From NCBI GenBank assembly GCA_934533135.1, contig CAKTBG010000003.1, positions 1 to 64,000 on the forward strand: a DNA stretch of 64,000 nt. The letters are read 5' to 3'. The notes beneath the pieces are model-generated. The model saw only the letters and a list, made by a program, of their open reading frames with translations. It was not told the origin of the DNA and did no database searches. How positions within the stretch are numbered: the first letter of the stretch is position 1; each line of letters opens with the position of its first letter. This DNA is from an uncultured Faecalibacterium sp. Lineage in GTDB: Bacteria > Bacillota > Clostridia > Oscillospirales > Ruminococcaceae. The translations under genes and the position numbers were made by a program. Positions 1 through 64,000 of the stretch are shown piece by piece.

Positions 1-454
1 TGTGGAGGGCTTCTTCAAACCGTGGGTCATGCGGCTCCTCCGGGGTGGCGGGCTTGTAGCGCTCCTGCCAGTCGTGCAGCAGGTCAAGATAATCGGTCAG
101 CACCCGCAGGCAGTAGGCGATGTCTGCCCACTGCTCGTCCGTCAGGCCGCGCTTGGGCGGCGGCAGGGCGATGGCATTGGCGGGCGGCTTGTCCGGGTCA
201 AGCCCGAAGTCACTTGCGAGCTTCTCGGCGGCTTGCCGGGGGTTCAGGTCGAACAGCTTGGCGGTGAGGTCGATGGCATCTCCGTTGGCTCCACAGCCAA
301 AGCAATAATAATAGGTGTCGTTCAGCTTCATGCTGGGGTCGCTGTCGGAATGGAAGGGACAGCACACCATGCCATGGCGGTCGGGTTCCATGCCGTACAT
401 CTCTCCCACCTGCCGAACGGTGATGGCGGACTTGATCTTTTGGTATAAACTCAA
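1..454 (-). CDS. CHC2 zinc-finger DNA primase-like protein (3' end cut by window)
   Basis: The reading frame on the minus strand opens with TTG at 454-452, preceded by AAGGAG at proper spacing, and runs off the left edge after about 151 codons. The N-terminal part holds a CHC2-type zinc finger: CPFH about 16 residues before CFGC, as in the DnaG primase N-terminus. The following segment (NPRQAAEKLASDFGLD) is the usual continuation of this domain. In Clostridia such short CHC2 proteins are typical of integrative and mobilizable elements rather than of the housekeeping primase. The first half of the protein is enough for the family call; what lies beyond the edge (for example a Toprim domain) cannot be seen. 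The TTG start is chosen because no ATG gives the zinc finger with a ribosome binding site. Confidence 0.85.
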   Translation of the reverse strand, partial: MSLYQKIKSAITVRQVGEMYGMEPDRHGMVCCPFHSDSDPSMKLNDTYYYCFGCGANGDAIDLTAKLFDLNPRQAAEKLASDFGLDPDKPPANAIALPPPKRGLTDEQWADIAYCLRVLTDYLDLLHDWQERYKPATPEEPHDPRFEEALH

Positions 455-478
455 AATTTCTCCTTTGGTCAAAGGCTC

Positions 479-505
479 TGGCACGGATCAATTTGATCCC
501 TGCCA
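479..505. promoter_or_regulatory. Interrupted palindrome upstream of the CHC2 gene, possible operator
   Basis: Outer arms TGGCA/TGCCA and inner arms GATCAA/TTGATC form an interrupted inverted repeat 25 nt upstream of the TTG start. It is well placed to be an operator or a leader hairpin. No protein is assigned; the XRE gene at 870 is the nearest candidate regulator. Confidence 0.35.
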
Positions 506-814
506 CGTTCAAAGCCGGTCTCCCTTGCTGCCTCCCGACAGGAAATCTTTTTGGACTCTGTGTCGGCCCCATGCAGGGCGCTCGCTCCCCCGATGGGAGG
601 TCTTGGCGGTCTGGGCAGTTCGGACGGTCATTCTGTTGTCAAGGTCCTGTTATGAAAGATATTTCAGAGGGCTTTCGCGGGAAGCCCTTAATATGTTCGC
701 TGCTGGGGAGTTATATGTTTTCTTTCTGTCTATAGGATAGCACCTCAATGGCCGCTGTGCCGTATATCCATAATGTCGGAAAACAGGTGCAGAATCTGCA
801 AAATTCCACGCTTA

Positions 815-843
815 TGGACAGGAACTGCCGGAAGTGGTATACT
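815..843 (+). promoter_or_regulatory. Sigma-A-type promoter of the XRE gene
   Basis: TGGACA at 815-820 and TATACT at 838-843 are separated by 17 nt. Transcription would start near 850, leaving a leader of about 20 nt before the ATG at 870. Between 455 and 814 I see only the palindrome at 479-505. Confidence 0.7.
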
Positions 844-869
844 GTGCAAAAAACATCGGAGGTGCGACC

Positions 870-1685
870 ATGAACATCAAGCTGACACTGGGAGAACGGC
901 TCAAAGACCTGCGTGTGGAGCGGGATCTGAAGTTGGAAACGCTGGCAGAGCAGACGGGTCTGTCCAAATCGGCACTGTCGAAATATGAGAGCGACGATGT
1001 GACCGACCTCAGCATTTACGCCGTGACAACGCTGGCTGAGTTCTATGGCGTGACCACCGACTACCTGCTGGGTGTGACGGAAAACAAAAAACGCCCAGAT
1101 GCAGTCCTTTCGGACTTGCATCTGAGCGATGGCGCAGTGGACGTATTAAGGAATGGAAAATTCAATCATCGGCTTCTGTGCGAACTTCTGGAACATCCCG
1201 ATTTTTCCCGGTGGATGACCGACCTTGAGATCTGTGTGGACGGGCTGGTCAGTGACCGCATCCGGGACATGAATGCCATGGTAGAAGCCACCAGACAGGA
1301 ACTGGAAAAGCGATACCATGCCGATACAGAGGACCTGACCATGCGGACGCTGAAGGCGGCGCAAATCAACGAGGATGAATATTTCGGGCGGATCCTCTAT
1401 GATGAGCTGGCGGCGATCCTGAAGCAGATCAAAGCGGCACATGGGACCGATAAGACTACATCGGACGGCGCAGCGATCGAGCAAGCGAGGAAGCAGCTTG
1501 AAAATGCACAGAAGTTTGAAGGTTCTCCGTTGGAAAAGAAGATGAATGTCCTGATGGGACAGATTGGTATCGACTATTCCAAACTGACGAAAGAAGAACA
1601 GATGACCCTGCTGCGGGTGTTCAACAAATCCTCTATGTTGAAGCACCGCACAAAGGCAGGGATGCGGGGTAAGCACAGACGCTGA
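870..1685 (+). CDS. XRE-family helix-turn-helix transcriptional regulator
   Basis: A 271-residue protein with an N-terminal XRE/Cro-type helix-turn-helix (about residues 6-60: ERLKDLRVERDLKLETLAEQ, then TGLSKSALSKYES) and a long, mostly helical charged C-terminal part with no recognised domain. The ATG at 870 is chosen because GGAGGTG sits 5-9 nt before it; an upstream in-frame start lies inside the promoter. Such two-part regulators are common control genes of integrative elements in gut Clostridia, which fits the CHC2 gene on the other side of the intergenic region. Its target is unknown. The DNA-binding role is secure; the link to element control is inferred. Confidence 0.85.
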   Translation: MNIKLTLGERLKDLRVERDLKLETLAEQTGLSKSALSKYESDDVTDLSIYAVTTLAEFYGVTTDYLLGVTENKKRPDAVLSDLHLSDGAVDVLRNGKFNHRLLCELLEHPDFSRWMTDLEICVDGLVSDRIRDMNAMVEATRQELEKRYHADTEDLTMRTLKAAQINEDEYFGRILYDELAAILKQIKAAHGTDKTTSDGAAIEQARKQLENAQKFEGSPLEKKMNVLMGQIGIDYSKLTKEEQMTLLRVFNKSSMLKHRTKAGMRGKHRR

Positions 1686-1885
1686 TCATTTGCCCTGCGC
1701 CTTATGGGAAAAACGCTGCTGCGGCAGGAAGGAGAACGTACACCATTGGTTCCTCTGCAAGCCTGCGCTGGGTGGGCAGAGACCGTTAGCTGCCATGCCC
1801 ATCCGCGCATCCTTCTGCCGCAGAACAGGTGCTTGCCGCATTTGCTCGCAGCCCCTTTTCCGCGTCAGCCGGAACCAAGGTGTAA

Positions 1886-1915
1886 CACACTAGACTTTGC
1901 AAGCAAAGTCGTGTG
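1886..1915. repeat. Perfect two-part palindrome, oriT-like
   Basis: Arms CACAC and GACTTTGC are mirrored by GCAAAGTC and GTGTG around a two-base centre, giving 13 paired bases over 30 bp. It lacks a T tract, so it is a poor terminator. It lies in the 350-bp gene-free stretch after the XRE gene, next to element genes, and resembles the inverted repeats of transfer origins of mobilizable elements. Nothing else is recognised in 1686-2031. Confidence 0.35.
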
Positions 1916-2031
1916 CCAACGAGCGTTCCGCCGCTCTTTGGATTCTTCCCGGCAGGGCACTGGAAAATGGGGTGCCCTGCGCAGCGCGGCACGTCCGTCA
2001 TCTCGCACAAAAAATGAACCGCAAGTTTTAC

Positions 2032-2060
2032 TTGACAATTCGCAGAATATGCACTATCAT
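2032..2060 (+). promoter_or_regulatory. Promoter of the GntR regulator gene
   Basis: TTGACA at 2032-2037 and TATCAT at 2055-2060 with a 17-nt spacer, a near-consensus sigma-A promoter. Confidence 0.75.
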
Positions 2061-2080
2061 AGCCATAAGATGAATATAAT

Positions 2081-2091
2081 GTTTATAACGA
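2081..2091. promoter_or_regulatory. Candidate GntR operator, autoregulatory copy
   Basis: GTTTATAACGA lies 20 nt after the -10 box. The same 11-mer with one change (GTCTATAACGA) sits at 3044-3054 at nearly the same distance from the PTS promoter. Being shared by the regulator and the operon it adjoins suggests a common operator. Confidence 0.45.
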
Positions 2092-2119
2092 TATACTCAA
2101 TTTGAGGGTGAGGTATTTC

Positions 2120-2848
2120 ATGGCGATCAATGATAGTGCTGTCGTCCCGCTTTACCAGCAGGTTAAGGATGACATCCGTGCCGCGATCGAGAGCGGCAAA
2201 TACAAAACCAACGAGAAGATCCCCCCGGAGCCGGAACTGAGCGCGGAGTACTCGGTCAGCCGCATCACGGTACGCCGTGCGGTGGAAGAGCTGTGCGCCG
2301 AAGGGTATCTGGTCAAAATGCAGGGGCGTGGCACCTTTGTCAGCAAGCCCCGCATCCACCGCAAGTTTTCCAGCGGCAGAGGTACTTCTAGTTTTACAGA
2401 CACCTGCAAGGAATATGGTATGGTGCCGGGTGCGCGGCTGCTGAACCGTCAGATCGTGCCGGTGCGAAAAGATGAAGAAGCATTCTTCCATGTAGGCCCG
2501 GATGCGCTGCTCATTTATGTCCAGCGTCTGCGTACCGCCGATGGTCAGCCGGTCTTTCTGGAAAATCTGTTCCTGCCCTACGAGCCCTACAAGAGTCTGA
2601 TGAGCGAGAACCTGAATGATGTTTCCATGTTTGACACCATTGAGCACATCTCCGGGCTGCGCCCTGCAACGACCTCCTGCCAGCGCATTGAGGCGGTACG
2701 GGCTTCGGCGGAACAGGCACAGCTGCTCAACCTTTCGCTGGGCGAACCGCTGCTGTATCTGAACGCCTACTTCCATGACCAATATGACCACCCGCTGTGC
2801 ATCGGACGGCAGTATTACATTGGAAGCCGTTATATGTTCGAGTTTTAA
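2120..2848 (+). CDS. GntR/HutC-family transcriptional regulator with UTRA domain
   Basis: A 242-residue regulator. The N-terminal winged helix (residues 10-75) carries the typical segments PLYQQVKDDIRAAIESGKY and SRITVRRAVEELCAEGYL, ending in GRGTFV. The rest matches the UTRA ligand-binding fold that senses phosphorylated sugars or related effectors (segments VFLENLFLPYE and LLYLNAYFHD are visible). The ATG at 2120 follows GGTGAGG at good spacing. It sits 260 bp upstream of the PTS operon, separated from it by a terminator, and a shared sequence follows both promoters, so it most likely represses that operon and itself. The effector is probably the phosphorylated substrate of the PTS, by analogy with FrlR-type regulators; this is inference. 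Confidence 0.88.
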   Translation: MAINDSAVVPLYQQVKDDIRAAIESGKYKTNEKIPPEPELSAEYSVSRITVRRAVEELCAEGYLVKMQGRGTFVSKPRIHRKFSSGRGTSSFTDTCKEYGMVPGARLLNRQIVPVRKDEEAFFHVGPDALLIYVQRLRTADGQPVFLENLFLPYEPYKSLMSENLNDVSMFDTIEHISGLRPATTSCQRIEAVRASAEQAQLLNLSLGEPLLYLNAYFHDQYDHPLCIGRQYYIGSRYMFEF

Positions 2849-2867
2849 GGGCAGTATCCTGTCCCCC

Positions 2868-2905
2868 AAGAGCGTCTTTTCTACTCAGAAAAGACGCTCT
2901 TTTTG
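2868..2905 (+). terminator. Terminator of the GntR gene
   Basis: A perfect 14-bp stem (2868-2881 with 2888-2901) around a 6-nt loop is followed by a T tract. Confidence 0.9.
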
Positions 2906-2997
2906 TCGTTCTAAGGAGAATTGTTGGTAAAAGTGCAAAAATACGGAGGAAATGCTTTGTGCACTTTAACAAAGTGAAGATTTTTTTGAAAAAACTC

Positions 2998-3025
2998 TTG
3001 ACGTCTGCGTGAAATGTGGTACTAT
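2998..3025 (+). promoter_or_regulatory. Promoter of the PTS operon
   Basis: TTGACG at 2998-3003 and TACTAT at 3020-3025 with a 16-nt spacer. It is the only good promoter between the GntR terminator and the first PTS gene. Confidence 0.65.
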
Positions 3026-3043
3026 GTACATGACGATTATGAC

Positions 3044-3054
3044 GTCTATAACGA
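3044..3054. promoter_or_regulatory. Candidate GntR operator at the PTS operon
   Basis: GTCTATAACGA begins 19 nt after the -10 box and matches 10 of 11 positions of the element downstream of the gntR promoter. The flanking bases contain repeated TGACGATTATGACG half-sites. Confidence 0.45.
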
Positions 3055-3106
3055 GTGAGACGACACAGACGCCGAAGAGATGAAGGAAACACAAGAAAGG
3101 TCGTGG

Positions 3107-3535
3107 ATGCGTATGAACCGAATCATTCTTGCTTCGCACGGAGGGCTGTCCGCCGGGATGAAAGACACCGTGCAGATGATCCTTGGTGAGATGCCGAACC
3201 TTTATGCACTTGCTACCCTACGGGACGAGACCGAGCCTATCGCAGCAGCGGCGCGCCGGCTGCTGGATGGCTTTGCAGCAGAGGATGCTGTGTACATCGT
3301 GACCGATGTGATGGGCGGCAGCGTGAACAACGAGATGCTGACCCTGCTGCCGGAGTATCCGGCTGTGCACCTGATCTGCGGCATGAACGCTTCTCTGGTG
3401 CTGACCCTTGCTTCCAACGACGAAGCCCTGACACAGGACGAACTGGCCGAGTGCATTGCAGATGCCAAGGCGCAGATCATTGATTGCAACCTGCTGCTGA
3501 AAAACGCAGCCCAAGATGAGGAGGATGACCTATGA
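3107..3535 (+). CDS. PTS mannose/fructose/sorbose-family EIIA component
   Basis: About 142 residues. The protein starts with the EIIA(Man) signature IILASHGGLSAGM; the histidine of SHG (residue 11) is the phosphoacceptor from HPr. The middle VYIVTDVMGGSVNNEM is the usual family core. Starts at 3080, 3107 and 3113 are possible; 3107 is preferred because AAAGG precedes it by about 6 nt. The gene overlaps the EIIB gene by 4 nt, the first of a chain A-B-C-D. It passes phosphate from HPr to EIIB in the cytoplasm. Separate A and B proteins, rather than the fused AB of ManX, are typical of fructoselysine/glucoselysine and sorbose-type transporters. Confidence 0.9.
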   Translation: MRMNRIILASHGGLSAGMKDTVQMILGEMPNLYALATLRDETEPIAAAARRLLDGFAAEDAVYIVTDVMGGSVNNEMLTLLPEYPAVHLICGMNASLVLTLASNDEALTQDELAECIADAKAQIIDCNLLLKNAAQDEEDDL

Positions 3536-3999
3536 TCAAATTCGTACGTCTGGATTACCGTCTGCTGCACGGTCAGGTGGTATTCTCGTGGACCGGCCAT
3601 GTGGGCGCACAGCGCATCATCGTGGTGGACGATGACGCCGCCAACGACGAGATGAAAAAGTCCGCCCTGCTGCTGAGCAAGCCGGCCGGTGTCCGGGTGA
3701 ACATCTTCACGGTGGACAAGACCATCGCCAAGATGCCCAAGGTGGAGCAGCTGGACGAGAAGATCATGATGATCTTCGGCAACACCGCTGCCCTGCTCAA
3801 GTTCTGCCAGGCATACCCCAAGATCAAGGAAATCAACTACGGTGCTGTGGCCAACAAACCCGGCTCCAAGGCTTTTGATCAGTCGGTGTTCCTGACCCCG
3901 GAGGAACAGGCCGACACCCAGAAGCTGCTGGATATGGGCATTAAGATCTACAGCCAGCAGACCCCCACCTTTAAGGTAGTACCCATCGATCACATCTGA
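3532..3999 (+). CDS. PTS mannose/fructose/sorbose-family EIIB component
   Basis: A 155-residue cytoplasmic protein with the EIIB(Man) start VRLDYRLLHGQVV; the histidine at residue 13 takes phosphate from EIIA and gives it to the incoming sugar. The family feature VDDDAANDEMKKSAL follows, and the length is normal. The ATG overlaps the EIIA stop codon, so the two are translationally coupled. It works with EIIC and EIID encoded next. Confidence 0.92.
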   Translation: MIKFVRLDYRLLHGQVVFSWTGHVGAQRIIVVDDDAANDEMKKSALLLSKPAGVRVNIFTVDKTIAKMPKVEQLDEKIMMIFGNTAALLKFCQAYPKIKEINYGAVANKPGSKAFDQSVFLTPEEQADTQKLLDMGIKIYSQQTPTFKVVPIDHI

Positions 4000-4030
4000 T
4001 CGTAAGGAGATAAGAAGGAGGAATTGACCC

Positions 4031-4840
4031 ATGTTTGTTACCGCACTGCTTCTGGGTCTGGTTGGCGTGTTCTGCATTCTGGACTCGCGCATTCTGGGCC
4101 GCATGAACTTCGAGCGTCCGCTCATCACCTGCACCATCGTCGGTGCGCTGCTGGGTGATCTGCAGACCGGCCTGACCCTTGGCGCATCCATTGAGCTGAT
4201 GAGCCTTGGCATCGTGAACATCGGCGCTGCACAACCCCCGGATATGAACATGGCTGCCATCATCTGCGCAGCCTTTGCCATCCTGACCGATGCTTCTGCC
4301 GAGACTGCTCTGGCACTGGCCATCCCCATCGCTGTTCTGGGTCAGATGCTGGGCGTAGTGATGCGCACCATCCTGTCCAACCTGACCCACGTTGCCGACC
4401 GTGCCATTCAGGAAGGCAAGTTCCGCAAGGCATGGAGTATGCACATCGTCTGGGGCACGGTGCTGTACAGCCTGATGTACTTCATCCCCATCTTCCTGTC
4501 CGTCTACTTCGGCACTGATCTGGTGCAGAAGATCGTGGCCTTTATCCCCGCATGGCTGACCGATGGCCTGAACCTCGGCAGTAAGTTCCTTACCGCTTAC
4601 GGTATTGCCCTGCTGCTGTCCACCATGCTCAACCGCGATCTGACCGTTTACTTCCTGCTGGGCTTCTTCTTTGTGGGTTACCTGGGTCTGGACGTCACCG
4701 CTGTGGCGATCTTCGCCGCAATTCTGGCTGTGATCCTGACCGGTCTGAAGTATGGCAAGGGCGCACCCGCCGCAGCCGCAGCCGGTGCAGCTGCTGCCAA
4801 CCCGGACTACGACCCGCTGGAAGACGACGATGATCTTTGA
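4031..4840 (+). CDS. PTS mannose/fructose/sorbose-family EIIC component
   Basis: A 269-residue membrane protein with many hydrophobic helices. The segments LGDLQTGLTLGASIELMSLG and IGAAQPPDMNMAAIICAAFA are diagnostic of EIIC(Man), the sugar-translocating subunit that works together with EIID. The tail is acidic (ending PLEDDDDL) after an alanine-rich linker, which is unusual but harmless for the call. AGGAGG precedes the ATG by about 8 nt. It lies 31 nt after EIIB and 15 nt before EIID. Confidence 0.92.
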   Translation: MFVTALLLGLVGVFCILDSRILGRMNFERPLITCTIVGALLGDLQTGLTLGASIELMSLGIVNIGAAQPPDMNMAAIICAAFAILTDASAETALALAIPIAVLGQMLGVVMRTILSNLTHVADRAIQEGKFRKAWSMHIVWGTVLYSLMYFIPIFLSVYFGTDLVQKIVAFIPAWLTDGLNLGSKFLTAYGIALLLSTMLNRDLTVYFLLGFFFVGYLGLDVTAVAIFAAILAVILTGLKYGKGAPAAAAAGAAAANPDYDPLEDDDDL

Positions 4841-4855
4841 TAGGAGGAAGCTGAA

Positions 4856-5692
4856 ATGAGCAACGCAACCAAGACTGCAAAGCGCAGCGACTTCAAGAAA
4901 TACTTCCAGTTCATGTGGCGCTCCCTGAACATTCAGGCCTCCTGGAACTACGAACGTCAGATGAACATGGGCTTTTTGTACGGCATCGCTCCCACGCTGA
5001 ACGAGCTGTACCCCGATGAGAGCGATCCTGAACAGCTGGCGCACAAAAAGGAAGCCTACGAGCGCGAGATGGCGTTCTACAACTGCACCCCGCAGACCAG
5101 TGCCTTTACGCTGGGTCTGGCTGCTTCCATGGAGGAGCAGTACGCCGCCGACCGTGAAAACTTCAACCCGGAGACCATCAACGCCGTCAAGACCTCGCTG
5201 ATGGGTCCCCTGTCCGGTGTGGGCGACTCCTTCTTCCAGGGCACTGTCCGCCTGATCGCTTTTGGTCTGGGCATCTCTCTGGCACAGCAGGGTAACGTTC
5301 TGGGCCCCATTCTGGCCATGATCCTCTCCATCGTCCCCGCTGTGCTGGTCACATGGTTTGCCGGTAAGCTGGGCTATACCATGGGCAGCAAGTACCTGAC
5401 CAAGCTCAACGGCGGCATGATGGACAAGCTGATGTACGTCTGCGGCATCGTAGGCCTGATGGTCATTGGTGCCATGGTGGCAAGTATGGTGGGTCTGACC
5501 ACCCCCATCACCTTCGCAAGCACCGGTCTGGTGCTGCAGGATGTGCTGAACAGCATTCTGCCGAATCTTCTGAACCTTGGCATCGTGATGCTGATGTACA
5601 CCCTGATCCGCAAAAAGGTCAAGACCGGCTGGCTGCTGGTCATCTGCATCGTGGGCGGTGTTGCTATCAACGCCCTTGGTCTGTTGGTGTAA
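4856..5692 (+). CDS. PTS mannose/fructose/sorbose-family EIID component
   Basis: 278 residues. The N-terminal half shows the EIID(Man) pattern: FMWRSLNIQASWNYERQMNMG, then ASMEEQYAAD and VKTSLMGPLSGVGDSFFQGT. The C-terminal part is a set of membrane helices. Together with EIIC it forms the membrane channel. It completes a full mannose-family transporter. The next gene, 86 nt away with its own ribosome binding site, encodes a FrlB-like deglycase, which hints at the substrate. Confidence 0.92.
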   Translation: MSNATKTAKRSDFKKYFQFMWRSLNIQASWNYERQMNMGFLYGIAPTLNELYPDESDPEQLAHKKEAYEREMAFYNCTPQTSAFTLGLAASMEEQYAADRENFNPETINAVKTSLMGPLSGVGDSFFQGTVRLIAFGLGISLAQQGNVLGPILAMILSIVPAVLVTWFAGKLGYTMGSKYLTKLNGGMMDKLMYVCGIVGLMVIGAMVASMVGLTTPITFASTGLVLQDVLNSILPNLLNLGIVMLMYTLIRKKVKTGWLLVICIVGGVAINALGLLV

Positions 5693-5778
5693 CCGGATTT
5701 CCGGCTTACATAGATATCCGTACGCCTGTAATTTGTGATTCATCAGAACAATAGGAAAATAATTTGGAGGATTGCATT

Positions 5779-6762
5779 ATGTATAACATTGATCTGGCAA
5801 ACGTCAAGTCCATCGTGGCAGACATCGTGGCAAAGCACAACGTGGAGAACGTGGCCTTTGTTGGCTGCGGCGCTTCCAAGGCAGAGTTGTACCCCGCAAA
5901 GTACTTCCTGGCAAACTGCAGCAAGAAGCTGCGTGTAGCACACTACACCGCCAACGAGTTCAACTACGATACCCCCGATTGGCTGGGTGACACCACCGTG
6001 GTCATCACCGCTTCTCTGGGCGGCAGCACCCCTGAGACCGTCAAGGCCAACAGCGTGGCAAAGGCCGCCGGTGCAACCGTTGTCAGCGTTACCCACGCTG
6101 CCGGTTCTGCCCTGACCAAGGAAGCTGACTACACCATCGTTCACGGCTTTGAGGCAAACTACGCCGCCAAGCTGGAAAAGATGGGCTACGTTCTGGCACT
6201 GGCTGTGGAGATCCTGCAGCAGGTGGAGGGCTTTGACAAGTACGACAAGATGATCGAGGGCCTGACCAACGTGTTCGAGGCTGCCGAGAACGCTGCCAAC
6301 TCCGCCCGCAAGTCTGCCAAGGAGTTCGCTGAGAAGTACAAGGACGCTCCCGTCGTCTACGTCATGTCCAGCGGCGCTTCCATGGAGGTCGCTTACTCCA
6401 CCTCCATCTGCCTGATGATGGAGATGCAGTGGGTCAACTCCGGCTCCTTCCACAGCGGCGAGTTCTTCCACGGCCCCTTCGAGATCGTGGACAAGGACGT
6501 GCCCTTCATCCTGCTGATGAACGACGGCAAGACCCGTCCCGTGGATGCCCGTGCACTGACCTTCCTGCACCGCTTCGATGCTCTGACCACTGTTGTGGAT
6601 GCAAAGGACTACGGTCTGGGCAATGCTGTGGATAGCAGCGTCATCACCTACTTCAACCCGCTGATGCACACCGCTGTGTTCCGCGTCTATGCTGAGGAGC
6701 TGTCTTACGTCCGTCAGCATCCGCTGACCCTGCGCCGCTATATGTGGAAGCTGGAGTACTAA
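5779..6762 (+). CDS. SIS-domain sugar-phosphate deglycase, FrlB-like (fructoselysine/glucoselysine 6-phosphate type)
   Basis: 327 residues with two SIS domains. The first carries GCGASKAELYPAK and TASLGGSTPETV, the latter holding the phosphosugar-binding serines. The second carries MEMQWVNSGSFHSGEFFHGP and ends in RRYMWKLEY. From memory, E. coli FrlB has the similar motif SGEFRHGPLEIV and a similar RRYYGGLVEY end; the resemblance over both regions is what supports the call. FrlB-type enzymes split the phosphorylated Amadori adduct of lysine into glucose 6-phosphate and lysine. ATG 5779 is chosen because GGAGGA lies 9 nt before it. The placement after a mannose-type PTS parallels the gfr/frl operons of other gut bacteria. 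The exact amino-sugar substrate is not decidable from sequence alone. Confidence 0.78.
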   Translation: MYNIDLANVKSIVADIVAKHNVENVAFVGCGASKAELYPAKYFLANCSKKLRVAHYTANEFNYDTPDWLGDTTVVITASLGGSTPETVKANSVAKAAGATVVSVTHAAGSALTKEADYTIVHGFEANYAAKLEKMGYVLALAVEILQQVEGFDKYDKMIEGLTNVFEAAENAANSARKSAKEFAEKYKDAPVVYVMSSGASMEVAYSTSICLMMEMQWVNSGSFHSGEFFHGPFEIVDKDVPFILLMNDGKTRPVDARALTFLHRFDALTTVVDAKDYGLGNAVDSSVITYFNPLMHTAVFRVYAEELSYVRQHPLTLRRYMWKLEY

Positions 6763-6792
6763 GCGGTCATCCGGGATCAATAGACCCATGCT

Positions 6793-6824
6793 TGGGGGGG
6801 AGGGGCTTGCCCCTCCCCTTTTTT
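6793..6824 (+). terminator. Terminator after the deglycase gene
   Basis: A G-rich stem (GGGGAGGGGC paired with CCCTCCCC over a short loop) is followed by six T. It may be partial, since the HAD gene starts only 20 nt downstream with no visible promoter of its own. Confidence 0.8.
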
Positions 6825-6844
6825 GATGAAGAGGAAAATGAAGA

Positions 6845-7471
6845 ATGATTGAAGCAGTGATTTTTGATATGGATGGGGTGCTGGCGGATACGGAATACTA
6901 CTACGAGAACCGCCGTAAAAACTTTCTGCTGGAAAACGGCATCCCCATCCCGGAGGGCAACTTCATTGGCTCCAACGAAAAAGCCATCTGGGAAGCCATT
7001 GTCCCCAACGACCCTGTGCGCCGTCAGGAGATGCTGATGGCTTACCGGGAGTACCGCAAGGCTCGCCCCACCCCCTACGGCAAGCTTACCGACCCGCAGG
7101 CAGAGCCGCTGATGAATGCGCTGCGCAGCCGGGGGCTGAAGGTGGCGGTGGCGTCCTCCAGCGCAGCGCCGGATATCATGAAGATGCTCACGGAGGGCGG
7201 GCTGAAAGCGATGGTGGATTTCGCCTTCAGCGGCGAGGACTGCGCCGCCCATAAGCCTGCGCCGGACATCTATCTCAAGGCACTGAAGGCACTGGGGCTG
7301 ACGGCAGACAAGGCCATTGCGGTGGAGGATTCTCCCACGGGCATCGCCTCCGCAAAGGCGGCAGGCCTGAAGGTGCTGGCACTGAAGCCCCGCCACGGCG
7401 AGCCGCTGGATCAGTCCGCCGCAGACTGCATCATCACCCGGCTGATGGATGTAAAGGAGCATCTGGACTGA
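6845..7471 (+). CDS. HAD-superfamily hydrolase, beta-phosphoglucomutase-like
   Basis: 208 residues. Motif I is IFDMDGVLADTE with catalytic aspartates at residues 8 and 10. Motif II is the SSS near residue 102. KPAPDIY (motif III lysine) and VEDSPTGIASAKAAG (motif IV) follow, the usual pattern of HAD subfamily IA enzymes of the PGM/phosphatase group. A small helical cap lies between motifs I and II. It probably removes or moves phosphate on a small sugar phosphate, perhaps linked to the PTS product upstream. The stop codon is followed almost at once by the YitT gene, so the two share a transcript. Confidence 0.85.
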   Translation: MIEAVIFDMDGVLADTEYYYENRRKNFLLENGIPIPEGNFIGSNEKAIWEAIVPNDPVRRQEMLMAYREYRKARPTPYGKLTDPQAEPLMNALRSRGLKVAVASSSAAPDIMKMLTEGGLKAMVDFAFSGEDCAAHKPAPDIYLKALKALGLTADKAIAVEDSPTGIASAKAAGLKVLALKPRHGEPLDQSAADCIITRLMDVKEHLD

Positions 7472-7472
7472 G

Positions 7473-8366
7473 ATGGAAGCGATCAAGAACGGCCTGCGCA
7501 AAAACCTGACCCCGGCACAGCTGTGGAGTGGCGCACGCTTTTTTCTGCTGCTGAATCTGGGACTCGTCATCTATGCAGTAGCACTGAACTTTTACTGCGC
7601 CCCCAACCACTTTGTATTCGGCGGAACCACCGGTCTTTCCGTCGTGCTGGCCACCTGCTTCCCCAGTTTGAGCGTCAGCACCTTTATGTGGATCACCAAT
7701 GCGGTGCTGGATGTGCTGGGCTGCGCATTTCTGGGCATAAAGACCATGGGGTGGACGCTGTATTCTTCCTTTATGCTCAGCTTTTATTCCAGTGTGTGCG
7801 AAAAGCTGTTTCCCCTGTCCCAGCCTTTGACGGATGACACGCTGCTGGAATTGTTTTTTGCGGTGGCGCTGCCTGCCATTGCCAGCGGCATCGTGTTCAA
7901 TATCGGGGCATCCACCGGCGGCACCGAGATCGTGGCTATGATCCTGCACAAATATACCAAGGTAGAGATCGGCAGGGCGCTGCTGCTCAGCGATATCGGC
8001 ACGGTGCTGTTTGCGGCTTACCTCTACGGCCCGCAGACCGGGATGTACTGCGTGCTGGGGCTTATCGGGCGCAGCACCATCGTGGACACCGCCATCGAGA
8101 GCCTGAACCTCCGTAAGGTGTGTACGGTCATCACCTCAAGGCCGGAGCCCATCCGGCGTTTCGTCACGGAAACACTGGGACGCACGGCGACCCAGCAGGA
8201 CGCCACCGGCGTGTATACCGGCGAGCACCGCACCATGATCATGGTAGCACTGACCCGGCGGCAGGCAGGGCTGCTGCGGGACTTCCTGCGTCGGGAGGAC
8301 CCGGAAGCCTTTTTGACCATCGTCAACTCCAGCGAGATCATCGGCAAGGGGTTTCAGTCGATCTGA
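7473..8366 (+). CDS. YitT-family membrane protein (DUF161 plus DUF2179)
   Basis: 297 residues. Five to six hydrophobic segments fill residues 20-200, with the family phrase NHFVFGGTTGLSVVLA and the glycine-rich GASTGGTEIVAMIL. The C-terminal 80 residues (TVITSRPEPIRRFV through EAFLTIVNSSEIIGKGF) are the soluble DUF2179 domain. YitT proteins are widespread in Firmicutes and of unknown transport role. Start ATG 7473 lies one base after the HAD stop. Confidence 0.88.
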   Translation: MEAIKNGLRKNLTPAQLWSGARFFLLLNLGLVIYAVALNFYCAPNHFVFGGTTGLSVVLATCFPSLSVSTFMWITNAVLDVLGCAFLGIKTMGWTLYSSFMLSFYSSVCEKLFPLSQPLTDDTLLELFFAVALPAIASGIVFNIGASTGGTEIVAMILHKYTKVEIGRALLLSDIGTVLFAAYLYGPQTGMYCVLGLIGRSTIVDTAIESLNLRKVCTVITSRPEPIRRFVTETLGRTATQQDATGVYTGEHRTMIMVALTRRQAGLLRDFLRREDPEAFLTIVNSSEIIGKGFQSI

Positions 8367-8377
8367 AAACGCAGAAT

Positions 8378-8413
8378 GCCCGCCCATCTGTGGAAAAGCC
8401 ACAGTGGGTGGGC
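8378..8413 (+). terminator. Hairpin after the YitT gene
   Basis: A 15-bp imperfect stem (GCCCGCCCA and CTGTGG with their complements) follows the YitT stop by 12 nt. The T tract is weak (ATCATTTATAT), so termination may be partial. Confidence 0.6.
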
Positions 8414-8436
8414 ATCATTTATATGATAGGTGTCTA

Positions 8437-8508
8437 TTTACGCTGACTTTCCGGGATTTACGCTGAAAATACGCTGACTTGGCATGGTTTACGCTGAATT
8501 TGCGCTGA
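8437..8508 (+). repeat. Short iteron-like repeats of (TTTA)CGCTGA
   Basis: Five copies of CGCTGA occur at 8441, 8461, 8471, 8492 and 8503, three of them as TTTACGCTGA. They lie in a 400-bp gene-free stretch (8367-8774) between the YitT and DUF6061 genes. Apart from these repeats and two hairpins (8378-8413, 8727-8767) nothing is recognised there. Confidence 0.5.
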
Positions 8509-8726
8509 AAACGCGCAATCGCGCGAACGAAGCGAGAATAAATCCAGCTGACCGCGAATAAACTGCGAACCAAAATCGTACGGGCGTGCATTCTTTATCT
8601 GTGGAAAAGTTCGATGCAAAAGCGAAAAACTGCAAAAATAAACTGTAATACGATTGAATTTTGGAAAAGTGAAATCGCACGCTGGAATGCACGCGTGCAA
8701 TGTGACCTGAAAGGATTCCTGTGATA

Positions 8727-8767
8727 AAAACGCGCGCCGCGCGATTAGCATTTTTGCCGCGCGTTTT
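8727..8767 (-). terminator. Terminator of the DUF6061 gene
   Basis: AAAACGCGCG at 8727-8736 pairs with CGCGCGTTTT at 8758-8767. It lies just past the DUF6061 stop on the minus strand and is A/T-flanked on both sides, so it may work in both directions. Confidence 0.6.
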
Positions 8768-8774
8768 CTGTGGC

Positions 8775-9023
8775 TCAATCTTCCAACCTACCGTGGTCAC
8801 AGCCAAGGGAAAGATAATGCCCCATCTCCCCTCTCAGTACCATTTGCGCATACTCCAAGGGCTTATTGTAGAGCAGCCAGTCCAGCTCTGCCCGCTGCGC
8901 CGGGGTGTTGCCGTACTCGTCCTCCACGGCGATGCAGTCGATGGCAAGGATGGTGCCATCCTCAAACCGGGCCTCCACCCGGTTGGTGTCCATGTTGTAG
9001 CGGCAGGAAAGCAATTTCGTCAT
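8775..9023 (-). CDS. DUF6061-family small protein
   Basis: 82 residues. The sequence LSCRYNMDTNRVEARFEDGT followed by AIDCIAVEDE and ELDWLLYNKPLEYAQMVL fits the DUF6061 pattern as I recall it, a small family that often rides on integrative elements of gut Firmicutes. Function unknown. ATG 9023 is chosen because GGAGGA precedes it by about 8 nt; a TTG further upstream would overlap that site. It is the only minus-strand gene between 0.5 and 22 kb and lies beside a tRNA fragment, in line with an element border. Confidence 0.8.
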   Translation of the reverse strand: MTKLLSCRYNMDTNRVEARFEDGTILAIDCIAVEDEYGNTPAQRAELDWLLYNKPLEYAQMVLRGEMGHYLSLGCDHGRLED

Positions 9024-9124
9024 AGTCGTATCCTCCAAGACTTGATTTTTGGTGTGCGGTCACTCGAACCAATGCCGTCAAGTCGTTGTCGGATGAAGTG
9101 GTTTTTCATTTGTCCGGGAGTAAG

Positions 9125-9156
9125 TGCACGGTTTCTGCACGGTTTTTGCACGGTTT
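9125..9156 (+). repeat. Three tandem 11-bp repeats TGCACGGTTT(C/T)
   Basis: Copies start at 9125, 9136 and 9147, exactly 11 bp apart, so they lie on one face of the helix. Related inverted or shifted copies (CAAAGGGTGCA) follow to 9210. The array lies 140 bp from the tRNA fragment and could be an arm-type binding site for an integrase or excisionase. Confidence 0.6.
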
Positions 9157-9294
9157 CAAAACGTGCAAAGGGTGCAAATCGTTGCAAAATCGGACAAAGG
9201 GTGCAGAAACTCGGAACTCAAAACCTGCGATGTACCGCAAAGAAATGGCGTTAAAACGTAACTTCCAAAAATTGAGGGAATCGCCCGGCGTGCG

Positions 9295-9339
9295 CTACGA
9301 ATCAGTAGGCCGGGGGTTCGAGTCCCTTCCATCGCACCA
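9295..9339 (+). mobile_element. 3' fragment of a tRNA (Arg-ACG-like), probable attachment site
   Basis: The stretch contains an anticodon-loop-like CTACGAA, a T arm with GGTTCGAGTCCC, the 3' acceptor strand CCATCGC, a discriminator A and an encoded CCA. No matching 5' acceptor (GCGATGG) or D arm exists upstream, so this is not a complete tRNA. Such 3' fragments are left when an integrase uses the tRNA end as its core site. The anticodon assignment is tentative. Confidence 0.65.
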
Positions 9340-9406
9340 AGAAAAACCAGAACACATTCGTGTTCTGGTTTTTCTTTTTTGTCTGCACGATGGAAGGGGC
9401 TCGAAC
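9316..9406. repeat. Inverted copy of the tRNA 3' end enclosing a terminator
   Basis: Bases 9316-9334 of the tRNA fragment reappear inverted at 9388-9406 with one mismatch. Between them lies a hairpin (CCAGAACACA, loop, TGTTCTGG) followed by a T-rich tract ending near 9380, a good rho-independent terminator. The whole forms a long nested palindrome. Confidence 0.7.
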
Positions 9407-9461
9407 AGGGCGGCGGTGCGCAGTGCCGTAAACAAAGCCGCTTTCGTTACAGTCGTACCGG

Positions 9462-9490
9462 TTGCGTCGGCGGGGATCCCGTCTTATAAT
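9462..9490 (+). promoter_or_regulatory. Promoter of the FadR-type regulator gene
   Basis: TTGCGT at 9462-9467 and a perfect TATAAT at 9485-9490 with a 17-nt spacer. In 9024-9527 the other signals are the 11-bp repeats, the tRNA fragment and its inverted copy. Confidence 0.7.
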
Positions 9491-9527
9491 AGAAAGGAAC
9501 GAACCATGCAGAGCGGGGGAAAAGCGG

Positions 9528-10268
9528 ATGAGCGAATTTGCACATTTGAAGAACAAGCTTCTGGCCGAACAGGTCGAGGATCAGATTTACCACTATATTC
9601 TGGATACGCCTCTTGAGCCGGGGGCCAAGCTCCCCAACGAATTTGAGCTGGGCGAAAAGTTCGGCGTGGGGCGTAGCACCATCCGGGAGGCTGTCAAGCT
9701 GTTGTCCAGCAAGGGCGTTCTGGAGGTGCGGCGGGGCTCCGGCACCTATGTCGTGACCACCACCAAGGGGCTGTCCGACCCGCTGGGTCTGCGCTCGGTC
9801 AAGGACAAGAACCGGCTGGCGATGGATCTGGTGAATGTCCGCCTTCTGCTGGAGCCGGGCATTGCGGAGATGGCGGCGCAGCACGCCACCGACGAGGACA
9901 TCGAGCGGCTGCGGCGGCTCTGTGAACGGGTGGAGACCAAGATCCACGCGGGCGACCGCTACATCGAGGACGACATCGCTTTCCACACCTGCATTGCGGA
10001 GAGCAGCAAGAATACGGTGGTCGAGCAGCTGATCCCGGTGATCGACACCGCCGTGATGATGTTCGTCAATGTCACCCACAAAAAGCTGATCGACGAGACC
10101 ATCATGACCCATCGGATGATCGTGGAGGCCATTGCCAAGCACGACCCCATCGGGGCAAAGGCGGCCATGGTGATGCACCTGAACTTCAACCGCACCTACA
10201 TCAAGAAACTCTACGACGGCGAGGACCCGGATGACGGCTCGGTCGGCATCGCGGAATTTGTCAAGTGA
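9528..10268 (+). CDS. FadR/FCD-family GntR transcriptional regulator
   Basis: 246 residues. The winged helix covers residues 5-80 (LAEQVEDQIYHYIL, then GRSTIREAVKLLSSKGVLEV and RRGSGTYV). The C-terminal all-helical FCD domain (about 95-230) has the family aspartate and histidines for a bound metal or sugar acid (DDIAFHTCIAESSKN, MVMHLNFN). Start ATG 9528 follows GGGGGA. FCD regulators mostly respond to hexuronates, gluconate, galactonate and other carboxylates. The next two genes encode a sugar-acid dehydratase and a gluconate-type permease, so it very probably controls them. Confidence 0.88.
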   Translation: MSEFAHLKNKLLAEQVEDQIYHYILDTPLEPGAKLPNEFELGEKFGVGRSTIREAVKLLSSKGVLEVRRGSGTYVVTTTKGLSDPLGLRSVKDKNRLAMDLVNVRLLLEPGIAEMAAQHATDEDIERLRRLCERVETKIHAGDRYIEDDIAFHTCIAESSKNTVVEQLIPVIDTAVMMFVNVTHKKLIDETIMTHRMIVEAIAKHDPIGAKAAMVMHLNFNRTYIKKLYDGEDPDDGSVGIAEFVK

Positions 10269-10271
10269 TCC

Positions 10272-10306
10272 ATCCCCTGCACCCCGGGCGGTGCGGGGGA
10301 TTTTTT
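10272..10306 (+). terminator. Terminator of the FadR-type gene
   Basis: CCCCTGCACC pairs with GGTGCGGGGG around a short loop, followed by ATTTTTT. Confidence 0.88.
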
Positions 10307-10456
10307 GCAGGCAAAGTTGTCTGATGACTTTTGGAACGGATTCTACAAAAAAGGATGGTTTTGGAAGAAAGGTTGGGGAAACTCCCGCCGATTTGGTGGA
10401 AACGCTTCATGTATCCAAGATTTTTTGCACATAAAGTGGAACGAATCGGGGACGAC

Positions 10457-10485
10457 TTGCAAAAAGACGTCTGCGGAATTACAAT
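10457..10485 (+). promoter_or_regulatory. Promoter of the dehydratase - gntP operon
   Basis: TTGCAA at 10457-10462 and TACAAT at 10480-10485, spacer 17 nt. Confidence 0.65.
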
Positions 10486-10497
10486 AAAGCCATAAGA

Positions 10498-10506
10498 TGT
10501 CCGACA
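10498..10506. promoter_or_regulatory. Candidate FadR-type operator TGTCCGACA
   Basis: A near-perfect palindrome 12 nt after the -10 box. TTGTCNGACAA-like sites are typical for FCD-type GntR repressors, so this is a likely binding site of the regulator encoded upstream. Confidence 0.45.
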
Positions 10507-10560
10507 GAAAAAGGACAGCGCAAAGCAAACCAAATCGAGAGAATACAGGAGGAGATTTAT

Positions 10561-12348
10561 ATGGAATTGCGTTCCCAGAATGTCCGCACACTGGCACCCG
10601 AAAACGACCCGCTGAAGATGGGTATGGGCTGGAAGGTCGAGGACCTTGGAAAGCCCCAGATCTTTGTGGAAAGCACCTTTGGCGACAGCCACCCCGGCAG
10701 TGCCCATCTGGATCAGTTCGTCCAAGAGGCAGTGCAGGCCGTCAATGAGCACGGCGGCAAGGCTGCCCGCTATTTTGCCACCGATATGTGCGACGGCATC
10801 GCACAGGGGCATGACGGCATCAACTATTCCCTGCCCCACCGCGACGCCATCGTGAATCTGGTGGAGGCACAGGCCAACGCCAGCGTCTACGACGGCGGCG
10901 TGTTCATCGCCAGCTGCGACAAGTCCATGCCCGCCATGCTGATGAGCATCGGCCGCCTGAAGGACATGAGCGCCATCGTGGTCACCGGCGGCGTCATGGA
11001 AGCCCACACCCTGCCGAAAGAGTATGTGGTCAACGACCCCGCCTGCGCCATCAACGAGCTGCTGACCCTGGAGCAGATCGGCAAGTTTGACGCATGGGAA
11101 AAGACCGGCGTCATCCCCAACAGCCAGCTGGACTACTACAAGCACAACGCCTGCCCCAGCTGCGGTGCCTGCTCCTTCATGGGCACCGCCTCCACCATGC
11201 AGATCATGGCCGAGGCACTGGGTCTGATGCTGCCGGGCACCGCCCTGATGCCCGCCACCGCCCCGGAGCTGAAGCAGGCTGCCTACGATGCCGGCACACA
11301 GCTGATGGAGCTGGTCAAGAAGGGCATCACCGCCAAGGACATCGTGACCAAGGAGAGCTTTGAAAACGCCATCATGGTTCATGCGGCCATCTCCGGCTCC
11401 ACCAACGCCACCATGCACCTGCCCGCCATCGCCCATGAGTTCGGCATCGAGATCGACGCCGACACCTTTGACCGGATGCACCGCGGTGCCCATTACCTGC
11501 TGAACATCCGTCCTTCCGGCGATTGGCCCGCACAGTACTTCTACTATGCAGGCGGCGTGCCCCGCGTGATGGAGGAGATCAAGTCGATGCTGCACCTTGA
11601 CGTGATGACCGTCACCGGCAAGACGCTGGGCGAAAATCTGGAAGAACTGAAGAAGAACGGCTTCTACCAGCATTGCGACGCGATCCTTGCCGAAAAGACC
11701 GCCGGTTTTGCCCGCCCGGTCAGCCGCGAGGACATCATCCACAGCTTTGACAACGCCAAGGGCACCGACGGCAGCATTGCCATCCTCAAGGGCAACCTTG
11801 CCCCGGAAGGCTGTGTCATCAAGCACACCGCCTGCCCCAAGAATATGTTTGAAGCCACCCTCCGCGCCAAGCCCTACGACAGCGAGGAGGAGTGCATCTC
11901 CGCTGTGCTGCACGGCGAGGTGAAGCCCGGTGACGCCATCTTCATCCGGTACGAGGGCCCCCGCGGCAGCGGTATGCCCGAGATGTTCTACACCGGCGAG
12001 GCCATCTGCGCCGACCCGAAGCTGGCTTCCAGCGTGGCCCTCATCACCGACGGCCGCTTCTCCGGCGCAAGCCGCGGCCCCGTCATCGGCCATGTCAGCC
12101 CGGAGGCTGCTGTGGGCGGCCCCATCGCACTGGTGGAGCCCGACGACCTGATCCAGATCGACGTGCCGGGCCGCAAGCTGGCCATCGTGGGTGTGAAGGG
12201 CGAGCCCAAGACCCCCGAGGAGATGGAACAGATCCTTGCCGACCGCCGCGCCAACTGGAAGCCCAAGGCTCCCAAGTACACCCACGGTCTGCTCAAACTC
12301 TACTCGCAGCACGCCGTCAGCCCCATGAAGGGCGCATACATGGAGTAA
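10561..12348 (+). CDS. IlvD/Edd-family sugar-acid dehydratase
   Basis: 595 residues with the three conserved cysteine regions of the Fe-S dehydratase family: TDMCDGIAQGHDGINYSL (near residue 77), SCDKSMPAMLM (near 119) and CPSCGACSFMGTASTM (near 198). The C-terminal half has DGRFSGASRGPVIGHVSPEA. The family includes dihydroxy-acid dehydratase (IlvD), 6-phosphogluconate dehydratase (Edd) and sugar-acid dehydratases acting on gluconate, xylonate or galactonate. The neighbouring FCD regulator and GntP permease favour a sugar-acid role over branched-chain amino acid synthesis; no other ilv gene is near. The precise substrate is not readable from the sequence. AGGAGG precedes the ATG by about 6 nt. 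Confidence 0.85.
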   Translation: MELRSQNVRTLAPENDPLKMGMGWKVEDLGKPQIFVESTFGDSHPGSAHLDQFVQEAVQAVNEHGGKAARYFATDMCDGIAQGHDGINYSLPHRDAIVNLVEAQANASVYDGGVFIASCDKSMPAMLMSIGRLKDMSAIVVTGGVMEAHTLPKEYVVNDPACAINELLTLEQIGKFDAWEKTGVIPNSQLDYYKHNACPSCGACSFMGTASTMQIMAEALGLMLPGTALMPATAPELKQAAYDAGTQLMELVKKGITAKDIVTKESFENAIMVHAAISGSTNATMHLPAIAHEFGIEIDADTFDRMHRGAHYLLNIRPSGDWPAQYFYYAGGVPRVMEEIKSMLHLDVMTVTGKTLGENLEELKKNGFYQHCDAILAEKTAGFARPVSREDIIHSFDNAKGTDGSIAILKGNLAPEGCVIKHTACPKNMFEATLRAKPYDSEEECISAVLHGEVKPGDAIFIRYEGPRGSGMPEMFYTGEAICADPKLASSVALITDGRFSGASRGPVIGHVSPEAAVGGPIALVEPDDLIQIDVPGRKLAIVGVKGEPKTPEEMEQILADRRANWKPKAPKYTHGLLKLYSQHAVSPMKGAYME

Positions 12349-12446
12349 ACTGCTCTGTAAAAACAACAAAAAGGAAACTGCCCGGCACGCATTTGCCGGA
12401 CGGCTTGAGTCAGTGCAGCTAAAAATCAAAAAACGGAGGAAATCTT

Positions 12447-13802
12447 ATGACAGCAGTTGCAACGCCCGATGCGGTACGGCTGGTATTTGCGGCCGTGGCA
12501 GGTCTGATCCTGTTGCTCGTTCTCATCATCAAGTTTAAAGTCCACGCCATGATCTCCATCCTGATCGGCGCGGTCTCCATCGGCCTCGTCGCCGGAATGC
12601 CCCTGTCCGATATTGTCGGCTCGGTCAATGAAGGCATCGGCAATACCTTGAAAGGCATCGCCCTTCTGGTGGGTCTCGGCTCCATGTTTGGTGCGATCCT
12701 CGAAGAATCCGGCGGCGCACAGACGCTGGCCGTGACCATGGTGCGGAAATTCGGCGACGAAAAGGCTGCATGGGCACTGGGAATCACCGGCCTCGTCGTG
12801 GCCATGCCGGTCTTCTTCGATGCCGGTCTGATCATCCTGATCCCGCTGGCCTTCTCGCTGGCAAAGCGCACCAAGCGTTCTGTCCTGTACTATGTCATCC
12901 CCCTGCTGGCAGGTCTGGCCGTCGGCCACGCCTTCATTCCTCCCACGCCGGGCCCCGTGCTGGTGGCCACCATGCTGGGCGTGGATCTGGGCTGGGTCAT
13001 CCTCATCGGCATCTTCTGCGGCACCTTCGCCATGATCGTGGCTGGCCCCATCTGGGGTTCCATCTGCGGCAAAAAGTACATGATCGCTGTGCCTGAGCAC
13101 ATTGCGCAGCAGGAAGACATCGACGAGAGCAAGCTGCCCAAGTTTGGCACCATCGTGGGCATCATCCTGATCCCGCTGGTGCTCATCATCGCAAACTCCG
13201 TGGCCAAGGTCGTGCCCGCTCTGGCTGGCATCCAGCCGGTTCTGGCTTTCCTCGGTGAGCCGTTCATGGCTCTGCTGCTGGCGACCATCGTTGCCATGTA
13301 CCTGCTGGGCACCCGCCACGGCTATAGCAACGCCCAGCTGGAAAAGATCATGACCAAATCCCTCGAGCCCACCGGCATGATCCTGCTGGTCACGGCCTGC
13401 GGCGGCGTGCTGCGCTATATGCTGCAGAACTCCGGTCTGGGCGACGTCATCGGCAATGCCGTGGCAAGTGCCAGCCTGCCGCTGGTTCTGGTGGCCTTCA
13501 TCGTGGCCGCTCTGGTCCGCATCTCGGTCGGTTCTTCCACCGTGGCCATGACCATGGCCGCCGGCATCATCTCCGCCATGCCCGGCATCGGCGAGCTCAG
13601 CCCCCTGTATCTGGCCTGCATCACCGCTGCCATTGCAGGCGGCTCCACCGTCTGCTCGCACTTCAACGACTCCGGCTTCTGGCTGGTCAAGAGCCTTGTG
13701 GGAATGGATGAAAAGACCACCCTCAAGACCTGGACCATCATGGAAACGCTGGTCGGCGGCGTGGGCTTCCTCGTCGCACTGGTCATCTCCTTCTTCGCTT
13801 AA
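12447..13802 (+). CDS. GntP-family gluconate:H+ symporter
   Basis: 451 residues and about 12-14 membrane helices, the normal GntP size. Family stretches include GIGNTLKGIALLVGLGSMFG, ALGITGLVVAMPVFFDAG, FIPPTPGPVLVATMLG and a C-terminal CSHFNDSGFWLVKS. GGAGG precedes the ATG by 8 nt. It imports gluconate or a related sugar acid with protons and feeds the dehydratase encoded 98 nt upstream, with which it is probably co-transcribed. Confidence 0.92.
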   Translation: MTAVATPDAVRLVFAAVAGLILLLVLIIKFKVHAMISILIGAVSIGLVAGMPLSDIVGSVNEGIGNTLKGIALLVGLGSMFGAILEESGGAQTLAVTMVRKFGDEKAAWALGITGLVVAMPVFFDAGLIILIPLAFSLAKRTKRSVLYYVIPLLAGLAVGHAFIPPTPGPVLVATMLGVDLGWVILIGIFCGTFAMIVAGPIWGSICGKKYMIAVPEHIAQQEDIDESKLPKFGTIVGIILIPLVLIIANSVAKVVPALAGIQPVLAFLGEPFMALLLATIVAMYLLGTRHGYSNAQLEKIMTKSLEPTGMILLVTACGGVLRYMLQNSGLGDVIGNAVASASLPLVLVAFIVAALVRISVGSSTVAMTMAAGIISAMPGIGELSPLYLACITAAIAGGSTVCSHFNDSGFWLVKSLVGMDEKTTLKTWTIMETLVGGVGFLVALVISFFA

Positions 13803-13886
13803 CATTGCCCGATCGGGGCTCCCGTGCCCTTCAAGCGGGTGTCCCGTTCCTTCTCCTCCTTTTACAGCATTCTCAATCCTCTGCCT

Positions 13887-13935
13887 GAACAGCCGCTCCG
13901 GTTTTTGCTTTGCCCGGAGCGGCTGTTCTGTTTGT
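13887..13935 (+). terminator. Terminator after gntP
   Basis: A 15-bp perfect stem (13887-13901 with 13914-13928) followed by TGTTTG. Confidence 0.8.
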
Positions 13936-13962
13936 ACGGAAAGAAATGACTGAAATCGTGGA

Positions 13963-14024
13963 TATATGCAGCTTGATTGCATATAACAAGAATATATTTA
14001 CTTAATATTGCATAAATATGCAAT
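13963..14024. promoter_or_regulatory. Two ARG-box-like palindromes upstream of argG
   Basis: TATATGCA with TGCATATA (13963-13985, 7-nt spacer) and ATTGCAT with ATGCAAT (14007-14024, 4-nt spacer) lie 50-110 nt before the argG promoter in an AT-rich island. The second closely resembles the 18-bp ARG box bound by ArgR/AhrC hexamers. Paired sites of this kind are the normal layout for arginine repression. Confidence 0.5.
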
Positions 14025-14074
14025 GTGAACCAAATCGACGGTCAAAGTCGGGTTCGATTTGGCGGTTTTCCGCA

Positions 14075-14102
14075 TTGACGGAAAAGCCGCGCCGCGTATA
14101 AT
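14075..14102 (+). promoter_or_regulatory. Promoter of the arginine operon
   Basis: TTGACG at 14075-14080 and TATAAT at 14097-14102 with a 16-nt spacer; transcript start near 14110. The stretch 13803-14194 otherwise holds the gntP terminator and the ARG-box-like palindromes. Confidence 0.75.
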
Positions 14103-14194
14103 TAAAAGCGTGATACGAAACCGATGAATCGAGTGCCCGGGAGGGATGCCCGGTGCAGAAAAACAAAAGTGTAAATAAAAAAGGAGCATTCATC

Positions 14195-15427
<1,233 letters not shown>

Positions 15428-15557
15428 TTTAACGCTTTATCATCTCCCCCTCGGTGTGTTTTTACACTTTCACACAGAGGTTATCACAAACCGGCTTCGT
15501 TGCCGGCGGCACCGCCGCAGGAGCGTTTTCCCCTGCGGCGGCTTTGCCGTTTTATGA

Positions 15558-15681
15558 CCCTCTCAGTCAATGCCTGTCGGCATTGCCAGCTCCCCCAGAG
15601 TGGGAGCCAAGAAGCCTGACGGAGAAGTCCTTGCCTCCCACTTTGGGGGAGGTGGCATCGCGCAAGCGATGACGGAGAGGG
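15558..15681. repeat. REP-like palindromic element A (argG/argH)
   Basis: It starts CCCTCTCAGTC and ends GATGACGGAGAGGG, with an inner inverted pair CTCCCCCAGAGTGGGAG and CTCCCACTTTGGGGGAGG. Same family as the elements near 20.3, 26.1, 29.1, 46.4 and 53.7-53.9 kb. Confidence 0.8.
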
Positions 15682-15719
15682 CGAGCCGCTTATGACATCA
15701 AGATAAAAAGGATAAAACA

Positions 15720-17116
<1,397 letters not shown>

Positions 17117-17120
<4 letters not shown>

Positions 17121-18058
17121 GCGTCAAAGTGTTCATTGACGGATCTTCCGGCACCACCGGCCTGCGGATCGCAGACCGTCTGGCCGCACGACCCGGGATC
17201 GAGCTGTTGAGCATCTCGGCAGAAGGCCGCAAAGATGTAAACGAGCGGGCAAAGGTCATCAATTCGGCCGACCTTGCCTTCCTCTGCCTGCCGGATGCGG
17301 CGTCCAAAGAGGTGATGCCGCTGCTCCGCCCGGACGTGAACGTTCTGGACACTTCCACCGCCTTCCGCACCGATCCGGCGTGGGATTACGGTTTCCCGGA
17401 GCTGAAAGGCCAGAAAGAAAAGATCAAATGCTCGCACCGCGTGGCCGTGCCCGGCTGCTATGCGTCGGGCTTCATCAGCATTGCGCGGCCGCTGGTCGAG
17501 CTGGGGCTGGTTCCGGCGGATTATCCGTTCAGCTGCACCGGCATCTCCGGCTACAGCGGCGGCGGCAAGAAGATGATCGCGGATTACGAAAGCCCGGACC
17601 GCCCGCACCACAGCAAGCTGGATGCGCCCAAGAGCTACGGCCTGACCCTTGCCCACAAACACCTGCCCGAAATGCAGAAGATCAGCGGACTGACGCATAC
17701 GCCGATGTTCGTGCCGGTGGTCTGCGACTACTATTCTGGGATGCAGGTGCTCGTTCCGCTCGACCTCACGGTGGCTGGCACCACCGCCGAGGCCGTGGCC
17801 GCAGGGCTGGCCGCATACTACAAGGACGGCGCGACCGTCTCGGTCCACGGCCTGAACGAGCCGCTGCCCGAGAACGGCCTGTACGCCAACGCCCTGTCCG
17901 GCAGCGACCGGATGGAGCTGTTCATGACCGTGAATGCAGCAGGTGACCAGATGATGCTGGTCTCGCTGTTCGACAATCTGGGGAAAGGCTCTTCCGGTGC
18001 CGCCGTCCAGTGCATGAACCTGATGCTGGGGCTGCCGGAGACAGAAGGATTAGAGTAA
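17117..18058 (+). CDS. argC: N-acetyl-gamma-glutamyl-phosphate reductase, short type
   Basis: 313 residues, the short (type 2) form of ArgC. NADP-binding start FIDGSSGTTGLRIADRL; active-site cysteine in VAVPGCYASGFISIARPL; catalytic histidine region HKHLPEM. It reduces N-acetylglutamyl phosphate to the semialdehyde, the third step of the pathway. The ATG lies within the argH stop (ATGA overlap). Confidence 0.95.
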
Positions 18059-18077
18059 GCCATAGGGGGATTTTTTG

Positions 18078-19307
18078 ATGCGTTATACAGAAGTTTCGGG
18101 AGGCATCTGCGCCCCGAAAGGTTTTGCGGCGGCGGGCGTCCATTGCGGCATCCGCGCCAATCATTCCGAGAAATACGACCTCGCCCTCATCAAGGCGGAT
18201 GTCCGCTGTGCGGCGGCCGGTGTCTACACCACCAACAAGGTCTGCGGCGCACCCATCAAGGTGGACCGTGCCCACCTGACCGACGGCTATGCGCAGGCCA
18301 TCGTCGTGAACAGCGGCAACGCCAACACCTGCGCCGCCAACGGCGTCGCACTGGCAGAAGCGTGCTGTGAGATCGTCGGCAAGGAGCTGGGCATCCCGGC
18401 CAAGGATGTTCTGCCGGCTTCCACCGGCGTCATCGGCCAGCCCATGGTCATCGACCCGTTTGCCCGGGGAATCCCGGCCGCCGCCGCAAAGCTGGCCGCG
18501 ACTGCGCAGGGCAGCGCGGACGCAGCCACCGCCATCATGACCACCGACACCCACAAGAAGGAGTACGCCATCCAGTTCGAGCTGGGCGGCAAGACCTGCA
18601 CCGTGGGTGCCATCGGCAAGGGCAGCGGCATGATCGCCCCCAACATGGCGACCATGCTGGCCTTTTACACCACCGATGCAGCCGTGTCTCCGGCTCTGCT
18701 GGAAAAGGCTCTGAAGACGGTGGTTCCCGGAACGTATAACCAGATGAGCGTCGATCTCGACACCTCCACCAACGATACCCTGATCCTGATGGCGTCCGGT
18801 CTGGCCGGAAACCCCGAGATCTGCGAGGAAAACGCCGACTACGAGGCGTTTGTGGCGGCGTTGACCGCCATTGCAGAGCATATGTGTGCCGAGCACGCCG
18901 GTGACGGCGAAGGGGCGACCCACCTCATCACCTGCGAAGTCACCCATGCGCCCGACTTGAAGACCGCCCGTGCCGTCTCCCGGAGCGTCGTCTGCTCCAA
19001 CCTGTTCAAGGCGGCGGTCTTTGGCCGGGATGCCAACTGGGGCCGCATCCTCTGCGCCATCGGCTACACCCCCGGTGATTTCTCCATCGACAAGGTGTGC
19101 GTCTGGCTGTCCAGCAAAGCCGGTGAGGTCTATGTCTGTGAGAACGCGGCTTACCATCCCTACAGCGAGGACGAAGCCGCCAAGGTTCTGGCCGAGCACG
19201 ATGTGCTGGTCAGGGTCGATATGGGCACCGGCGACGCCTCGGCCAAGGCATGGGGCTGCGACCTGACCTACGACTATGTCAAGATCAACGGCGATTATCG
19301 GACTTAA
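18078..19307 (+). CDS. argJ: Bifunctional ornithine acetyltransferase / N-acetylglutamate synthase
   Basis: 409 residues. The self-cleavage and nucleophile region GKGSGMIAPNMATMLAF holds the threonine (around residue 190) that splits the precursor into alpha and beta chains. NSGNANTCAANG (oxyanion and substrate region) and GRDANWGRILCAIGY in the beta chain are present. ArgJ moves the acetyl group from N-acetylornithine to glutamate, so the pathway is cyclic and needs no ArgE. No separate ArgA is seen in the window, so ArgJ may also be the acetyl-CoA-dependent enzyme. ATG 18078 is preferred over the TTG just before it. Confidence 0.95.
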   Translation: MRYTEVSGGICAPKGFAAAGVHCGIRANHSEKYDLALIKADVRCAAAGVYTTNKVCGAPIKVDRAHLTDGYAQAIVVNSGNANTCAANGVALAEACCEIVGKELGIPAKDVLPASTGVIGQPMVIDPFARGIPAAAAKLAATAQGSADAATAIMTTDTHKKEYAIQFELGGKTCTVGAIGKGSGMIAPNMATMLAFYTTDAAVSPALLEKALKTVVPGTYNQMSVDLDTSTNDTLILMASGLAGNPEICEENADYEAFVAALTAIAEHMCAEHAGDGEGATHLITCEVTHAPDLKTARAVSRSVVCSNLFKAAVFGRDANWGRILCAIGYTPGDFSIDKVCVWLSSKAGEVYVCENAAYHPYSEDEAAKVLAEHDVLVRVDMGTGDASAKAWGCDLTYDYVKINGDYRT

Positions 19308-19323
19308 AGGTGGGAGAGCAACA

Positions 19324-20178
19324 ATGAAAAACGAAGAAATGGCCCGCCTGTTTTCCGAGGCGACCCCTTACATCCAGAAATACCATGGCAAGACCATGGT
19401 CATCAAATACGGCGGCAACGCCATGATCAACGAAGACCTGAAAAATGCCGTCATGAACGACCTCGTCACCCTCACCCTGCTGGGCGTGCGGGTGGTGCTG
19501 GTCCACGGCGGCGGCCCGGCCATCAACGAAATGCTGAAAAAGGTCGGTGTGGAAAGCCACTTTGCCAACGGCCTGCGCGTCACCGACGACGCCACCATGG
19601 AGATCGTGCAGCAGGTGCTGGCGGGCAAGGTCAACAAAGACCTCGTCGCCAAGCTGCGCGGCCGCGGCGTGGGTCTGTGCGGCATGGACGGCCAGATGCT
19701 CCGCTGCACCGAGCTGGATCCCCAGCTGGGTCATGTGGGCGAGATCGTCCATGTGGACACCACCCTGATCTCCAGCCTGCTGGACAGCGGCTACATCCCC
19801 GTGATCGCCACCGTCGGCATGGACGATCTGGGGCGCGCCTACAACGTCAACGCCGACACCGCCGCCGCCCAGATCGCCATCGCGCTCAAGGCCGAAAAGC
19901 TGGTCTCCATGACCGACATCGCAGGCCTGCTCCGGGATAAGGACGACGAGACCACCCTCATCCCCGAGGTGGAGGTCAGCGAGATCGAGGGCTACAAGTC
20001 TGCCGGCATCATCGCGGGCGGCATGATCCCCAAGATCGGAGGCATGGCCGACGCCATTTATCAAGGCGTCCACGAAGCGGTCATCATCGACGGCCGAGTC
20101 CCCCACACCGTTCTGCTGGAGCTGTTCTCCGACCGTGGTTCCGGCACCCGGTTCTACCGCCGCAGCCATCGGGAATAA
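19324..20178 (+). CDS. argB: Acetylglutamate kinase
   Basis: 284 residues of the amino-acid kinase fold: IKYGGNAMIN, VLVHGGGPAINEML, NADTAAAQIAIALKAEKLV and GGMIPKIGGMADAI. It phosphorylates N-acetylglutamate, the second and usually arginine-inhibited step. The N-terminal helix (EEMARLFSEATPYIQKYH) is of the kind found in hexameric, arginine-sensitive kinases, which suggests feedback control. GGTGGGAGAG precedes ATG 19324; the gene follows argJ after 16 nt. Confidence 0.96.
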   Translation: MKNEEMARLFSEATPYIQKYHGKTMVIKYGGNAMINEDLKNAVMNDLVTLTLLGVRVVLVHGGGPAINEMLKKVGVESHFANGLRVTDDATMEIVQQVLAGKVNKDLVAKLRGRGVGLCGMDGQMLRCTELDPQLGHVGEIVHVDTTLISSLLDSGYIPVIATVGMDDLGRAYNVNADTAAAQIAIALKAEKLVSMTDIAGLLRDKDDETTLIPEVEVSEIEGYKSAGIIAGGMIPKIGGMADAIYQGVHEAVIIDGRVPHTVLLELFSDRGSGTRFYRRSHRE

Positions 20179-20233
20179 AGGGGTTGCTGAATGAACAGAA
20201 ACCCCTTATAATGGAAGAAAGCAGCATATCGGT

Positions 20234-20430
20234 ATGCCAAGGCCTCTCCTACTAGGAGAGGTGGCAAAGCCGTCAGGCTTTGACGGAGAGGTTGTACGGA
20301 GAAGCCGTCGGGAATACGCTTGTCCAACCTCTCAGTCTGCTCCGCAGACAGCCATTCCCCTTCTGGCACGAATGTGCCACCTCCCCCGGCCGGGGGAGTC
20401 TTTCCTTGTAGGGGAGCCTTTGGCAAAGAG
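20234..20430. repeat. REP-like palindromic element pair B (argB/argD)
   Basis: Two units facing each other: TGCCAAGGCCTCTCCTACTA...GACGGAGAGGTT, then AACCTCTCAGTC...GGCAAAGAG. It fills most of the 290-bp gap between argB and argD. Confidence 0.85.
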
Positions 20431-20468
20431 AAAACGTTTGGTTCCAAAATGAGGGAGGTTTGCTTACT

Positions 20469-21671
20469 ATGGATTCCGAAAAAGTCATCAAGCGGGACAA
20501 CGAATACGTCCTGCACACCTATAACCGCAACCCCATCGCCCTTGAGAAAGGCCACGGCCTCTATGCCGAAGGCCCCGAAGGGCAGAAGTATCTCGATTTC
20601 ACCAGCGGCATCGGCGTCAACAGTCTGGGCTACTGCGACCTGACGTGGGCGGAGGCAGTCTCCGAGCAGGCGCACAAGCTGCAGCACACCTCCAACCTGT
20701 ACTACACCGCCCCCTGCGGCAAGCTGGCCAAGAAGCTCTGCAAGCGCACCGGCATGTCCAAGGTCTTCTTCGGCAACTCGGGTGCCGAGGCCAACGAGGG
20801 CGCGATCAAGGCAGCCCGCAAGTACAGTTTCGACCACTACGGCAAGGATCGTGATGTGGTCATCACGCTGGTCAACAGCTTCCATGGGCGCACCCTTGCC
20901 ACCCTGACCGCGACCGGTCAGGAGGTGTTCCACAACTATTTCGGCCCCTTCAACGAGGGCTTCCAGTATGCACCCGCCGGAGACATTGCGGCTCTGACCG
21001 AGATGGTGGATCGCCACACCTGCGCCGTCATGATGGAGCTGGTGCAGGGCGAAGGCGGCGTGGTCGCGCTGAGCCCGGAGTATGTGCAGGCCGTCCGCGC
21101 CCTCTGCGATGAAAGAGACCTCGTCCTGATCGTGGACGAGGTGCAGACCGGCGTAGGCCGCACGGGTACCTTCCTCTGCTGCGAACACTACGGCCTCAAG
21201 CCCGATATCGTCACCCTCGCCAAGGGGCTGGGCGGCGGCCTGCCCATCGGTGCGGTCCTGCTGAACGAAAAGACCGCCGAGGGCATGGGCGCAGGTTCGC
21301 ATGGTTCCACCTTCGGCGGCAACCCGGTGGTCTGCGCCGGTGCCAATGTGGTTGTGGATCGGCTGGACGCCAGCTTTCTTGCCAGCGTCAATGAGCGTGC
21401 CGTCCAGCTCCGCACCGGGCTGGCCAAGCTGCCCCGCGTCAAGAGCATTTCGGGCATCGGCCTGATGATCGGCATCGAGTTCCTCGAGGGCATCAAGGCG
21501 GCCGACGTGCTGGCCGCCTGCCGCGAAAAGGGTCTGCTGGTGCTGACCGCAAAGACCCGTCTCCGCCTGCTGCCGCCCCTGACCCTGACCGAGCACGACG
21601 TCGAAAAAGCGTTGGAGATCCTGGGTCAGGTGCTGGAAGAAATGCAGCCCAACGCGGAGGCAAAGGCATGA
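20469..21671 (+). CDS. argD: Acetylornithine aminotransferase
   Basis: 400 residues, class III PLP aminotransferase. FFGNSGAEANEGAIKAARKY, DEVQTGVGRTGTFLCCE and the PLP lysine in VTLAKGLGGGLPIGAVLL are intact, and HGSTFGGNPVVCAGA follows. It makes N-acetylornithine from the semialdehyde. GGGAGG lies 10 nt before ATG 20469. It overlaps argF by 4 nt. The REP pair upstream may weaken or modulate read-through from argB. Confidence 0.95.
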   Translation: MDSEKVIKRDNEYVLHTYNRNPIALEKGHGLYAEGPEGQKYLDFTSGIGVNSLGYCDLTWAEAVSEQAHKLQHTSNLYYTAPCGKLAKKLCKRTGMSKVFFGNSGAEANEGAIKAARKYSFDHYGKDRDVVITLVNSFHGRTLATLTATGQEVFHNYFGPFNEGFQYAPAGDIAALTEMVDRHTCAVMMELVQGEGGVVALSPEYVQAVRALCDERDLVLIVDEVQTGVGRTGTFLCCEHYGLKPDIVTLAKGLGGGLPIGAVLLNEKTAEGMGAGSHGSTFGGNPVVCAGANVVVDRLDASFLASVNERAVQLRTGLAKLPRVKSISGIGLMIGIEFLEGIKAADVLAACREKGLLVLTAKTRLRLLPPLTLTEHDVEKALEILGQVLEEMQPNAEAKA

Positions 21672-22585
21672 AAAATCTGCTGAAAATGAGCGACCTGACC
21701 CCCGCTGAGGTGGCGCACATCCTCGATGTGGCCGACCAGCTCAAGGCAGAGCAGAAGGCCGGTGGAAATCCGCCCCTGCTCAAAGGGAAAAGCGTCGCGC
21801 TGATGTTCTCCAAAAGCTCGACCCGCACCCGCACCAGCTTTGAGGTGGGCGTGTACCAGCTGGGCGGTCTTGGCAACTACATGAACGCCGCCACCGAGCT
21901 GCAGTCCGGCCGGGGCGAGCCGCTTAAGGATACCGCCCGAGTGCTGGGCCGCTACTACGATTGCGTGGTCTGGCGCACCTACCGGCAGCGCGATCTGGAA
22001 GAGTTTGCAGAGTATGCGGGCGTGCCGGTCATCAATGGCCTGACCGATTACGCGCATCCCTGTCAGGTGCTGGCCGACCTCATGACCATCCGGGAACGCC
22101 GGGGTGCGCTTGAAGCGCAGAAGCTCTGCTTTGTCGGCGACGGCAGCAGCATGGCCAACAGCCTCATCGTGGGCGGCCTGCTGGCGGGCATGAGCGTCAC
22201 CTGCGTCTGCCCCCGCAATTACCGTCCGGCGGCGGACGTGGTGATGTTCGCCCATAAGTACGGCGACAAATTCCACCTGACCACCGACCCCGCCGAAGGC
22301 GTCCAAGACGCCGACGTGGTGGTGACGGCCATCTGGAACACCGCCGCACCCGGCACCCGCGAGAGTGAGGAGCGTCTGCGGGAGTTCGCAGGCTACCAGC
22401 TGACCGGCAGCCTTTTGCAGGCCGCAAAGCCCGACTGCATGGTGCTCCATTGCCTGCCCGCCCACCGCGGCGAGGAAATCTCCACCGCCGTCTTTGAATC
22501 CCACGCCGATGAGATCTTCGCCGAGGCCGAGAACCGCCTCCATGTCCAGAAGGCCGTGCTGTCCATCCTGCTGGCGGGGAAATAA
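21668..22585 (+). CDS. argF: Ornithine carbamoyltransferase
   Basis: 305 residues. Carbamoyl-phosphate motif KSSTRTRTSFEVG, HPCQVLADLMT, the ornithine-binding block with DGSSMANSLIVGGLLAGM, and the catalytic HCLPAHRGEE. It carbamoylates ornithine to citrulline, which ArgG uses. It is the last gene of the set and is followed by a strong terminator. Carbamoyl-phosphate synthase genes are not in the window. Confidence 0.96.
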   Translation: MKNLLKMSDLTPAEVAHILDVADQLKAEQKAGGNPPLLKGKSVALMFSKSSTRTRTSFEVGVYQLGGLGNYMNAATELQSGRGEPLKDTARVLGRYYDCVVWRTYRQRDLEEFAEYAGVPVINGLTDYAHPCQVLADLMTIRERRGALEAQKLCFVGDGSSMANSLIVGGLLAGMSVTCVCPRNYRPAADVVMFAHKYGDKFHLTTDPAEGVQDADVVVTAIWNTAAPGTRESEERLREFAGYQLTGSLLQAAKPDCMVLHCLPAHRGEEISTAVFESHADEIFAEAENRLHVQKAVLSILLAGK

Positions 22586-22609
22586 AACAAAATAACCGAT
22601 AAACAGAAA

Positions 22610-22653
22610 CAGCGTCCGCCGCGGTTCGTAGAACCGGGCGGACGCTGCTTTTG
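22610..22653 (+). terminator. Terminator of the arginine operon
   Basis: CAGCGTCCGCC pairs with GGCGGACGCTG, followed by CTTTT. It lies between the convergent argF and toxin genes. Confidence 0.88.
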
Positions 22654-22662
22654 GTTATAAGA

Positions 22663-23145
22663 TTAGGATTTTCCGAGCAATGTGGCTTCGATGGCAAGAA
22701 CATCCGGAAAGATCAGCGGAACACCTTTTCGCTGGAGTGCAAGAACGCGCTTGGCTTTCTCGAGAAGTTCTTTCTCAAAGACTCCATCGATCCGAACGGG
22801 AACGCGGGTGCGTTTGTCGATGTATTCGTTGACGATGTAAACGGATGTGACCGGACACATATTTTGGATCAGAAAGGCTTTTTCGTAACCGAGGACATTG
22901 CCAAAGGCAATGGTGTCACAGCGATGATAACGCTGTATCTTTTTATTGTAGTATGTACGGAATTTGGACACCTGAGAGGAAAACGGGATCATCCAGTAAA
23001 GGCCGGTGGATTTTTCCTCGAAAGCATAGAAACAAGGGCGGCCGTGCAACTGACCGTTGATGGTCTCCTTGTTCTGCATCAGATGCGGATCGGGAAAGTC
23101 GATAAAGTACTGATCGTCGATGTAGTAGAAATGCCCTTTATCCAT
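22663..23145 (-). CDS. cptN: Type III toxin-antitoxin toxin, ToxN/AbiQ family (CptN-like endoribonuclease)
   Basis: 160 residues. After a short beta-rich start (MDKGHFYYIDDQYFIDFPDP) comes RPCFYAF and then YWMIPFSSQVSKF at residues 50-62. The P-x-S-S...K pattern fits the active-site loop of ToxN/AbiQ ribonucleases, and the body (KKIQRYHRCDTIAFG, EKAFLIQNMCPVTS) resembles CptN from gut Clostridia as I recall it. ATG 23145 follows GAGG at 8 nt. Directly upstream lie a terminator, 46-nt tandem repeats with pseudoknot pairing, and a strong promoter, exactly the type III layout. The toxin would cleave cellular mRNAs unless held by the antitoxin RNA, and such systems can act against phages. The stretch is visibly more AT-rich than its neighbours, suggesting transfer. 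Confidence 0.88.
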   Translation of the reverse strand: MDKGHFYYIDDQYFIDFPDPHLMQNKETINGQLHGRPCFYAFEEKSTGLYWMIPFSSQVSKFRTYYNKKIQRYHRCDTIAFGNVLGYEKAFLIQNMCPVTSVYIVNEYIDKRTRVPVRIDGVFEKELLEKAKRVLALQRKGVPLIFPDVLAIEATLLGKS

Positions 23146-23160
23146 CCGTAAAACCTCATA

Positions 23161-23194
23161 AACAATAAAACAGCCCCATCCTTGCGAATGGGGC
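23161..23194 (-). terminator. Terminator between antitoxin RNA and toxin gene
   Basis: On the minus strand GCCCCAT, loop, ATGGGGC is followed by TGTTTTATTGTT. In type III systems such a leaky terminator lets a minority of transcripts reach the toxin gene, setting the RNA-to-protein ratio. Confidence 0.85.
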
Positions 23195-23321
23195 GAAACA
23201 TTTGCACTCGATCTTTTATTAGTCGCATATCGAGAAGCGACAAACATTTGCACTCGGCCTTATTTTAGTTGCGTGCCGAGGAGCAACAAACATTTGAAGA
23301 TGGGCGATAAAGCTTTTCTTC
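23161..23321 (-). ncRNA. cptI: Type III antitoxin RNA, CptI-like, two full 46-nt repeats plus a partial
   Basis: The 9-mer AAACATTTG recurs at 23196, 23242 and 23288, so the unit is 46 nt with about 2.2 copies. Read on the minus strand each unit has four blocks in the order a, b, a', b'. In one unit a is GTCGC with GCGAC and b is CTCGAT with ATCGAG; in the other a is GTTGC with GCAAC and b is CTCGGC with GCCGAG. The pairs interleave, which defines an H-type pseudoknot, and the differences between the units are compensatory on both sides of both helices. The conserved linker (CAAATGTTT on this strand) contains AAAU, a plausible toxin cutting site. The RNA would wrap and inhibit the toxin encoded next. 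Confidence 0.88.
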
Positions 23322-23327
23322 ACTTAT

Positions 23328-23356
23328 AGTATATGCGAGAATGGACGATTTGTCAA
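23328..23356 (-). promoter_or_regulatory. Promoter of the antitoxin-toxin locus
   Basis: On the minus strand TTGACA (23356-23351) and TATACT (23333-23328) are spaced by 17 nt, one of the strongest promoters in the window, as expected for an abundant antitoxin RNA. It starts only 17 nt after the MATE stop codon. Confidence 0.85.
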
Positions 23357-23372
23357 GCAATTTGAGCGTTCA

Positions 23373-24734
23373 TTACGCTCCCTTTTCCAGGATTTTATCA
23401 AACCGGGTAAAGAAGGTGATGGCGGTGATAGCGGCTGCGAGGACATCGCTGATGGGTTCGGCGAGGAAGACGCCGAGGACGGGGTTCGGGAACAGGTGGG
23501 GCAGAAGGAAGATAAGAGGGATCAGCAGGATCAATTTGCGCAGGCAGGCCAGCAGCAGGCTGACTTTGGCCTGCCCCAGTGCCATAAAGCTCTGCTGGCA
23601 GGCAATCTGGACGCCAAAGGCGAAGATGCCGGCCATGTAGATCCGCAACGCCCATTGGGTGTAGTCGATGAGGGCGGCGTCGGAGGTGAAGATGCCGGCC
23701 ACCACGCGGGGGATCAGCATCATGACGACCCAGTAGAGGGTGATGTAGCTGACGCAGAGGATCAGCTGGAAGCGGAAGGCCTCTTTGACCCGCTCTTTTT
23801 TGGCGGCACCGAAGTTGAAGCTGATGACCGGCTGACCGCCCTGACAGATGCCCTGCAGCGGCAGGGTGCCGAGCTGGGAGACGCTGGTGATGACGGTCAT
23901 GGCACCCACGGCGATGTCGCCGCCGTACCGGGCCAGACTGGAACTGAAACTGATGGACAGCAGGCTCTCGGTGGAGAGCATGACGAAGGACGAGATGCCG
24001 AGCCCCATGACGGGCAGGATGATGTTCCTTTCCAGCTTCATCTTGCTGCGGCTGAGCTTCAGGTTGGTCTTGGGGCCGGTGAGGAATTTCAGGATCCACA
24101 CGGCACCCACGGCCTGACTGAGCACCGTGGCGATGGCGGCACCCCGCACGCCCAGCCCGAAGCCAAAGATCAGGAGGGGGTCAAGGATGATGTTGATGAC
24201 GGCACCGATCACGGTGGTCAGCATACTGATCTTGGCAAACCCCTGTGCCGTGATGAAGGGGTTCATGCCCATGACCAGCAGGACGAACACCGTGCCGAGA
24301 ATGTAGATGCGGCTGTACGCCAGACCATAGGGCAGGGTGATGTCGCTGGCACCGAAAAGCCGGAGCAGCGCGGGCGCACCGACCCAGAATACGATGGTCA
24401 GGATCAGCGAAAAGAGCAGCAGCATGGTAAAACTGTTGCTGAGGATCTTTTCGGCCTGCTCCTTGTCGTCCTGCCCCATGGCAATGGCGGTACGGGGCGC
24501 ACCGCCGGCACCGATGAGCATGGCGAAGGCGTTCATCAGCATCAGGATGGGCGCAAACAGCCCCACGCCGGTCAGAGCCGACGCGCCGATGCCCTCGATG
24601 TGGCCGATGTAAATGCGGTCTACGATGTTGTACAGCAGGTTGACCACCTGCGCCACCACCGCGGGGATCATGAGCTGGAGCAGGAGTTTTTTTACGTCGC
24701 CGCTGCCCATGTCCTGTTTTTTCTGTGCTGCCAT
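23373..24734 (-). CDS. MATE-family multidrug efflux transporter
   Basis: 453 residues and 12 predicted membrane helices in two similar halves, the normal MATE architecture. Family stretches include MIPAVVAQVVNLLYNIVDRIYIG near the start, GAGGAPRTAIAMGQ and GICQGGQPVISFNFGAAKKE. It exports drugs or metabolites using a sodium or proton gradient. A perfect 14-bp palindrome lies between promoter and start, so it is probably under a local repressor. No terminator is visible between its stop and the antitoxin promoter. Confidence 0.93.
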   Translation of the reverse strand: MAAQKKQDMGSGDVKKLLLQLMIPAVVAQVVNLLYNIVDRIYIGHIEGIGASALTGVGLFAPILMLMNAFAMLIGAGGAPRTAIAMGQDDKEQAEKILSNSFTMLLLFSLILTIVFWVGAPALLRLFGASDITLPYGLAYSRIYILGTVFVLLVMGMNPFITAQGFAKISMLTTVIGAVINIILDPLLIFGFGLGVRGAAIATVLSQAVGAVWILKFLTGPKTNLKLSRSKMKLERNIILPVMGLGISSFVMLSTESLLSISFSSSLARYGGDIAVGAMTVITSVSQLGTLPLQGICQGGQPVISFNFGAAKKERVKEAFRFQLILCVSYITLYWVVMMLIPRVVAGIFTSDAALIDYTQWALRIYMAGIFAFGVQIACQQSFMALGQAKVSLLLACLRKLILLIPLIFLLPHLFPNPVLGVFLAEPISDVLAAAITAITFFTRFDKILEKGA

Positions 24735-24763
24735 AAGTGTTTCGCTTCCCTCACTCTCAAATG

Positions 24764-24777
24764 GTTCAAATTTGAAC
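24764..24777. promoter_or_regulatory. Perfect palindrome GTTCAAATTTGAAC, probable operator of the MATE gene
   Basis: It covers the expected transcription start of the MATE promoter. MarR-type repressors often bind such TTNAA palindromes. No regulator gene is adjacent, so the binding protein would be encoded elsewhere. Confidence 0.5.
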
Positions 24778-24779
24778 TA

Positions 24780-24809
24780 AATATAGCATAGGCTGCCCCC
24801 ATTTGTCAA
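24780..24809 (-). promoter_or_regulatory. Promoter of the MATE gene
   Basis: On the minus strand TTGACA (24809-24804) and TATATT (24785-24780), spacer 18 nt. Confidence 0.7.
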
Positions 24810-24851
24810 GAAGCGGAGCAAAGTCGTCCTTTTTTGCAAAGATACGCTGTC

Positions 24852-24881
24852 AAAAAGAGCCGCCCGGCTGGGCGGCTCTTT
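24852..24881 (-). terminator. Terminator of the lactate dehydrogenase gene
   Basis: AAAGAGCCGCCC and GGGCGGCTCTTT form a perfect 12-bp stem, with T-runs readable in either direction. Confidence 0.9.
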
Positions 24882-24904
24882 CTCGATGGAGCGGTGCGGA
24901 AGGG

Positions 24905-25855
24905 TCAGATGCCGCACTCGTCCAGAATGGAGCGGAGAGTATCGGCGGACTTCTTGAGGTCGGCGGATTCCTTCTCGTTCAGAGAGATGGGCACCAGCTC
25001 TTCCAGGCCGTCCGCACCCACGACGGCGGGCATACTCAGGACGACGTTTTCCACGCCGAAGTCGCCGTGCATCATGGAAGAGATCGGCAGGATGGACTTC
25101 TCGTCCCGGATGATGACCTCACAGATCCGCTTGACGGCCATGGCGACGCCGTAGTAGGTGGCGCGCTTCTTCTCGATGATCTCATACGCGCTGTTCTTGA
25201 CCTTTTCGGCGATGTTCTCCTGCGACTGGTCGTGGTTGTAGTGGCCGCGCATCTCGCAGAAATCGTCCAGCGCGATGCCGGAGACGTTGGCACTGGACCA
25301 CGCGGCGATCTCGCTGTCGCCGTGCTCGCCGATGATGAAGGCGTGGACGCTCTTGCTGTCCACGGACAGATGCTCGCCCAGCTGATACTTCAGGCGGGCG
25401 GTATCCAGCACCGTGCCCGAGCCGATGACCCGGTTCTCCGGGAAACCAGACAGCTTGATGGCGGCGTAGGTCAGGATATCGACGGGGTTGGCCACCACCA
25501 GCAGGATGCCGCGGCAGTTCCGCTTGGCGATCTCGGGGATGATGCTCTTGAAAATGTTCAGGTTCTTGTGGACGAGATCCAGCCGGGTCTCGCCGGGCTT
25601 CTGGCCTGCACCGGCCGTGATGACGATGATGGCGGCGTCCACGATGTCGTCGTAGGTACCGGCGTAGATCTTCATATTGCCGACAAAGGGGATGCCGTGG
25701 CTGATGTCCATGGCCTCACCCTCGGCCTTGGCGGTGTCGGCGTCGATGAGGACGATCTCGGAAAACAGCTTGCTCTGCATCAGCGCAAAGGCGGAGGCCG
25801 AGCCGACGAAGCCGCAGCCGATGACGGCGATCTTGCGGAGATTGACGTTGTTCAT
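24905..25855 (-). CDS. ldh: L-lactate dehydrogenase
   Basis: 316 residues. NAD-binding GCGFVGSASAFALMQ, VVANPVDILTYAA, RVIGSGTVLDTARLKYQLGEH and the catalytic histidine in IIGEHGDSEIAAWS are all present. Residue patterns (the glutamine of AGAGQKPGETR) fit lactate rather than malate specificity. It reduces pyruvate to L-lactate and restores NAD+. ATG 25855 follows AAAGGA; upstream in-frame codons belong to the leader. It has its own promoter and terminator, so it is a single-gene unit. Confidence 0.95.
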   Translation of the reverse strand: MNNVNLRKIAVIGCGFVGSASAFALMQSKLFSEIVLIDADTAKAEGEAMDISHGIPFVGNMKIYAGTYDDIVDAAIIVITAGAGQKPGETRLDLVHKNLNIFKSIIPEIAKRNCRGILLVVANPVDILTYAAIKLSGFPENRVIGSGTVLDTARLKYQLGEHLSVDSKSVHAFIIGEHGDSEIAAWSSANVSGIALDDFCEMRGHYNHDQSQENIAEKVKNSAYEIIEKKRATYYGVAMAVKRICEVIIRDEKSILPISSMMHGDFGVENVVLSMPAVVGADGLEELVPISLNEKESADLKKSADTLRSILDECGI

Positions 25856-25973
25856 AAGGGGATCCTTTCTTCCATTCCCTTCCGGGCTGCCGGGTGCAGC
25901 CGGTGAAAGGGTCTTCCTGCGTGGGAGTACCAACTTGTATCCCTGCTTGTTAAAAAAATACCGAGCGCACTCT

Positions 25974-26002
25974 ATCCTACCGGAAACCGTGGTTTCTGTC
26001 AA
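25974..26002 (-). promoter_or_regulatory. Promoter of ldh
   Basis: On the minus strand TTGACA (26002-25997) and TAGGAT (25979-25974), spacer 17 nt. Confidence 0.6.
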
Positions 26003-26050
26003 GTGCAGGGGCAACAAAAAGTGTGTCCGATTCCAAAATGGAATATACGA

Positions 26051-26187
26051 ACCTCTCAGTCTCGCTCACGCTCGACAGCTCCCCTACTGAGGGGAGCCCT
26101 TGGCAAAGAGATTTTGCTTTTCGGGGATTGCCAAGGCCTCTCCTACAAGGAGAGGTGGCATTGCGCAAGCAATGACGGAGAGGTTGG
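26051..26187. repeat. REP-like palindromic element pair C (ldh/speA)
   Basis: ACCTCTCAGTC...GGGGAGCCCTTGGCA is followed by its facing partner TGCCAAGGCCTCTCCTACAAGGAGAGGTGGCA...GACGGAGAGGTT. Confidence 0.85.
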
Positions 26188-26224
26188 ACAAGAAGAATTT
26201 ACCCTGATTTTTCAAAATTTAGAA

Positions 26225-26253
26225 TTGACAACAAAGTAGCCGTATGTTAAGAT
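26225..26253 (+). promoter_or_regulatory. Promoter of the polyamine operon leader
   Basis: TTGACA at 26225-26230 and TAAGAT at 26248-26253, spacer 17 nt. The start point near 26260 lies about 465 nt before the decarboxylase ATG, an unusually long leader. Confidence 0.7.
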
Positions 26254-26259
26254 AAACAC

Positions 26260-26631
26260 GATTTTGGAAGGATGAGAGTGATCAGGGTCTTTCCGAGAGC
26301 AATACACTGGGACCACCCGAACAAGCGGGTCGAGGCCATACGGACAGCCGGGTCCACTGCCGACCGGCGGCGTTTTCGCTGCCATTATTGATGGAGTTTG
26401 AAGCTCAAATTTTATAAGTTGGTTTACTTAAAACCAGTTGGTTTCTTACAAACCGAACGGCGCGCGTCGCGCTGGCTTGTGAAACGGTCAATACGAGTAG
26501 TAAAAGTAGTAATTGCTATATAGACTCTGACATTTCTTCCCTTCCCAATGAGCGAGATTGCAGAAGGACGGCTGCTTTGCGCTTTGGTGCAAAGGATCTT
26601 TGCCGCGCTTTTTGGCAATAGGGGAGCACCT
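26260..26631 (+). ncRNA. Long structured leader RNA of the polyamine operon
   Basis: Between promoter and terminator several hairpins can be drawn: ACCCG with CGGGT near 26315-26330, GGAC with GTCC at 26342-26355, GGCGGCG with CGCTGCC at 26367-26384, two tandem hairpins GGTTT...AAACC at 26421-26455, and GCAAAG with CTTTGC at 26589-26603. No known riboswitch consensus was recognised (guanidine-I, SAM, lysine, FMN and T-box patterns were considered). The ending in a strong terminator suggests control by attenuation. Confidence 0.4.
26278..26391 (+). CDS. Possible 37-residue leader or small protein
   Basis: A GTG at 26278, 6 nt after GGAAGG, opens a 37-codon frame that ends in TGA at 26389-26391; an ATG at 26272 is in frame but too close to the ribosome binding site. 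The product is basic (IRVFPRAIHWDHPNKRVEAI, then RRRFRCHY). I do not recognise it. It lies fully inside the long transcribed leader of the polyamine operon. The same bases also form hairpins, so this could be structured RNA rather than a gene. Confidence 0.3.
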   Translation: MIRVFPRAIHWDHPNKRVEAIRTAGSTADRRRFRCHY

Positions 26632-26683
26632 CACGGGCCAGCTGAGACGGTTTTGCACCGTTCAGCTGGCTCGTGCTTTTTTT
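26632..26683 (+). terminator. Strong terminator 42 nt before speA, probable attenuator
   Basis: A 14-bp stem with one G-U pair (26632-26645 with 26662-26675), extended inside by ACGG/CCGT, is followed by C and seven T. It lies in the leader, so the operon can be read only when this hairpin is bypassed, unless another promoter exists close to the gene; none is visible in the 42 nt left. Confidence 0.85.
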
Positions 26684-26724
26684 GTGCAGAAAAAGCGTTT
26701 TGGGCTGTGAAGAGGTGAATGGAA

Positions 26725-28194
26725 ATGGAAGAAAAAAAGCAGTCCTCCCTGTCGGAGCGGCAGAGCCATGCGCCCATCTATGAGGCGTTGGAGCGGTTCC
26801 GCCAGATGCGGGTGGTCCCCTTTGATGTGCCGGGTCACAAGCGGGGACGCGGCAACCCGGAACTGACCAAGTTTCTGGGGCAGCAGTGCGTGGGCGTGGA
26901 CGTCAACAGCATGAAGCCGCTGGACAACCTCTGCCACCCGGTATCGGTCATCCGGGAAGCTGAGGAGCTGGCAGCCGAAGCCTTTGGCGCGGCACACGCC
27001 TTTTTGATGGTGGGCGGCACCACAAGTGCCGTCCAGAGCATGGTGCTCACGGCCTGCAAGCGGGGTGATGAGATCATCCTGCCCCGCAATGTCCACCGCA
27101 GCGTCATCAATGCACTGGTGCTCTGCGGCGCGGTGCCGGTCTACGTCAACCCCGAGATGGATGCCCGGCTGGGCATTTCCCTCGGCATGAAGCGGGAGCA
27201 GGTGGCCAAGGCCATCGCCGAGCACCCCCATGCCGTGGCGGTGCTGGTGAACAACCCGACCTATTACGGCATCTGCTCGGATCTGAAAGCCATCGTCGAG
27301 ATGGCGCACGCCGCCGGGATGCTCTGCCTTGCAGACGAGGCGCACGGCACCCACTTCTACTTCGGCGAGGGGCTGCCGATCTCGGCCATGGCCGCCGGTG
27401 CGGATATGGCGTCCGTCTCGATGCACAAGAGCGGCGGAAGCCTGACGCAGTCCAGCTTCCTGCTGGCCGGGCCGAACGTCCATGCGGGCTATGTCCGGCA
27501 GATCATCAACCTGACCCAGACCACGTCCGGCAGCTATCTGCTCATGTCCAGTCTGGACATCTCCCGGCGCAACCTTGCCCTGCGCGGCAAGGAGATCTTT
27601 GCGCAGGTCAAGAAGCTGGCCGAATATGCCCGGGAAGAGATCAACGCCATCGGCGGCTACTACGCCTTCGGGCAGGAGCTGGTCAACGGCGATTCGGTCT
27701 ATGCCTTCGACCCCACCAAGCTCAGCGTCCACACGCTGGATATTGGTCTGGCGGGCATCGAGGTCTACGACCTGCTCCGGGATGAGTACGACATCCAGAT
27801 CGAGTTTGGCGACATCGGCAACCTGCTGGCCTACATCTCCATCGGCGACCGGATTCAGGACATCGAGCGGCTGGTCTCGGCACTGGCCGAGATCCGCCGC
27901 CTGTACCAGAAAGATCCCAGTGGCATGATGAGCCACGAATACATTGACCCCGAAGTGGCCGCCAGCCCGCAGGAAGCGTTCTACGCCGACAAGATCAGCC
28001 TGCCCCTCCGGGAGACGGAGGGCAAGGTGTGCAGCGAGTTCGTCATGTGCTATCCTCCGGGAATCCCCATCCTCGCACCCGGCGAAAAGATCACCCGGGA
28101 TATTCTGGATTACATCGAATACGCCAAAGCCATCGGCTGCTCCATGACCGGCCCCGAAGACCCGGACATTGAGCGTCTGAACGTGCTGGCATAA
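26725..28194 (+). CDS. speA: Orn/Lys/Arg decarboxylase, SpeA-type (PLP, fold I)
   Basis: 489 residues. The PLP lysine lies in SVSMHKSGGSLTQSS (around residue 236); LADEAHGTHFYF holds the PLP-ring aspartate. The start FDVPGHKRGRGNPEL and the C-terminal EFVMCYPPGIPILAPGE are the family hallmarks. It is the short Gram-positive form without the N-terminal wing domain. Substrate (arginine or lysine) cannot be fixed from sequence; in Firmicutes spe clusters arginine to agmatine is the usual activity. ATG 26725 is chosen because GAGGTG lies 7 nt before it; ATG 26719 would be too close. speE follows after 12 nt. Confidence 0.9.
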   Translation: MEEKKQSSLSERQSHAPIYEALERFRQMRVVPFDVPGHKRGRGNPELTKFLGQQCVGVDVNSMKPLDNLCHPVSVIREAEELAAEAFGAAHAFLMVGGTTSAVQSMVLTACKRGDEIILPRNVHRSVINALVLCGAVPVYVNPEMDARLGISLGMKREQVAKAIAEHPHAVAVLVNNPTYYGICSDLKAIVEMAHAAGMLCLADEAHGTHFYFGEGLPISAMAAGADMASVSMHKSGGSLTQSSFLLAGPNVHAGYVRQIINLTQTTSGSYLLMSSLDISRRNLALRGKEIFAQVKKLAEYAREEINAIGGYYAFGQELVNGDSVYAFDPTKLSVHTLDIGLAGIEVYDLLRDEYDIQIEFGDIGNLLAYISIGDRIQDIERLVSALAEIRRLYQKDPSGMMSHEYIDPEVAASPQEAFYADKISLPLRETEGKVCSEFVMCYPPGIPILAPGEKITRDILDYIEYAKAIGCSMTGPEDPDIERLNVLA

Positions 28195-28206
28195 GGGGGA
28201 ACGGAT

Positions 28207-29058
28207 ATGGAATTCTGGTTCAGTGAGCCGCATACCCCGGACGTCAAGCTCAGCCTCCGGGTGAACAAACTGCTGTACAGCGAAGAGAGCGAATACCAGC
28301 GGATCGACGTGTTCGATACGCCCGAGTTCGGCCGGGTGCTGGCTCTGGACGGCAACATCATGCTGACCGAGCGGGATGAGTTCATCTACGACGAAATGAT
28401 GACCCATGTGCCGATGGCCGTCCACCCGAACATCCGCAAGGTGCTGATCATCGGTGCCGGTGACGGCGGCGTGGTCCGGGAGCTGACCCGGTTTGAGCAG
28501 GTCGAGCGGATCGACCTTGTGGAAATGGATGAGATGGTGGTGGAAGCCTGCCGCCGCTATCTGCCCGGCAACGCCTGCCGCTTGGACGACGAGCGGGTTC
28601 ACATCTACTACGAGAACGGCCTGAAATTCATCCGCCGGAAAGAAAACGAATACGACCTGATCATCGTGGATTCCACCGACCCCTTCGGCCCGTCCGAGGG
28701 TCTGTTTACCCGGGAGTTCTACGGCAACTGCTACAACGCCCTGAAAGAGGACGGCATTCTGGTCAACCAGCAGGGCAGCCCCTTCTACGGCGAGGACGCC
28801 GAGGCCATGCAGCGGAGCCACAAGCGGATCGCCTCCACCTTCCCCATCAGCCGGGTGTATCAAGCGCACATCCCGACCTACGCGGCGGGCTACTGGCTGT
28901 TTGGGTTTGCCAGCAAGAAATATCACCCCATCGACGATCTCGACGCTACCCGCTGGAACGGCTATCACCTCCGCACCCGGTACTACACCACCCGCCTCCA
29001 TGTGGGCGCGTTCTATCTGCCGGCCTTTTTGGAGCAGATGCTGAAGGAAGTGGAGTAA
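28207..29058 (+). CDS. speE: Spermidine synthase (polyamine aminopropyltransferase)
   Basis: 283 residues. The start EFWFSEPHTPDVKLSLRVNK and IDVFDTPEFGRVLALDG form the N-terminal beta domain. The methyltransferase-like core carries VLIIGAGDGGVVREL and the catalytic VDSTDPFGPSEGLFTREFY. It transfers an aminopropyl group from decarboxylated SAM to putrescine or a similar amine. No SAM decarboxylase (speD/speH) is in the window. It follows speA by 12 nt and is followed by a REP pair and the carboxyspermidine genes. Confidence 0.93.
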   Translation: MEFWFSEPHTPDVKLSLRVNKLLYSEESEYQRIDVFDTPEFGRVLALDGNIMLTERDEFIYDEMMTHVPMAVHPNIRKVLIIGAGDGGVVRELTRFEQVERIDLVEMDEMVVEACRRYLPGNACRLDDERVHIYYENGLKFIRRKENEYDLIIVDSTDPFGPSEGLFTREFYGNCYNALKEDGILVNQQGSPFYGEDAEAMQRSHKRIASTFPISRVYQAHIPTYAAGYWLFGFASKKYHPIDDLDATRWNGYHLRTRYYTTRLHVGAFYLPAFLEQMLKEVE

Positions 29059-29060
29059 AA

Positions 29061-29210
29061 GGCTCCCCTACAAGGGGAGCTGTCGAGCGAATGCGAGACT
29101 GAGAGGTTGTACAAGATGCGGCTTTGTCTTAACAGCTGCTCTGTCCAACCTCTCCGTCATCGCTGACGCGATGCCACCTCTCCTAGTAGGAGAGGCCTTG
29201 GCAAAGAGAT
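29061..29210. repeat. REP-like palindromic element pair D (speE/CASDH gene)
   Basis: GGCTCCCCTACAAGGGGAGC...GACTGAGAGGTT followed by AACCTCTCCGTCATCGC...GGAGAGGCCTTGGCA. It starts 3 nt after the speE stop and fills the gap within the operon. Confidence 0.85.
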
Positions 29211-29243
29211 AAAAAATCACATCACATATAAAGGAGTATCACC

Positions 29244-30502
<1,259 letters not shown>

Positions 30503-30503
<1 letters not shown>

Positions 30504-31714
30504 TGCGGCTGCGGGATGCCCGCCCGCCGTTTGCGGGTCTGGCACGCCTTGCACCGGAAGCCCTTGCCCAGCTGCCGACGCCCTGCTATCTGCTGGACGA
30601 AGCGCAGCTGAAACGCAACGGCGAGATCCTGCTGGGCGTCCAGCAGCGCACCGGGTGCAGGATCCTGCTGGCGCAGAAAGCCTTCTCCAACTTCAACTGC
30701 TATCCCCTGCTTGCGCCGTATCTGGCGGGCACCGAGGCCAGCGGCCTGTATGAATCCCGCCTTGGCCGGGAAGAGCTGCCCGGCAAGGAGAACCATGTGT
30801 TCTGCGCCGCCTACCGGGAGGAAGAATTCGGGGAGCTGCTCGGCTATGCCGACCACATCGTGTTCAACTCCCCCCGGCAGCTGGCAAAATTCGGCCCCCG
30901 CGCCAAGGCCGCGGGCAAGAGCGTCGGTCTGCGGGTGAACCCCGAGCACTCGACGCAGGAGGGGCACGAGATCTACGATCCCTGCGCACCCGGCAGCCGC
31001 CTTGGAACCACCCGCGCCCAGTGGGAGGCGGCGGTGGCGGAGGATCCGACCCTGCCCGCCCTGCTGGACGGCCTGCATTTCCACACCCTCTGCGAACAGG
31101 ACGCCGACGCGCTGGCCGAGACGCTGCCTGCGGTGGAAGCAAAATTCGGGGATCTGCTCCCCCGGATGCAGTGGCTGAATTTCGGCGGCGGGCACCACAT
31201 CACCCGCCCGGGCTACGACCTCAACACGCTGGAAGCCTGCATCCGTGCAATGCAGGAAAAATACGGCGTGCAGGTCTATCTCGAACCCGGCGAGGCGTGG
31301 GCGTTGAACGCGGGCTATCTTGTCACCACCGTGCTGGATACCCTGCAAAACGGCGGAACAAACCTTGCGATTCTGGATATGTCGGCGGCCTGCCACACCC
31401 CGGACGTCATCGAGATGCCCTACCGCCCGCCCCTTCTGGACGCCGGGGAACCGGGCGAAAAGGCCGTCACCGTCCGTCTCGGCGGGCCGACCTGCCTTGC
31501 GGGAGACGTGGTGGGCGATTACAGCTTTGACGCGCCCCTCTCTGAGGGCGACCGGCTGCTCTTCGGCGATATGGCGATCTATTCCACCTGCAAGAACAAC
31601 ACCTTCAACGGGATGCCGCTGCCCGACATCTGGGCGTTGACCGAGGCGGGGGGAACCGTCCGGCTGGCACACTTCGGCTACCGGGATTTCAAAGACCGTC
31701 TCGGAACGGAGTGA
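30503..31714 (+). CDS. nspC: Carboxynorspermidine/carboxyspermidine decarboxylase
   Basis: 403 residues, alanine-racemase-like fold III PLP enzyme. The PLP lysine is in ILLAQKAFSNFNCYP; LNFGGGHHITRPGYD and LEPGEAWALNAGYLVTTV follow; the C-terminal DMAIYSTCKNNTFNGMPLPD holds the partner-subunit cysteine. It decarboxylates carboxyspermidine to spermidine, completing the two-step route. It starts inside the stop codon of the dehydrogenase gene (TGATG). Confidence 0.93.
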
Positions 31715-31749
31715 CGAAAAAAACCGATCCATTTCAGCAGTTTTCCCAA

Positions 31750-31779
31750 TTGACAACGGCTGCCGACGCGGGGTACAAT
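31750..31779 (+). promoter_or_regulatory. Promoter of the lipoprotein gene
   Basis: TTGACA at 31750-31755 and TACAAT at 31774-31779 with an 18-nt spacer. Confidence 0.7.
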
Positions 31780-31847
31780 GAAGCTGAGCAGATTTCTGCA
31801 AACCGGATTCGGACGTACCGACAACAATCGTTTGGGAGGAATGTACC

Positions 31848-32384
31848 ATGAAACAGTTGAAACGATTCCTCGCCCTCGTTCTGGTGGGCGTTCTGGCATT
31901 GACCGTGCTGACCGGCTGCGGTGGAAACGCAAACTTTGGCGCAGAGGTCGAAAAGGAGATGCTGGCTGCGGTCAATTCGCTCCGCACCGAAGAAAATGCG
32001 CCGCTGACCAATGACAGCGAGCTGAAAGCAAAGTGCGAAGCTGCCCTGAAATATGTGAATGCAGACGGCACGATCCCGCTGTACAAAGCACGCCAGCAGG
32101 AAGATACCCGCTCTGCAGATGGGAAGACCCGCACGATTGTTGCCATTGGCGTTGAGACCAAGGACAACTATAAATTCGGCCAGATCAACAGTTCTAACCA
32201 GAATCAGCTGGTCGAAGCACTGGCCATCACGCCCGACGAGCTGGCTGCTTACGTGGCAAAGATCCGTCAGGACAGCGACAAGAATTTCTACAACAGTCTG
32301 AGTGGCTTTGCGGTGGCGACCCGCACCATCAACGGCAAGACCTATCTTGCCATGGCCATGAAAGTGTCCGTGACGAAAAAGTAA
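31848..32384 (+). CDS. Small predicted lipoprotein of unknown function
   Basis: 178 residues. A clear lipoprotein signal: basic MKQLKR, a hydrophobic run and the lipobox LTGC with the cysteine at about residue 25. The mature part is soluble and mixed, with no domain I recognise (VEKEMLAAVNSLRTEENAPL near the start, YLAMAMKVSVTKK at the end). It would be anchored on the outside of the membrane. A strong promoter and a terminator make it a single-gene unit. GGAGG precedes the ATG by about 7 nt. Confidence 0.8.
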   Translation: MKQLKRFLALVLVGVLALTVLTGCGGNANFGAEVEKEMLAAVNSLRTEENAPLTNDSELKAKCEAALKYVNADGTIPLYKARQQEDTRSADGKTRTIVAIGVETKDNYKFGQINSSNQNQLVEALAITPDELAAYVAKIRQDSDKNFYNSLSGFAVATRTINGKTYLAMAMKVSVTKK

Positions 32385-32400
32385 ATCCAACGAGCGCACT

Positions 32401-32438
32401 GCCCCTTCCGGAGATTTCCCGGGAGGGGCATTTTTTTT
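32401..32438 (+). terminator. Terminator of the lipoprotein gene
   Basis: An 11-bp stem (32401-32411 with 32419-32429) followed by eight T. Confidence 0.92.
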
Positions 32439-32465
32439 GCCAAAACCGGCACTCTGTGGTACAAT
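32437..32465 (+). promoter_or_regulatory. Promoter of the Wadjet-like operon
   Basis: TTGCCA at 32437-32442 and TACAAT at 32460-32465, spacer 17 nt. The -35 box directly follows the T tract of the previous terminator. Confidence 0.65.
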
Positions 32466-32515
32466 AAACACAGTTGACTTCCGGCAAAACCGCCGGGAAA
32501 GAAAGGATCGTTTCG

Positions 32516-33949
32516 ATGCAGCTGTTTGAACTGGTCAGCCCCCGTCTGTTCCGGCCTCTGGCCGGGCCGAACCGGGCGTTTTATGCGGAGCTGCTGCTCC
32601 TGCTCTGGGAAGAATGCCGCCATACGGCCGATTACAGCATCTCCCGCGCCGAGGCGGTCTCCCGGGCGGAGGATTACTTTGCGGCGTTGGCAAAACCCCT
32701 TGCCCTCGACGCCGACGACGCGGGCGACGAAGCCGAACAGCCCACCCGGGACCCGCACCTGCTGGCGTTGGGGTTCCTGCTCCGGCTGCGGCGCACCGGC
32801 TGGCTGGAAGAGCAGCCCGGCAGCTATGAGGAAGAGCCGTCTCTCGCCTTTGTGCCCGAGGTCACCCCCCTGCTGGAAGCCCTCGAAGAAATCCTGAACC
32901 CGCGGGTCGTCACCTACACCGGCAAGCTCTACAAGGCATGGCAGCTTTTGCGGAGCGTCGGCGACGAAAAAAGCCCCTACGAAAACGTTCTGCGGGAGGT
33001 GGCCGGGGATCTCGACGCGCTGAACAAGTCGCTCCGGGCGTTGAACGCCTCCATCGGCCATTACATCGACCGGCTGACCCGCAACCGCACCCCGCAGGAG
33101 GTGCTGGAACTGTTTGACCAGTACGAAGAAAAAGTGGTTGCCGCCGCCTACCACCGCTTCAAGACCAGCGACAACCTGTTCAACTACCGCGCTTATCTCG
33201 AAGAGGGGCTGGACGCGTGCGAGGCCAATTACCTGCCGCAGCTGGCTCTCGATTACGCCCGGGTGGAACGCTGCGCCCCCGGCGAAGCGGCCCCGGCGGT
33301 GCGTGCCCTCATCCAGAAACAGCGGGATGCGCTGGAAGAGATGAGCGACCTCATCCGGCAGATCGACCAGAGCCACATCCGCTACCGCAAGCGGGCGGTG
33401 CAGCGGGCGCAGTTTCTGCTGCTGAGCGACCGCTCGGCACAGGGCAGCGTGACGGCTCTGCTCCGCCGCTATGCCGAGGAGATCAAAACGCCCGACCAGC
33501 TCTTCGAGCCGGACGACGGGCCGGTGGCCTCCCGGCTGCGGCTCTACCCGGTGCAGACGTTTGGGGAAAAGTTTCTCTATCCGCCGGTAGCCCCCCGCAC
33601 GGCTGCGCCGCTGGCTCCGGTGGAGACGGTGTTGCTCGACCCTGCCCAGCTGCGCAGAGAACAGCAGCTGCTGCTGGACTACGCGCGGATGGCCGTCACC
33701 GAAGAAAACGTCGAGCGGCTGGCGCAGCAGGCACTGGCTGCCCGCCCGCAGGTGGCGGCGTCCACCCTCGCGGCCGAGTATCCGCAGGATTTTGCCCGGA
33801 TCATCGGCCTGCACACCTATTCCTGCTCTCCCCGCCGGAAATACGAGATCGTCCTCACCGGCAGATGGGTCGAGCAGAACGGCTTCCGCTTTGAGGATTT
33901 TATCCTGACGCGGCACCGGGAACACCAGAACGATGGGGAGGAGAACTGA
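32516..33949 (+). CDS. jetA: Wadjet/condensin kleisin-like subunit, JetA family (DUF5716-type)
   Basis: 477 residues, mostly helical. The N-terminus (MQLFELVSPRLFRPLAGPNR) and the central region (YTGKLYKAWQLL, LRALNASIGHYIDRLT) are typical of the JetA proteins next to SMC-like JetC in Firmicutes. By analogy with MukF it is the kleisin that bridges the JetC heads. ATG 32516 follows AAAGGA by about 8 nt. It begins a tight operon with jetB (2-nt gap) and jetC. Family assignment rests on remembered sequence character plus the operon pattern. Confidence 0.8.
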   Translation: MQLFELVSPRLFRPLAGPNRAFYAELLLLLWEECRHTADYSISRAEAVSRAEDYFAALAKPLALDADDAGDEAEQPTRDPHLLALGFLLRLRRTGWLEEQPGSYEEEPSLAFVPEVTPLLEALEEILNPRVVTYTGKLYKAWQLLRSVGDEKSPYENVLREVAGDLDALNKSLRALNASIGHYIDRLTRNRTPQEVLELFDQYEEKVVAAAYHRFKTSDNLFNYRAYLEEGLDACEANYLPQLALDYARVERCAPGEAAPAVRALIQKQRDALEEMSDLIRQIDQSHIRYRKRAVQRAQFLLLSDRSAQGSVTALLRRYAEEIKTPDQLFEPDDGPVASRLRLYPVQTFGEKFLYPPVAPRTAAPLAPVETVLLDPAQLRREQQLLLDYARMAVTEENVERLAQQALAARPQVAASTLAAEYPQDFARIIGLHTYSCSPRRKYEIVLTGRWVEQNGFRFEDFILTRHREHQNDGEEN

Positions 33950-33951
33950 CC

Positions 33952-34551
33952 ATGCCCGAAACGAATCAAATGCTGGAGGAGACCGCAAACTATCTGCTCA
34001 ACCACTGCTTTTTGCTGGGCGGGGTGGAAGACCAGCGGGCAAAGTACCTCTATGTGCAGGATCACCTGAACGCGGTGCGGGCGGTGTTTGCGCCGCTGGG
34101 TTATGCGGTGCTGCTCTACCCGGCTCCCCTGCAGGCGGCGGCTCTGGTCAATGAGCACGAGGGCAGCCAGGCCCGGCTGCTGAAATACGAGAGCATCCTG
34201 CTGCTGGTGCTGCGGCTGCTCTACCTGCAAAAGCGCGAAAACCTCTCCGCCAATGCGGATCAGGTGCTGGTGACGGTGGAGGAAGTGCAGGCCGAACTGC
34301 AGAAGATGAACCTGCCCCGCCGCCTCGACCAGCCCACGCTGGAACGGCTGCTGCGCACCCTGCGCAGATACAACCTTGCCCGGCCGGTGGGTCGGCTGAG
34401 CGGACTGGACAGTCGGATCGAGGTGTTCCCCACGGTGCTGCTGGCTCTGCCGGACGCCGACCTTGCGGATGCCGCCGCCGAGAGCGGCCGCACCCGCAGC
34501 GAGCTTTCCCTTTACGAACGGCCTGACGAGGCAGCGGAGGCAGAAGAATGA
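33952..34551 (+). CDS. jetB: Wadjet/condensin MukE-like subunit, JetB (DUF6063-like)
   Basis: 199 residues. A winged-helix-like small protein: NYLLNHCFLLGGVEDQRAKY, then KYESILLLVLRLLYLQKRE and VTVEEVQAELQKMNLPRRL. Position between a kleisin-like and an SMC-like gene, size and fold character match MukE/JetB, which docks on the kleisin. GGGGAGGAG precedes the ATG. It overlaps jetC by 4 nt (ATGA). Some databases name this family DUF6063; I recall that association but cannot check it. Confidence 0.75.
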   Translation: MPETNQMLEETANYLLNHCFLLGGVEDQRAKYLYVQDHLNAVRAVFAPLGYAVLLYPAPLQAAALVNEHEGSQARLLKYESILLLVLRLLYLQKRENLSANADQVLVTVEEVQAELQKMNLPRRLDQPTLERLLRTLRRYNLARPVGRLSGLDSRIEVFPTVLLALPDADLADAAAESGRTRSELSLYERPDEAAEAEE

Positions 34552-37500
34552 TCGAACTGAAACGCCTGAAACTCATCAACTGGCACAATTTTGAAAACGT
34601 CACCTTCGACTGCGCCCGCCTGACCTATATGATCGGCGTGAATGCGGTGGGCAAGACCACCATCCTCGACGCCATCCGCTACTGCCTGACCACCAACCGC
34701 AATTTCAACGCCCTCGGCAACAAAAAGAGCGGCCGCACCCTGCAGGGCTCCGTCCACGCCAAGCAGCGCGGCGAGAACGCCTACCGCCGCCCGGGGCACA
34801 CCGTGGCCTACATCGGTGCGGAGTTCTGGAACAGCGTCAAGCGGACCAGCTTCGTCATCGCGGTACGTGTCGAGTCCGAAGGTCCCATGCAGGAGCTGCA
34901 TCCCGGCGACCAGACGTGGTACCTCTCGGAAGAAGGCTGCACCCTCGAGATGCTGCCCTTTCTCGACCCGCGCACCGGTGCGCCCAGCACGAAGGAGGAG
35001 TTCAAGCCCAGCGTGGGGCGGCTCTCCTACACCCGCAGCCCCAGCGAGGCGCGGGATCGGATCTGCCGCGCCCTCGGCATCGGCCGTGCCTCCAGCCCAC
35101 TGGGGAAAAAGTTCAACGAAGTGTTCCAGATGGGCACCAGCATGGACGAGATCCCGAACTTCCGGGAGTTTTTGTATCAGTATATCCTGCCCCAGCCGGA
35201 GCTGGATCTGGACGCGCTGCAGGGCGACCGGGTGGAGCTGGAAAACCTCCACGCCATCCTCGCCGAGGCGCAGACCCGCGCCGCCGCGCTGGAAGCGATC
35301 GTGGAGGCAGGCCGGGAAGCCTCGGCCAAAGAGACGGACGCCCTCATCAACCGGGGCGCGGCACTGCTGGCCCGGGCGGAAGCCGACGCGGGGGAGGACG
35401 CCGTCTGGAAGGACCGCCTTGACGCGGGCGAACGCCAGCGCACTGCCCTGAACGCCCAGTACGAAGCCGCCAAGAACGCGGAGGCCGAAGCCCGCCGCGC
35501 CTATCTGACGGCGCACGGCGCAGCCTCGGCCAGCGGGGAAGGCCGGGCATTGGATGCCCTCACCGAGGAAGCTGCCCGCAAAAAGAGCGCGGCGGATGCT
35601 GCGGCGCGGAACGCCGCCCGGAGCGAAGAAGCGGTGGCCAAGGTCACGGCTCTGCTCCGGAGCCTCAAGCGGAGCGGGCTGGGCGTGCCCGCCAAGCTCT
35701 GGCCGGAGAACCTGACCACCGACACCCGATCCCAGCTGACCGAGGCTCTGCACGCCCTCGAAAAGCCGCTGGAAGAGCGGTATTTTGCGGCGCGGCAGAC
35801 CGCTGCAGAGCTGGCCGAGGCGCAGAACTGCAAGCGCACCGAGCTGGATGCGGTGTCCGGCGGCAAATGGGTCTACCCCCACGGCGACGCCGCCACCCGG
35901 GTGCGGGATGCCGTCAATGCAGAGCTGAAGAGCCGCGGGATGCAGCCGGATGCAAAGATCTTCTGTGAGCTGCTGAGCGTGGCCGACGAGAGCTGGCAGG
36001 ACTGCGTGGAAGCCTGTCTCGGCGACCGCCGCTTTGACATTCTGGTGCCGCCCGCCCACTACGCCGCCGCCAAGAGCGCGTTTGTGGCGTTGCGGGAGCA
36101 GGTCGGCCCCATCAGCCTGCTGGACACCCCGGGCATCCGGGGGGCGAACCGCCGCACCGAAGCGGCTCCCGCCGACAGTCTGGCCGCGCAGGTCACCAGC
36201 GAAAACCCGCTGGCGGCGCAGTATGCCGACACCATCCTCCGGCGGATCGTCTGCTGCGACACGCCGGATACGCTGGAACGCTATCCCGACAGTGCCACCC
36301 GCGATCTGCTGCGCCATCATCCCTTCCGGCTGGAACGGCTGCGCACGCCCCAGCGGTACATCGGTCTGGACGCCCGCCGCGCCCGTGCCGGAGCACTGCA
36401 GGCGGAGATCGAAGTCCTTGGCGGCCGCCGCAAGGCTGCACAGCAGGCCGAAAGCAGCCTGAAAGCGGCCTACGATGCGTTCCAGAACATCCTGCGGGGC
36501 AAGACACTCGACGAGCTGGCCGAACTCTGGGGCAACCGAGAAGCCTTGGCTGCGGCCAAGGCCGATTACGCCGCGCAGGAGCAGAAGCTGGCCGACTGCC
36601 GCGAGAACCCGCTGCTCCAGCAGCTTTACCGGGAGGAGGAAGCCCGGGAAGCCGCATGGGATACCGCCCGCGCCGCCGTGGAGCGGGCCGGCGGCGATGT
36701 CCGGGTCTGCGAAAAGCAGCTGGCCTCCTGCGAGGCCGAGCGCGCCAAGGCCGTCGAAACGGCGCGGCAGAGCCGGGCGAATGCGGAGGAGTTCTTTGCC
36801 CGCTATCCCCTGCTGGAGCCGCTGGCGCAGAAACGGTTTGCGGAGCTTTTGGAGGGCAGGAATGCCCGCGCTGCCGCCCAGACCGCTGAGAAAGCACAGG
36901 CCAAGCTGGACGACGCACTGCAGGCCTGCCTGACCACTGCGCTGGAACCCGCCCAGAAGAGCTACAATGCGCGGTACGTCTGCGATTATCCGCTGGGGCT
37001 GGCCGGGGTCGAGCAGTATCGCGCCCAGTACGACAGTCTGGTGCGGATCGATCTGGAGCGGTATGCTGCCCGGCTGGAACAGGCGCAGAAAGACTGCAAG
37101 GACCGCTTCCGAAAGGACATCCTCTTCCGGATGAAGGACGACATCTTCAACGCCCGGCGGCAGTTCCGGGAGCTGAACAAGGTGATGGAACAGCTGACCT
37201 ACGGCGAGGAGGTCTACCGCTTTGAGCTGGAGCCCAGCCGGGATCCGCAGCTGGCGGCGTTCTATCAGGTCATTGTGGACAAGGGCAACCAGCAGATGAC
37301 CGCCGGGGATTCGCTGGACAATCTGGCCGCCACCGCCGACCCCGTGTACGAGCGGCAGGTGGACGAGCTGATGGAAAAGATCATGGCCGATGTGGACGAA
37401 AACACCCGCGCCCGGCAGGAAGGCCGCCGCCCGGAAAACGTCACCCTCTCGGATTACGTCGATTACCGCACCTACCTCGATTACGACATCAAGGTCACCA

Positions 37501-37889
37501 ACACCGTCTCCGGCCAGCAGGCGTACCTCTCCCGGGTCAGCCGGGATTCCTCCGGCGGCGAGAATCAGGCACCCTTCTATGTGGCCATCTGCGCTTCCCT
37601 GCTGCAGATCTACCAGAAGAGCGAAAACAGCATCCGGCTGGTCCTGCTGGACGAGGCGTTCAGCAAGATGACCAGCGACCGCATCCGCCCCATGATGGAG
37701 CTGTTCCGTCGGCTGCAATTGCAGGTGCTGCTGATCTCTACGGTCGAGAAGAGCACGGCCATCCAGCCCTACTGCGACATCACCTATTCCATCGTCCGCC
37801 ATGGCGACGCCAACGCCATCGCACCCTTCTACCGCCTGCGGGACCCGGCAGAAGAAATGACCGCAAAGGAGACTGAACCCGATGAATGA
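34548..37889 (+). CDS. jetC: Wadjet/condensin SMC-like ATPase, JetC
   Basis: 1113 residues. The Walker A motif GVNAVGKTT is at residues 30-38, right after LKLINWHNF. A long central region is alanine/glutamate/arginine-rich and coiled-coil-like. Near residue 1000 is the ABC signature region SRDSSGGENQAPFYVAI, and near 1030 Walker B RLVLLDEAFSKM; a further segment LQLQVLLISTVEK follows. This is the head-coil-head layout of SMC/MukB proteins with the ATPase split between both ends. In Wadjet it works with JetA, JetB and the JetD nuclease to cut circular plasmids. Here no JetD gene follows. It overlaps the next small gene by 8 nt. Confidence 0.9.
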   Translation: MIELKRLKLINWHNFENVTFDCARLTYMIGVNAVGKTTILDAIRYCLTTNRNFNALGNKKSGRTLQGSVHAKQRGENAYRRPGHTVAYIGAEFWNSVKRTSFVIAVRVESEGPMQELHPGDQTWYLSEEGCTLEMLPFLDPRTGAPSTKEEFKPSVGRLSYTRSPSEARDRICRALGIGRASSPLGKKFNEVFQMGTSMDEIPNFREFLYQYILPQPELDLDALQGDRVELENLHAILAEAQTRAAALEAIVEAGREASAKETDALINRGAALLARAEADAGEDAVWKDRLDAGERQRTALNAQYEAAKNAEAEARRAYLTAHGAASASGEGRALDALTEEAARKKSAADAAARNAARSEEAVAKVTALLRSLKRSGLGVPAKLWPENLTTDTRSQLTEALHALEKPLEERYFAARQTAAELAEAQNCKRTELDAVSGGKWVYPHGDAATRVRDAVNAELKSRGMQPDAKIFCELLSVADESWQDCVEACLGDRRFDILVPPAHYAAAKSAFVALREQVGPISLLDTPGIRGANRRTEAAPADSLAAQVTSENPLAAQYADTILRRIVCCDTPDTLERYPDSATRDLLRHHPFRLERLRTPQRYIGLDARRARAGALQAEIEVLGGRRKAAQQAESSLKAAYDAFQNILRGKTLDELAELWGNREALAAAKADYAAQEQKLADCRENPLLQQLYREEEAREAAWDTARAAVERAGGDVRVCEKQLASCEAERAKAVETARQSRANAEEFFARYPLLEPLAQKRFAELLEGRNARAAAQTAEKAQAKLDDALQACLTTALEPAQKSYNARYVCDYPLGLAGVEQYRAQYDSLVRIDLERYAARLEQAQKDCKDRFRKDILFRMKDDIFNARRQFRELNKVMEQLTYGEEVYRFELEPSRDPQLAAFYQVIVDKGNQQMTAGDSLDNLAATADPVYERQVDELMEKIMADVDENTRARQEGRRPENVTLSDYVDYRTYLDYDIKVTNTVSGQQAYLSRVSRDSSGGENQAPFYVAICASLLQIYQKSENSIRLVLLDEAFSKMTSDRIRPMMELFRRLQLQVLLISTVEKSTAIQPYCDITYSIVRHGDANAIAPFYRLRDPAEEMTAKETEPDE

Positions 37890-38115
37890 ACACTTGGTAA
37901 AATTCTGGCTCTTCTGTACCCACTGGATCGAGCTGGATACCTTTGACAACGAAGAAGAACTCCGCGACGAGGTGGAGCTGCTCCACCGGCAGAACCTTCC
38001 CACCAAGGTGCGGGAGCGTGCCAAAAAGGAGGGCGGCAGCGAGCTGGTGCTCTACGTCAAGCAGGCCGACCGGGATTATGCCCGCTACTGCACCGGCTGG
38101 CGTCCGCCGTTCTGA
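37882..38115 (+). CDS. 77-residue unknown protein coupled to jetC
   Basis: A small acidic-then-basic protein (MNEHLVKFWLFCTHWIELDT at the start, YARYCTGWRPPF at the end) whose ATG lies inside the end of jetC, an overlap that points to translational coupling. A terminator follows 20 nt after its stop, so it closes the Wadjet-like operon. I do not recognise the family. It is far too small to be JetD (about 380 residues). It could be an extra subunit or regulator of the complex. Confidence 0.7.
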   Translation: MNEHLVKFWLFCTHWIELDTFDNEEELRDEVELLHRQNLPTKVRERAKKEGGSELVLYVKQADRDYARYCTGWRPPF

Positions 38116-38132
38116 ACACGCTGGTTCTGCAC

Positions 38133-38176
38133 GTCCGTGTATGCCGTCCTTCGGGCGGGGTACACGGATTTTTTTG
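38133..38176 (+). terminator. Terminator of the Wadjet-like operon
   Basis: TCCGTGTA pairs with TACACGGA around an inner GC-rich TTCG-type hairpin, followed by seven T. Between here and 38362 I see nothing else. Confidence 0.88.
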
Positions 38177-38362
38177 TTGGGAGCGGAACGCGTTTGGAAC
38201 GTCTTGCTTTTGTGGAAGCTGCACAAAGGAAGTGACGCTTTTTGCAGCAGGACGCTGGGTTCTCTGGGATACATGGGGAGAACGGAGGCTTGATTTTTGG
38301 TAAGATTGCACAAAACATTTTTTGCCATGACTTTTGGTTATACAAAACAGCGGAATCGGCAT

Positions 38363-38391
38363 TAGACATTTATACTTGGCGCGGCTATAAT
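38363..38391 (+). promoter_or_regulatory. Promoter of the citrate-type transporter operon
   Basis: TAGACA at 38363-38368 and TATAAT at 38386-38391, spacer 17 nt. Confidence 0.65.
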
Positions 38392-38469
38392 CGAGGCATC
38401 AAAACAAACCGCGGTTTTTGATGGACGTATGATGATTCCCTTGGAGAACCTTTGAAAGGAAGAAGTGTT

Positions 38470-39774
38470 ATGTCATTGCTCGGTGTCGCAGGCTTTGCCC
38501 TGATGATCCTGATCGTTGCCCTTCTGCTGTGGGGCAAGAGCACGCCTGCGGTCGTGTTCATCCTTTTGCCGATCCTCGTTGGTTTTGCAGTCGGCTTCAG
38601 CCCGACGGATATGAGTGAGTACATCAAAGCAGGTGTCTCAAGCGTTTCGACCACGGCGATCCTGTTTATCTTTGCCGTTCTGTTCTTTGGTGTGATGAAT
38701 GATGCCGGTGTGTTTGACCGCATCGTCAACAAGGTGCTGAAAGTGGTCGGCGGAAATGTCCTTCTGCTGATGTTTGCCACCGTGCTCATCGCCTTCATCG
38801 GCCATCTGGACGGCTCGGGCGCAACCACCCTGCTGATCGCCATCCCTCCGCTGCTCCCCATTTACAAGAAGATGAATGTCCGTCCCATCGTGCTGCTCTG
38901 CATCACCACCCTGACGATGGGCGTGATGAACATCGTGCCGTGGGGCGGCCCGTGCGGACGCACCGCCGCTGCGCTGGAAGTCGGCACGGCAGACATCTGG
39001 AAATACTGCATCCCCGCACAGATCTTCGGCATCGCCATGATCCTGCTGTTCTGCGTGTTCTTCGCTAAGATGGAGAAAAAGCGCGGCGCAGGCTATGTGG
39101 ACAATGCTGCGGTGGAAGAATCCGCCGAGGAGATCCGGACCGAAAACGAGCTGCACCGCCCGAAACTGTTCTGGTTCAACATCGCCCTCATCGTGGCGGT
39201 CGTCCTGATGCTGACCCTGACGAAGGTGGCGACCCACATCACCTTTATGGTGGCACTGGGGATCGGCCTGATGGTGAACTACCCCTCCCAGAAAATGCAG
39301 ACCGAGCGCATCAAGGCACACGCCACCGACGCCCTGACCATGGCCTTTACCGCGCTGGCTTCCGGCGTTCTGATCGGCATCATGGGCAAGAGCCCGATGC
39401 TGGACGCCATGACCCAGATGGTCCTGTCTGCCATGCCCGAGAGCATGGCTCCGCACCTGCACATCCTGTTTGCCGCCATCAACAGCCCGCTGAGCATGGT
39501 CGTCCACGGCGACGCGCTGACCTACGGCATCCTGCCCATCGTCAACCAGATCGTTTCCGCATACGGTGTTCCGGCCGCAGCTGTGGGTGCAGCCTTCCTG
39601 ATCACCTTCGGCCCTGCCATCTACATCATGCCGATGACCGCTGCCACCTATATGGGCCTTGGCCTGACGAATGTGGAACTGAAGGAGCACATCGCCTTCT
39701 CTTACAAGTGGGCGTTCCTGCTGGCCGTCGGGATGCTGGCCTTCGTGGTCGTGACCGGGATCATCCCCTTCTAA
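38470..39774 (+). CDS. CitMHS-family citrate-Mg2+:H+ symporter
   Basis: 434 residues and about 11-12 membrane helices. Family stretches: GHLDGSGATTLLIAIPPLLPI, GVMNIVPWGGPCGRTAAAL, ALTMAFTALASGVLIGIM and HGDALTYGILPIVNQI. CitMHS proteins import citrate complexed with Mg2+ or another divalent ion. ATG 38470 follows AAAGGAAG. A serine hydrolase gene comes 27 nt later and a LysR gene after that. Confidence 0.88.
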   Translation: MSLLGVAGFALMILIVALLLWGKSTPAVVFILLPILVGFAVGFSPTDMSEYIKAGVSSVSTTAILFIFAVLFFGVMNDAGVFDRIVNKVLKVVGGNVLLLMFATVLIAFIGHLDGSGATTLLIAIPPLLPIYKKMNVRPIVLLCITTLTMGVMNIVPWGGPCGRTAAALEVGTADIWKYCIPAQIFGIAMILLFCVFFAKMEKKRGAGYVDNAAVEESAEEIRTENELHRPKLFWFNIALIVAVVLMLTLTKVATHITFMVALGIGLMVNYPSQKMQTERIKAHATDALTMAFTALASGVLIGIMGKSPMLDAMTQMVLSAMPESMAPHLHILFAAINSPLSMVVHGDALTYGILPIVNQIVSAYGVPAAAVGAAFLITFGPAIYIMPMTAATYMGLGLTNVELKEHIAFSYKWAFLLAVGMLAFVVVTGIIPF

Positions 39775-39801
39775 CGCTTTGAAAAAACAGGAGATAGGAT
39801 T

Positions 39802-40710
39802 ATGAAAACATTGGATCTGACTGCCTTTACCACGGCGGTGAAGGACGAGCAGCTGGCCGTCCGCGGAATGCGGGTCTATCAGAATGGTGCGCTGGTCGCA
39901 AGCTATCAGCCGGAGCCGGAACAGCGGCAGAACCAGTATTCCGGCACCAAGAGCTTCACTTCGACGGCCTGCGCCTTCGCCATTCAGGAAGGGCTGTTCT
40001 CGCTGGACGATGCGGTGCTGGATCACTTTGCCGCCGACGCCCCGGCGGAACCCTCCGAGAACCTGAAAAAGATGAAGCTCCGCCATCTCATCACGATGTC
40101 GATGGGGTTTGAAAACCCGATGCTGATGGGCGCGATGCGCCCCAAGATGGTGGAGAAGGACTGGGTGAAATTTGTCCTGAACGCCAAGGTCGTTCACGAG
40201 CCGGGCACGGTGTTCCAGTACAACAACGCCGGACCGTATCTGCTGGGGATCCTCGTCCAGCGCAAGACCGGGATGTCTCTCGTGGATTATCTGATGCCCC
40301 GCCTGTTCGAGCCGCTGGGGATCGCGCGTCCGGAGTGCGAGAAGGATCCGCTGGAAAACACCTTTGGTGCGGGCGGCCTGCAGCTGAACGTCTCGGAGTT
40401 TGCAAAGCTGGGTCTGCTCTATCTGCAAAAGGGGCAGTGGAACGGCCGGCAGCTCATCCCGGAACAGTGGGTCGCGGAAGCAGGCAGCGCGCAGATCCTC
40501 TCCGATCAGGGAGATGACGAGATCGGCCGCCACTATGGATACCTCTTCTGGACGATGCCGGACGGTGCCTTCCGCGCAGACGGCAAGTACGGGCAGTATT
40601 GCATCGTTCTGCCCAAGAAGAACGCGGTCGTCGCCATCAACTCGATGCAGATCGAGGACGAAAAAAAAGTGCTCCGCACCGCTGTCCGGACCGTGCTTCC
40701 TCTGCTATAA
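39802..40710 (+). CDS. Serine hydrolase of the beta-lactamase/class C esterase family
   Basis: 302 residues. The SxxK motif is SGTK (within QYSGTKSFTS) and the second motif is the YNN of VFQYNNAGPYLLG; the third-motif region near YLFWTMPDGAF is less clear. No signal peptide, so it is cytoplasmic and more likely an esterase, amidase or peptidase than a resistance enzyme. GGAGATAGG precedes the ATG. It is co-transcribed with the citrate-type transporter, which suggests hydrolysis of an ester or amide of an imported carboxylate; that is inference. Confidence 0.83.
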   Translation: MKTLDLTAFTTAVKDEQLAVRGMRVYQNGALVASYQPEPEQRQNQYSGTKSFTSTACAFAIQEGLFSLDDAVLDHFAADAPAEPSENLKKMKLRHLITMSMGFENPMLMGAMRPKMVEKDWVKFVLNAKVVHEPGTVFQYNNAGPYLLGILVQRKTGMSLVDYLMPRLFEPLGIARPECEKDPLENTFGAGGLQLNVSEFAKLGLLYLQKGQWNGRQLIPEQWVAEAGSAQILSDQGDDEIGRHYGYLFWTMPDGAFRADGKYGQYCIVLPKKNAVVAINSMQIEDEKKVLRTAVRTVLPLL

Positions 40711-40746
40711 TAGAGGCAGGCGGACGCCGGAAAGGATGGATCACCC

Positions 40747-41664
40747 ATGGAACACCGGGAGATGGAATATGTCATTGTCATTGCACAGGAGAAAAACCTC
40801 TCCAAAGCGGCCGAACGGCTGTTCATCTCTCAACCTGCGCTGAGCCGCTTCCTTGTCAAGCTGGAACAGGAGCTGGGCACGCCGCTGTTCGAGCGGAAGA
40901 ACCGGCAGTACATCCCCACGATGGCCGGAGAATTGTATCTGGACACGGCGCGGGAGATCCTCTGCCTGCAGCAGCAGTTTGACGCCGCGCTGCGCTCCCT
41001 CATCCAGACCAACCGGGGCGTTGTCTCCATGGGGATCACGCCGGGGCGCGGACACACCATCCTGCCCCATATCCTGCCGGCGTTCCGGGAAGCCTTCCCC
41101 GACTATGAGATCCAGGTCTACGAGGAGGACGTCGAGACGCTGGAAGGGTATCTGATGGACGGCACAATCGAGGTCGCATTCTTTACCATGCTGGAAAAGA
41201 CCCGGCTGGAGCAGAAACGCTATACCTGCGAGCTGCTCTCCCGGGAAGAGATCGTCGTCTGCACGCCCCGCAAGGGCAACTACGAGCTGCTCGCCAAGAG
41301 CGAACCGGGGCGCAGCCATCCGTGGATCGACCTGAAATACCTCGAAAACGACTGCTTCCTGACCCTCAAAAAGAATATGCGTCTGGGGCAGTTCGCCGCA
41401 AACATCCTCGAAAAATACCAGATCGCGCCGCGGGTGGTCGAGCTGAGCACCATCGACACCGCACTGGCACTGGTGGCGCGTCAGTATGGCGTGGCTTTTG
41501 CCAGCGGATACAAGATCGAAGAGCACGAGTATGCGCAGGAGATCAGCGTGTTCTCGTTCGGCGACCAGCCGGAGCTGTGGGATTTTGTCGCAGCCTACAA
41601 AAGCGACGCCCAGTGCAAGCAGCCCGTCCGTCAGCTCATCCGTCTGGTGAGCGAGTTCTCCTGA
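40747..41664 (+). CDS. LysR-family transcriptional regulator
   Basis: 305 residues. The N-terminal winged helix carries EYVIVIAQEKNLSKAAERLF and ISQPALSRFLVKLEQELGTP; the effector domain begins with SMGITPGRGHTILPHILPAF. A TATAAT overlapping the stop of the hydrolase gene may give it its own weak promoter, though the -35 is poor. It is the likely controller of the transporter and hydrolase genes upstream, in an unusual downstream, same-strand position. Confidence 0.9.
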   Translation: MEHREMEYVIVIAQEKNLSKAAERLFISQPALSRFLVKLEQELGTPLFERKNRQYIPTMAGELYLDTAREILCLQQQFDAALRSLIQTNRGVVSMGITPGRGHTILPHILPAFREAFPDYEIQVYEEDVETLEGYLMDGTIEVAFFTMLEKTRLEQKRYTCELLSREEIVVCTPRKGNYELLAKSEPGRSHPWIDLKYLENDCFLTLKKNMRLGQFAANILEKYQIAPRVVELSTIDTALALVARQYGVAFASGYKIEEHEYAQEISVFSFGDQPELWDFVAAYKSDAQCKQPVRQLIRLVSEFS

Positions 41665-41676
41665 AACAACAGATAC

Positions 41677-41717
41677 GGCTCTGCGTCTCCCGCAAAGGGA
41701 AATGCAGAGCCTTTTTG
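41677..41717 (+). terminator. Terminator of the LysR gene
   Basis: GGCTCTGC and GCAGAGCC pair around an inner CTCCC/GGGA hairpin, followed by five T. Confidence 0.88.
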
Positions 41718-41932
41718 TTTGGAGCGGGCGTCCGCCGGGCGCGAGAAAACGGCACAATCCACAAAAGTTGGCATATTAGTATATCAATTTCGACAAAAAG
41801 AGCCGGAAGTTGTTTACAAAGCATCGCGAATATTGTATTCTTTGTACAGGAAAAGGCTGGTGCGCACCTGCTTTGAAATGGATGAAGAATCGTGCGGAAG
41901 GAAAGCCGCACGCGAGCAAGGGAGAAAATGCT

Positions 41933-43840
41933 ATGAAACGCCGTAATTTTATGAAGCTTTCGGCTGCAGCGGCACTGGGGACTGCAGTTGCAGCCATGGC
42001 ACCCGCGGCACTGGCCGCAGACCCGGAGCAGACCAACGGAACGCTGAAGACCACCGTGGACCGCAAGACAGCGGCCATGGGCGTGGGCGAGGGAAAGACC
42101 TTTGCCTACGATCCGGAAGACCCCTATCTCAATGTGAACGTCGGCCTGTTCCGGGATGTTCCGGTCACGCTGAACGGCGAGACCGCAGGAACGGCGGTCT
42201 ATTACCTGCCGGATGGGATGGATCCGTGGGCACCGGCCGCCATCATCCTGACGCCGGATCACACCACCGCCAAAGCGTTTGCCAACTCGGTCACCGGCCA
42301 CCTGTGGCGTGCAGTCGCGCAGAAAAACCGGATCGGCATTGCCTTCTTCGAGCCGGAGAACGGCGGCGTCTGGAACCTGACGCTGCGTCCGGAAGGCCGC
42401 GATGACGCCGCGGCACTGGACAGCCTGTATCAGCTGATGCGCAAGAAGGGAACCAAGCTGAAGGGTGCCTTCTCGATGGATAAATCCCACACGGCACTGG
42501 TCGGCTATCGGGAAGGCGGTGCCGCTGCCCTGCTGTTCGGTGCGCGGTGGGCAAGCGATTTCAGCTCCATCTGTGCCGTGGAAGCGACGGAAGTTCCGGC
42601 CGCTTCGCTCGCAGCCGTGGGCGGCCAGTACGTCCTGCCCTTCCCGGGCGATACCACCCGCGGTGTGCAGGAAGAGGCCATCGAAGCCCGGACAGTGGAT
42701 ACGCCGGTGTGGTTCATCCGCTCTGCGGCAGAAACCACCAATCGGGCTGCGCTGGAGTATTACCTGCAGGCAAATCAGGCGTCGGCCAAGGTCGGGGGCG
42801 TGTATCCCTGCGGACGCACCGGCTCGGCCTCTGAGGTGCGGGTCACGGAAAAAACGCAGTGCCCGGATGCCATCTGGAGCAAGTTCTCTGGCCAGTACAA
42901 GCGGTTTATGGCCATGCAGCTTCCCGGCCGTGTGGCCAAGGCCGAGGATTTTGCCCGCCGGGGCTATGATATCCATGAGGAATGGGTCAACGGAGAGCTT
43001 CGCCGCTGGATGGTCTATGTTCCCTCCAGCTACACGGGCAGTCAGGAAGTTCCGCTGGTGCTGGTGATGCACGGCTACACCGCCTCGATGTATGCCATTG
43101 CAGAGGAATCCCGCTGGTACGACGTGGCCGAGCAGAATGGCTTCATCGTCGTATTTGCGCAGGGTCTGGTGCGCCCGGCCGATCGGATGGGCAACATCCC
43201 CACCGCGATGTGGCTGGCAGGGCCTTTTGCTGCACTGGCCGGAAAAGACACCGATCCGGACGTGGATCTGGAATTCATCGGCACCCTGCTGGATCGGATG
43301 GAGCACGACTATGCGATCGACAAAGCCCGGATCTATGCCACGGGACATTCCAACGGCAGCCTGATGACCTGGGCGGCGGGATCCCGTTATGCAAGCCGGT
43401 TTGCGGCCATCGCACCGGTGGGCTATATGAATCCTCCGCTGGCCGAGATCGACCCGGCCATCCTGCTTCCCGCATGGGCTTTCCTGGGCGAGTACGATTC
43501 GGCCGGTGTTCCCGAACTGGTGGAGGACAACGCGACGGTCAAAGCACTGCAGGGCTGGAACCAGCACAATGCCGCCAGCGAGCAGACCGTTGCAGAGAGC
43601 ACCTCGAACGGCGGTGCCTTTGTGACCAAGAGCTTTGTCGGCGGTCAGGGCGTGCCGCTGGTGCAGTACACGGTGGTCAAGGACACGCCCCATGTGTATC
43701 TGCAGGAAGAAAGCACCGCCATCTGGAATGAATTCTTCTCCCGGTACAGCCGCGGCACCGACGGAACTCTGTATTATCAGGGCGCGGCGGTCACGGCCGG
43801 GCAGTATCAGCCGGATCCCCGCTGGTACAGCGCAAAGTAA
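41933..43840 (+). CDS. Tat-exported PHB-depolymerase-like esterase with a degenerate N-terminal hydrolase domain
   Basis: 635 residues. MKRRNFMKLS plus a hydrophobic run ending in APAALA at residues 1-28 is a twin-arginine signal (RRNFMK). Residues 30-340 look like an alpha/beta-hydrolase in which the nucleophile elbow reads GYREGG (near residue 190) instead of GxSxG. Residues 360-600 are a second domain like LpqC/polyhydroxybutyrate depolymerases: VPLVLVMHGYTASMYAIAEE, then the elbow GHSNGS near 471 with an intact serine and a histidine in KDTPHVYL. The exported enzyme probably cleaves acyl or feruloyl esters outside the cell. ATG 41933 follows GGGAG. The double-domain arrangement is unusual and is described as a finding. 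Confidence 0.8.
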   Translation: MKRRNFMKLSAAAALGTAVAAMAPAALAADPEQTNGTLKTTVDRKTAAMGVGEGKTFAYDPEDPYLNVNVGLFRDVPVTLNGETAGTAVYYLPDGMDPWAPAAIILTPDHTTAKAFANSVTGHLWRAVAQKNRIGIAFFEPENGGVWNLTLRPEGRDDAAALDSLYQLMRKKGTKLKGAFSMDKSHTALVGYREGGAAALLFGARWASDFSSICAVEATEVPAASLAAVGGQYVLPFPGDTTRGVQEEAIEARTVDTPVWFIRSAAETTNRAALEYYLQANQASAKVGGVYPCGRTGSASEVRVTEKTQCPDAIWSKFSGQYKRFMAMQLPGRVAKAEDFARRGYDIHEEWVNGELRRWMVYVPSSYTGSQEVPLVLVMHGYTASMYAIAEESRWYDVAEQNGFIVVFAQGLVRPADRMGNIPTAMWLAGPFAALAGKDTDPDVDLEFIGTLLDRMEHDYAIDKARIYATGHSNGSLMTWAAGSRYASRFAAIAPVGYMNPPLAEIDPAILLPAWAFLGEYDSAGVPELVEDNATVKALQGWNQHNAASEQTVAESTSNGGAFVTKSFVGGQGVPLVQYTVVKDTPHVYLQEESTAIWNEFFSRYSRGTDGTLYYQGAAVTAGQYQPDPRWYSAK

Positions 43841-43866
43841 GGCCGACCGGAACTGTCTATAGAGTT

Positions 43867-43916
43867 GAAAAGCCGCCGCAGCGGTTCGGAATCCCGAACG
43901 CTGCGGCGGCTCTTTT
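43867..43916. terminator. Bidirectional terminator between esterase and marR genes
   Basis: An 18-bp stem with one bulged base (43870-43888 with 43893-43910) flanked by AAAA on the left and TTTTT on the right serves both convergent genes. Confidence 0.92.
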
Positions 43917-43924
43917 TGGGTGGT

Positions 43925-44392
43925 TCACTCGGCTTTTTCAGAGCGCGTTTTTTCCAGCATATCCAGCTCAGGCATCAGCTCATTGCTGATGATGGTCAGC
44001 ATCTCTTCCATTTTGGCGGTGTCTTCTTCGGGGAAGCGTTCGCGCACGCGCTCGATGACCGTGTGCAGGTAGGAGTAGCTGATGTTGTAGTACTCGATGT
44101 ACTTCTGGGTCGGGCGCAGGTGATACTCCCGGCGGTCGGTGGTGGACTGGATCTTCTCGACGTATCCTTTCCGTACCAGACTGCCGATCTTATACGCCGC
44201 GTTGGGGGTCGAGATCTGCATCATCCGGGAAAATTCCGCGATGGTGGGCTCCCCCATGGCCATGATGCCCTCCATGCAGAAGGATTCCACCGTGGTCAGG
44301 GTCGCTTCCCGGGTGGCGAACCGCTGGAACACGTTCTGATAGAAGTGCAGTTTGAATTTGGTGTATACGTCCTGAAAGGCTTTCTCGAGCAT
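43925..44392 (-). CDS. MarR-family transcriptional regulator
   Basis: 155 residues. The winged helix is visible in GEPTIAEFSRMMQISTPNAA followed by LVRKGYVEKIQSTTDRREY, with the wing aspartate-arginine pair intact. The helical ends form the dimer domain. Cys at residue 39 (SFCMEG) could be redox-active but nothing proves it. GGAGG precedes the ATG by about 8 nt. It lies 92 nt downstream of the NhaC gene on the same strand. Confidence 0.88.
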   Translation of the reverse strand: MLEKAFQDVYTKFKLHFYQNVFQRFATREATLTTVESFCMEGIMAMGEPTIAEFSRMMQISTPNAAYKIGSLVRKGYVEKIQSTTDRREYHLRPTQKYIEYYNISYSYLHTVIERVRERFPEEDTAKMEEMLTIISNELMPELDMLEKTRSEKAE

Positions 44393-44459
44393 GGTGCATC
44401 CTCCGGATCACGCAATTTCCTTTAGTATACCATGGTTTTGCCAAAACGAAAAGAAAAAT

Positions 44460-44486
44460 CCGGCCGGAAAGCAGAAAATCTGCTCA
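44460..44486 (-). terminator. Weak hairpin at the end of the NhaC gene
   Basis: AGCAGA and TCTGCT form a 6-bp stem overlapping the NhaC stop; a second CCGGCCGG palindrome and ATTTTTC follow on the minus strand. Possible partial terminator. Confidence 0.35.
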
Positions 44487-46151
44487 GGCGGCGTTTTTGC
44501 CGTGGGGGACCCGGATGCGGATGACGTTCAGCACCACCAGCTCAAGGACGATGGCCGCACCCAGCAGAACCAGAGAGGTCAGCAGGCTGGCGTTGGCCCC
44601 CAGAACGGCCTGTGCAAGGCCGGTGATGACATAGCAGACCGCGGAGATGGCGGCGGCGGTCATGGCGTAGGGCAGCTGGGTCGAAACGTGGTTGATGTGG
44701 CTGCAGTGCGCACCCGCCGACGCCATGATGGTGGTATCGGAGATGGGCGAGCAGTGGTCGCCGCAGACCGCACCGGACAGGCAGGCGGCAATGGCGATGA
44801 CCAGCATCTCCCCCTGCGGGAAGGCATGGCAGACGATGGGAACGAGGATCGAGAAGGTGCCCCACGAGGTGCCGGTGGCGAAGGCCAGCCCCACGGCCAC
44901 GAGGAAGATGATGAACGGCAGCAGGTACTGCAGAGCCGCCGCACTGCCGTGGAGCAGGCTGGCAACGTAGTATTTTGCGCCCAGCAGATTGGTCATGCCC
45001 GACAGCGTCCATGCCAGCGTCAGGATCAGCATGGGGCTGACCATGGCCTTGAAGCCCTCGGGGATGCAGGCCGCAAAATCCTGAAAGGTCATCACGTTCC
45101 GCACCCGGTAGAACACAAAGGTGAACATCAGCGCGATGCTGCTGCCCAGAACCAGACCCATGGAGGCATTGCAGTCGGCGAAGGCGGTGACGAAATCCAC
45201 GCCCTCAAAGAAGCCGCCCGTGTAGATCAGGCCGAAGATGCAGCCTGCGATCAGCACCAGCACCGGAGCCAGCAGGTCGATGACGTGGCCGGAAGCGTCG
45301 GTGTCGGAAACGGCGTCGTTGCCGTAGGGCCGCTCCTCGGTGGTAAAGAGGTCACCCTTTTTGGCGTTGTCCTCGTGGAGCTTCATGGAGCCGTACTCGG
45401 TGCCGGTGAAGATCAGGAACAACGCCATGACGATGGTCAGGATGGCGTAATAGTTGTAGGGGATGGTGCGCAGGAACATGGTAAAGCCGTTGATGTCCGA
45501 GCCTTCCGGCACCGAAGAGGTGACGGCTGCCGCCCAGCTGGACACCGGCGCGATGATGCAGATGGGCGCGGCGGTGGCGTCGATCAGGTAGGCCAGCTTT
45601 GCGCGGGAGACGTTCTGCCGGTCGGTCACGGGGCGCATGACGGAGCCGACGGTCAGGCAGTTGAAGTAGTCGTCCACAAAGATCATCACGCCCAGCAGCA
45701 GGGTGGCAAACTGCGCCCCGGCGCGGGTGTGGATGTGGGTGGACGCCCACCGGCCAAAGGCTGCACTGCCGCCGGCCTTGTTCATCAGAGCCACGAGGGT
45801 GCCCAGCATGACCAGAAAGACAAGGATGCCGACGTTGCTACTGTCGGACAGCTTGGCGACCATGCCGCCCTCCTCGTTGAAGAAAAGGGTGTTCAGAGCC
45901 AGCTCCAGATTGCCGTTGGCGTAGAGCAGCGCACCGGTGGCGATGCCCACCAGCAGCGAGGTGTAGACCTCTTTGGTGTTCAGAGCCAGCACGATGGCGA
46001 CCACCGGCGGCAGCAGCGAAAGTGCCGTGCTGTACACGGCGCAGGTGTAGGCGGACGGGTCTGCGAGTTTGCCGGGCGTGGCGGCAGTACACCACAGCAG
46101 CAGGGCAAACACCAGCAGCGCCCCCAGCCACGAAAGATTGACTTTTTTCAT
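44484..46151 (-). CDS. NhaC-family Na+/H+ antiporter
   Basis: 555 residues with about 12-13 membrane helices. Conserved blocks are GVMIFVDDYFNCLTVGSVMR, TAAPICIIAPVSSWAA, FATGTSWGTFSILVPI and CLSGAVCGDHCSPISDTTIM, which are typical of the NhaC superfamily. The N-terminus has a hydrophobic helix ending in WCTAATPG. It exchanges sodium (or an amino acid or carboxylate in some relatives) against protons. The ATG is taken at 46151; the ribosome binding site GAGAGG is rather far. Confidence 0.87.
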   Translation of the reverse strand: MKKVNLSWLGALLVFALLLWCTAATPGKLADPSAYTCAVYSTALSLLPPVVAIVLALNTKEVYTSLLVGIATGALLYANGNLELALNTLFFNEEGGMVAKLSDSSNVGILVFLVMLGTLVALMNKAGGSAAFGRWASTHIHTRAGAQFATLLLGVMIFVDDYFNCLTVGSVMRPVTDRQNVSRAKLAYLIDATAAPICIIAPVSSWAAAVTSSVPEGSDINGFTMFLRTIPYNYYAILTIVMALFLIFTGTEYGSMKLHEDNAKKGDLFTTEERPYGNDAVSDTDASGHVIDLLAPVLVLIAGCIFGLIYTGGFFEGVDFVTAFADCNASMGLVLGSSIALMFTFVFYRVRNVMTFQDFAACIPEGFKAMVSPMLILTLAWTLSGMTNLLGAKYYVASLLHGSAAALQYLLPFIIFLVAVGLAFATGTSWGTFSILVPIVCHAFPQGEMLVIAIAACLSGAVCGDHCSPISDTTIMASAGAHCSHINHVSTQLPYAMTAAAISAVCYVITGLAQAVLGANASLLTSLVLLGAAIVLELVVLNVIRIRVPHGKNAA

Positions 46152-46215
46152 AGGGGATGATTCCTCTCTGGTTCAGGGTGATTTTTCGGACAGGTCGCGG
46201 GCAGACTAACCCCGA

Positions 46216-46452
46216 ATGGTTCCGGAAATGCGGAGAAAGGGGGTGTTGGCTGCGCCGGACTATAAAGCAATGTATCTCGAGCTGTTCCGTGCCAACGAGC
46301 GGGCTGCCCGCCTCCTCTGGGAAGCGCAGCAGCGCGCCGAGCAGCAGCTTCTGGACGAATCCCCGCCGCCGCTGCACTTAGACACAGAAAAGCCTGACCT
46401 CTCTGCCAAGGGCTCCCCTACTAGGGGAGCTGGCAATGCCGACAGGCATTGA
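46216..46452 (+). CDS. Small hypothetical protein
   Basis: Up to 78 residues. The central part (DYKAMYLELFRANERAARLL, then WEAQQRAEQQLLDES) is a believable amphipathic helix and resembles small helical proteins seen next to other genes in Clostridia. The last 20 residues are read from the REP element at 46400-46463, so the true ancestral end may have been earlier. No clear ribosome binding site. The gene may be real or a remnant. It lies in the 309-bp gap between the NhaC and thioesterase genes. Confidence 0.4.
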   Translation: MVPEMRRKGVLAAPDYKAMYLELFRANERAARLLWEAQQRAEQQLLDESPPPLHLDTEKPDLSAKGSPTRGAGNADRH

Positions 46453-46463
46453 CTGAGAGGTTA
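46400..46463. repeat. REP-like palindromic element E (single unit)
   Basis: CCTCTCTGCCAAGGGCTCCC...GACTGAGAGGTT. It touches the stop codon of the minus-strand thioesterase gene. Confidence 0.8.
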
Positions 46464-46847
46464 GCCTTTCTTCGCTTCGGCCTTTGCCGCAAACTTGGCG
46501 TCGTTGACGATGAACCGCTCATGGGTGCCGCCGCCGACCGGCCCCTTCTCGTCGTGGAGAGTCACATGGAACACCAGCTTCCGGCCTTCCACGGCGGTCA
46601 GCTCGCTTTCGCAGGTCACGGTCATGCCGACGGGGGTGGGGGCGGTGTGCTCCAGCTCCAGCTTGGTGCCGACCGAGCCGCAGCCCTCATCCAGTTCCGG
46701 GGCAACGCTCATCCAGCAGGTCTTTTCGGCCAGTGCCACCAGCGCGGGCGTCGCAAACACGTCCAGCGTGCCGCTGCCCATGGCCTTGGCGGTGTTTTCG
46801 GGGGTGACGAGCTGGCTCTGCTCGCCATGGATGCCAATATTCAACAT
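46461..46847 (-). CDS. FlK-like hotdog-fold thioesterase
   Basis: 128 residues. FATPALVALAEKTCW contains the threonine and glutamate of the FlK-type active site; HTAPTPVGMTVTCES and LVFHVTLHDEKGPVGGGTHER complete the hotdog pattern. FlK hydrolyses fluoroacetyl-CoA, but most relatives act on unknown short acyl-CoA or thioester by-products. GGAAGGAAG precedes the ATG. Confidence 0.85.
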   Translation of the reverse strand: MLNIGIHGEQSQLVTPENTAKAMGSGTLDVFATPALVALAEKTCWMSVAPELDEGCGSVGTKLELEHTAPTPVGMTVTCESELTAVEGRKLVFHVTLHDEKGPVGGGTHERFIVNDAKFAAKAEAKKG

Positions 46848-47002
46848 CTAAAATACTTCCTTCCTGTGTGGGTATGGGGTTAACCGCCTTATAGAATAAC
46901 ACATTTTGCGCCCGACTGCACCTGTATTCGAGGATTTTTCTGAAAATTCCTCTTTTCATCCGGCTCAAATCGCGCTATGATAGGGCAAAAGGCGGTGAAA
47001 AG

Positions 47003-47752
47003 ATGAACGATTTCTGGAAATCGTATGATTTGGTGGAGTTGGAATTGGGTGCAGACCATCAGTGCTATCCCCTGTTCGGGCAGATCCATCGGACCGAGCT
47101 GGCGGTTTCAGCCCTGTTGATTGCAGGCGTGGTGCTGTGGTACCGCAGGGCATCGGCGAAAATGAGACGAAAAATTCTGGTGGGCGTGACCGTTTTGCTT
47201 CTGCTGGACGAAGCGGCTCTCCTGCTGGGAATGGCTCTGACCGGTCAGTGGAATTGGAGCTATCTGCCTCTTCATCTGTGCAGCATCAATGTGTTCATCT
47301 GCCTGTACAACACGGTCTTCAACCAGAACTGGTGCAAGGAAGAGCTGTATGCCCTCTGCATACCGGGTGCGGCACTGGCTCTGCTCTGCCCCAGCTGGCT
47401 CTGCATTTATTCGTGGTGGAGCCTCATCAATTTGCACTCCATCTCTATCCACGTTCTGCTGGTGCTGTATCCGCTGCTTCTGGTCGCAGGCGGTTACCGG
47501 CCATCGCCCCGCCGCATCCCGCAGGTGCTGGCGTTCCTGTTCGGCTCTGCCCTGCCGATCTACTTTTTGAATAAACCGCTCTGCACCAATTTCTATTTTC
47601 TCAACAATCCCTACGGCAACGTCATCACCAGCACCTTCACCGCTCTGCTGGGTGAAAAGTTCTATATCCTCGGCTTCCTGCCCGCCATCGCGCTGGCTTT
47701 GTTCATCATGTATCTGCCGTGGGTGAGGAAAGGCAGAGCGCAAGCGAAATAA
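47003..47752 (+). CDS. YwaF/TIGR02206-family membrane protein
   Basis: 249 residues, seven membrane helices. The family phrases LPLHLCSINVFICLYNTVFN, YSWWSLINLHSISIHVLLVL and NKPLCTNFYFLNNP are visible. Function unknown; the homologous eukaryotic family is TMEM164. The ribosome binding region is AAAAGGCGGTG. A TATGAT lies at 46976-46981 without a convincing -35. Confidence 0.85.
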   Translation: MNDFWKSYDLVELELGADHQCYPLFGQIHRTELAVSALLIAGVVLWYRRASAKMRRKILVGVTVLLLLDEAALLLGMALTGQWNWSYLPLHLCSINVFICLYNTVFNQNWCKEELYALCIPGAALALLCPSWLCIYSWWSLINLHSISIHVLLVLYPLLLVAGGYRPSPRRIPQVLAFLFGSALPIYFLNKPLCTNFYFLNNPYGNVITSTFTALLGEKFYILGFLPAIALALFIMYLPWVRKGRAQAK

Positions 47753-47758
47753 AGTCGA

Positions 47759-47786
47759 TTGCTTTTGGGTGCGAGTATGTTATACT
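47759..47786 (+). promoter_or_regulatory. Promoter of the winged-helix gene
   Basis: TTGCTT at 47759-47764 and TATACT at 47781-47786, spacer 16 nt. Confidence 0.6.
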
Positions 47787-47788
47787 CG
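47772..47788. promoter_or_regulatory. Palindrome CGAGTAT-GTT-ATACTCG over the -10 box
   Basis: A perfect 7-bp inverted repeat with a 3-bp centre that covers the -10 element. A bound protein would block RNA polymerase; the winged-helix product of the gene itself is the obvious candidate. Confidence 0.5.
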
Positions 47789-47820
47789 AAGCAGAATAAC
47801 CGCCAAAGGAGGGCTGTGAC

Positions 47821-48210
47821 ATGAAGAAAAACCAAAGTCTCTGGATCTGGAAGGGGCTTGTTCCCCACTGCCTGCGCGGGCAGGAGCTTGCATTGGCGTT
47901 GCTTCTGCGGGAAAAGCCGCTGACCGCCGCACAGCTCTGCGCGGCATTGACGGACAAGGGAATGAAGGCCGACCGCAAGTCGCTGAGCAAGACCCTCGCT
48001 GCCCTTGAGCGGCTGGAGGTTGTCTCGGTCGAGAACGGTGCATACCTCTGCACGAACAAAAAGCTGGCGGAATATACGGCCAACTATACCGAAGACCAGC
48101 TGCTGGATATCGTCGGCATGACGCAGAATACCATCCACGGTCAGTCCTTCTTCAGCGGCACCGGTACGCCCCCAATGAGCGTCAGCTCGCGGGGCAGCAG
48201 CGGGGTGTAA
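47821..48210 (+). CDS. Small winged-helix DNA-binding protein of unknown family
   Basis: 129 residues. The central part reads as a winged helix: LTAAQLCAALTDKGMKADRK, SLSKTLAALERLEVVSVENG and AYLCTNKKLAEY, with recognition helix near residues 55-68. The last 25 residues are Ser/Gly/Pro-rich and probably disordered. GGAGGG precedes the ATG by about 7 nt. A palindrome over its own promoter suggests autoregulation. No target gene is adjacent. Confidence 0.65.
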   Translation: MKKNQSLWIWKGLVPHCLRGQELALALLLREKPLTAAQLCAALTDKGMKADRKSLSKTLAALERLEVVSVENGAYLCTNKKLAEYTANYTEDQLLDIVGMTQNTIHGQSFFSGTGTPPMSVSSRGSSGV

Positions 48211-48222
48211 TATAAGAAATAG

Positions 48223-48270
48223 AAGAGGCTGTTGCGTGAGGTGTGAAAGCTCTCCGCTACAGCCTCTTTT
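48223..48270 (+). terminator. Terminator of the winged-helix gene
   Basis: AGAGGCTGT pairs with ACAGCCTCTT around a 26-nt loop, followed by TTTT. Confidence 0.8.
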
Positions 48271-48304
48271 CTCTGCTCAATTTGCACCCTTTTTGCAAAA
48301 TATA

Positions 48305-48346
48305 GCAATTCAACTTTTTAATGCAACAGCAACAGCGTTGAATTGC
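48305..48346. repeat. Inverted repeat GCAATTCAAC / GTTGAATTGC in an AT-rich gap
   Basis: A perfect 10-bp inverted repeat with a 22-bp centre; a third, half copy (GTTGAATTCTGCAATT) lies at 48424. It sits in the gene-free 48211-48553, which also holds the arsR promoter and operator. Role unknown. Confidence 0.5.
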
Positions 48347-48472
48347 ATATCGCAAATACGCTGTTTGGATGTCGCACTAATTTTTTGACTTGCGATAAAA
48401 ACGCCGCTTTTTTGCGTTTTAAGGTTGAATTCTGCAATTTAAAAGTTTTGATGTGTTTTTCGCAAAAAAGGA

Positions 48473-48501
48473 TTGACAGGGAACCATCGGCGTGTTATCA
48501 T
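48473..48501 (+). promoter_or_regulatory. Promoter of the ArsR - HMA operon
   Basis: TTGACA at 48473-48478 and TATCAT at 48496-48501, spacer 17 nt. Confidence 0.8.
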
Positions 48502-48503
48502 GA

Positions 48504-48527
48504 ACACATGAACAGATGCTCATGTGT
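48504..48527. promoter_or_regulatory. ArsR/SmtB-type operator
   Basis: ACACATGA at 48504-48511 and TCATGTGT at 48520-48527 form an inverted repeat right after the -10 box, containing TGAACA-N-GCTCAT, close to the operators of metal-sensing CzrA/CadC-type repressors. Confidence 0.6.
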
Positions 48528-48553
48528 CGAGACGAGCGAAAGGAGATGCCGAA

Positions 48554-48886
48554 ATGCCGCAGCCGAGCGAAGAAGAAAAAACCGTGCAGGAGCCGGTCGA
48601 GATGCCGGACGACGAGGTGTTGTACGAGCTGGCCGACCTGTTCCGGGTGTTTGGCGACTCCACGCGGATCAAGATCCTGTACGCGCTCCACGACACGGAA
48701 CTCTGTGTGCAGGACATCGCCAATGCGGTGGGTCTGAGCCAATCGGCGGTCAGCCATCAGCTCCGGGTGCTCAAAGACAGCAAGCTGGTGCGGTTCCGCC
48801 GGGATGGAAAAACCGTTTTCTATGCACTGGACGACGACCATGTGCGAAGCATCCTCTCGCTGGGGATGGATCATATCGAAGAGTGA
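48554..48886 (+). CDS. ArsR/SmtB-family metal-sensing repressor
   Basis: 110 residues. The winged helix is clear: ELADLFRVFGDSTRIKILYA, ELCVQDIANAVGLSQSAVSH and QLRVLKDSKLVRFRRDGKTV. The C-terminal helix DDDHVRSILSLGMDHIEE has the aspartate and histidine spacing of an alpha5 zinc site as in CzrA. ELCV carries the single cysteine of helix alpha3. ATG 48554 follows AAGGAG by 8 nt. Together with the operator at the promoter and the following HMA and P1B-ATPase genes it forms a zinc/cadmium-type resistance set. Confidence 0.9.
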   Translation: MPQPSEEEKTVQEPVEMPDDEVLYELADLFRVFGDSTRIKILYALHDTELCVQDIANAVGLSQSAVSHQLRVLKDSKLVRFRRDGKTVFYALDDDHVRSILSLGMDHIEE

Positions 48887-48911
48887 TTTTGCAGAAAGGC
48901 TGGTAATCATT

Positions 48912-49133
48912 ATGAAAAAGAGCTACAAGATCGAAGTGGACTGCGCAAACTGCGCCCAGAAGATGGAGGATGCAGCCAACACCGTCGCCGGTGTTGCAAA
49001 GGCGACCGTCAGCTTCATGACCCAGAAGATGAACGTCGAGTTTGCCGAGGGCGCAGACCCCAAGGCGACCATGCAGAACGTCCTGACGGCCTGCAAGAAG
49101 GTCGAGGACGACTGCGAGATCTTTGGCATCTGA
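48912..49133 (+). CDS. HMA-domain metallochaperone-like small protein
   Basis: 73 residues forming one heavy-metal-associated domain. The metal site is DCANCAQ, that is CxxC with Cys at residues 11 and 14; the GMxCxxC methionine is replaced by aspartate, which is usual for zinc or cadmium rather than copper sites. It probably hands metal to the P-type ATPase encoded next, which itself lacks an N-terminal HMA domain. Confidence 0.85.
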   Translation: MKKSYKIEVDCANCAQKMEDAANTVAGVAKATVSFMTQKMNVEFAEGADPKATMQNVLTACKKVEDDCEIFGI

Positions 49134-49166
49134 TCCCGCTCCCCTGTGCATCGTTTCGTCGGTTGG

Positions 49167-49194
49167 AAAGCTCTCCTTTTCAGGGGAGCTTTTT
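49167..49194 (+). terminator. Terminator after the HMA gene
   Basis: AAAGCTCTCC pairs with GGGGAGCTTT (one G-U pair), followed by more T. Separates the ArsR/HMA transcript from the ATPase gene. Confidence 0.8.
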
Positions 49195-49213
49195 GAAACG
49201 GAAGCGGGAAATG

Positions 49214-49380
49214 TGTGGAAAAATCAAGCGGTTTTCAACATTTTCCACCGGGTTTTCAACACGCTTTGCGGAAAAGGGAAAAAAGAAACGCAAAAAAGTG
49301 CGTTTTTTTGGGAAAAGTCCGTGGAAAACCCGGGGGAAAGCGTGGAAAAGCCTTTTTCTTGGGGAAAACGTGTTGAAACT
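49214..49380 (+). repeat. Cluster of GTGGAAAA / TTTTCCAC / GTTTTCAACA motifs
   Basis: GTGGAAAA occurs at 49215, 49321 and 49342, its complement TTTTCCAC at 49241, and TTTTCAAC at 49232 and 49253 with its complement near 49372. TGTGGAAAA differs from the DnaA box TGTGGATAA by one base. The stretch is part of the 301-bp gap between the HMA and ATPase genes. Confidence 0.5.
49286..49309 (+). terminator. Second hairpin with T tract before the ATPase gene
   Basis: AAACGCA and TGCGTTT form a 7-bp stem followed by TTTT. Possible attenuator of the ATPase gene. Confidence 0.5.
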
Positions 49381-49434
49381 GCGCCCGCCGTCAAAGGTCA
49401 TGGCGGCCGGAAAAGCCAAAAGGAGACTTTGGAG

Positions 49435-51330
<1,896 letters not shown>

Positions 51331-51346
51331 GAGGGCGAGTTTTTTC

Positions 51347-51374
51347 TTGCAAAACAGCCAAAACCTGCTATACT
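51347..51374 (+). promoter_or_regulatory. Promoter of azlCD
   Basis: TTGCAA at 51347-51352 and TATACT at 51369-51374, spacer 16 nt. Confidence 0.6.
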
Positions 51375-51397
51375 ACTATATTGGAGGGTTGAAGCGT

Positions 51398-52156
51398 ATG
51401 CAGCAAGAAAACGAGATCCATTCGCCTTCGTCCGGCAGCGGGGTACTCCGGGCGTTGAAGGCCGCAGCACCGCAGACGGTGCCGGTGTTTGCCGGGTATC
51501 TGGTGCTGGGCATCGGCTACGGCATTTATGTCCAGTCGCTGGGGCTTCCGGTCTGGCTGCCCATGCTGATGGGTACGGTGGTCTACGGCGGCTCGCTGGA
51601 GTTTGTACTGGCTTCCCTGCTGCTTGGTGCCTTTTCGCCGCTGTCGGCATTTCTGATGGCGTTGATGATCCAGGCACGGCATCTTTTTTACGGCCTTGCG
51701 ATGCTGGAGCGGTACAAGGGCTACGGCCTGCGCAGTTTTTACATGATCTTTGCCATGAGCGATGAGACCTTTTCCATCACCTGTTCGGCCGAACCGCCGG
51801 AAGGGGTGGATCGGGGCTGGTTCATGTTTTTCATCACTCTGCTGGATCAGCTCTACTGGGTCGCCAGCGCGGGGCTGGGGGCTGGGGTCGGCGCGATCCT
51901 GCCCTTCCGCACCGAAGGGGTGGATTTCGTCATGACGGCCATGTTCGTGGTCATCTTCCTCAACCAGTGGGAAAAAGAAACGCAGCACTACGCCTCCCTC
52001 ATCGGGCTGGCGGTGCCGCTGGTCTGCCTGCGGCTCTTTGGTTCGGGCAGCTTTCTACTGCCGTCCATGGCCTGTATGCTGGTGCTGCTGGTCGCCCTGC
52101 GCAGACCCACGGAAAAAGCCGAGGCACGGAACACCGAAAAGGAGGACGCCGCATGA
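51398..52156 (+). CDS. azlC: AzlC-family branched-chain amino acid exporter subunit
   Basis: 252 residues, about six to eight membrane helices. Family phrases: PVFAGYLVLGIGYGIYVQSL, YGGSLEFVLASLLLGAFSPL and QARHLFYGLAMLERYK. AzlC with the small AzlD exports branched-chain and related amino acids. ATG 51398 follows GGAGGG. It overlaps azlD by 4 nt. Confidence 0.92.
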   Translation: MQQENEIHSPSSGSGVLRALKAAAPQTVPVFAGYLVLGIGYGIYVQSLGLPVWLPMLMGTVVYGGSLEFVLASLLLGAFSPLSAFLMALMIQARHLFYGLAMLERYKGYGLRSFYMIFAMSDETFSITCSAEPPEGVDRGWFMFFITLLDQLYWVASAGLGAGVGAILPFRTEGVDFVMTAMFVVIFLNQWEKETQHYASLIGLAVPLVCLRLFGSGSFLLPSMACMLVLLVALRRPTEKAEARNTEKEDAA

Positions 52157-52488
52157 GCATGACAACGCCCCAATTCATCCTCACGATCGCGGTCTGCACC
52201 GCGGCGACCATGCTGACCCGGTTTCTGCCCTTTCTGATCTTTTCATCCAAGGAACAGCAGCCGCCGGAGATCGTGCGGTATCTGGGCCGGGTGCTGCCCG
52301 CTGCCATCTTCGGGATGCTGATCGTCTACTGCCTGAAAGGGGTCCGCCTGTCTGCGGGCAGCCACGGCATCCCGGAGGCCATCGCCATCGCGGGGACCAT
52401 CGCACTCCATCAATGGAAGCATCAGACCCTTGTTTCCATCGCAGGCGGCACGCTGTGCTATGTTCTGCTGGTGCAGCTGGTGTTCTGA
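52153..52488 (+). CDS. azlD: AzlD-family small subunit of branched-chain amino acid exporter
   Basis: 111 residues, three or four membrane helices (FILTIAVCTAATMLTRFLPF, then YLGRVLPAAIFGMLIVYCL). Its ATG overlaps the azlC stop (ATGA). Partner of AzlC in the membrane. Confidence 0.92.
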   Translation: MSMTTPQFILTIAVCTAATMLTRFLPFLIFSSKEQQPPEIVRYLGRVLPAAIFGMLIVYCLKGVRLSAGSHGIPEAIAIAGTIALHQWKHQTLVSIAGGTLCYVLLVQLVF

Positions 52489-52490
52489 GC

Positions 52491-52520
52491 AAAAAAAGCG
52501 CGGCTATGCCGCGCTTTTTT
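52491..52520. terminator. Bidirectional terminator between azlD and the asparaginase gene
   Basis: AAAAAAAGCGCGGC and GCCGCGCTTTTTT form a perfect stem with a 2-nt loop centre, usable from both sides. Confidence 0.92.
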
Positions 52521-52522
52521 GC

Positions 52523-53530
52523 TCAGTGATAGAATGTATCAAAGTTGACCTGACGGTAGAACCGCTGCTGCAATTGGTCAAAGCTCTCGCAGTTTTGCGC
52601 CAGCAGCCACATCACCTTGGTGACGACGGCCTCAATGGTCATATCGTGCGCCTCGAGGAAGCGGAACCGGTTCTGGACCCGTTTGCCGACCTCGTAGATG
52701 CCGACGTCGCTGCCCTCGTAGGTGACCTGCGTGGTCAGGATCAGGATCTTGCGGGTCTGGTCGTAATCGCCCAAGCCTGCGGCGAAGGCGTCCATCAGCC
52801 GCTGGGGTACGCCGCCTACACCGAAGCTTTCCACAATGATGCAGTCGTAATGTTGAAAGATCTCGGGGATCAGCTCCGGGCCGAGGCCGGGCGTGAGTTT
52901 GAGCAGAAAGACCTTCGGGTTGAGGGCGCGGCCGAACTCCACCGGGCCGGTGGGCCACGGCGACGGGATGTACCGCACCAGCCGGTCGCCCTGCACAAGA
53001 GCCAATGCCGGGAAATTGACCGACGCAAAGGCGTCGTAGCTGATGGTCTTGTTCTTTTTGGCGCGGGTGCCGGCAATGACGTGCCCGCCGAACACCACCA
53101 TCACGCCCCGGCTGCCCGGGTCGAGGGCGCAGATCACGCTGTCGCGCAGGTTTTTCTTGGCGTCGGTGATCTCGTTGGAGATGGGCTGCTGGGCACCGGT
53201 CAGGATGATGGGTTTGTCGGCGTTCTGGATCAGGTAGGACAACGCTGCCGCCGAGTATGCCAGCGTGTCGGTGCCGTGGCAGATGATGAAGCCGTCGTAC
53301 AGGGCATAGTTTTCCTGTACGGCCTTGGCCATTTTCAGCCAATGCTCCGGGCCGAGGTCGGTGCTGTCGATGTTGAACAGAGCCAGCGTTTCCGGGCAGC
53401 AAAGCTCCTGCAGCTCGGGCAGATGAGCCAGCAGCTCCTCGCTGGAGAGAACGGGCTTGAGCCCCTGTGCGCTCCGGACGCAGGCGATGGTGCCGCCGGT
53501 GGTGATGAAAAGCAACCGCTGCTTGGACAT
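52523..53530 (-). CDS. L-asparaginase, type I (AnsA-like)
   Basis: 335 residues. The first active-site motif TTGGTIA is at residues 10-16 and the second, CHGTDTLAYSA, at 84-94; GAQQPISNEITDAKKNL and the C-terminal VVTKVMWLLAQ fit the cytoplasmic type I family. No signal peptide. It hydrolyses asparagine to aspartate and ammonia. AGGAGG precedes ATG 53530 by about 6 nt. Confidence 0.94.
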   Translation of the reverse strand: MSKQRLLFITTGGTIACVRSAQGLKPVLSSEELLAHLPELQELCCPETLALFNIDSTDLGPEHWLKMAKAVQENYALYDGFIICHGTDTLAYSAAALSYLIQNADKPIILTGAQQPISNEITDAKKNLRDSVICALDPGSRGVMVVFGGHVIAGTRAKKNKTISYDAFASVNFPALALVQGDRLVRYIPSPWPTGPVEFGRALNPKVFLLKLTPGLGPELIPEIFQHYDCIIVESFGVGGVPQRLMDAFAAGLGDYDQTRKILILTTQVTYEGSDVGIYEVGKRVQNRFRFLEAHDMTIEAVVTKVMWLLAQNCESFDQLQQRFYRQVNFDTFYH

Positions 53531-53563
53531 GGTCTTCCTCCTGTGGGGTCTGGTTTTGGATCC

Positions 53564-53592
53564 AGTATAGCACATTTTGCCCCGCATTGGAA
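53564..53592 (-). promoter_or_regulatory. Promoter of the asparaginase gene
   Basis: On the minus strand TTCCAA (53592-53587) and TATACT (53569-53564), spacer 17 nt. Confidence 0.6.
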
Positions 53593-53635
53593 CTTGGTCA
53601 CAGAAAAATCGAAATTTTGGAGTATACTAGAAATA

Positions 53636-53740
53636 GCCCTCTCAGGCCGCTTCGCGTCCAGCTTGTCCTCCCTCTGTCGCTAAACGCGACATCTCCCTCC
53701 GGCCGGAGGGCGTCTTTCAAAGGGAGAGCCCTTGGCAGTC
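53636..53740. repeat. REP-like palindromic element F
   Basis: CCCTCTCAGGCCGCTTCGCG...CCGGCCGGAGGGCG...GGGAGAGCCCTTGGCAG, a diverged member of the family. With element G it takes up most of the 400-bp gap 53531-53930. A TATACT at 53623-53628 may be a promoter but no good -35 is seen. Confidence 0.7.
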
Positions 53741-53873
53741 CGGTAATCTTTCGATGGAGTCGCCTTCGGCTCCCGAGATGCCGGGCCTTGCGGTCTGGAT
53801 TCACAGCATCGCACCCGCTATCCTATAACAGCAGGGCCATCGCTTTGGAGGGCAACGCAAGAACTGATCCGAT

Positions 53874-53930
53874 ATGCCAATGGCTCCCCCTTTGGGGGAG
53901 CTGGCGAACGAAGTGAGACTGAGAGGGTTT
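53874..53930. repeat. REP-like palindromic element G, joined to the next start codon
   Basis: ATGCCAATGGCTCCCCCTTT, then GGGGGAGCTGGC and GACTGAGAGGGTTT. The last GAGAGGG acts as the apparent ribosome binding site for the ATG at 53931. Confidence 0.75.
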
Positions 53931-54788
53931 ATGCCAAACATCATCATCATCGGCTCCGGCCCGGCGGGGGTATCCGCCGCCTTATACACCGCCCGGGCGG
54001 GGATCGAAACCACGGTGCTGACCAAAGGTCCCGGCGCGCTGGACCGCGCCGAAAAGATCCAGAATTACTATGGTTTTGCAGAGCCGGTCTCCGGCGCAGA
54101 GCTGGAACGCCGGGGCATCGAGGGCGCAAAAGCGGTCGGGGTGCAGTTCGTCACCACCGAGGTGGTGGGGCTGACCTACACCGACCGGCTGACCGTCGAG
54201 ACGCTGCACGGCGACTACCCGGCAGACGCCGTGATCCTTGCCACCGGAGCTTCCCGCACCGTGCCGCAGATCCCGGGGCTGCCCGGACTGGAAGGGCACG
54301 GCGTGAGCTACTGTGCCGCCTGCGATGCGTTTTTCTACCGGGGCAGGGATGTGGCCGTCCTCGGCAGCGGCGAGTATGCCCTGCATGAGGTGCAGGCGTT
54401 GCTCCCGGTGGCGGGCAGCGTGACTCTGCTGACCAATGGAATGCCGCTGACGGCGCAGTTCCCGCCCGAGGTGAAGATCTGCCCCCAGAAAGTCCATGCC
54501 ATCCTCGGGGAAACGCGGGTTTCCGGCGTGCAGCTGACCGATGGCACCGAGCTGCCGGCGGCGGGGGTGTTCGTCGCGCTGGGGGTGGCGGGCAGCACCG
54601 CGCTTGCCCGGAAACTGGGAGCCGCAGTGGACGGGAACCGGATCGTGACCGACGAACGCATGATGACCACCATCCCCGGCCTGTACGCGGCCGGGGACTG
54701 CACCGGCGGGCTGCTGCAGGTGGCAAAGGCGGTCTATGAGGGGGCTTTGGCCGGTACAGAGGCCGCGAAAGCATTACGAAAGGGATAA
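53931..54788 (+). CDS. Thioredoxin-reductase-like FAD/NAD(P)H oxidoreductase
   Basis: 285 residues. FAD motif IIIIGSGPAGVSAALYTARAG at the start; redox site SYCAACDAFFY (CxxC near residues 128-131); second dinucleotide motif VLGSGEYALHE, slightly unlike the usual GGGDSA; C-terminal FAD block GLYAAGDCTGGLLQVAKAV. At 285 residues it is shorter than typical TrxB (about 310). The NADPH-specificity arginines of TrxB are not evident, so the electron donor or partner may differ (for example ferredoxin-dependent or NADH-type relatives). The only ribosome binding site is part of a REP element. It is followed after 3 nt by a Crp/Fnr gene. Confidence 0.82.
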   Translation: MPNIIIIGSGPAGVSAALYTARAGIETTVLTKGPGALDRAEKIQNYYGFAEPVSGAELERRGIEGAKAVGVQFVTTEVVGLTYTDRLTVETLHGDYPADAVILATGASRTVPQIPGLPGLEGHGVSYCAACDAFFYRGRDVAVLGSGEYALHEVQALLPVAGSVTLLTNGMPLTAQFPPEVKICPQKVHAILGETRVSGVQLTDGTELPAAGVFVALGVAGSTALARKLGAAVDGNRIVTDERMMTTIPGLYAAGDCTGGLLQVAKAVYEGALAGTEAAKALRKG

Positions 54789-54791
54789 ATC

Positions 54792-55490
54792 ATGGCGGAT
54801 ATCACAAAAAAGCAGGACGTGAACCCGGAGTGTCTGGCCTGCGCCTTCCCCTTCTGGGAGAAGTTGACGCCGGACGAACAGCAGCAGCTCTGCCGCCAGA
54901 CCCGGCCGGTATTTTACCGGAAGGGGGAACGGGTCCACAGCCCGGTGGAAAACTGTGTCGGCATCCTGCTGCTCCGGTCGGGGCAGCTGCGCGCCTACCT
55001 GCTCTCGGAGGATGGCCGGGATGTGACCCTCTACCGCCTGTTCCAAGGCGAGGTCTGCATCCTGTCGGCCTCCTGCGTGCTGGATTCGGTCAACTTTGAC
55101 CTCTACATCGACGCCGAGGAGGACACCGAGGCCTACTGCATCGGCGCGGGCGTGTTCCGGCGGCTGATGCAGCAGAACGTGTATGTCCGCTGCTATGCCT
55201 ACCAGATGACGGCGGAGCGGTTCTCGGACACCATGTGGACCATGCAGCAGATCCTCTTTATGAGCGGCGACCGGCGGCTGGCGATCGTCCTGACCGACGA
55301 GCTGGCCAAGACCGGCGGCAGCGAGCTGCGGATGACCCACGACCAGATTGCCCGGTATATGGGGTCTGCCCGTGAGGTGGTGAGCCGCCTGCTGAAATAT
55401 TTTGCGCAGGAGGGGCTGGTCCGCCTTTCCCGCGGCGGCATCACCGTGCTGGATAAGAAACGCCTGCAGGAGATCGCACGAGGAGAATGA
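54792..55490 (+). CDS. Crp/Fnr-family transcriptional regulator
   Basis: 232 residues. The cyclic-nucleotide-binding-like domain covers about 30-140 (VFYRKGERVHSPVENCVGIL, LLRSGQLRAYLLSEDGRDVT, LYRLFQGEVCILSASCVLDS). The helix-turn-helix is MTHDQIARYMGSAREVVSRL with the wing GLVRLSRGGITVLD. Near the N-terminus NPECLAC holds a CxxC pair (residues 14 and 17), and CILSASCV two more cysteines, so redox or Fe-S sensing is possible. The co-transcribed thioredoxin-reductase-like gene supports a redox role, but the ligand is unknown. Confidence 0.88.
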   Translation: MADITKKQDVNPECLACAFPFWEKLTPDEQQQLCRQTRPVFYRKGERVHSPVENCVGILLLRSGQLRAYLLSEDGRDVTLYRLFQGEVCILSASCVLDSVNFDLYIDAEEDTEAYCIGAGVFRRLMQQNVYVRCYAYQMTAERFSDTMWTMQQILFMSGDRRLAIVLTDELAKTGGSELRMTHDQIARYMGSAREVVSRLLKYFAQEGLVRLSRGGITVLDKKRLQEIARGE

Positions 55491-55525
55491 AAAAAGACGC
55501 TGTGTCGATCGACACAGCGTCTTTT
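55491..55525 (+). terminator. Terminator of the reductase - Crp operon
   Basis: A perfect palindrome (AAAGACGCTGTGTC with GACACAGCGTCTTT) flanked by A and T tracts, between convergent genes. Confidence 0.92.
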
Positions 55526-55545
55526 GCTGCACAAAACGGGAGGCG

Positions 55546-56028
55546 TTAGCCCTTGCAGCCCTGTTCTTCCCAGTCGCCGAAATCGGAAGCGTCCGCGATC
55601 TTGGTCGCATCAAACTTGCCGTTCTCGTCCTTGGGGGCCACGGCGGGGCCGGCCTCGACGGGGTTCGGGTTTGGAGCCTCCGGGTCGAACGCGGGCGTTT
55701 CTTCTGCCGTGTCCGAAGCGGGTGCGGCAGCTTCCGCAGCCGGGGTCTCGGCCGCGGCTGGCGTGGTGGAGGAAGCCGCCGTCTCGGGGGTCGCAGCGAC
55801 AGGAGGCCATGCGCTGCCCGGCTCTGCGGGCTGTGCGGCCTCCCCCTCGGCGTAAGCCACGGCCACCTTTTCGGCTTCGGCGGCGTCCTTTTCGGCTTCC
55901 TCGGGGAATTCGACCTGCTCCACATGGAGCGGGTCTTTTTCGTTCAGGATCTTGTCCAGAACCACGATGGCGGCACCGGTGACGGCGACAGCTGCAGCAG
56001 TGCCCAGAATGCGGAACAGCGTTTTCAT
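55546..56028 (-). CDS. Membrane-anchored Ala/Glu/Pro-rich hypothetical protein
   Basis: 160 residues. MKTLFRILGTAAAVAVTGAA is an N-terminal membrane anchor or signal. Residues 45-140 are low-complexity Ala/Glu/Pro/Thr, probably disordered and extended outside the membrane. The end, GKFDATKIADASDFGDWEEQ plus GCKG, is more ordered and may be the functional tip. AAGGAGG precedes ATG 56028. It follows the G3E GTPase gene by 26 nt on the same strand. No family recognised. Confidence 0.65.
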   Translation of the reverse strand: MKTLFRILGTAAAVAVTGAAIVVLDKILNEKDPLHVEQVEFPEEAEKDAAEAEKVAVAYAEGEAAQPAEPGSAWPPVAATPETAASSTTPAAAETPAAEAAAPASDTAEETPAFDPEAPNPNPVEAGPAVAPKDENGKFDATKIADASDFGDWEEQGCKG

Positions 56029-56054
56029 GGGAAATGCCTCCTTGTTTTTTCCGT

Positions 56055-57017
56055 TTAAGAGAAGGTTACGACATCGTTCAGCGGTTTCTGACCCGGCTCC
56101 ACCGAGAGGGCGGTCAGCACGGGACCCTTGCCGCGGTAGATGTTGTGGAACTTGTAATTGACCTTGGCGGTCACGACCACCCACGCACGCTGCTCGAGAG
56201 CCTTGTAGCCCTCGAACACGCAGGGGAAGCCAACAAACTGGATGTCCTGTACGCAGCAGGTCATGGCGAACCGGCCGGGCACGAAGCTGTTTTTGCCGGC
56301 GCGGTTGGTCTGGCAGACCTGTGCGAGGAATTTGACGGTCTTGCCTGCGTATTTTTCCGGCTCATCCTGACAATCCATGTACCAGATGCCGAAATCGTCG
56401 TCCGGGATCTCGATGACCGGGGCGTTGATGTCGAAGGGCAGCGGATCGGGGATGTCGTCGTAGGCCACGCTGCCGTCGGCAAACTCGTAGGCGATGTCGC
56501 ACTTGCGGGAAGCCTGCCGCACCAGCTTGTGCAGCTCCTGCCGGGCATCGTCGTTGTTGACGGCCTCGGCGCGGTTGAAAACGATCAGCTCGCTGCGGGC
56601 GATCTTGTCCAGCATCAGCGCACGCATGGAATTGTCGCGGGCATAGGTCAGGGCGGTGGTGCCGTCGGCGGTGGCGATGCACTGGTAGACGATCCAGTTT
56701 TCGGGCAGATTGTTGGCCAGATCCTGCAGCATCCACATTCCGTTGTATTCGATGACCACGCGGCCGGCGTCGGCTTCCTTGGCCAGCTTTGCGAGGTGCT
56801 GGGGGTTCAGCTCGGCCTTGTCCTCGAGGTTGTAGAGGGTCACGCCCGGGAAGGCGAATTTTTTCGGGCTGTACTCTTCTTCGCCCTCCTCGCAGACCAG
56901 CAGCAGGGTCTTGTCGCCGGAGTCAAAGTTGGGGTCTTCAAAGGTCTCCTGAATGAACTTGGTCTTGCCGCTCTCGAGAAAGCCCACAAACAGGTAGACC
57001 GGGATTTCATTAGCCAT
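56055..57017 (-). CDS. G3E-family GTPase-like protein with DUF1980/TIGR03943-like C-terminus
   Basis: 320 residues. The P-loop is VGFLESGKTKFIQET (GxxxxGKT-like, ESGKT), followed by LLVCEEGEEEY and, in place of the usual CxCC metal motif, VVIEYNGMW. The C-terminal third (KTVKFLAQVCQTNRAGKNSF, then RFAMTCCVQDIQFVGFPCVF) is a separate beta-rich OB-like domain as in TIGR03943/YcgQ proteins. These pairs of G3E proteins are thought to be involved in metal handling. It lies 28 nt downstream of the His-rich CobW-like gene and is surely co-transcribed with it. Confidence 0.8.
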   Translation of the reverse strand: MANEIPVYLFVGFLESGKTKFIQETFEDPNFDSGDKTLLLVCEEGEEEYSPKKFAFPGVTLYNLEDKAELNPQHLAKLAKEADAGRVVIEYNGMWMLQDLANNLPENWIVYQCIATADGTTALTYARDNSMRALMLDKIARSELIVFNRAEAVNNDDARQELHKLVRQASRKCDIAYEFADGSVAYDDIPDPLPFDINAPVIEIPDDDFGIWYMDCQDEPEKYAGKTVKFLAQVCQTNRAGKNSFVPGRFAMTCCVQDIQFVGFPCVFEGYKALEQRAWVVVTAKVNYKFHNIYRGKGPVLTALSVEPGQKPLNDVVTFS

Positions 57018-57045
57018 AAATGGTTGCTCCTATTTCCATGATGAA

Positions 57046-58275
57046 TCAGCAGCCGAACAGGGCAGCGATGGCCTTCTCGTCCAGCTTGGAACCGATGACG
57101 ACCAGCTTGCCGCCGACGTCGGCACCGCGGGCGCGGACTTCCCACTCGCCGGGAACGTAGTCGAACTCCAGCCAGCCCTCTGCGCCGCCGTCCACGATGC
57201 CCTTGGAGCGGAGGATCATGCCGTAATTGCCGGTGTCCAGCGCGGTGAGGGCGTGCTCAAGGTCGGCCTTGGAGAACTTGCGGGCCGTCTCGATGCCCCA
57301 GCTGGTAAAGACCTCGTCGGCGTCGTGGTCGTGATGATGGTGATGATGGCAGCAGTGGCCGTCGTGATGATGCTCGTCCTCGTCCTCGTGATCGTGGTGA
57401 TGGCAGCAATGACCGTCGTGATCGTGGTCATCGTCATCCTCATGGTCGTGGTGATGGCAGCAATGGCCGTCGTGATCGTGGTCGTCCTCGTCGTCATGGT
57501 CGTGGTGATGGCAGCAGTGGCCGTCATGATCGTCCTCGTCGTCGTGGTGATGATGGCCGCAGCTGCAGACGCCGTTCTCATCGTAATGATGATGGTGATG
57601 ATGCTCTTCGTCCTCGTCCTCATGGGCGTGCTCGGCGTTGGCCTTGGCCGCCATCTCGATCAGCTCGGCCTTGAAGTCGTCCTTGGTGGACATGGCCTTC
57701 AGGATCTGCTCGCCGGTCAGGGCATCCCACGGGGTGGTCACGATGGTGGCGGTGGGGTTCTTCTCGCGCAGCAGGGCGACGGCTGCGGCGATCTTCTCCT
57801 CGGTGGCGTTCTGGGTGCGGCTGAGGAGGATGCAGCTTGCGTGGCTGATCTGATCGTCGTAGAACTCGCCGAAGTTCTTCATATACATCTTGACCTTGTT
57901 CACATCGGCGACGGTGACAAAGCTGTTCAGCTGGACGTCCAGATGCTCGGCCACGCCCTCGACGGCGCGAGTCACGTCGGACAGCTTGCCGACGCCGGAG
58001 GGCTCGATCACGATGCGGTCGGGGTGATACTGCTCGACCACCTGCTGCAGGGCCGTGCGGAAGTCGCCCACCAGAGAGCAGCAGATGCAGCCAGCGTTCA
58101 GCTCGTTGATCTGGATGCCGGACTCCTTCAGGAAGCCGCCGTCGATGCCGATCTCACCGAACTCGTTCTCGATCAGCACGACCTTCTGGCCTGCAAAGGA
58201 CTCCTTGATGAGCTTCTTGATGAGGGTGGTCTTACCGGCACCAAGGAAGCCGGAGAAAATATCGATCTTGGTCAT
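57046..58275 (-). CDS. CobW/G3E-family GTPase metallochaperone with long His/Cys/Asp-rich insert
   Basis: 409 residues. P-loop FSGFLGAGKTTLIKKL at residues 7-22; VLIENEFGEIGIDGGFL; the conserved metal-binding GCICCSLVGDF (CxCC) at 62-72; EPSGVGKLSDVTRAV. Residues about 215-322 are a low-complexity insert with four copies of a unit based on HDGHCCHHHDHED plus CSCGHHHH. The C-terminal CobW_C domain follows (FTSWGIETARKFSKADLEHA, RAGADVGGKLVVIGSKLD-like end). Such proteins deliver zinc or other metals to client enzymes when metal is scarce. An upstream palindrome for a Zur-like factor was looked for without a clear hit. Confidence 0.9.
   Translation of the reverse strand: MTKIDIFSGFLGAGKTTLIKKLIKESFAGQKVVLIENEFGEIGIDGGFLKESGIQINELNAGCICCSLVGDFRTALQQVVEQYHPDRIVIEPSGVGKLSDVTRAVEGVAEHLDVQLNSFVTVADVNKVKMYMKNFGEFYDDQISHASCILLSRTQNATEEKIAAAVALLREKNPTATIVTTPWDALTGEQILKAMSTKDDFKAELIEMAAKANAEHAHEDEDEEHHHHHHYDENGVCSCGHHHHDDEDDHDGHCCHHHDHDDEDDHDHDGHCCHHHDHEDDDDHDHDGHCCHHHDHEDEDEHHHDGHCCHHHHHHDHDADEVFTSWGIETARKFSKADLEHALTALDTGNYGMILRSKGIVDGGAEGWLEFDYVPGEWEVRARGADVGGKLVVIGSKLDEKAIAALFGC
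57310..57625. repeat. Tandem repeats coding for the metal-binding insert
   Basis: The DNA repeats GTGATGGCAGCA(A/G)TG and CGTCGTGATCGTGGTC-like units with a period of about 54 nt, four to five times. Repeat number is likely to vary by slippage, changing the metal capacity of the protein. Confidence 0.8.
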
Positions 58276-58505
58276 AGTTTAAAATGCCTCTTTCTTTTTC
58301 GCAAAGTCCGCAGCGGACTTTTTCAGCAATCAGAGCCGCAGAGTGCTGGCTCATAACGATCTTACACTCCTATTATAACAAGGCTGTCAATGGGATAAGG
58401 GCCTTTTTCAAGAAGAATTTGTAACTTTTTTGCGGTTTGGGGGCGGTACGCGGATCCCTGCCCCATCGCCTGAAACGGATTGTAAACCTTGCTGCGGATT
58501 TAAAG
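58276..58505. other. Divergent intergenic region cobW-like / bioY
   Basis: A TATAAT for the minus-strand gene lies at about 58374-58379 but its -35 is unclear. TTGTAAACC at 58480-58488 looks like half of a BirA operator; a matching second half at the right distance is not found. Nothing else is recognised. Confidence 0.35.
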
Positions 58506-58534
58506 TTGACCCATCCGGGCTTTTCTGGTTTAAT
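58506..58534 (+). promoter_or_regulatory. Promoter of bioY
   Basis: TTGACC at 58506-58511 and TTTAAT at 58529-58534, spacer 17 nt. Confidence 0.55.
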
Positions 58535-58594
58535 CGGAGCGTGATCTGCGGCTCACCGACACAAGAGCCGCCATTCGAGGAGGATATTTTCAGT

Positions 58595-59146
58595 ATGAAT
58601 CAGTCCAACAAATTTTCGGTACGGGAGATCTGCTACGCAGGTCTTTTTGCTGCCGTCATCGCGGTGATGGCACAGATCTCCATCCCCATGCCGTTGGGTG
58701 TGCCCATGACCATGCAGACCTTCGCCATCACGCTGGCGGCGGTGGTGCTGGGCTCCAAGCTTTCCGCCATTTCCACGCTGGTCTACGTCCTGCTGGGTGC
58801 CGTGGGCGTGCCGGTGCTGGCCAACTTCTCCGGCGGCATCGACAAGCTCGTTGGGCCTACCGGCGGCTTCCTGCTCTCCTTCCCACTCATGGCCTACCTC
58901 ATCGGTCTGGGTGTGGAGCATAAAGACGATTTCAAGGGTGCGTTTGTGGTCTTCCTCATCCTTGGCACCGTTGTCAACTACGTTGTCGGCGTGGCCATGT
59001 TCGTCGTGGTGGCGCACAGCACCGTGGCCGTGGGGATCTCGGCCTGTGTGCTGCCCTTTATCCCCACCGCGATCCTCAAGGCGGTGCTGGCTTCCCTGCT
59101 GGGTCTGAACCTGCGGAAACGGATTCCCGGGCTGAAGACCGCATGA
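58595..59146 (+). CDS. bioY: BioY biotin transporter S-component
   Basis: 183 residues, six membrane helices. Family phrases: AQISIPMPLGVPMTMQTFAI, VLGSKLSAISTLVYVLLGAV, GVPVLANFSGGIDKLVGPTG and GGFLLSFPLMAYLIG. It is the substrate-binding subunit of an ECF transporter; no ATPase or EcfT genes are near, so it would share a common ECF module or act alone. AGGAGG precedes ATG 58595 by about 10 nt. It overlaps the DUF1284 gene by 4 nt. Confidence 0.94.
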   Translation: MNQSNKFSVREICYAGLFAAVIAVMAQISIPMPLGVPMTMQTFAITLAAVVLGSKLSAISTLVYVLLGAVGVPVLANFSGGIDKLVGPTGGFLLSFPLMAYLIGLGVEHKDDFKGAFVVFLILGTVVNYVVGVAMFVVVAHSTVAVGISACVLPFIPTAILKAVLASLLGLNLRKRIPGLKTA

Positions 59147-59547
59147 GCATCGTACTGCGCCCGCATCACCTGCTCTGCACACAGGGCTACTCCGGCCACG
59201 GCTACGATGATGCGTTTGTCGCCCATATGAACGAGATCGTCCATGCGCTGCGCGAGGTGCCCGGCACCAAGATCCAGCTTACCTTTTCCACAGATACGCT
59301 TTGCTCCTGCTGCCCCCACAAAAAGGGCGAAGATCTCTGCGACACGCAGGAAAAAGTGAAACGCTTCGACCGCAAGACGGTGGAATACTTCGGTCTGGAA
59401 GAGAAGGAATACGTCTATCAGGATCTCATCCGTGCCATCGACGCAAACGCGACCCCTGCGATCTTGGCGGATATCTGCCGCGATTGCAGCTGGTTCCCCA
59501 TCAGTGCCTGCTGCAAGAACATCTGCTCCGGACGCTACGTCAAGTGA
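59143..59547 (+). CDS. DUF1284-family cysteine-rich protein
   Basis: 134 residues. The start RPHHLLCTQGYSGHGYDDAF is the DUF1284 signature. Cysteines are many and grouped: CSCCPHKKGEDLC, CRDCSW, CCKNIC. The pattern suggests one or two Fe-S clusters, although this is not proven for the family. ATG overlaps the bioY stop (ATGA), so both are translated together, hinting at a role tied to biotin or to a biotin-pathway Fe-S enzyme. Confidence 0.88.
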   Translation: MSIVLRPHHLLCTQGYSGHGYDDAFVAHMNEIVHALREVPGTKIQLTFSTDTLCSCCPHKKGEDLCDTQEKVKRFDRKTVEYFGLEEKEYVYQDLIRAIDANATPAILADICRDCSWFPISACCKNICSGRYVK

Positions 59548-59572
59548 GCGGCTGCTTCGGAGATAAAAAAAG

Positions 59573-59617
59573 AGAAAAAGGCTGCTCGATGCGATAAAAC
59601 GCACCGGGCAGCCTTTT
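59573..59617. terminator. Bidirectional terminator between DUF1284 and DUF5808 genes
   Basis: AAAAAGGCTGC pairs with GCAGCCTTTTT around an inner TGCG/CGCA hairpin. Confidence 0.9.
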
Positions 59618-59626
59618 TGCGCCGCG

Positions 59627-60982
59627 TTATGCAGGAGCGTGAAGCCGCAGCCATTCTGCGATCTGCCGGGTCTGTTCGGGGGTCTCGGCGGTGAACCAAT
59701 AGGTTCGACTTTCTGTTTCGATGCGGAGAAACACGGGGGCGGTGGGGTCAAGGCAGAATTTCGCCGCGCCCTCCCCCGAAACGGAGAAATCGCCCTCGAG
59801 GTAATGGGGCAGCCCCACGCCGAAGACACGAGAGCTTCCGGGCAGAGAATCCCGAAGCTCGACCTCCGTGATCTCATCCAATGGGATGGTGTACTTCTCC
59901 TTCGAGCCGTGGAGGGAGACAAGGGTGTTCTCGCTGGTGACTTCCAGCGCGGGCGGGTCGGAATCCACCATGCCGAGGATCGGCCCGATGAGCAGGCAGA
60001 GCAGCAGAACCGCTGCCACGGAGATCAGATAAAGTTTGCCGCCCTTCGTGGCGAGGTTGACCGTGGTGCCGATGCCGAGACGCTTGGCGACCATGGTGCG
60101 GTTGTCGGACGGGTTATAGTAGAGCACACCGCCCAGCCATGCGTCGTCTTCGTCCGCGAGGATGTCCGCACCGGCGGTCAGGTGCTCCTGTGTGCGGCGG
60201 AGGGAGAGCTCCATCCAGAGCGACCCGGCGAGGATCACCACAGTCAGCAGCAGGAGGACGACCAGATAAAAGCGGGAATTCTGGAAGATTGCCATACACA
60301 GATTCAGCACGCCGCACGCCCAGAGGTTGAACCGCCAGAACCGATCCCAGTAAAGCCGCCGCACCCGGACAAGCGTTTGGTTGCGGGCAGAATCGCTCGT
60401 TATCATATCGGCACGGCGGCGGAAGAGCCACCGCCCGCAGATCCAGAGCAGAACCAGCGAGAGGGCGTCGGCCAGATAGACCCCGCGCAGCACGACCGGC
60501 TGCCCGGGAACCAATGCCGGGAGAACGCTGAGTACCAGCGGCAGGAGCAGCGTCCAGAGGCCGATGGGCTTCGGGAGAGAACATTCCGAAGCAGCCGTGT
60601 CCACGATCCGCACTGCGGGCGTGACCGGCCATTGCTGCTCCTTTTTAAGGGCTTTCAGCTCCCGGTTCGCCTTGAGGTAGGGCAGATAGGGCAGGAACAT
60701 CATTGCGAGCAGCCAGACGATCCACAGCGTCATGGAGACCATGATATTCTGGATGAAAAACAGCGGAACGCTGATAAGGATCAGCAAAACACAGACAAGA
60801 TCCAGCCGCCTCCGGAATGTCCGCACGGTCTGCGAGACCTCCGGCAGAGCGTCGGCTTCCTCGGGCAGAGTGACGCCCAGCAGCAGCCCTTTCTGGTGCC
60901 GGGTCTGGTTGCGCAGTTCCGCATAGACGAGAACCAGACAGCCGTAAAAACAGACGGCCATGATAAGGTTGAACAGGAACAT
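59627..60982 (-). CDS. Polytopic membrane protein with DUF5808 motif
   Basis: 451 residues. Nine or so hydrophobic segments in the first 330 residues. The segment WLGGVLYYNPSDNRTMVAKR LGIGTTVNLA (near residue 290) is the DUF5808 signature. The last 110 residues form a soluble, PH-like or immunity-type domain (IPLDEITEVELRDSLP, YWFTAETPEQTRQIAEWL). DUF5808/DUF1648-type proteins are commonly paired with YtrA-type GntR regulators, as here (2-nt gap). Their role is unknown, perhaps in envelope stress. Confidence 0.78.
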   Translation of the reverse strand: MFLFNLIMAVCFYGCLVLVYAELRNQTRHQKGLLLGVTLPEEADALPEVSQTVRTFRRRLDLVCVLLILISVPLFFIQNIMVSMTLWIVWLLAMMFLPYLPYLKANRELKALKKEQQWPVTPAVRIVDTAASECSLPKPIGLWTLLLPLVLSVLPALVPGQPVVLRGVYLADALSLVLLWICGRWLFRRRADMITSDSARNQTLVRVRRLYWDRFWRFNLWACGVLNLCMAIFQNSRFYLVVLLLLTVVILAGSLWMELSLRRTQEHLTAGADILADEDDAWLGGVLYYNPSDNRTMVAKRLGIGTTVNLATKGGKLYLISVAAVLLLCLLIGPILGMVDSDPPALEVTSENTLVSLHGSKEKYTIPLDEITEVELRDSLPGSSRVFGVGLPHYLEGDFSVSGEGAAKFCLDPTAPVFLRIETESRTYWFTAETPEQTRQIAEWLRLHAPA

Positions 60983-60984
60983 CG

Positions 60985-61356
60985 TTATCCCTCCATTTCA
61001 GAGAACGCGGCTTTGCACTGAGCGAGAAATTCCTCCTGTGAAAGTCCGGCGGCTTTCGCCTCGCCTGCCAGCAATCGCAGCTGCGCGAGCTGCTGGGCAG
61101 ACAGGCATTTGCTGCCCGGCGGGGCGCAGACCACCGCACCGTTCCGGCGGTCGGTGACGAGATAGCCCTCGCTCTTGAGCAGCTGATACGCCTTGCTGAC
61201 GGTCATCACGTTGACGCCCGCATCCTCGGCCAAAGCCCGGGTCGTCGGCAGACGCTCCCCGGGCAGGAGCTGGCCGCCCGCCACGGCCAGCACCACCTGA
61301 TCGCGGATCTGTTTGTAAATGGGAACATCGCTTTGGAAATCCAAGCAGAAGAGCAT
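60985..61356 (-). CDS. YtrA-subfamily GntR transcriptional regulator
   Basis: 123 residues. Winged helix DVPIYKQIRDQVVLAVAGGQ, RLPTTRALAEDAGVNVMTVS and KAYQLLKSEGYLVTDRRNGA, then a short helical tail of about 45 residues, the YtrA layout with no ligand-binding domain. ATG 61356 is chosen because AGAGGTG lies 6 nt before it; a GTG nine bases upstream is possible. It is the first gene of a two-gene unit with the DUF5808 protein and probably represses it. Confidence 0.88.
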   Translation of the reverse strand: MLFCLDFQSDVPIYKQIRDQVVLAVAGGQLLPGERLPTTRALAEDAGVNVMTVSKAYQLLKSEGYLVTDRRNGAVVCAPPGSKCLSAQQLAQLRLLAGEAKAAGLSQEEFLAQCKAAFSEMEG

Positions 61357-61382
61357 TTGGCTCACCTCTTTCTGTATTATAG

Positions 61383-61411
61383 AGAATAATACAAATGATA
61401 CAAAATGTCAA
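61383..61411 (-). promoter_or_regulatory. Promoter of the YtrA - DUF5808 operon
   Basis: On the minus strand TTGACA (61411-61406) and TATTCT (61388-61383), spacer 17 nt. Short AT-rich direct repeats (ATAATACAAATGATACAAAA) in the spacer are a plausible YtrA-type operator. It lies back to back with the pepP promoter. Confidence 0.65.
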
Positions 61412-61424
61412 GGCTGTTTGCGGA

Positions 61425-61453
61425 TTGCATTCTTGCAGCAAGGATGCTACAAT
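61425..61453 (+). promoter_or_regulatory. Promoter of the aminopeptidase P gene
   Basis: TTGCAT at 61425-61430 and TACAAT at 61448-61453, spacer 17 nt; only 13 bp from the -35 of the divergent promoter. Confidence 0.6.
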
Positions 61454-61516
61454 AAAGTACAGCAAACCACCGCCGCCGGACGTTTTTCCGGCAGAATAAG
61501 AAAGAAGGTTCGTTCT

Positions 61517-63316
61517 ATGAGCATGAACACGGTCAACGAGCGTATTGCTGCACTGCGTGCCGCAATGGAGGCACAGGGCTGCGCCGCCTATATCATCCCC
61601 ACCGGCGACCCGCATTCCAGCGAGTACCTGCCGACCCACTACAACTCCCGCGAGTATTTCTCCGGCTTCACCGGCGAAAACTCCAATCTGGTCGTCACCC
61701 GCACCGGCAGTGCGCTCTGGGCAGACGGCCGTTTCTTCGTGCAGGCCGAAAAGCAGCTGGCCGGTACTGAGATCGCGCTGCAGAAGATGGGCGAGCCGGG
61801 TGTGCCGACCGTGGAAGAATACTGCGCCAAGGCTCTGAACGAGGGCGAGGCACTGGGTCTGTGCGGCTTCACCGCCGCCTGCGGCTTGGTGCGCAGCCTG
61901 CAGAAGGCTCTGGACGCCAAGCACTGCACCATCAAGACCCTGCATCTGGAGGATGAGCTGTGGACCGAGGGCCGCCCGGAGCTGCCTGCAACGCCCGCAT
62001 GGATCCTGAGCAAGGAGTATGCCGGGTTCTCCCCCGCCGAAAAGCTGGATCAGCTGCGCACCAAGCTCAAGGAGCTGGGCTGCACCGCGCAGTTCGTCGG
62101 CAAGCTGGACAATCTGGCATGGCTGCTGAACCTGCGCGCCATGGACATCCACTGCACCCCCTATGCAATGGCTTTCTGCTATGTCACCCCCGACAAGGCA
62201 ATCCTCTTCATCAACACCGCCCGCGTCACCCCGGAAGCCGCTGCAGAGCTGAAGGAGAACGGCGTCGAGCTGGCCGAGTACGATGACGTTGTGCGGTACA
62301 TGGCTGCCGTCACCGAGCCGCAGACCGTTCTGGCAGATCCGGCCAGTGTCAACTACGAGGTCTACAAGACCCTTGCCGAAAACGCTGCCCTGACCGTCAA
62401 GGACGAGGCCGACCCCCTGCTGCCGATGAAGGGCATCAAGAACGAGGTCGAGCTGGCGCACACCCGCGAAGCCCACATCCGCGACGGCGTGGCGATGGTC
62501 CGCTTTGAGAAGGAGCTGGAAGAGCGGATGGCTGCCGGCGAAGAGCTGACCGAGCTGACCGTGGACGAGATCCTCCACAAGCACCGCAGCGCACAGGACA
62601 AGTTCCTTGTGGAGAGCTTCAACACCATCGCGGCTTACGGCCCCAACGCCGCCATGATGCACTACCATGCGACCGAGGCCGACCACGCCAAGCTGGAGCG
62701 CAAGGGCTTCCTGCTGGTGGACAGCGGCGCGACCTACATGGACGGCACCACCGACATCACCCGCACCTATCCGCTGGGCGAGCTGACCGAGGACGAGCGG
62801 CTGTTCTACACTTGGACCCTGCAGAGCCACATCGACATCGCCAAGGCAGTCTGGCTGGACTACTGCGACGGCCATATGCTGGATACCATCGCCCGCGAAC
62901 CGCTGTGGCAGCATCTCATCAACTACCGCTGCGGCACCGGCCACAGCGTCAGCTTTGTGGGCAATGTCCACGAAGGCCCGCAGGCTCTGAACGGCCGCAA
63001 CACCGTGGTCTTTAAGCCGGGCATGATCGTTACCGACGAGCCGGGCGTCTACGAAGGCGGCGTAGTCGGCATCCGCATCGAGAACGAGCTGGAGTGCTAT
63101 CACAAGGCCTCCAACCAGTACGGCGAGTTCCTCGCCTTCCGGCCGGTGATGTATGTGCCCATCGACACCGCCCCCATCGTGCCGGGCATCCTGACCCGCG
63201 ACGAGCTGGATTGGCTGAACGATTACCATCGTCAGGTCTTTGAGAAGCTGGCTCCCCGCCTGAACGACGAGGAGCGCGACTGGCTGGCCAAGAAGTGCGC
63301 CGCCATCGGAGCCTGA
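61517..63316 (+). CDS. Aminopeptidase P family (Xaa-Pro aminopeptidase), long form
   Basis: 599 residues, the three-domain long form. The two N-terminal creatinase-like domains (IPTGDPHSSEYLPTHYNSRE; WLLNLRAMDIHCTPYA) precede the pita-bread metallopeptidase domain. Its five metal ligands can be placed: two aspartates in VDSGATYMDGTTDITRTYP, histidine in GTGHSVSFVG, glutamate in VTDEPGVYEGG and glutamate in GIRIENELEC. It removes N-terminal residues preceding proline, using Mn2+ or Zn2+. Cytoplasmic. AGAAGG precedes ATG 61517. Confidence 0.93.
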   Translation: MSMNTVNERIAALRAAMEAQGCAAYIIPTGDPHSSEYLPTHYNSREYFSGFTGENSNLVVTRTGSALWADGRFFVQAEKQLAGTEIALQKMGEPGVPTVEEYCAKALNEGEALGLCGFTAACGLVRSLQKALDAKHCTIKTLHLEDELWTEGRPELPATPAWILSKEYAGFSPAEKLDQLRTKLKELGCTAQFVGKLDNLAWLLNLRAMDIHCTPYAMAFCYVTPDKAILFINTARVTPEAAAELKENGVELAEYDDVVRYMAAVTEPQTVLADPASVNYEVYKTLAENAALTVKDEADPLLPMKGIKNEVELAHTREAHIRDGVAMVRFEKELEERMAAGEELTELTVDEILHKHRSAQDKFLVESFNTIAAYGPNAAMMHYHATEADHAKLERKGFLLVDSGATYMDGTTDITRTYPLGELTEDERLFYTWTLQSHIDIAKAVWLDYCDGHMLDTIAREPLWQHLINYRCGTGHSVSFVGNVHEGPQALNGRNTVVFKPGMIVTDEPGVYEGGVVGIRIENELECYHKASNQYGEFLAFRPVMYVPIDTAPIVPGILTRDELDWLNDYHRQVFEKLAPRLNDEERDWLAKKCAAIGA

Positions 63317-63378
63317 GCACGGGAGATCCTGCGCTTTGGCCGGGCAGATCCGGTGAGATCGGAAATATCAGAAAGTAA

Positions 63379-63427
63379 GAAAGCCCCCTGTGCAGAAGAA
63401 GGTACAAACTGCACAGGGGGCTTTCTG
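63379..63427. terminator. Bidirectional terminator between pepP and GntP-family genes
   Basis: AAAGCCCCCTGTGCAG pairs with CTGCACAGGGGGCTTT, a perfect 16-bp stem. Confidence 0.93.
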
Positions 63428-63480
63428 TTTATGGCTGAAACGAAAGACTCTACACAATTCCGCAAGGAAAACTACGGAAC

Positions 63481-64000
63481 TTAGTGGATGAAGATGCTCA
63501 GGATGCAGATGAGGATCGAGCCGAAGACCGGAACCAGAATGGAGCCGATGGTCCAAGTCTTCAGGCTGGTCTTGATGTCCATTCCGCTGAAGTTGGTCAC
63601 GACATGGAAATAGCTGTCGTTCAGGAAGGACGGGCACATGGAGGTCAGGCAGACGGCCAGACCCGCCAGATAGGGGTTGACGCCCAGCGTCGTCAGCATC
63701 GGAGCGATGATGGCGGAACCGGTGATCATGGCCGTGGTGCCGGAACCCTGCGGGAAGCGCATGATGGTGCCGATCAGAAGGGGAACCAGAATGCCCGGGA
63801 TGCCCAGAGCCACGATGCCGTCGGCCATCATACCGGCTGCACCGGTGGCCTTGACGACTGCGCCCAGAGCACCGCCGCCTGCGGTGATCATGCAGATGGG
63901 GCCTGCGTCACGCAGAGCCTCGTTCATCATGTTGACAACGGTCTTGTTGTCCAGATCCTTTGCCAGCAGGAAAGCACCCAGACAGAGGGAGATGAACAGT
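63481..64000 (-). CDS. GntP-family permease, C-terminal part (5' end beyond window)
   Basis: About 173 residues visible, entering from the right edge in the frame ...LFISLCLGAFLLAKDLDN. GGGALGAVVKATGAAGMMAD, IGTIMRFPQGSGTTAMITGS and SMCPSFLNDSYFHVVTNFSG correspond to the last third of GntP/gluconate-type transporters (compare CSHFNDSGFWLVKS of the other GntP protein at 12447-13802). The family call is firm; the substrate is open, as DsdX, GntT and others share this part. Confidence 0.85.
   Translation of the reverse strand, partial: LFISLCLGAFLLAKDLDNKTVVNMMNEALRDAGPICMITAGGGALGAVVKATGAAGMMADGIVALGIPGILVPLLIGTIMRFPQGSGTTAMITGSAIIAPMLTTLGVNPYLAGLAVCLTSMCPSFLNDSYFHVVTNFSGMDIKTSLKTWTIGSILVPVFGSILICILSIFIH

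Follow-up and report, generated by a model that had tools for sequence, protein, structure and literature searches.

A CptIN type III toxin-antitoxin module in an uncultured Faecalibacterium sp., with two antitoxin pseudoknot classes probably kept distinct by selection

The stretch of DNA analyzed here, referred to as the window, comprises 64,000 nucleotides of contig CAKTBG010000003.1 from an uncultured Faecalibacterium sp. On its minus strand, from position 23356 to 22663, it carries a compact module in which a promoter, a leader hairpin, two 46-nt units, a terminator, a GAGG motif and a gene for a 160-aa protein follow one another. The module is bordered by the 3' ends of two further genes, whose product names were assigned by reading. 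In the list below, S1 and S2 are the two stems of each unit and L2 one of its loops; the unit classes are defined further on.

23373-24734, minus strand: MATE-type transporter gene, its 3' end flanking the module
23328-23356, minus strand: promoter, TTGACA (23356-23351), 17-nt spacer, TATACT (23333-23328), from a consensus scan
23296-23321, minus strand: 5' leader hairpin GAAGA/TCTTC, 5 bp with a 16-nt loop, ending at the first CAAATG
23291-23296, minus strand: CAAATG junction 1, predicted cut site by analogy with the ends of the E. rectale CptI unit (PMC4627078)
23245-23290, minus strand: CptI unit 1, class A, 46 nt
23287-23283 with 23272-23268, minus strand: S1 of unit 1, GTTGC/GCAAC
23280-23275 with 23258-23253, minus strand: S2 of unit 1, CTCGGC/GCCGAG
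23267-23259, minus strand: L2 of unit 1, TAAAATAAG
23245-23250, minus strand: CAAATG junction 2, predicted cut site
23199-23244, minus strand: CptI unit 2, class B, 46 nt
23241-23237 with 23226-23222, minus strand: S1 of unit 2, GTCGC/GCGAC
23234-23229 with 23212-23207, minus strand: S2 of unit 2, CTCGAT/ATCGAG
23221-23213, minus strand: L2 of unit 2, TAATAAAAG
23199-23204, minus strand: CAAATG junction 3, predicted cut site
23173-23194, minus strand: terminator stem-loop between repeats and toxin gene, 9 pairs, 6 of them G-C, with the T-rich tail TGTTTTATTG, from a consensus scan
23154-23157, minus strand: GAGG, probable ribosome-binding site, from the sequence
22663-23145, minus strand: cptN toxin gene, 160 aa (NF047359, 4rmo_A)
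22611-22646, minus strand: inverted repeat AGCGTCCGCC/GGCGGACGCT between the convergent cptN and argF genes, its stem placed by a below-threshold Rfam match
21668-22585, plus strand: argF, its 3' end flanking the module

Most of this layout had been described in an earlier note made from the letters alone, and it was recovered here. The promoter lies where that note put it, with 11 of 12 consensus matches, and is the top-scoring of three promoter-like sites between 22550 and 23420 (mean of 1.0 in shuffled sequence; consensus scan only). The two full 46-nt repeats (23290-23245 and 23244-23199) and the nine-pair terminator that separates them from the gene are likewise in place, the latter being one of seven terminator-like sites counted on both strands (shuffle mean 0.8). 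The third, partial repeat of the same description, however, amounts to little beyond the junction motif, as just three bases of a third copy lie 3' of junction 3. Overall, the succession of promoter, about two repeats of 45-46 nt, terminator and toxin gene agrees in arrangement and repeat number with CptIN loci, for the sizes given in the accessible part of PMC6315513. The inverted repeat at 22611-22646 is possibly a terminator common to cptN and argF. Regarding the leader, a hairpin of at least 5 bp ending no more than 2 nt from the anchored first AAAT was found in 33 of 46 anchored loci of the window group, against 24% of shuffles, a count in which some anchors are misplaced (e.g., in L034, L047 and L119); in many loci, therefore, each junction follows the 3' arm of a helix.

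The protein matches the equivalog model NF047359 of NCBIfam (CptIN family toxin) over residues 4-156 of 160 with 204 bits against a cut-off of 90, and a search of PDB sequences at E up to 1 matched it to 4rmo_A alone, the CptN of E. rectale (E=5.1e-22). Score and homology to the crystallized CptN (4RMO) both uphold the CptIN assignment, and it is practically certain, as judged from sequence, that the locus belongs to this family. The gene had also been called ToxN/AbiQ-like, but Pfam, which includes the ToxN family PF13958, returned 0 families at E up to 1. As PF13958 is not matched while NF047359 is matched far over its cut-off, CptN is the accurate name, and any kinship to ToxN/AbiQ is distant at best. 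PADLOC gave no match to the protein at E up to 1.

Residues were compared in an alignment of 119 non-redundant CptN proteins plus 4RMO (120 rows). Residues R30, S51, S52 and Y104 of the E. rectale protein (CptN_Er) correspond to R34, S54, S55 and Y106 in the window protein, and the column of R30 holds Arg in 120 of 120 rows; on this alignment the RNase core, for which a Ser-Ser-Arg triad is published, looks intact at these four positions. R53, D81 and S85, in turn, are replaced by Q, L and K, so that two adenine-contacting positions are changed in nearly the whole window group, where Q, L and K are the commonest residues (30, 44 and 45 of 47). The L and K at the positions of D81 and S85 could be read as marks of a decayed locus without function. 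Nevertheless, both are usual in the group, the conserved core residues are present, and open frame, promoter, terminator and all stem pairs are intact, which makes decay highly improbable; the locus very probably represents a working module. In itself, it is an ordinary CptIN, a further member of a known family.

The closest characterized relative is the E. rectale system (4RMO), which the window locus resembles in its CptN, in having about two units of some 45 nt that fold as H-type pseudoknots, and in the short L1 and the 9-nt, A-rich L2 ending in G. It differs in its 46-nt units, in its other stems, in the replacement of R53, D81 and S85, and in that unit 1 is of class A, without the kink base at L2 position 4; the published E. 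rectale unit has the features of window class B, namely C-G at S1 pair 3 and a kink pyrimidine at that position. The crystal structure from E. rectale has L2 docked in the S1 minor groove, with U30 as the kink, and antitoxicity is abolished when U30 is deleted or A29 is changed to U (PMC4627078). U30 would be L2 position 4 in the stem register of our alignment. By the dimensions listed in the accessible part of PMC6315513, the window locus also comes near the CptIN of Coprococcus catus GD/7 (160 aa/46 nt/2.2 repeats) and Ruminococcus torques L2-14 (162 aa/46 nt/2.2 repeats), both termed validated (PMC4627078). The same part of that source lists two CptIN for E. rectale ATCC 33656, with 45 and 46 nt (table 3, PMC6315513). 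Among our loci, the sequence closest to 4RMO (L135; 3 substitutions over 155 residues) has two identical units, and its genome, G842, also contains another CptIN, of 46 nt (L119); we infer that G842 is E. rectale ATCC 33656.

We then turned to the two repeats. Both contain the pairing of an H-type pseudoknot as predicted from sequence, with 11 of 11 pairs Watson-Crick in each and with the short L1 and A-rich L2 that characterize CptIN. The units are identical at 36 of 46 bases; of the 10 differences, six make up three pairs changed on both sides and four lie in loops, and no pair is half-changed or broken. Random placement of 10 differences yields at least three whole pairs and no half-hit pair with p=4.5e-4, and random substitution keeping all 11 pairs with at least three double changes occurred in 118 of 2,000,000 draws. 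The double compensatory change claimed in the earlier note is thus real, but its extent has to be corrected, as S1 differs by a single pair (U-A to C-G) and S2 by two. A covariance search for CptI/ToxI with Rfam 15 gave no match in the window and six relatives, L135 among them, a usable CptI model seemingly being absent from that release. A match to the anti-hemB RNA at 23165-23236 (19.5 bits, gathering threshold 49.5) was discarded as chance.

To see how such differences are distributed among relatives, units were located by a script that required a fully paired S1 (G-U allowed) and were assigned by S1 pair 3, U-A defining class A and C-G class B. Toxin copies were dropped if the model match started after position 4 or ended before 115, or if fewer than 200 nt lay upstream, which reduced one set from 161 to 137 copies and left 149 in a later one. 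The tally covers 31 non-redundant loci including the window, with toxins at least 60% identical (one locus per 92% identity group, the one nearest to the window being taken first), and leaves aside loci added later from the class sample around L001. The arrays comprise 23 A-B (the window among them), 1 B-A (L030), 2 A-A (L013 and L026), 4 B-B (L015, L031, L032 and L065) and 1 unclassed (L039, 60.4% identical, with a different S1 and two identical units). Twenty-two of the A-B loci were called by the script, and the remaining one (L119) by eye, with one S1 mismatch. Loci with a single unit also occur among the relatives (L033 and L041). Two details may be recorded here: the A unit of L030 has the same S2 (CTCGGC/GCCGAG) as that of the window, and the mismatch in L119, a locus of the genome with two CptIN, is a U-U in the S1 of unit 2 (GTCGC/GCGTC).

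The two classes differ in more than the pair that defines them. Among 71 units from 38 loci (toxins at least 50% identical), S1 pair 3 is C-G in 37, U-A in 34 and U-G in none; 34 of 34 U-A units carry A at L2 position 4, whereas 35 of 37 C-G units carry another base there. Class A therefore combines U-A at S1 pair 3 with an L2 of type NNAAA followed mostly by a pyrimidine, and class B has C-G, usually together with a pyrimidine at L2 position 4, while the junctions are alike in both units. A label-flip test (5,000 flips, 29 two-unit arrays, 35 columns), in which kinship is ignored, gave p<=0.001 only at S1.3, S1'.3 and L2 positions 2, 4, 5 and 6, and no position-fixed differences in the 3' tail columns tested. 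Moreover, in 22 of the 22 script-classed A-B loci both units resemble the units at their position in other loci more than they resemble each other: mean unit identity is 0.860 for the same position, 0.748 for the own partner and 0.742 across positions. When S1 pair 3 is removed along with L2 positions 1 to 6, the values are 0.873, 0.879 and 0.869, respectively. These 22 loci come from Lachnospiraceae, Veillonella, Hungatella, Acetivibrio and others, one viral contig and the window.

Such a pattern could also be the relic of an old duplication whose copies drifted apart, the classes persisting by descent alone. Consistent with this, most A-B loci lie in one part of the toxin tree, where A-B requires 6 changes against a shuffled mean of 15.3 (7 of 42 inner branches starred, support thus being mostly weak, labels of more distant loci set by eye, and L119 entered as a single A). 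The A/B split may have arisen once, so that the coupling between S1 and L2 does not count as many independent events. However, fourfold sites of the toxin are near saturation (30.5% identical against 27.8% expected by composition, 231 pairs; mean protein identity 68%) while the class-defining bases stay fixed, and the U-G intermediate at S1 pair 3 is found in 0 of 71 units. Neutral divergence is accordingly disfavoured and holds only a small chance of being right, and we consider it likely, with good confidence, that the A and B classes are under selection. The distinction of heterogeneous from homogeneous arrays also takes 6 changes on the tree, and homogeneous arrays therefore seem to have arisen several times. 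The earlier note had supposed that the two units may not be interchangeable; the comparison upholds a class difference kept by selection in this clade, but lends no support to the units being unable to substitute for one another, as A-A, B-B and single-unit loci exist.

Beyond this clade, a parser run over 119 non-redundant CptIN loci found at least two adjacent units in 84, the other 35 being left out of the unit counts. Of these arrays, 81 have two units and 3 have three, and the core identity of the last two units is below 0.95 in 68 and below 0.85 in 50. Units at the same position are more alike than units at different positions in the window group (identities 0.774/0.743, flip p 0.0005), although just 38 of its 70 units resemble their positional counterparts more than their partner once distant members are counted in, as well as in the E. 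rectale-like group (0.917/0.846, p 0.0065) and in groups 3/7/13 (0.768/0.607, p 0.032); group 5 gave 0.877/0.723 with p 0.0565 on five arrays only. Position-fixed pairs are thus seen in two CptIN groups beyond that of the window, and perhaps in a third (group 5). In contrast to these, groups 2 (0.775/0.763, p 0.25) and 6 (0.836/0.889, p 1.0) showed no significant position identity, some of their arrays nonetheless having differing units. The form of the difference varies: in the E. rectale-like group it concerns S1 pair 4 as well as one pair of stem 2, L2 being little changed, but in groups 3 and 5 it concerns entire stems and the length of L2.

ToxIN/AbiQ served as a control. It shares with CptIN the type III principle, in which the toxin RNase processes the repeat RNA that inhibits it, and differs in its toxin family (PF13958, unmatched by the window protein); its rings are described as 3:3 in the accessible part of PMC5086642. 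As Pfam identified ToxN in 1 of 299 Bacilli genomes, too few for a comparison, plasmids were used instead, with 12 arrays chosen from 116 records (L178 and L179 nearly alike). Their 35-39-nt repeats are near-identical, the best adjacent ones reaching 0.90-1.00 (periods of 30-57 scanned). Across the 119 CptIN loci (periods of 38-55), median adjacent-repeat identity is 0.824 and 35 loci reach 0.9, including L110, whose upstream masked N scores 1.00 but is no repeat; 30 shuffled sequences gave a mean of 0.527. The low CptIN identity, together with the retention of two units in 81 of 84 arrays, would fit repeats that differ in order to escape loss by DNA slippage or recombination. Such a pressure predicts difference, though, rather than a conserved identity for each position, and the ToxIN arrays persist with repeats 90-100% identical; we regard this explanation as improbable.

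Taken as a whole, these observations are best explained by a CptIN module with two selected pseudoknot classes, to which we assign a probability of about 0.85. One transcript from the promoter at 23356-23328 would carry the leader hairpin and two tandem pseudoknots; most transcripts would end at 23194-23173, and some would read through into cptN. Cleavage by CptN within the three CAAAU junctions would release the 46-nt pseudoknots, each of which would then occlude the toxin in a closed ring of two proteins and two RNAs, as in the E. rectale complex. The two pseudoknots would represent two tertiary classes held apart by selection, whereas the junctions, which would be expected to touch the toxin, are the same in both. 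The kink of class A may be shifted, since its L2 carries A at position 4 and, mostly, a pyrimidine at position 6.

As to why two classes are kept, our preferred, though tentative, reading is that they mainly serve private pairing: as the S1 of one unit cannot pair with that of its neighbour, each pseudoknot would fold with its own strands before the cut. Two-unit arrays were folded in a nested model without pseudoknots, in which the expected number of S1 cross-unit pairs is 0.15 for natural A-B arrays and 0.19 and 0.13 for A and B taken from different loci (either order), whereas two A units from separate loci reach 2.39 and two such B units 2.86. Among pairs that differ at 6-9 positions the values are 0.02 for A-B (15 arrays) versus 2.25 for A+A and 4.50 for B+B; because cross-pairing of S1 at matched divergence is low only in A+B, the model suggests that the class difference, and not mere divergence, keeps S1 private. 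Total cross-unit pairing is less telling: at the same divergence it is 6.97 for A-B, 6.27 for A with another A and 10.88 for B with another B, so that A-B would be favoured over B+B only and not over A+A. Doubling a locus's own A or own B raises the total to 12.87 or 12.11 from a natural 6.27 (22 loci), but any divergence between the doubled units would bring it down.

Other results weigh against this insulation idea or limit it. The six natural homogeneous arrays have cross-unit totals of 7.09 to 14.24, and in L026 (A-A) the S1 stems pair with themselves at 4.85 and 4.89 of 5, above the A-B means of 1.93 and 2.77. Given the homogeneous arrays in the clade (2 A-A, 4 B-B and L039 of 31), one class can therefore suffice. 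In most parsed E. rectale-like arrays, the S1 difference prevents distal mispairing only, the proximal kind being prevented by stem 2. A rule by which A precedes B in order to block mispairing of neighbouring S1 strands was also considered. In the folding model, swapping the order does raise the number of cross-unit pairs in 18 of 22 loci (mean 6.27 in natural and 7.21 in swapped order), but the rule was dropped as an explanation because S1 cross-pairing stays low after swapping (0.10 proximal, 0.01 distal), because the B-A locus L030 exists and because the S1 difference runs in the opposite direction in the E. rectale-like group.

Besides private pairing, the two classes may be structurally complementary, in which case the complex would be A:CptN:B:CptN and the two-unit transcript a kit for one ring. 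The number of units in 81 of 84 arrays is exactly that of the RNAs in the CptIN ring (PMC4627078), the position-fixed changes lie in S1 and L2 and not in the 3' tail columns tested, and the reversed locus L030 still has one A and one B. Moreover, the two units of L135, whose toxin is near-identical to the crystallized one, do not differ from each other, and a mixed ring could therefore not have appeared in a crystal from a locus of this kind. On the other hand, a single E. rectale repeat confers full antitoxicity (PMC4627078), and the A-A and B-B arrays as well as the single-unit loci L033 and L041 argue against an absolute need for both. That an asymmetric ring with one of each pseudoknot is the resting complex in many CptIN, the pair being the unit of selection, is therefore possible but rather unlikely; if true, loss of either class would alter toxin stability or release.

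Whichever cause is right, sequence comparison suggests that the two repeat copies are not simply duplicates, and the conserved two-class array is the part that goes beyond the earlier note and merits specialist attention. The original description of CptIN is reportedly that of Blower 2012. That paper aside, different conserved repeat classes within one array are undescribed in the type III literature searched, as far as its accessible text goes, and priority is not firm. In the accessible parts of these sources (PMC4627078, PMC5086642, PMC8860590 and PMC6315513), each system is given one consensus repeat. Should CptIN arrays consist of two non-equivalent units under selection, a functional feature is lost from view in consensus repeats, and the E. 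rectale crystal may represent the less common, homogeneous kind. In addition, the natural A-A, B-B, A-B and B-A loci offer test material for the co-evolution of toxin and RNA substrate, and the S1-L2 coupling makes it possible to trace, by sequence, what may be a second register of the A-minor twist.

The distribution of CptN is patchy. Copies over the cut-off were found in 10 of 394 genomes in a sample presumed to be of Oscillospirales, 56 of 397 in one of Lachnospiraceae, 7 of 28 from the family of the Veillonella locus L018, 11 of 60 from the genus of the Roseburia faecis locus L009 and 10 of 291 of the class sample around L001, each sample including its centre genome, a carrier known beforehand. 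The search of 50,697 phage records gave no match for CptN, that of plasmids gave 6 records, all below 60% identity, and that of IMG/VR gave 4 loci. One of the latter, L067, has an A-B CptIN with CptN at 5001-5471, a KilAC/ORF6N antirepressor at 3596-4450 and a tail protein at 9210-10346; as its module lies among phage genes, temperate phages may carry CptIN.

No clean empty site was seen in the three genomes compared at this place (G240, G304 and G352). In G240, the closest relative found (argF 86%, MATE 81%), argF and the MATE gene are 14.6 kb apart, with other genes and no CptN between them (L197 of this genome, 1441 to 16055), and the MATE-argF junction is therefore variable; the 4-kb stretches fetched from G304 and G352 match the window only at argF. 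Elsewhere in the window, an SpF59/ldcC RNA of Rfam lies at 26310-26363 (67.1 bits, gathering threshold 37.2) and precedes an open frame at 26719-28194 that reads as amino-acid decarboxylase-like. Finally, an imperfect dispersed repeat of about 60-130 bp occurs at 20235-20352, 26128-26195 and 29079-29204, its copies being 80-92% identical, and similar sequence is present in L197 near 4010-4191; it looks like an intergenic repeat family of this lineage.
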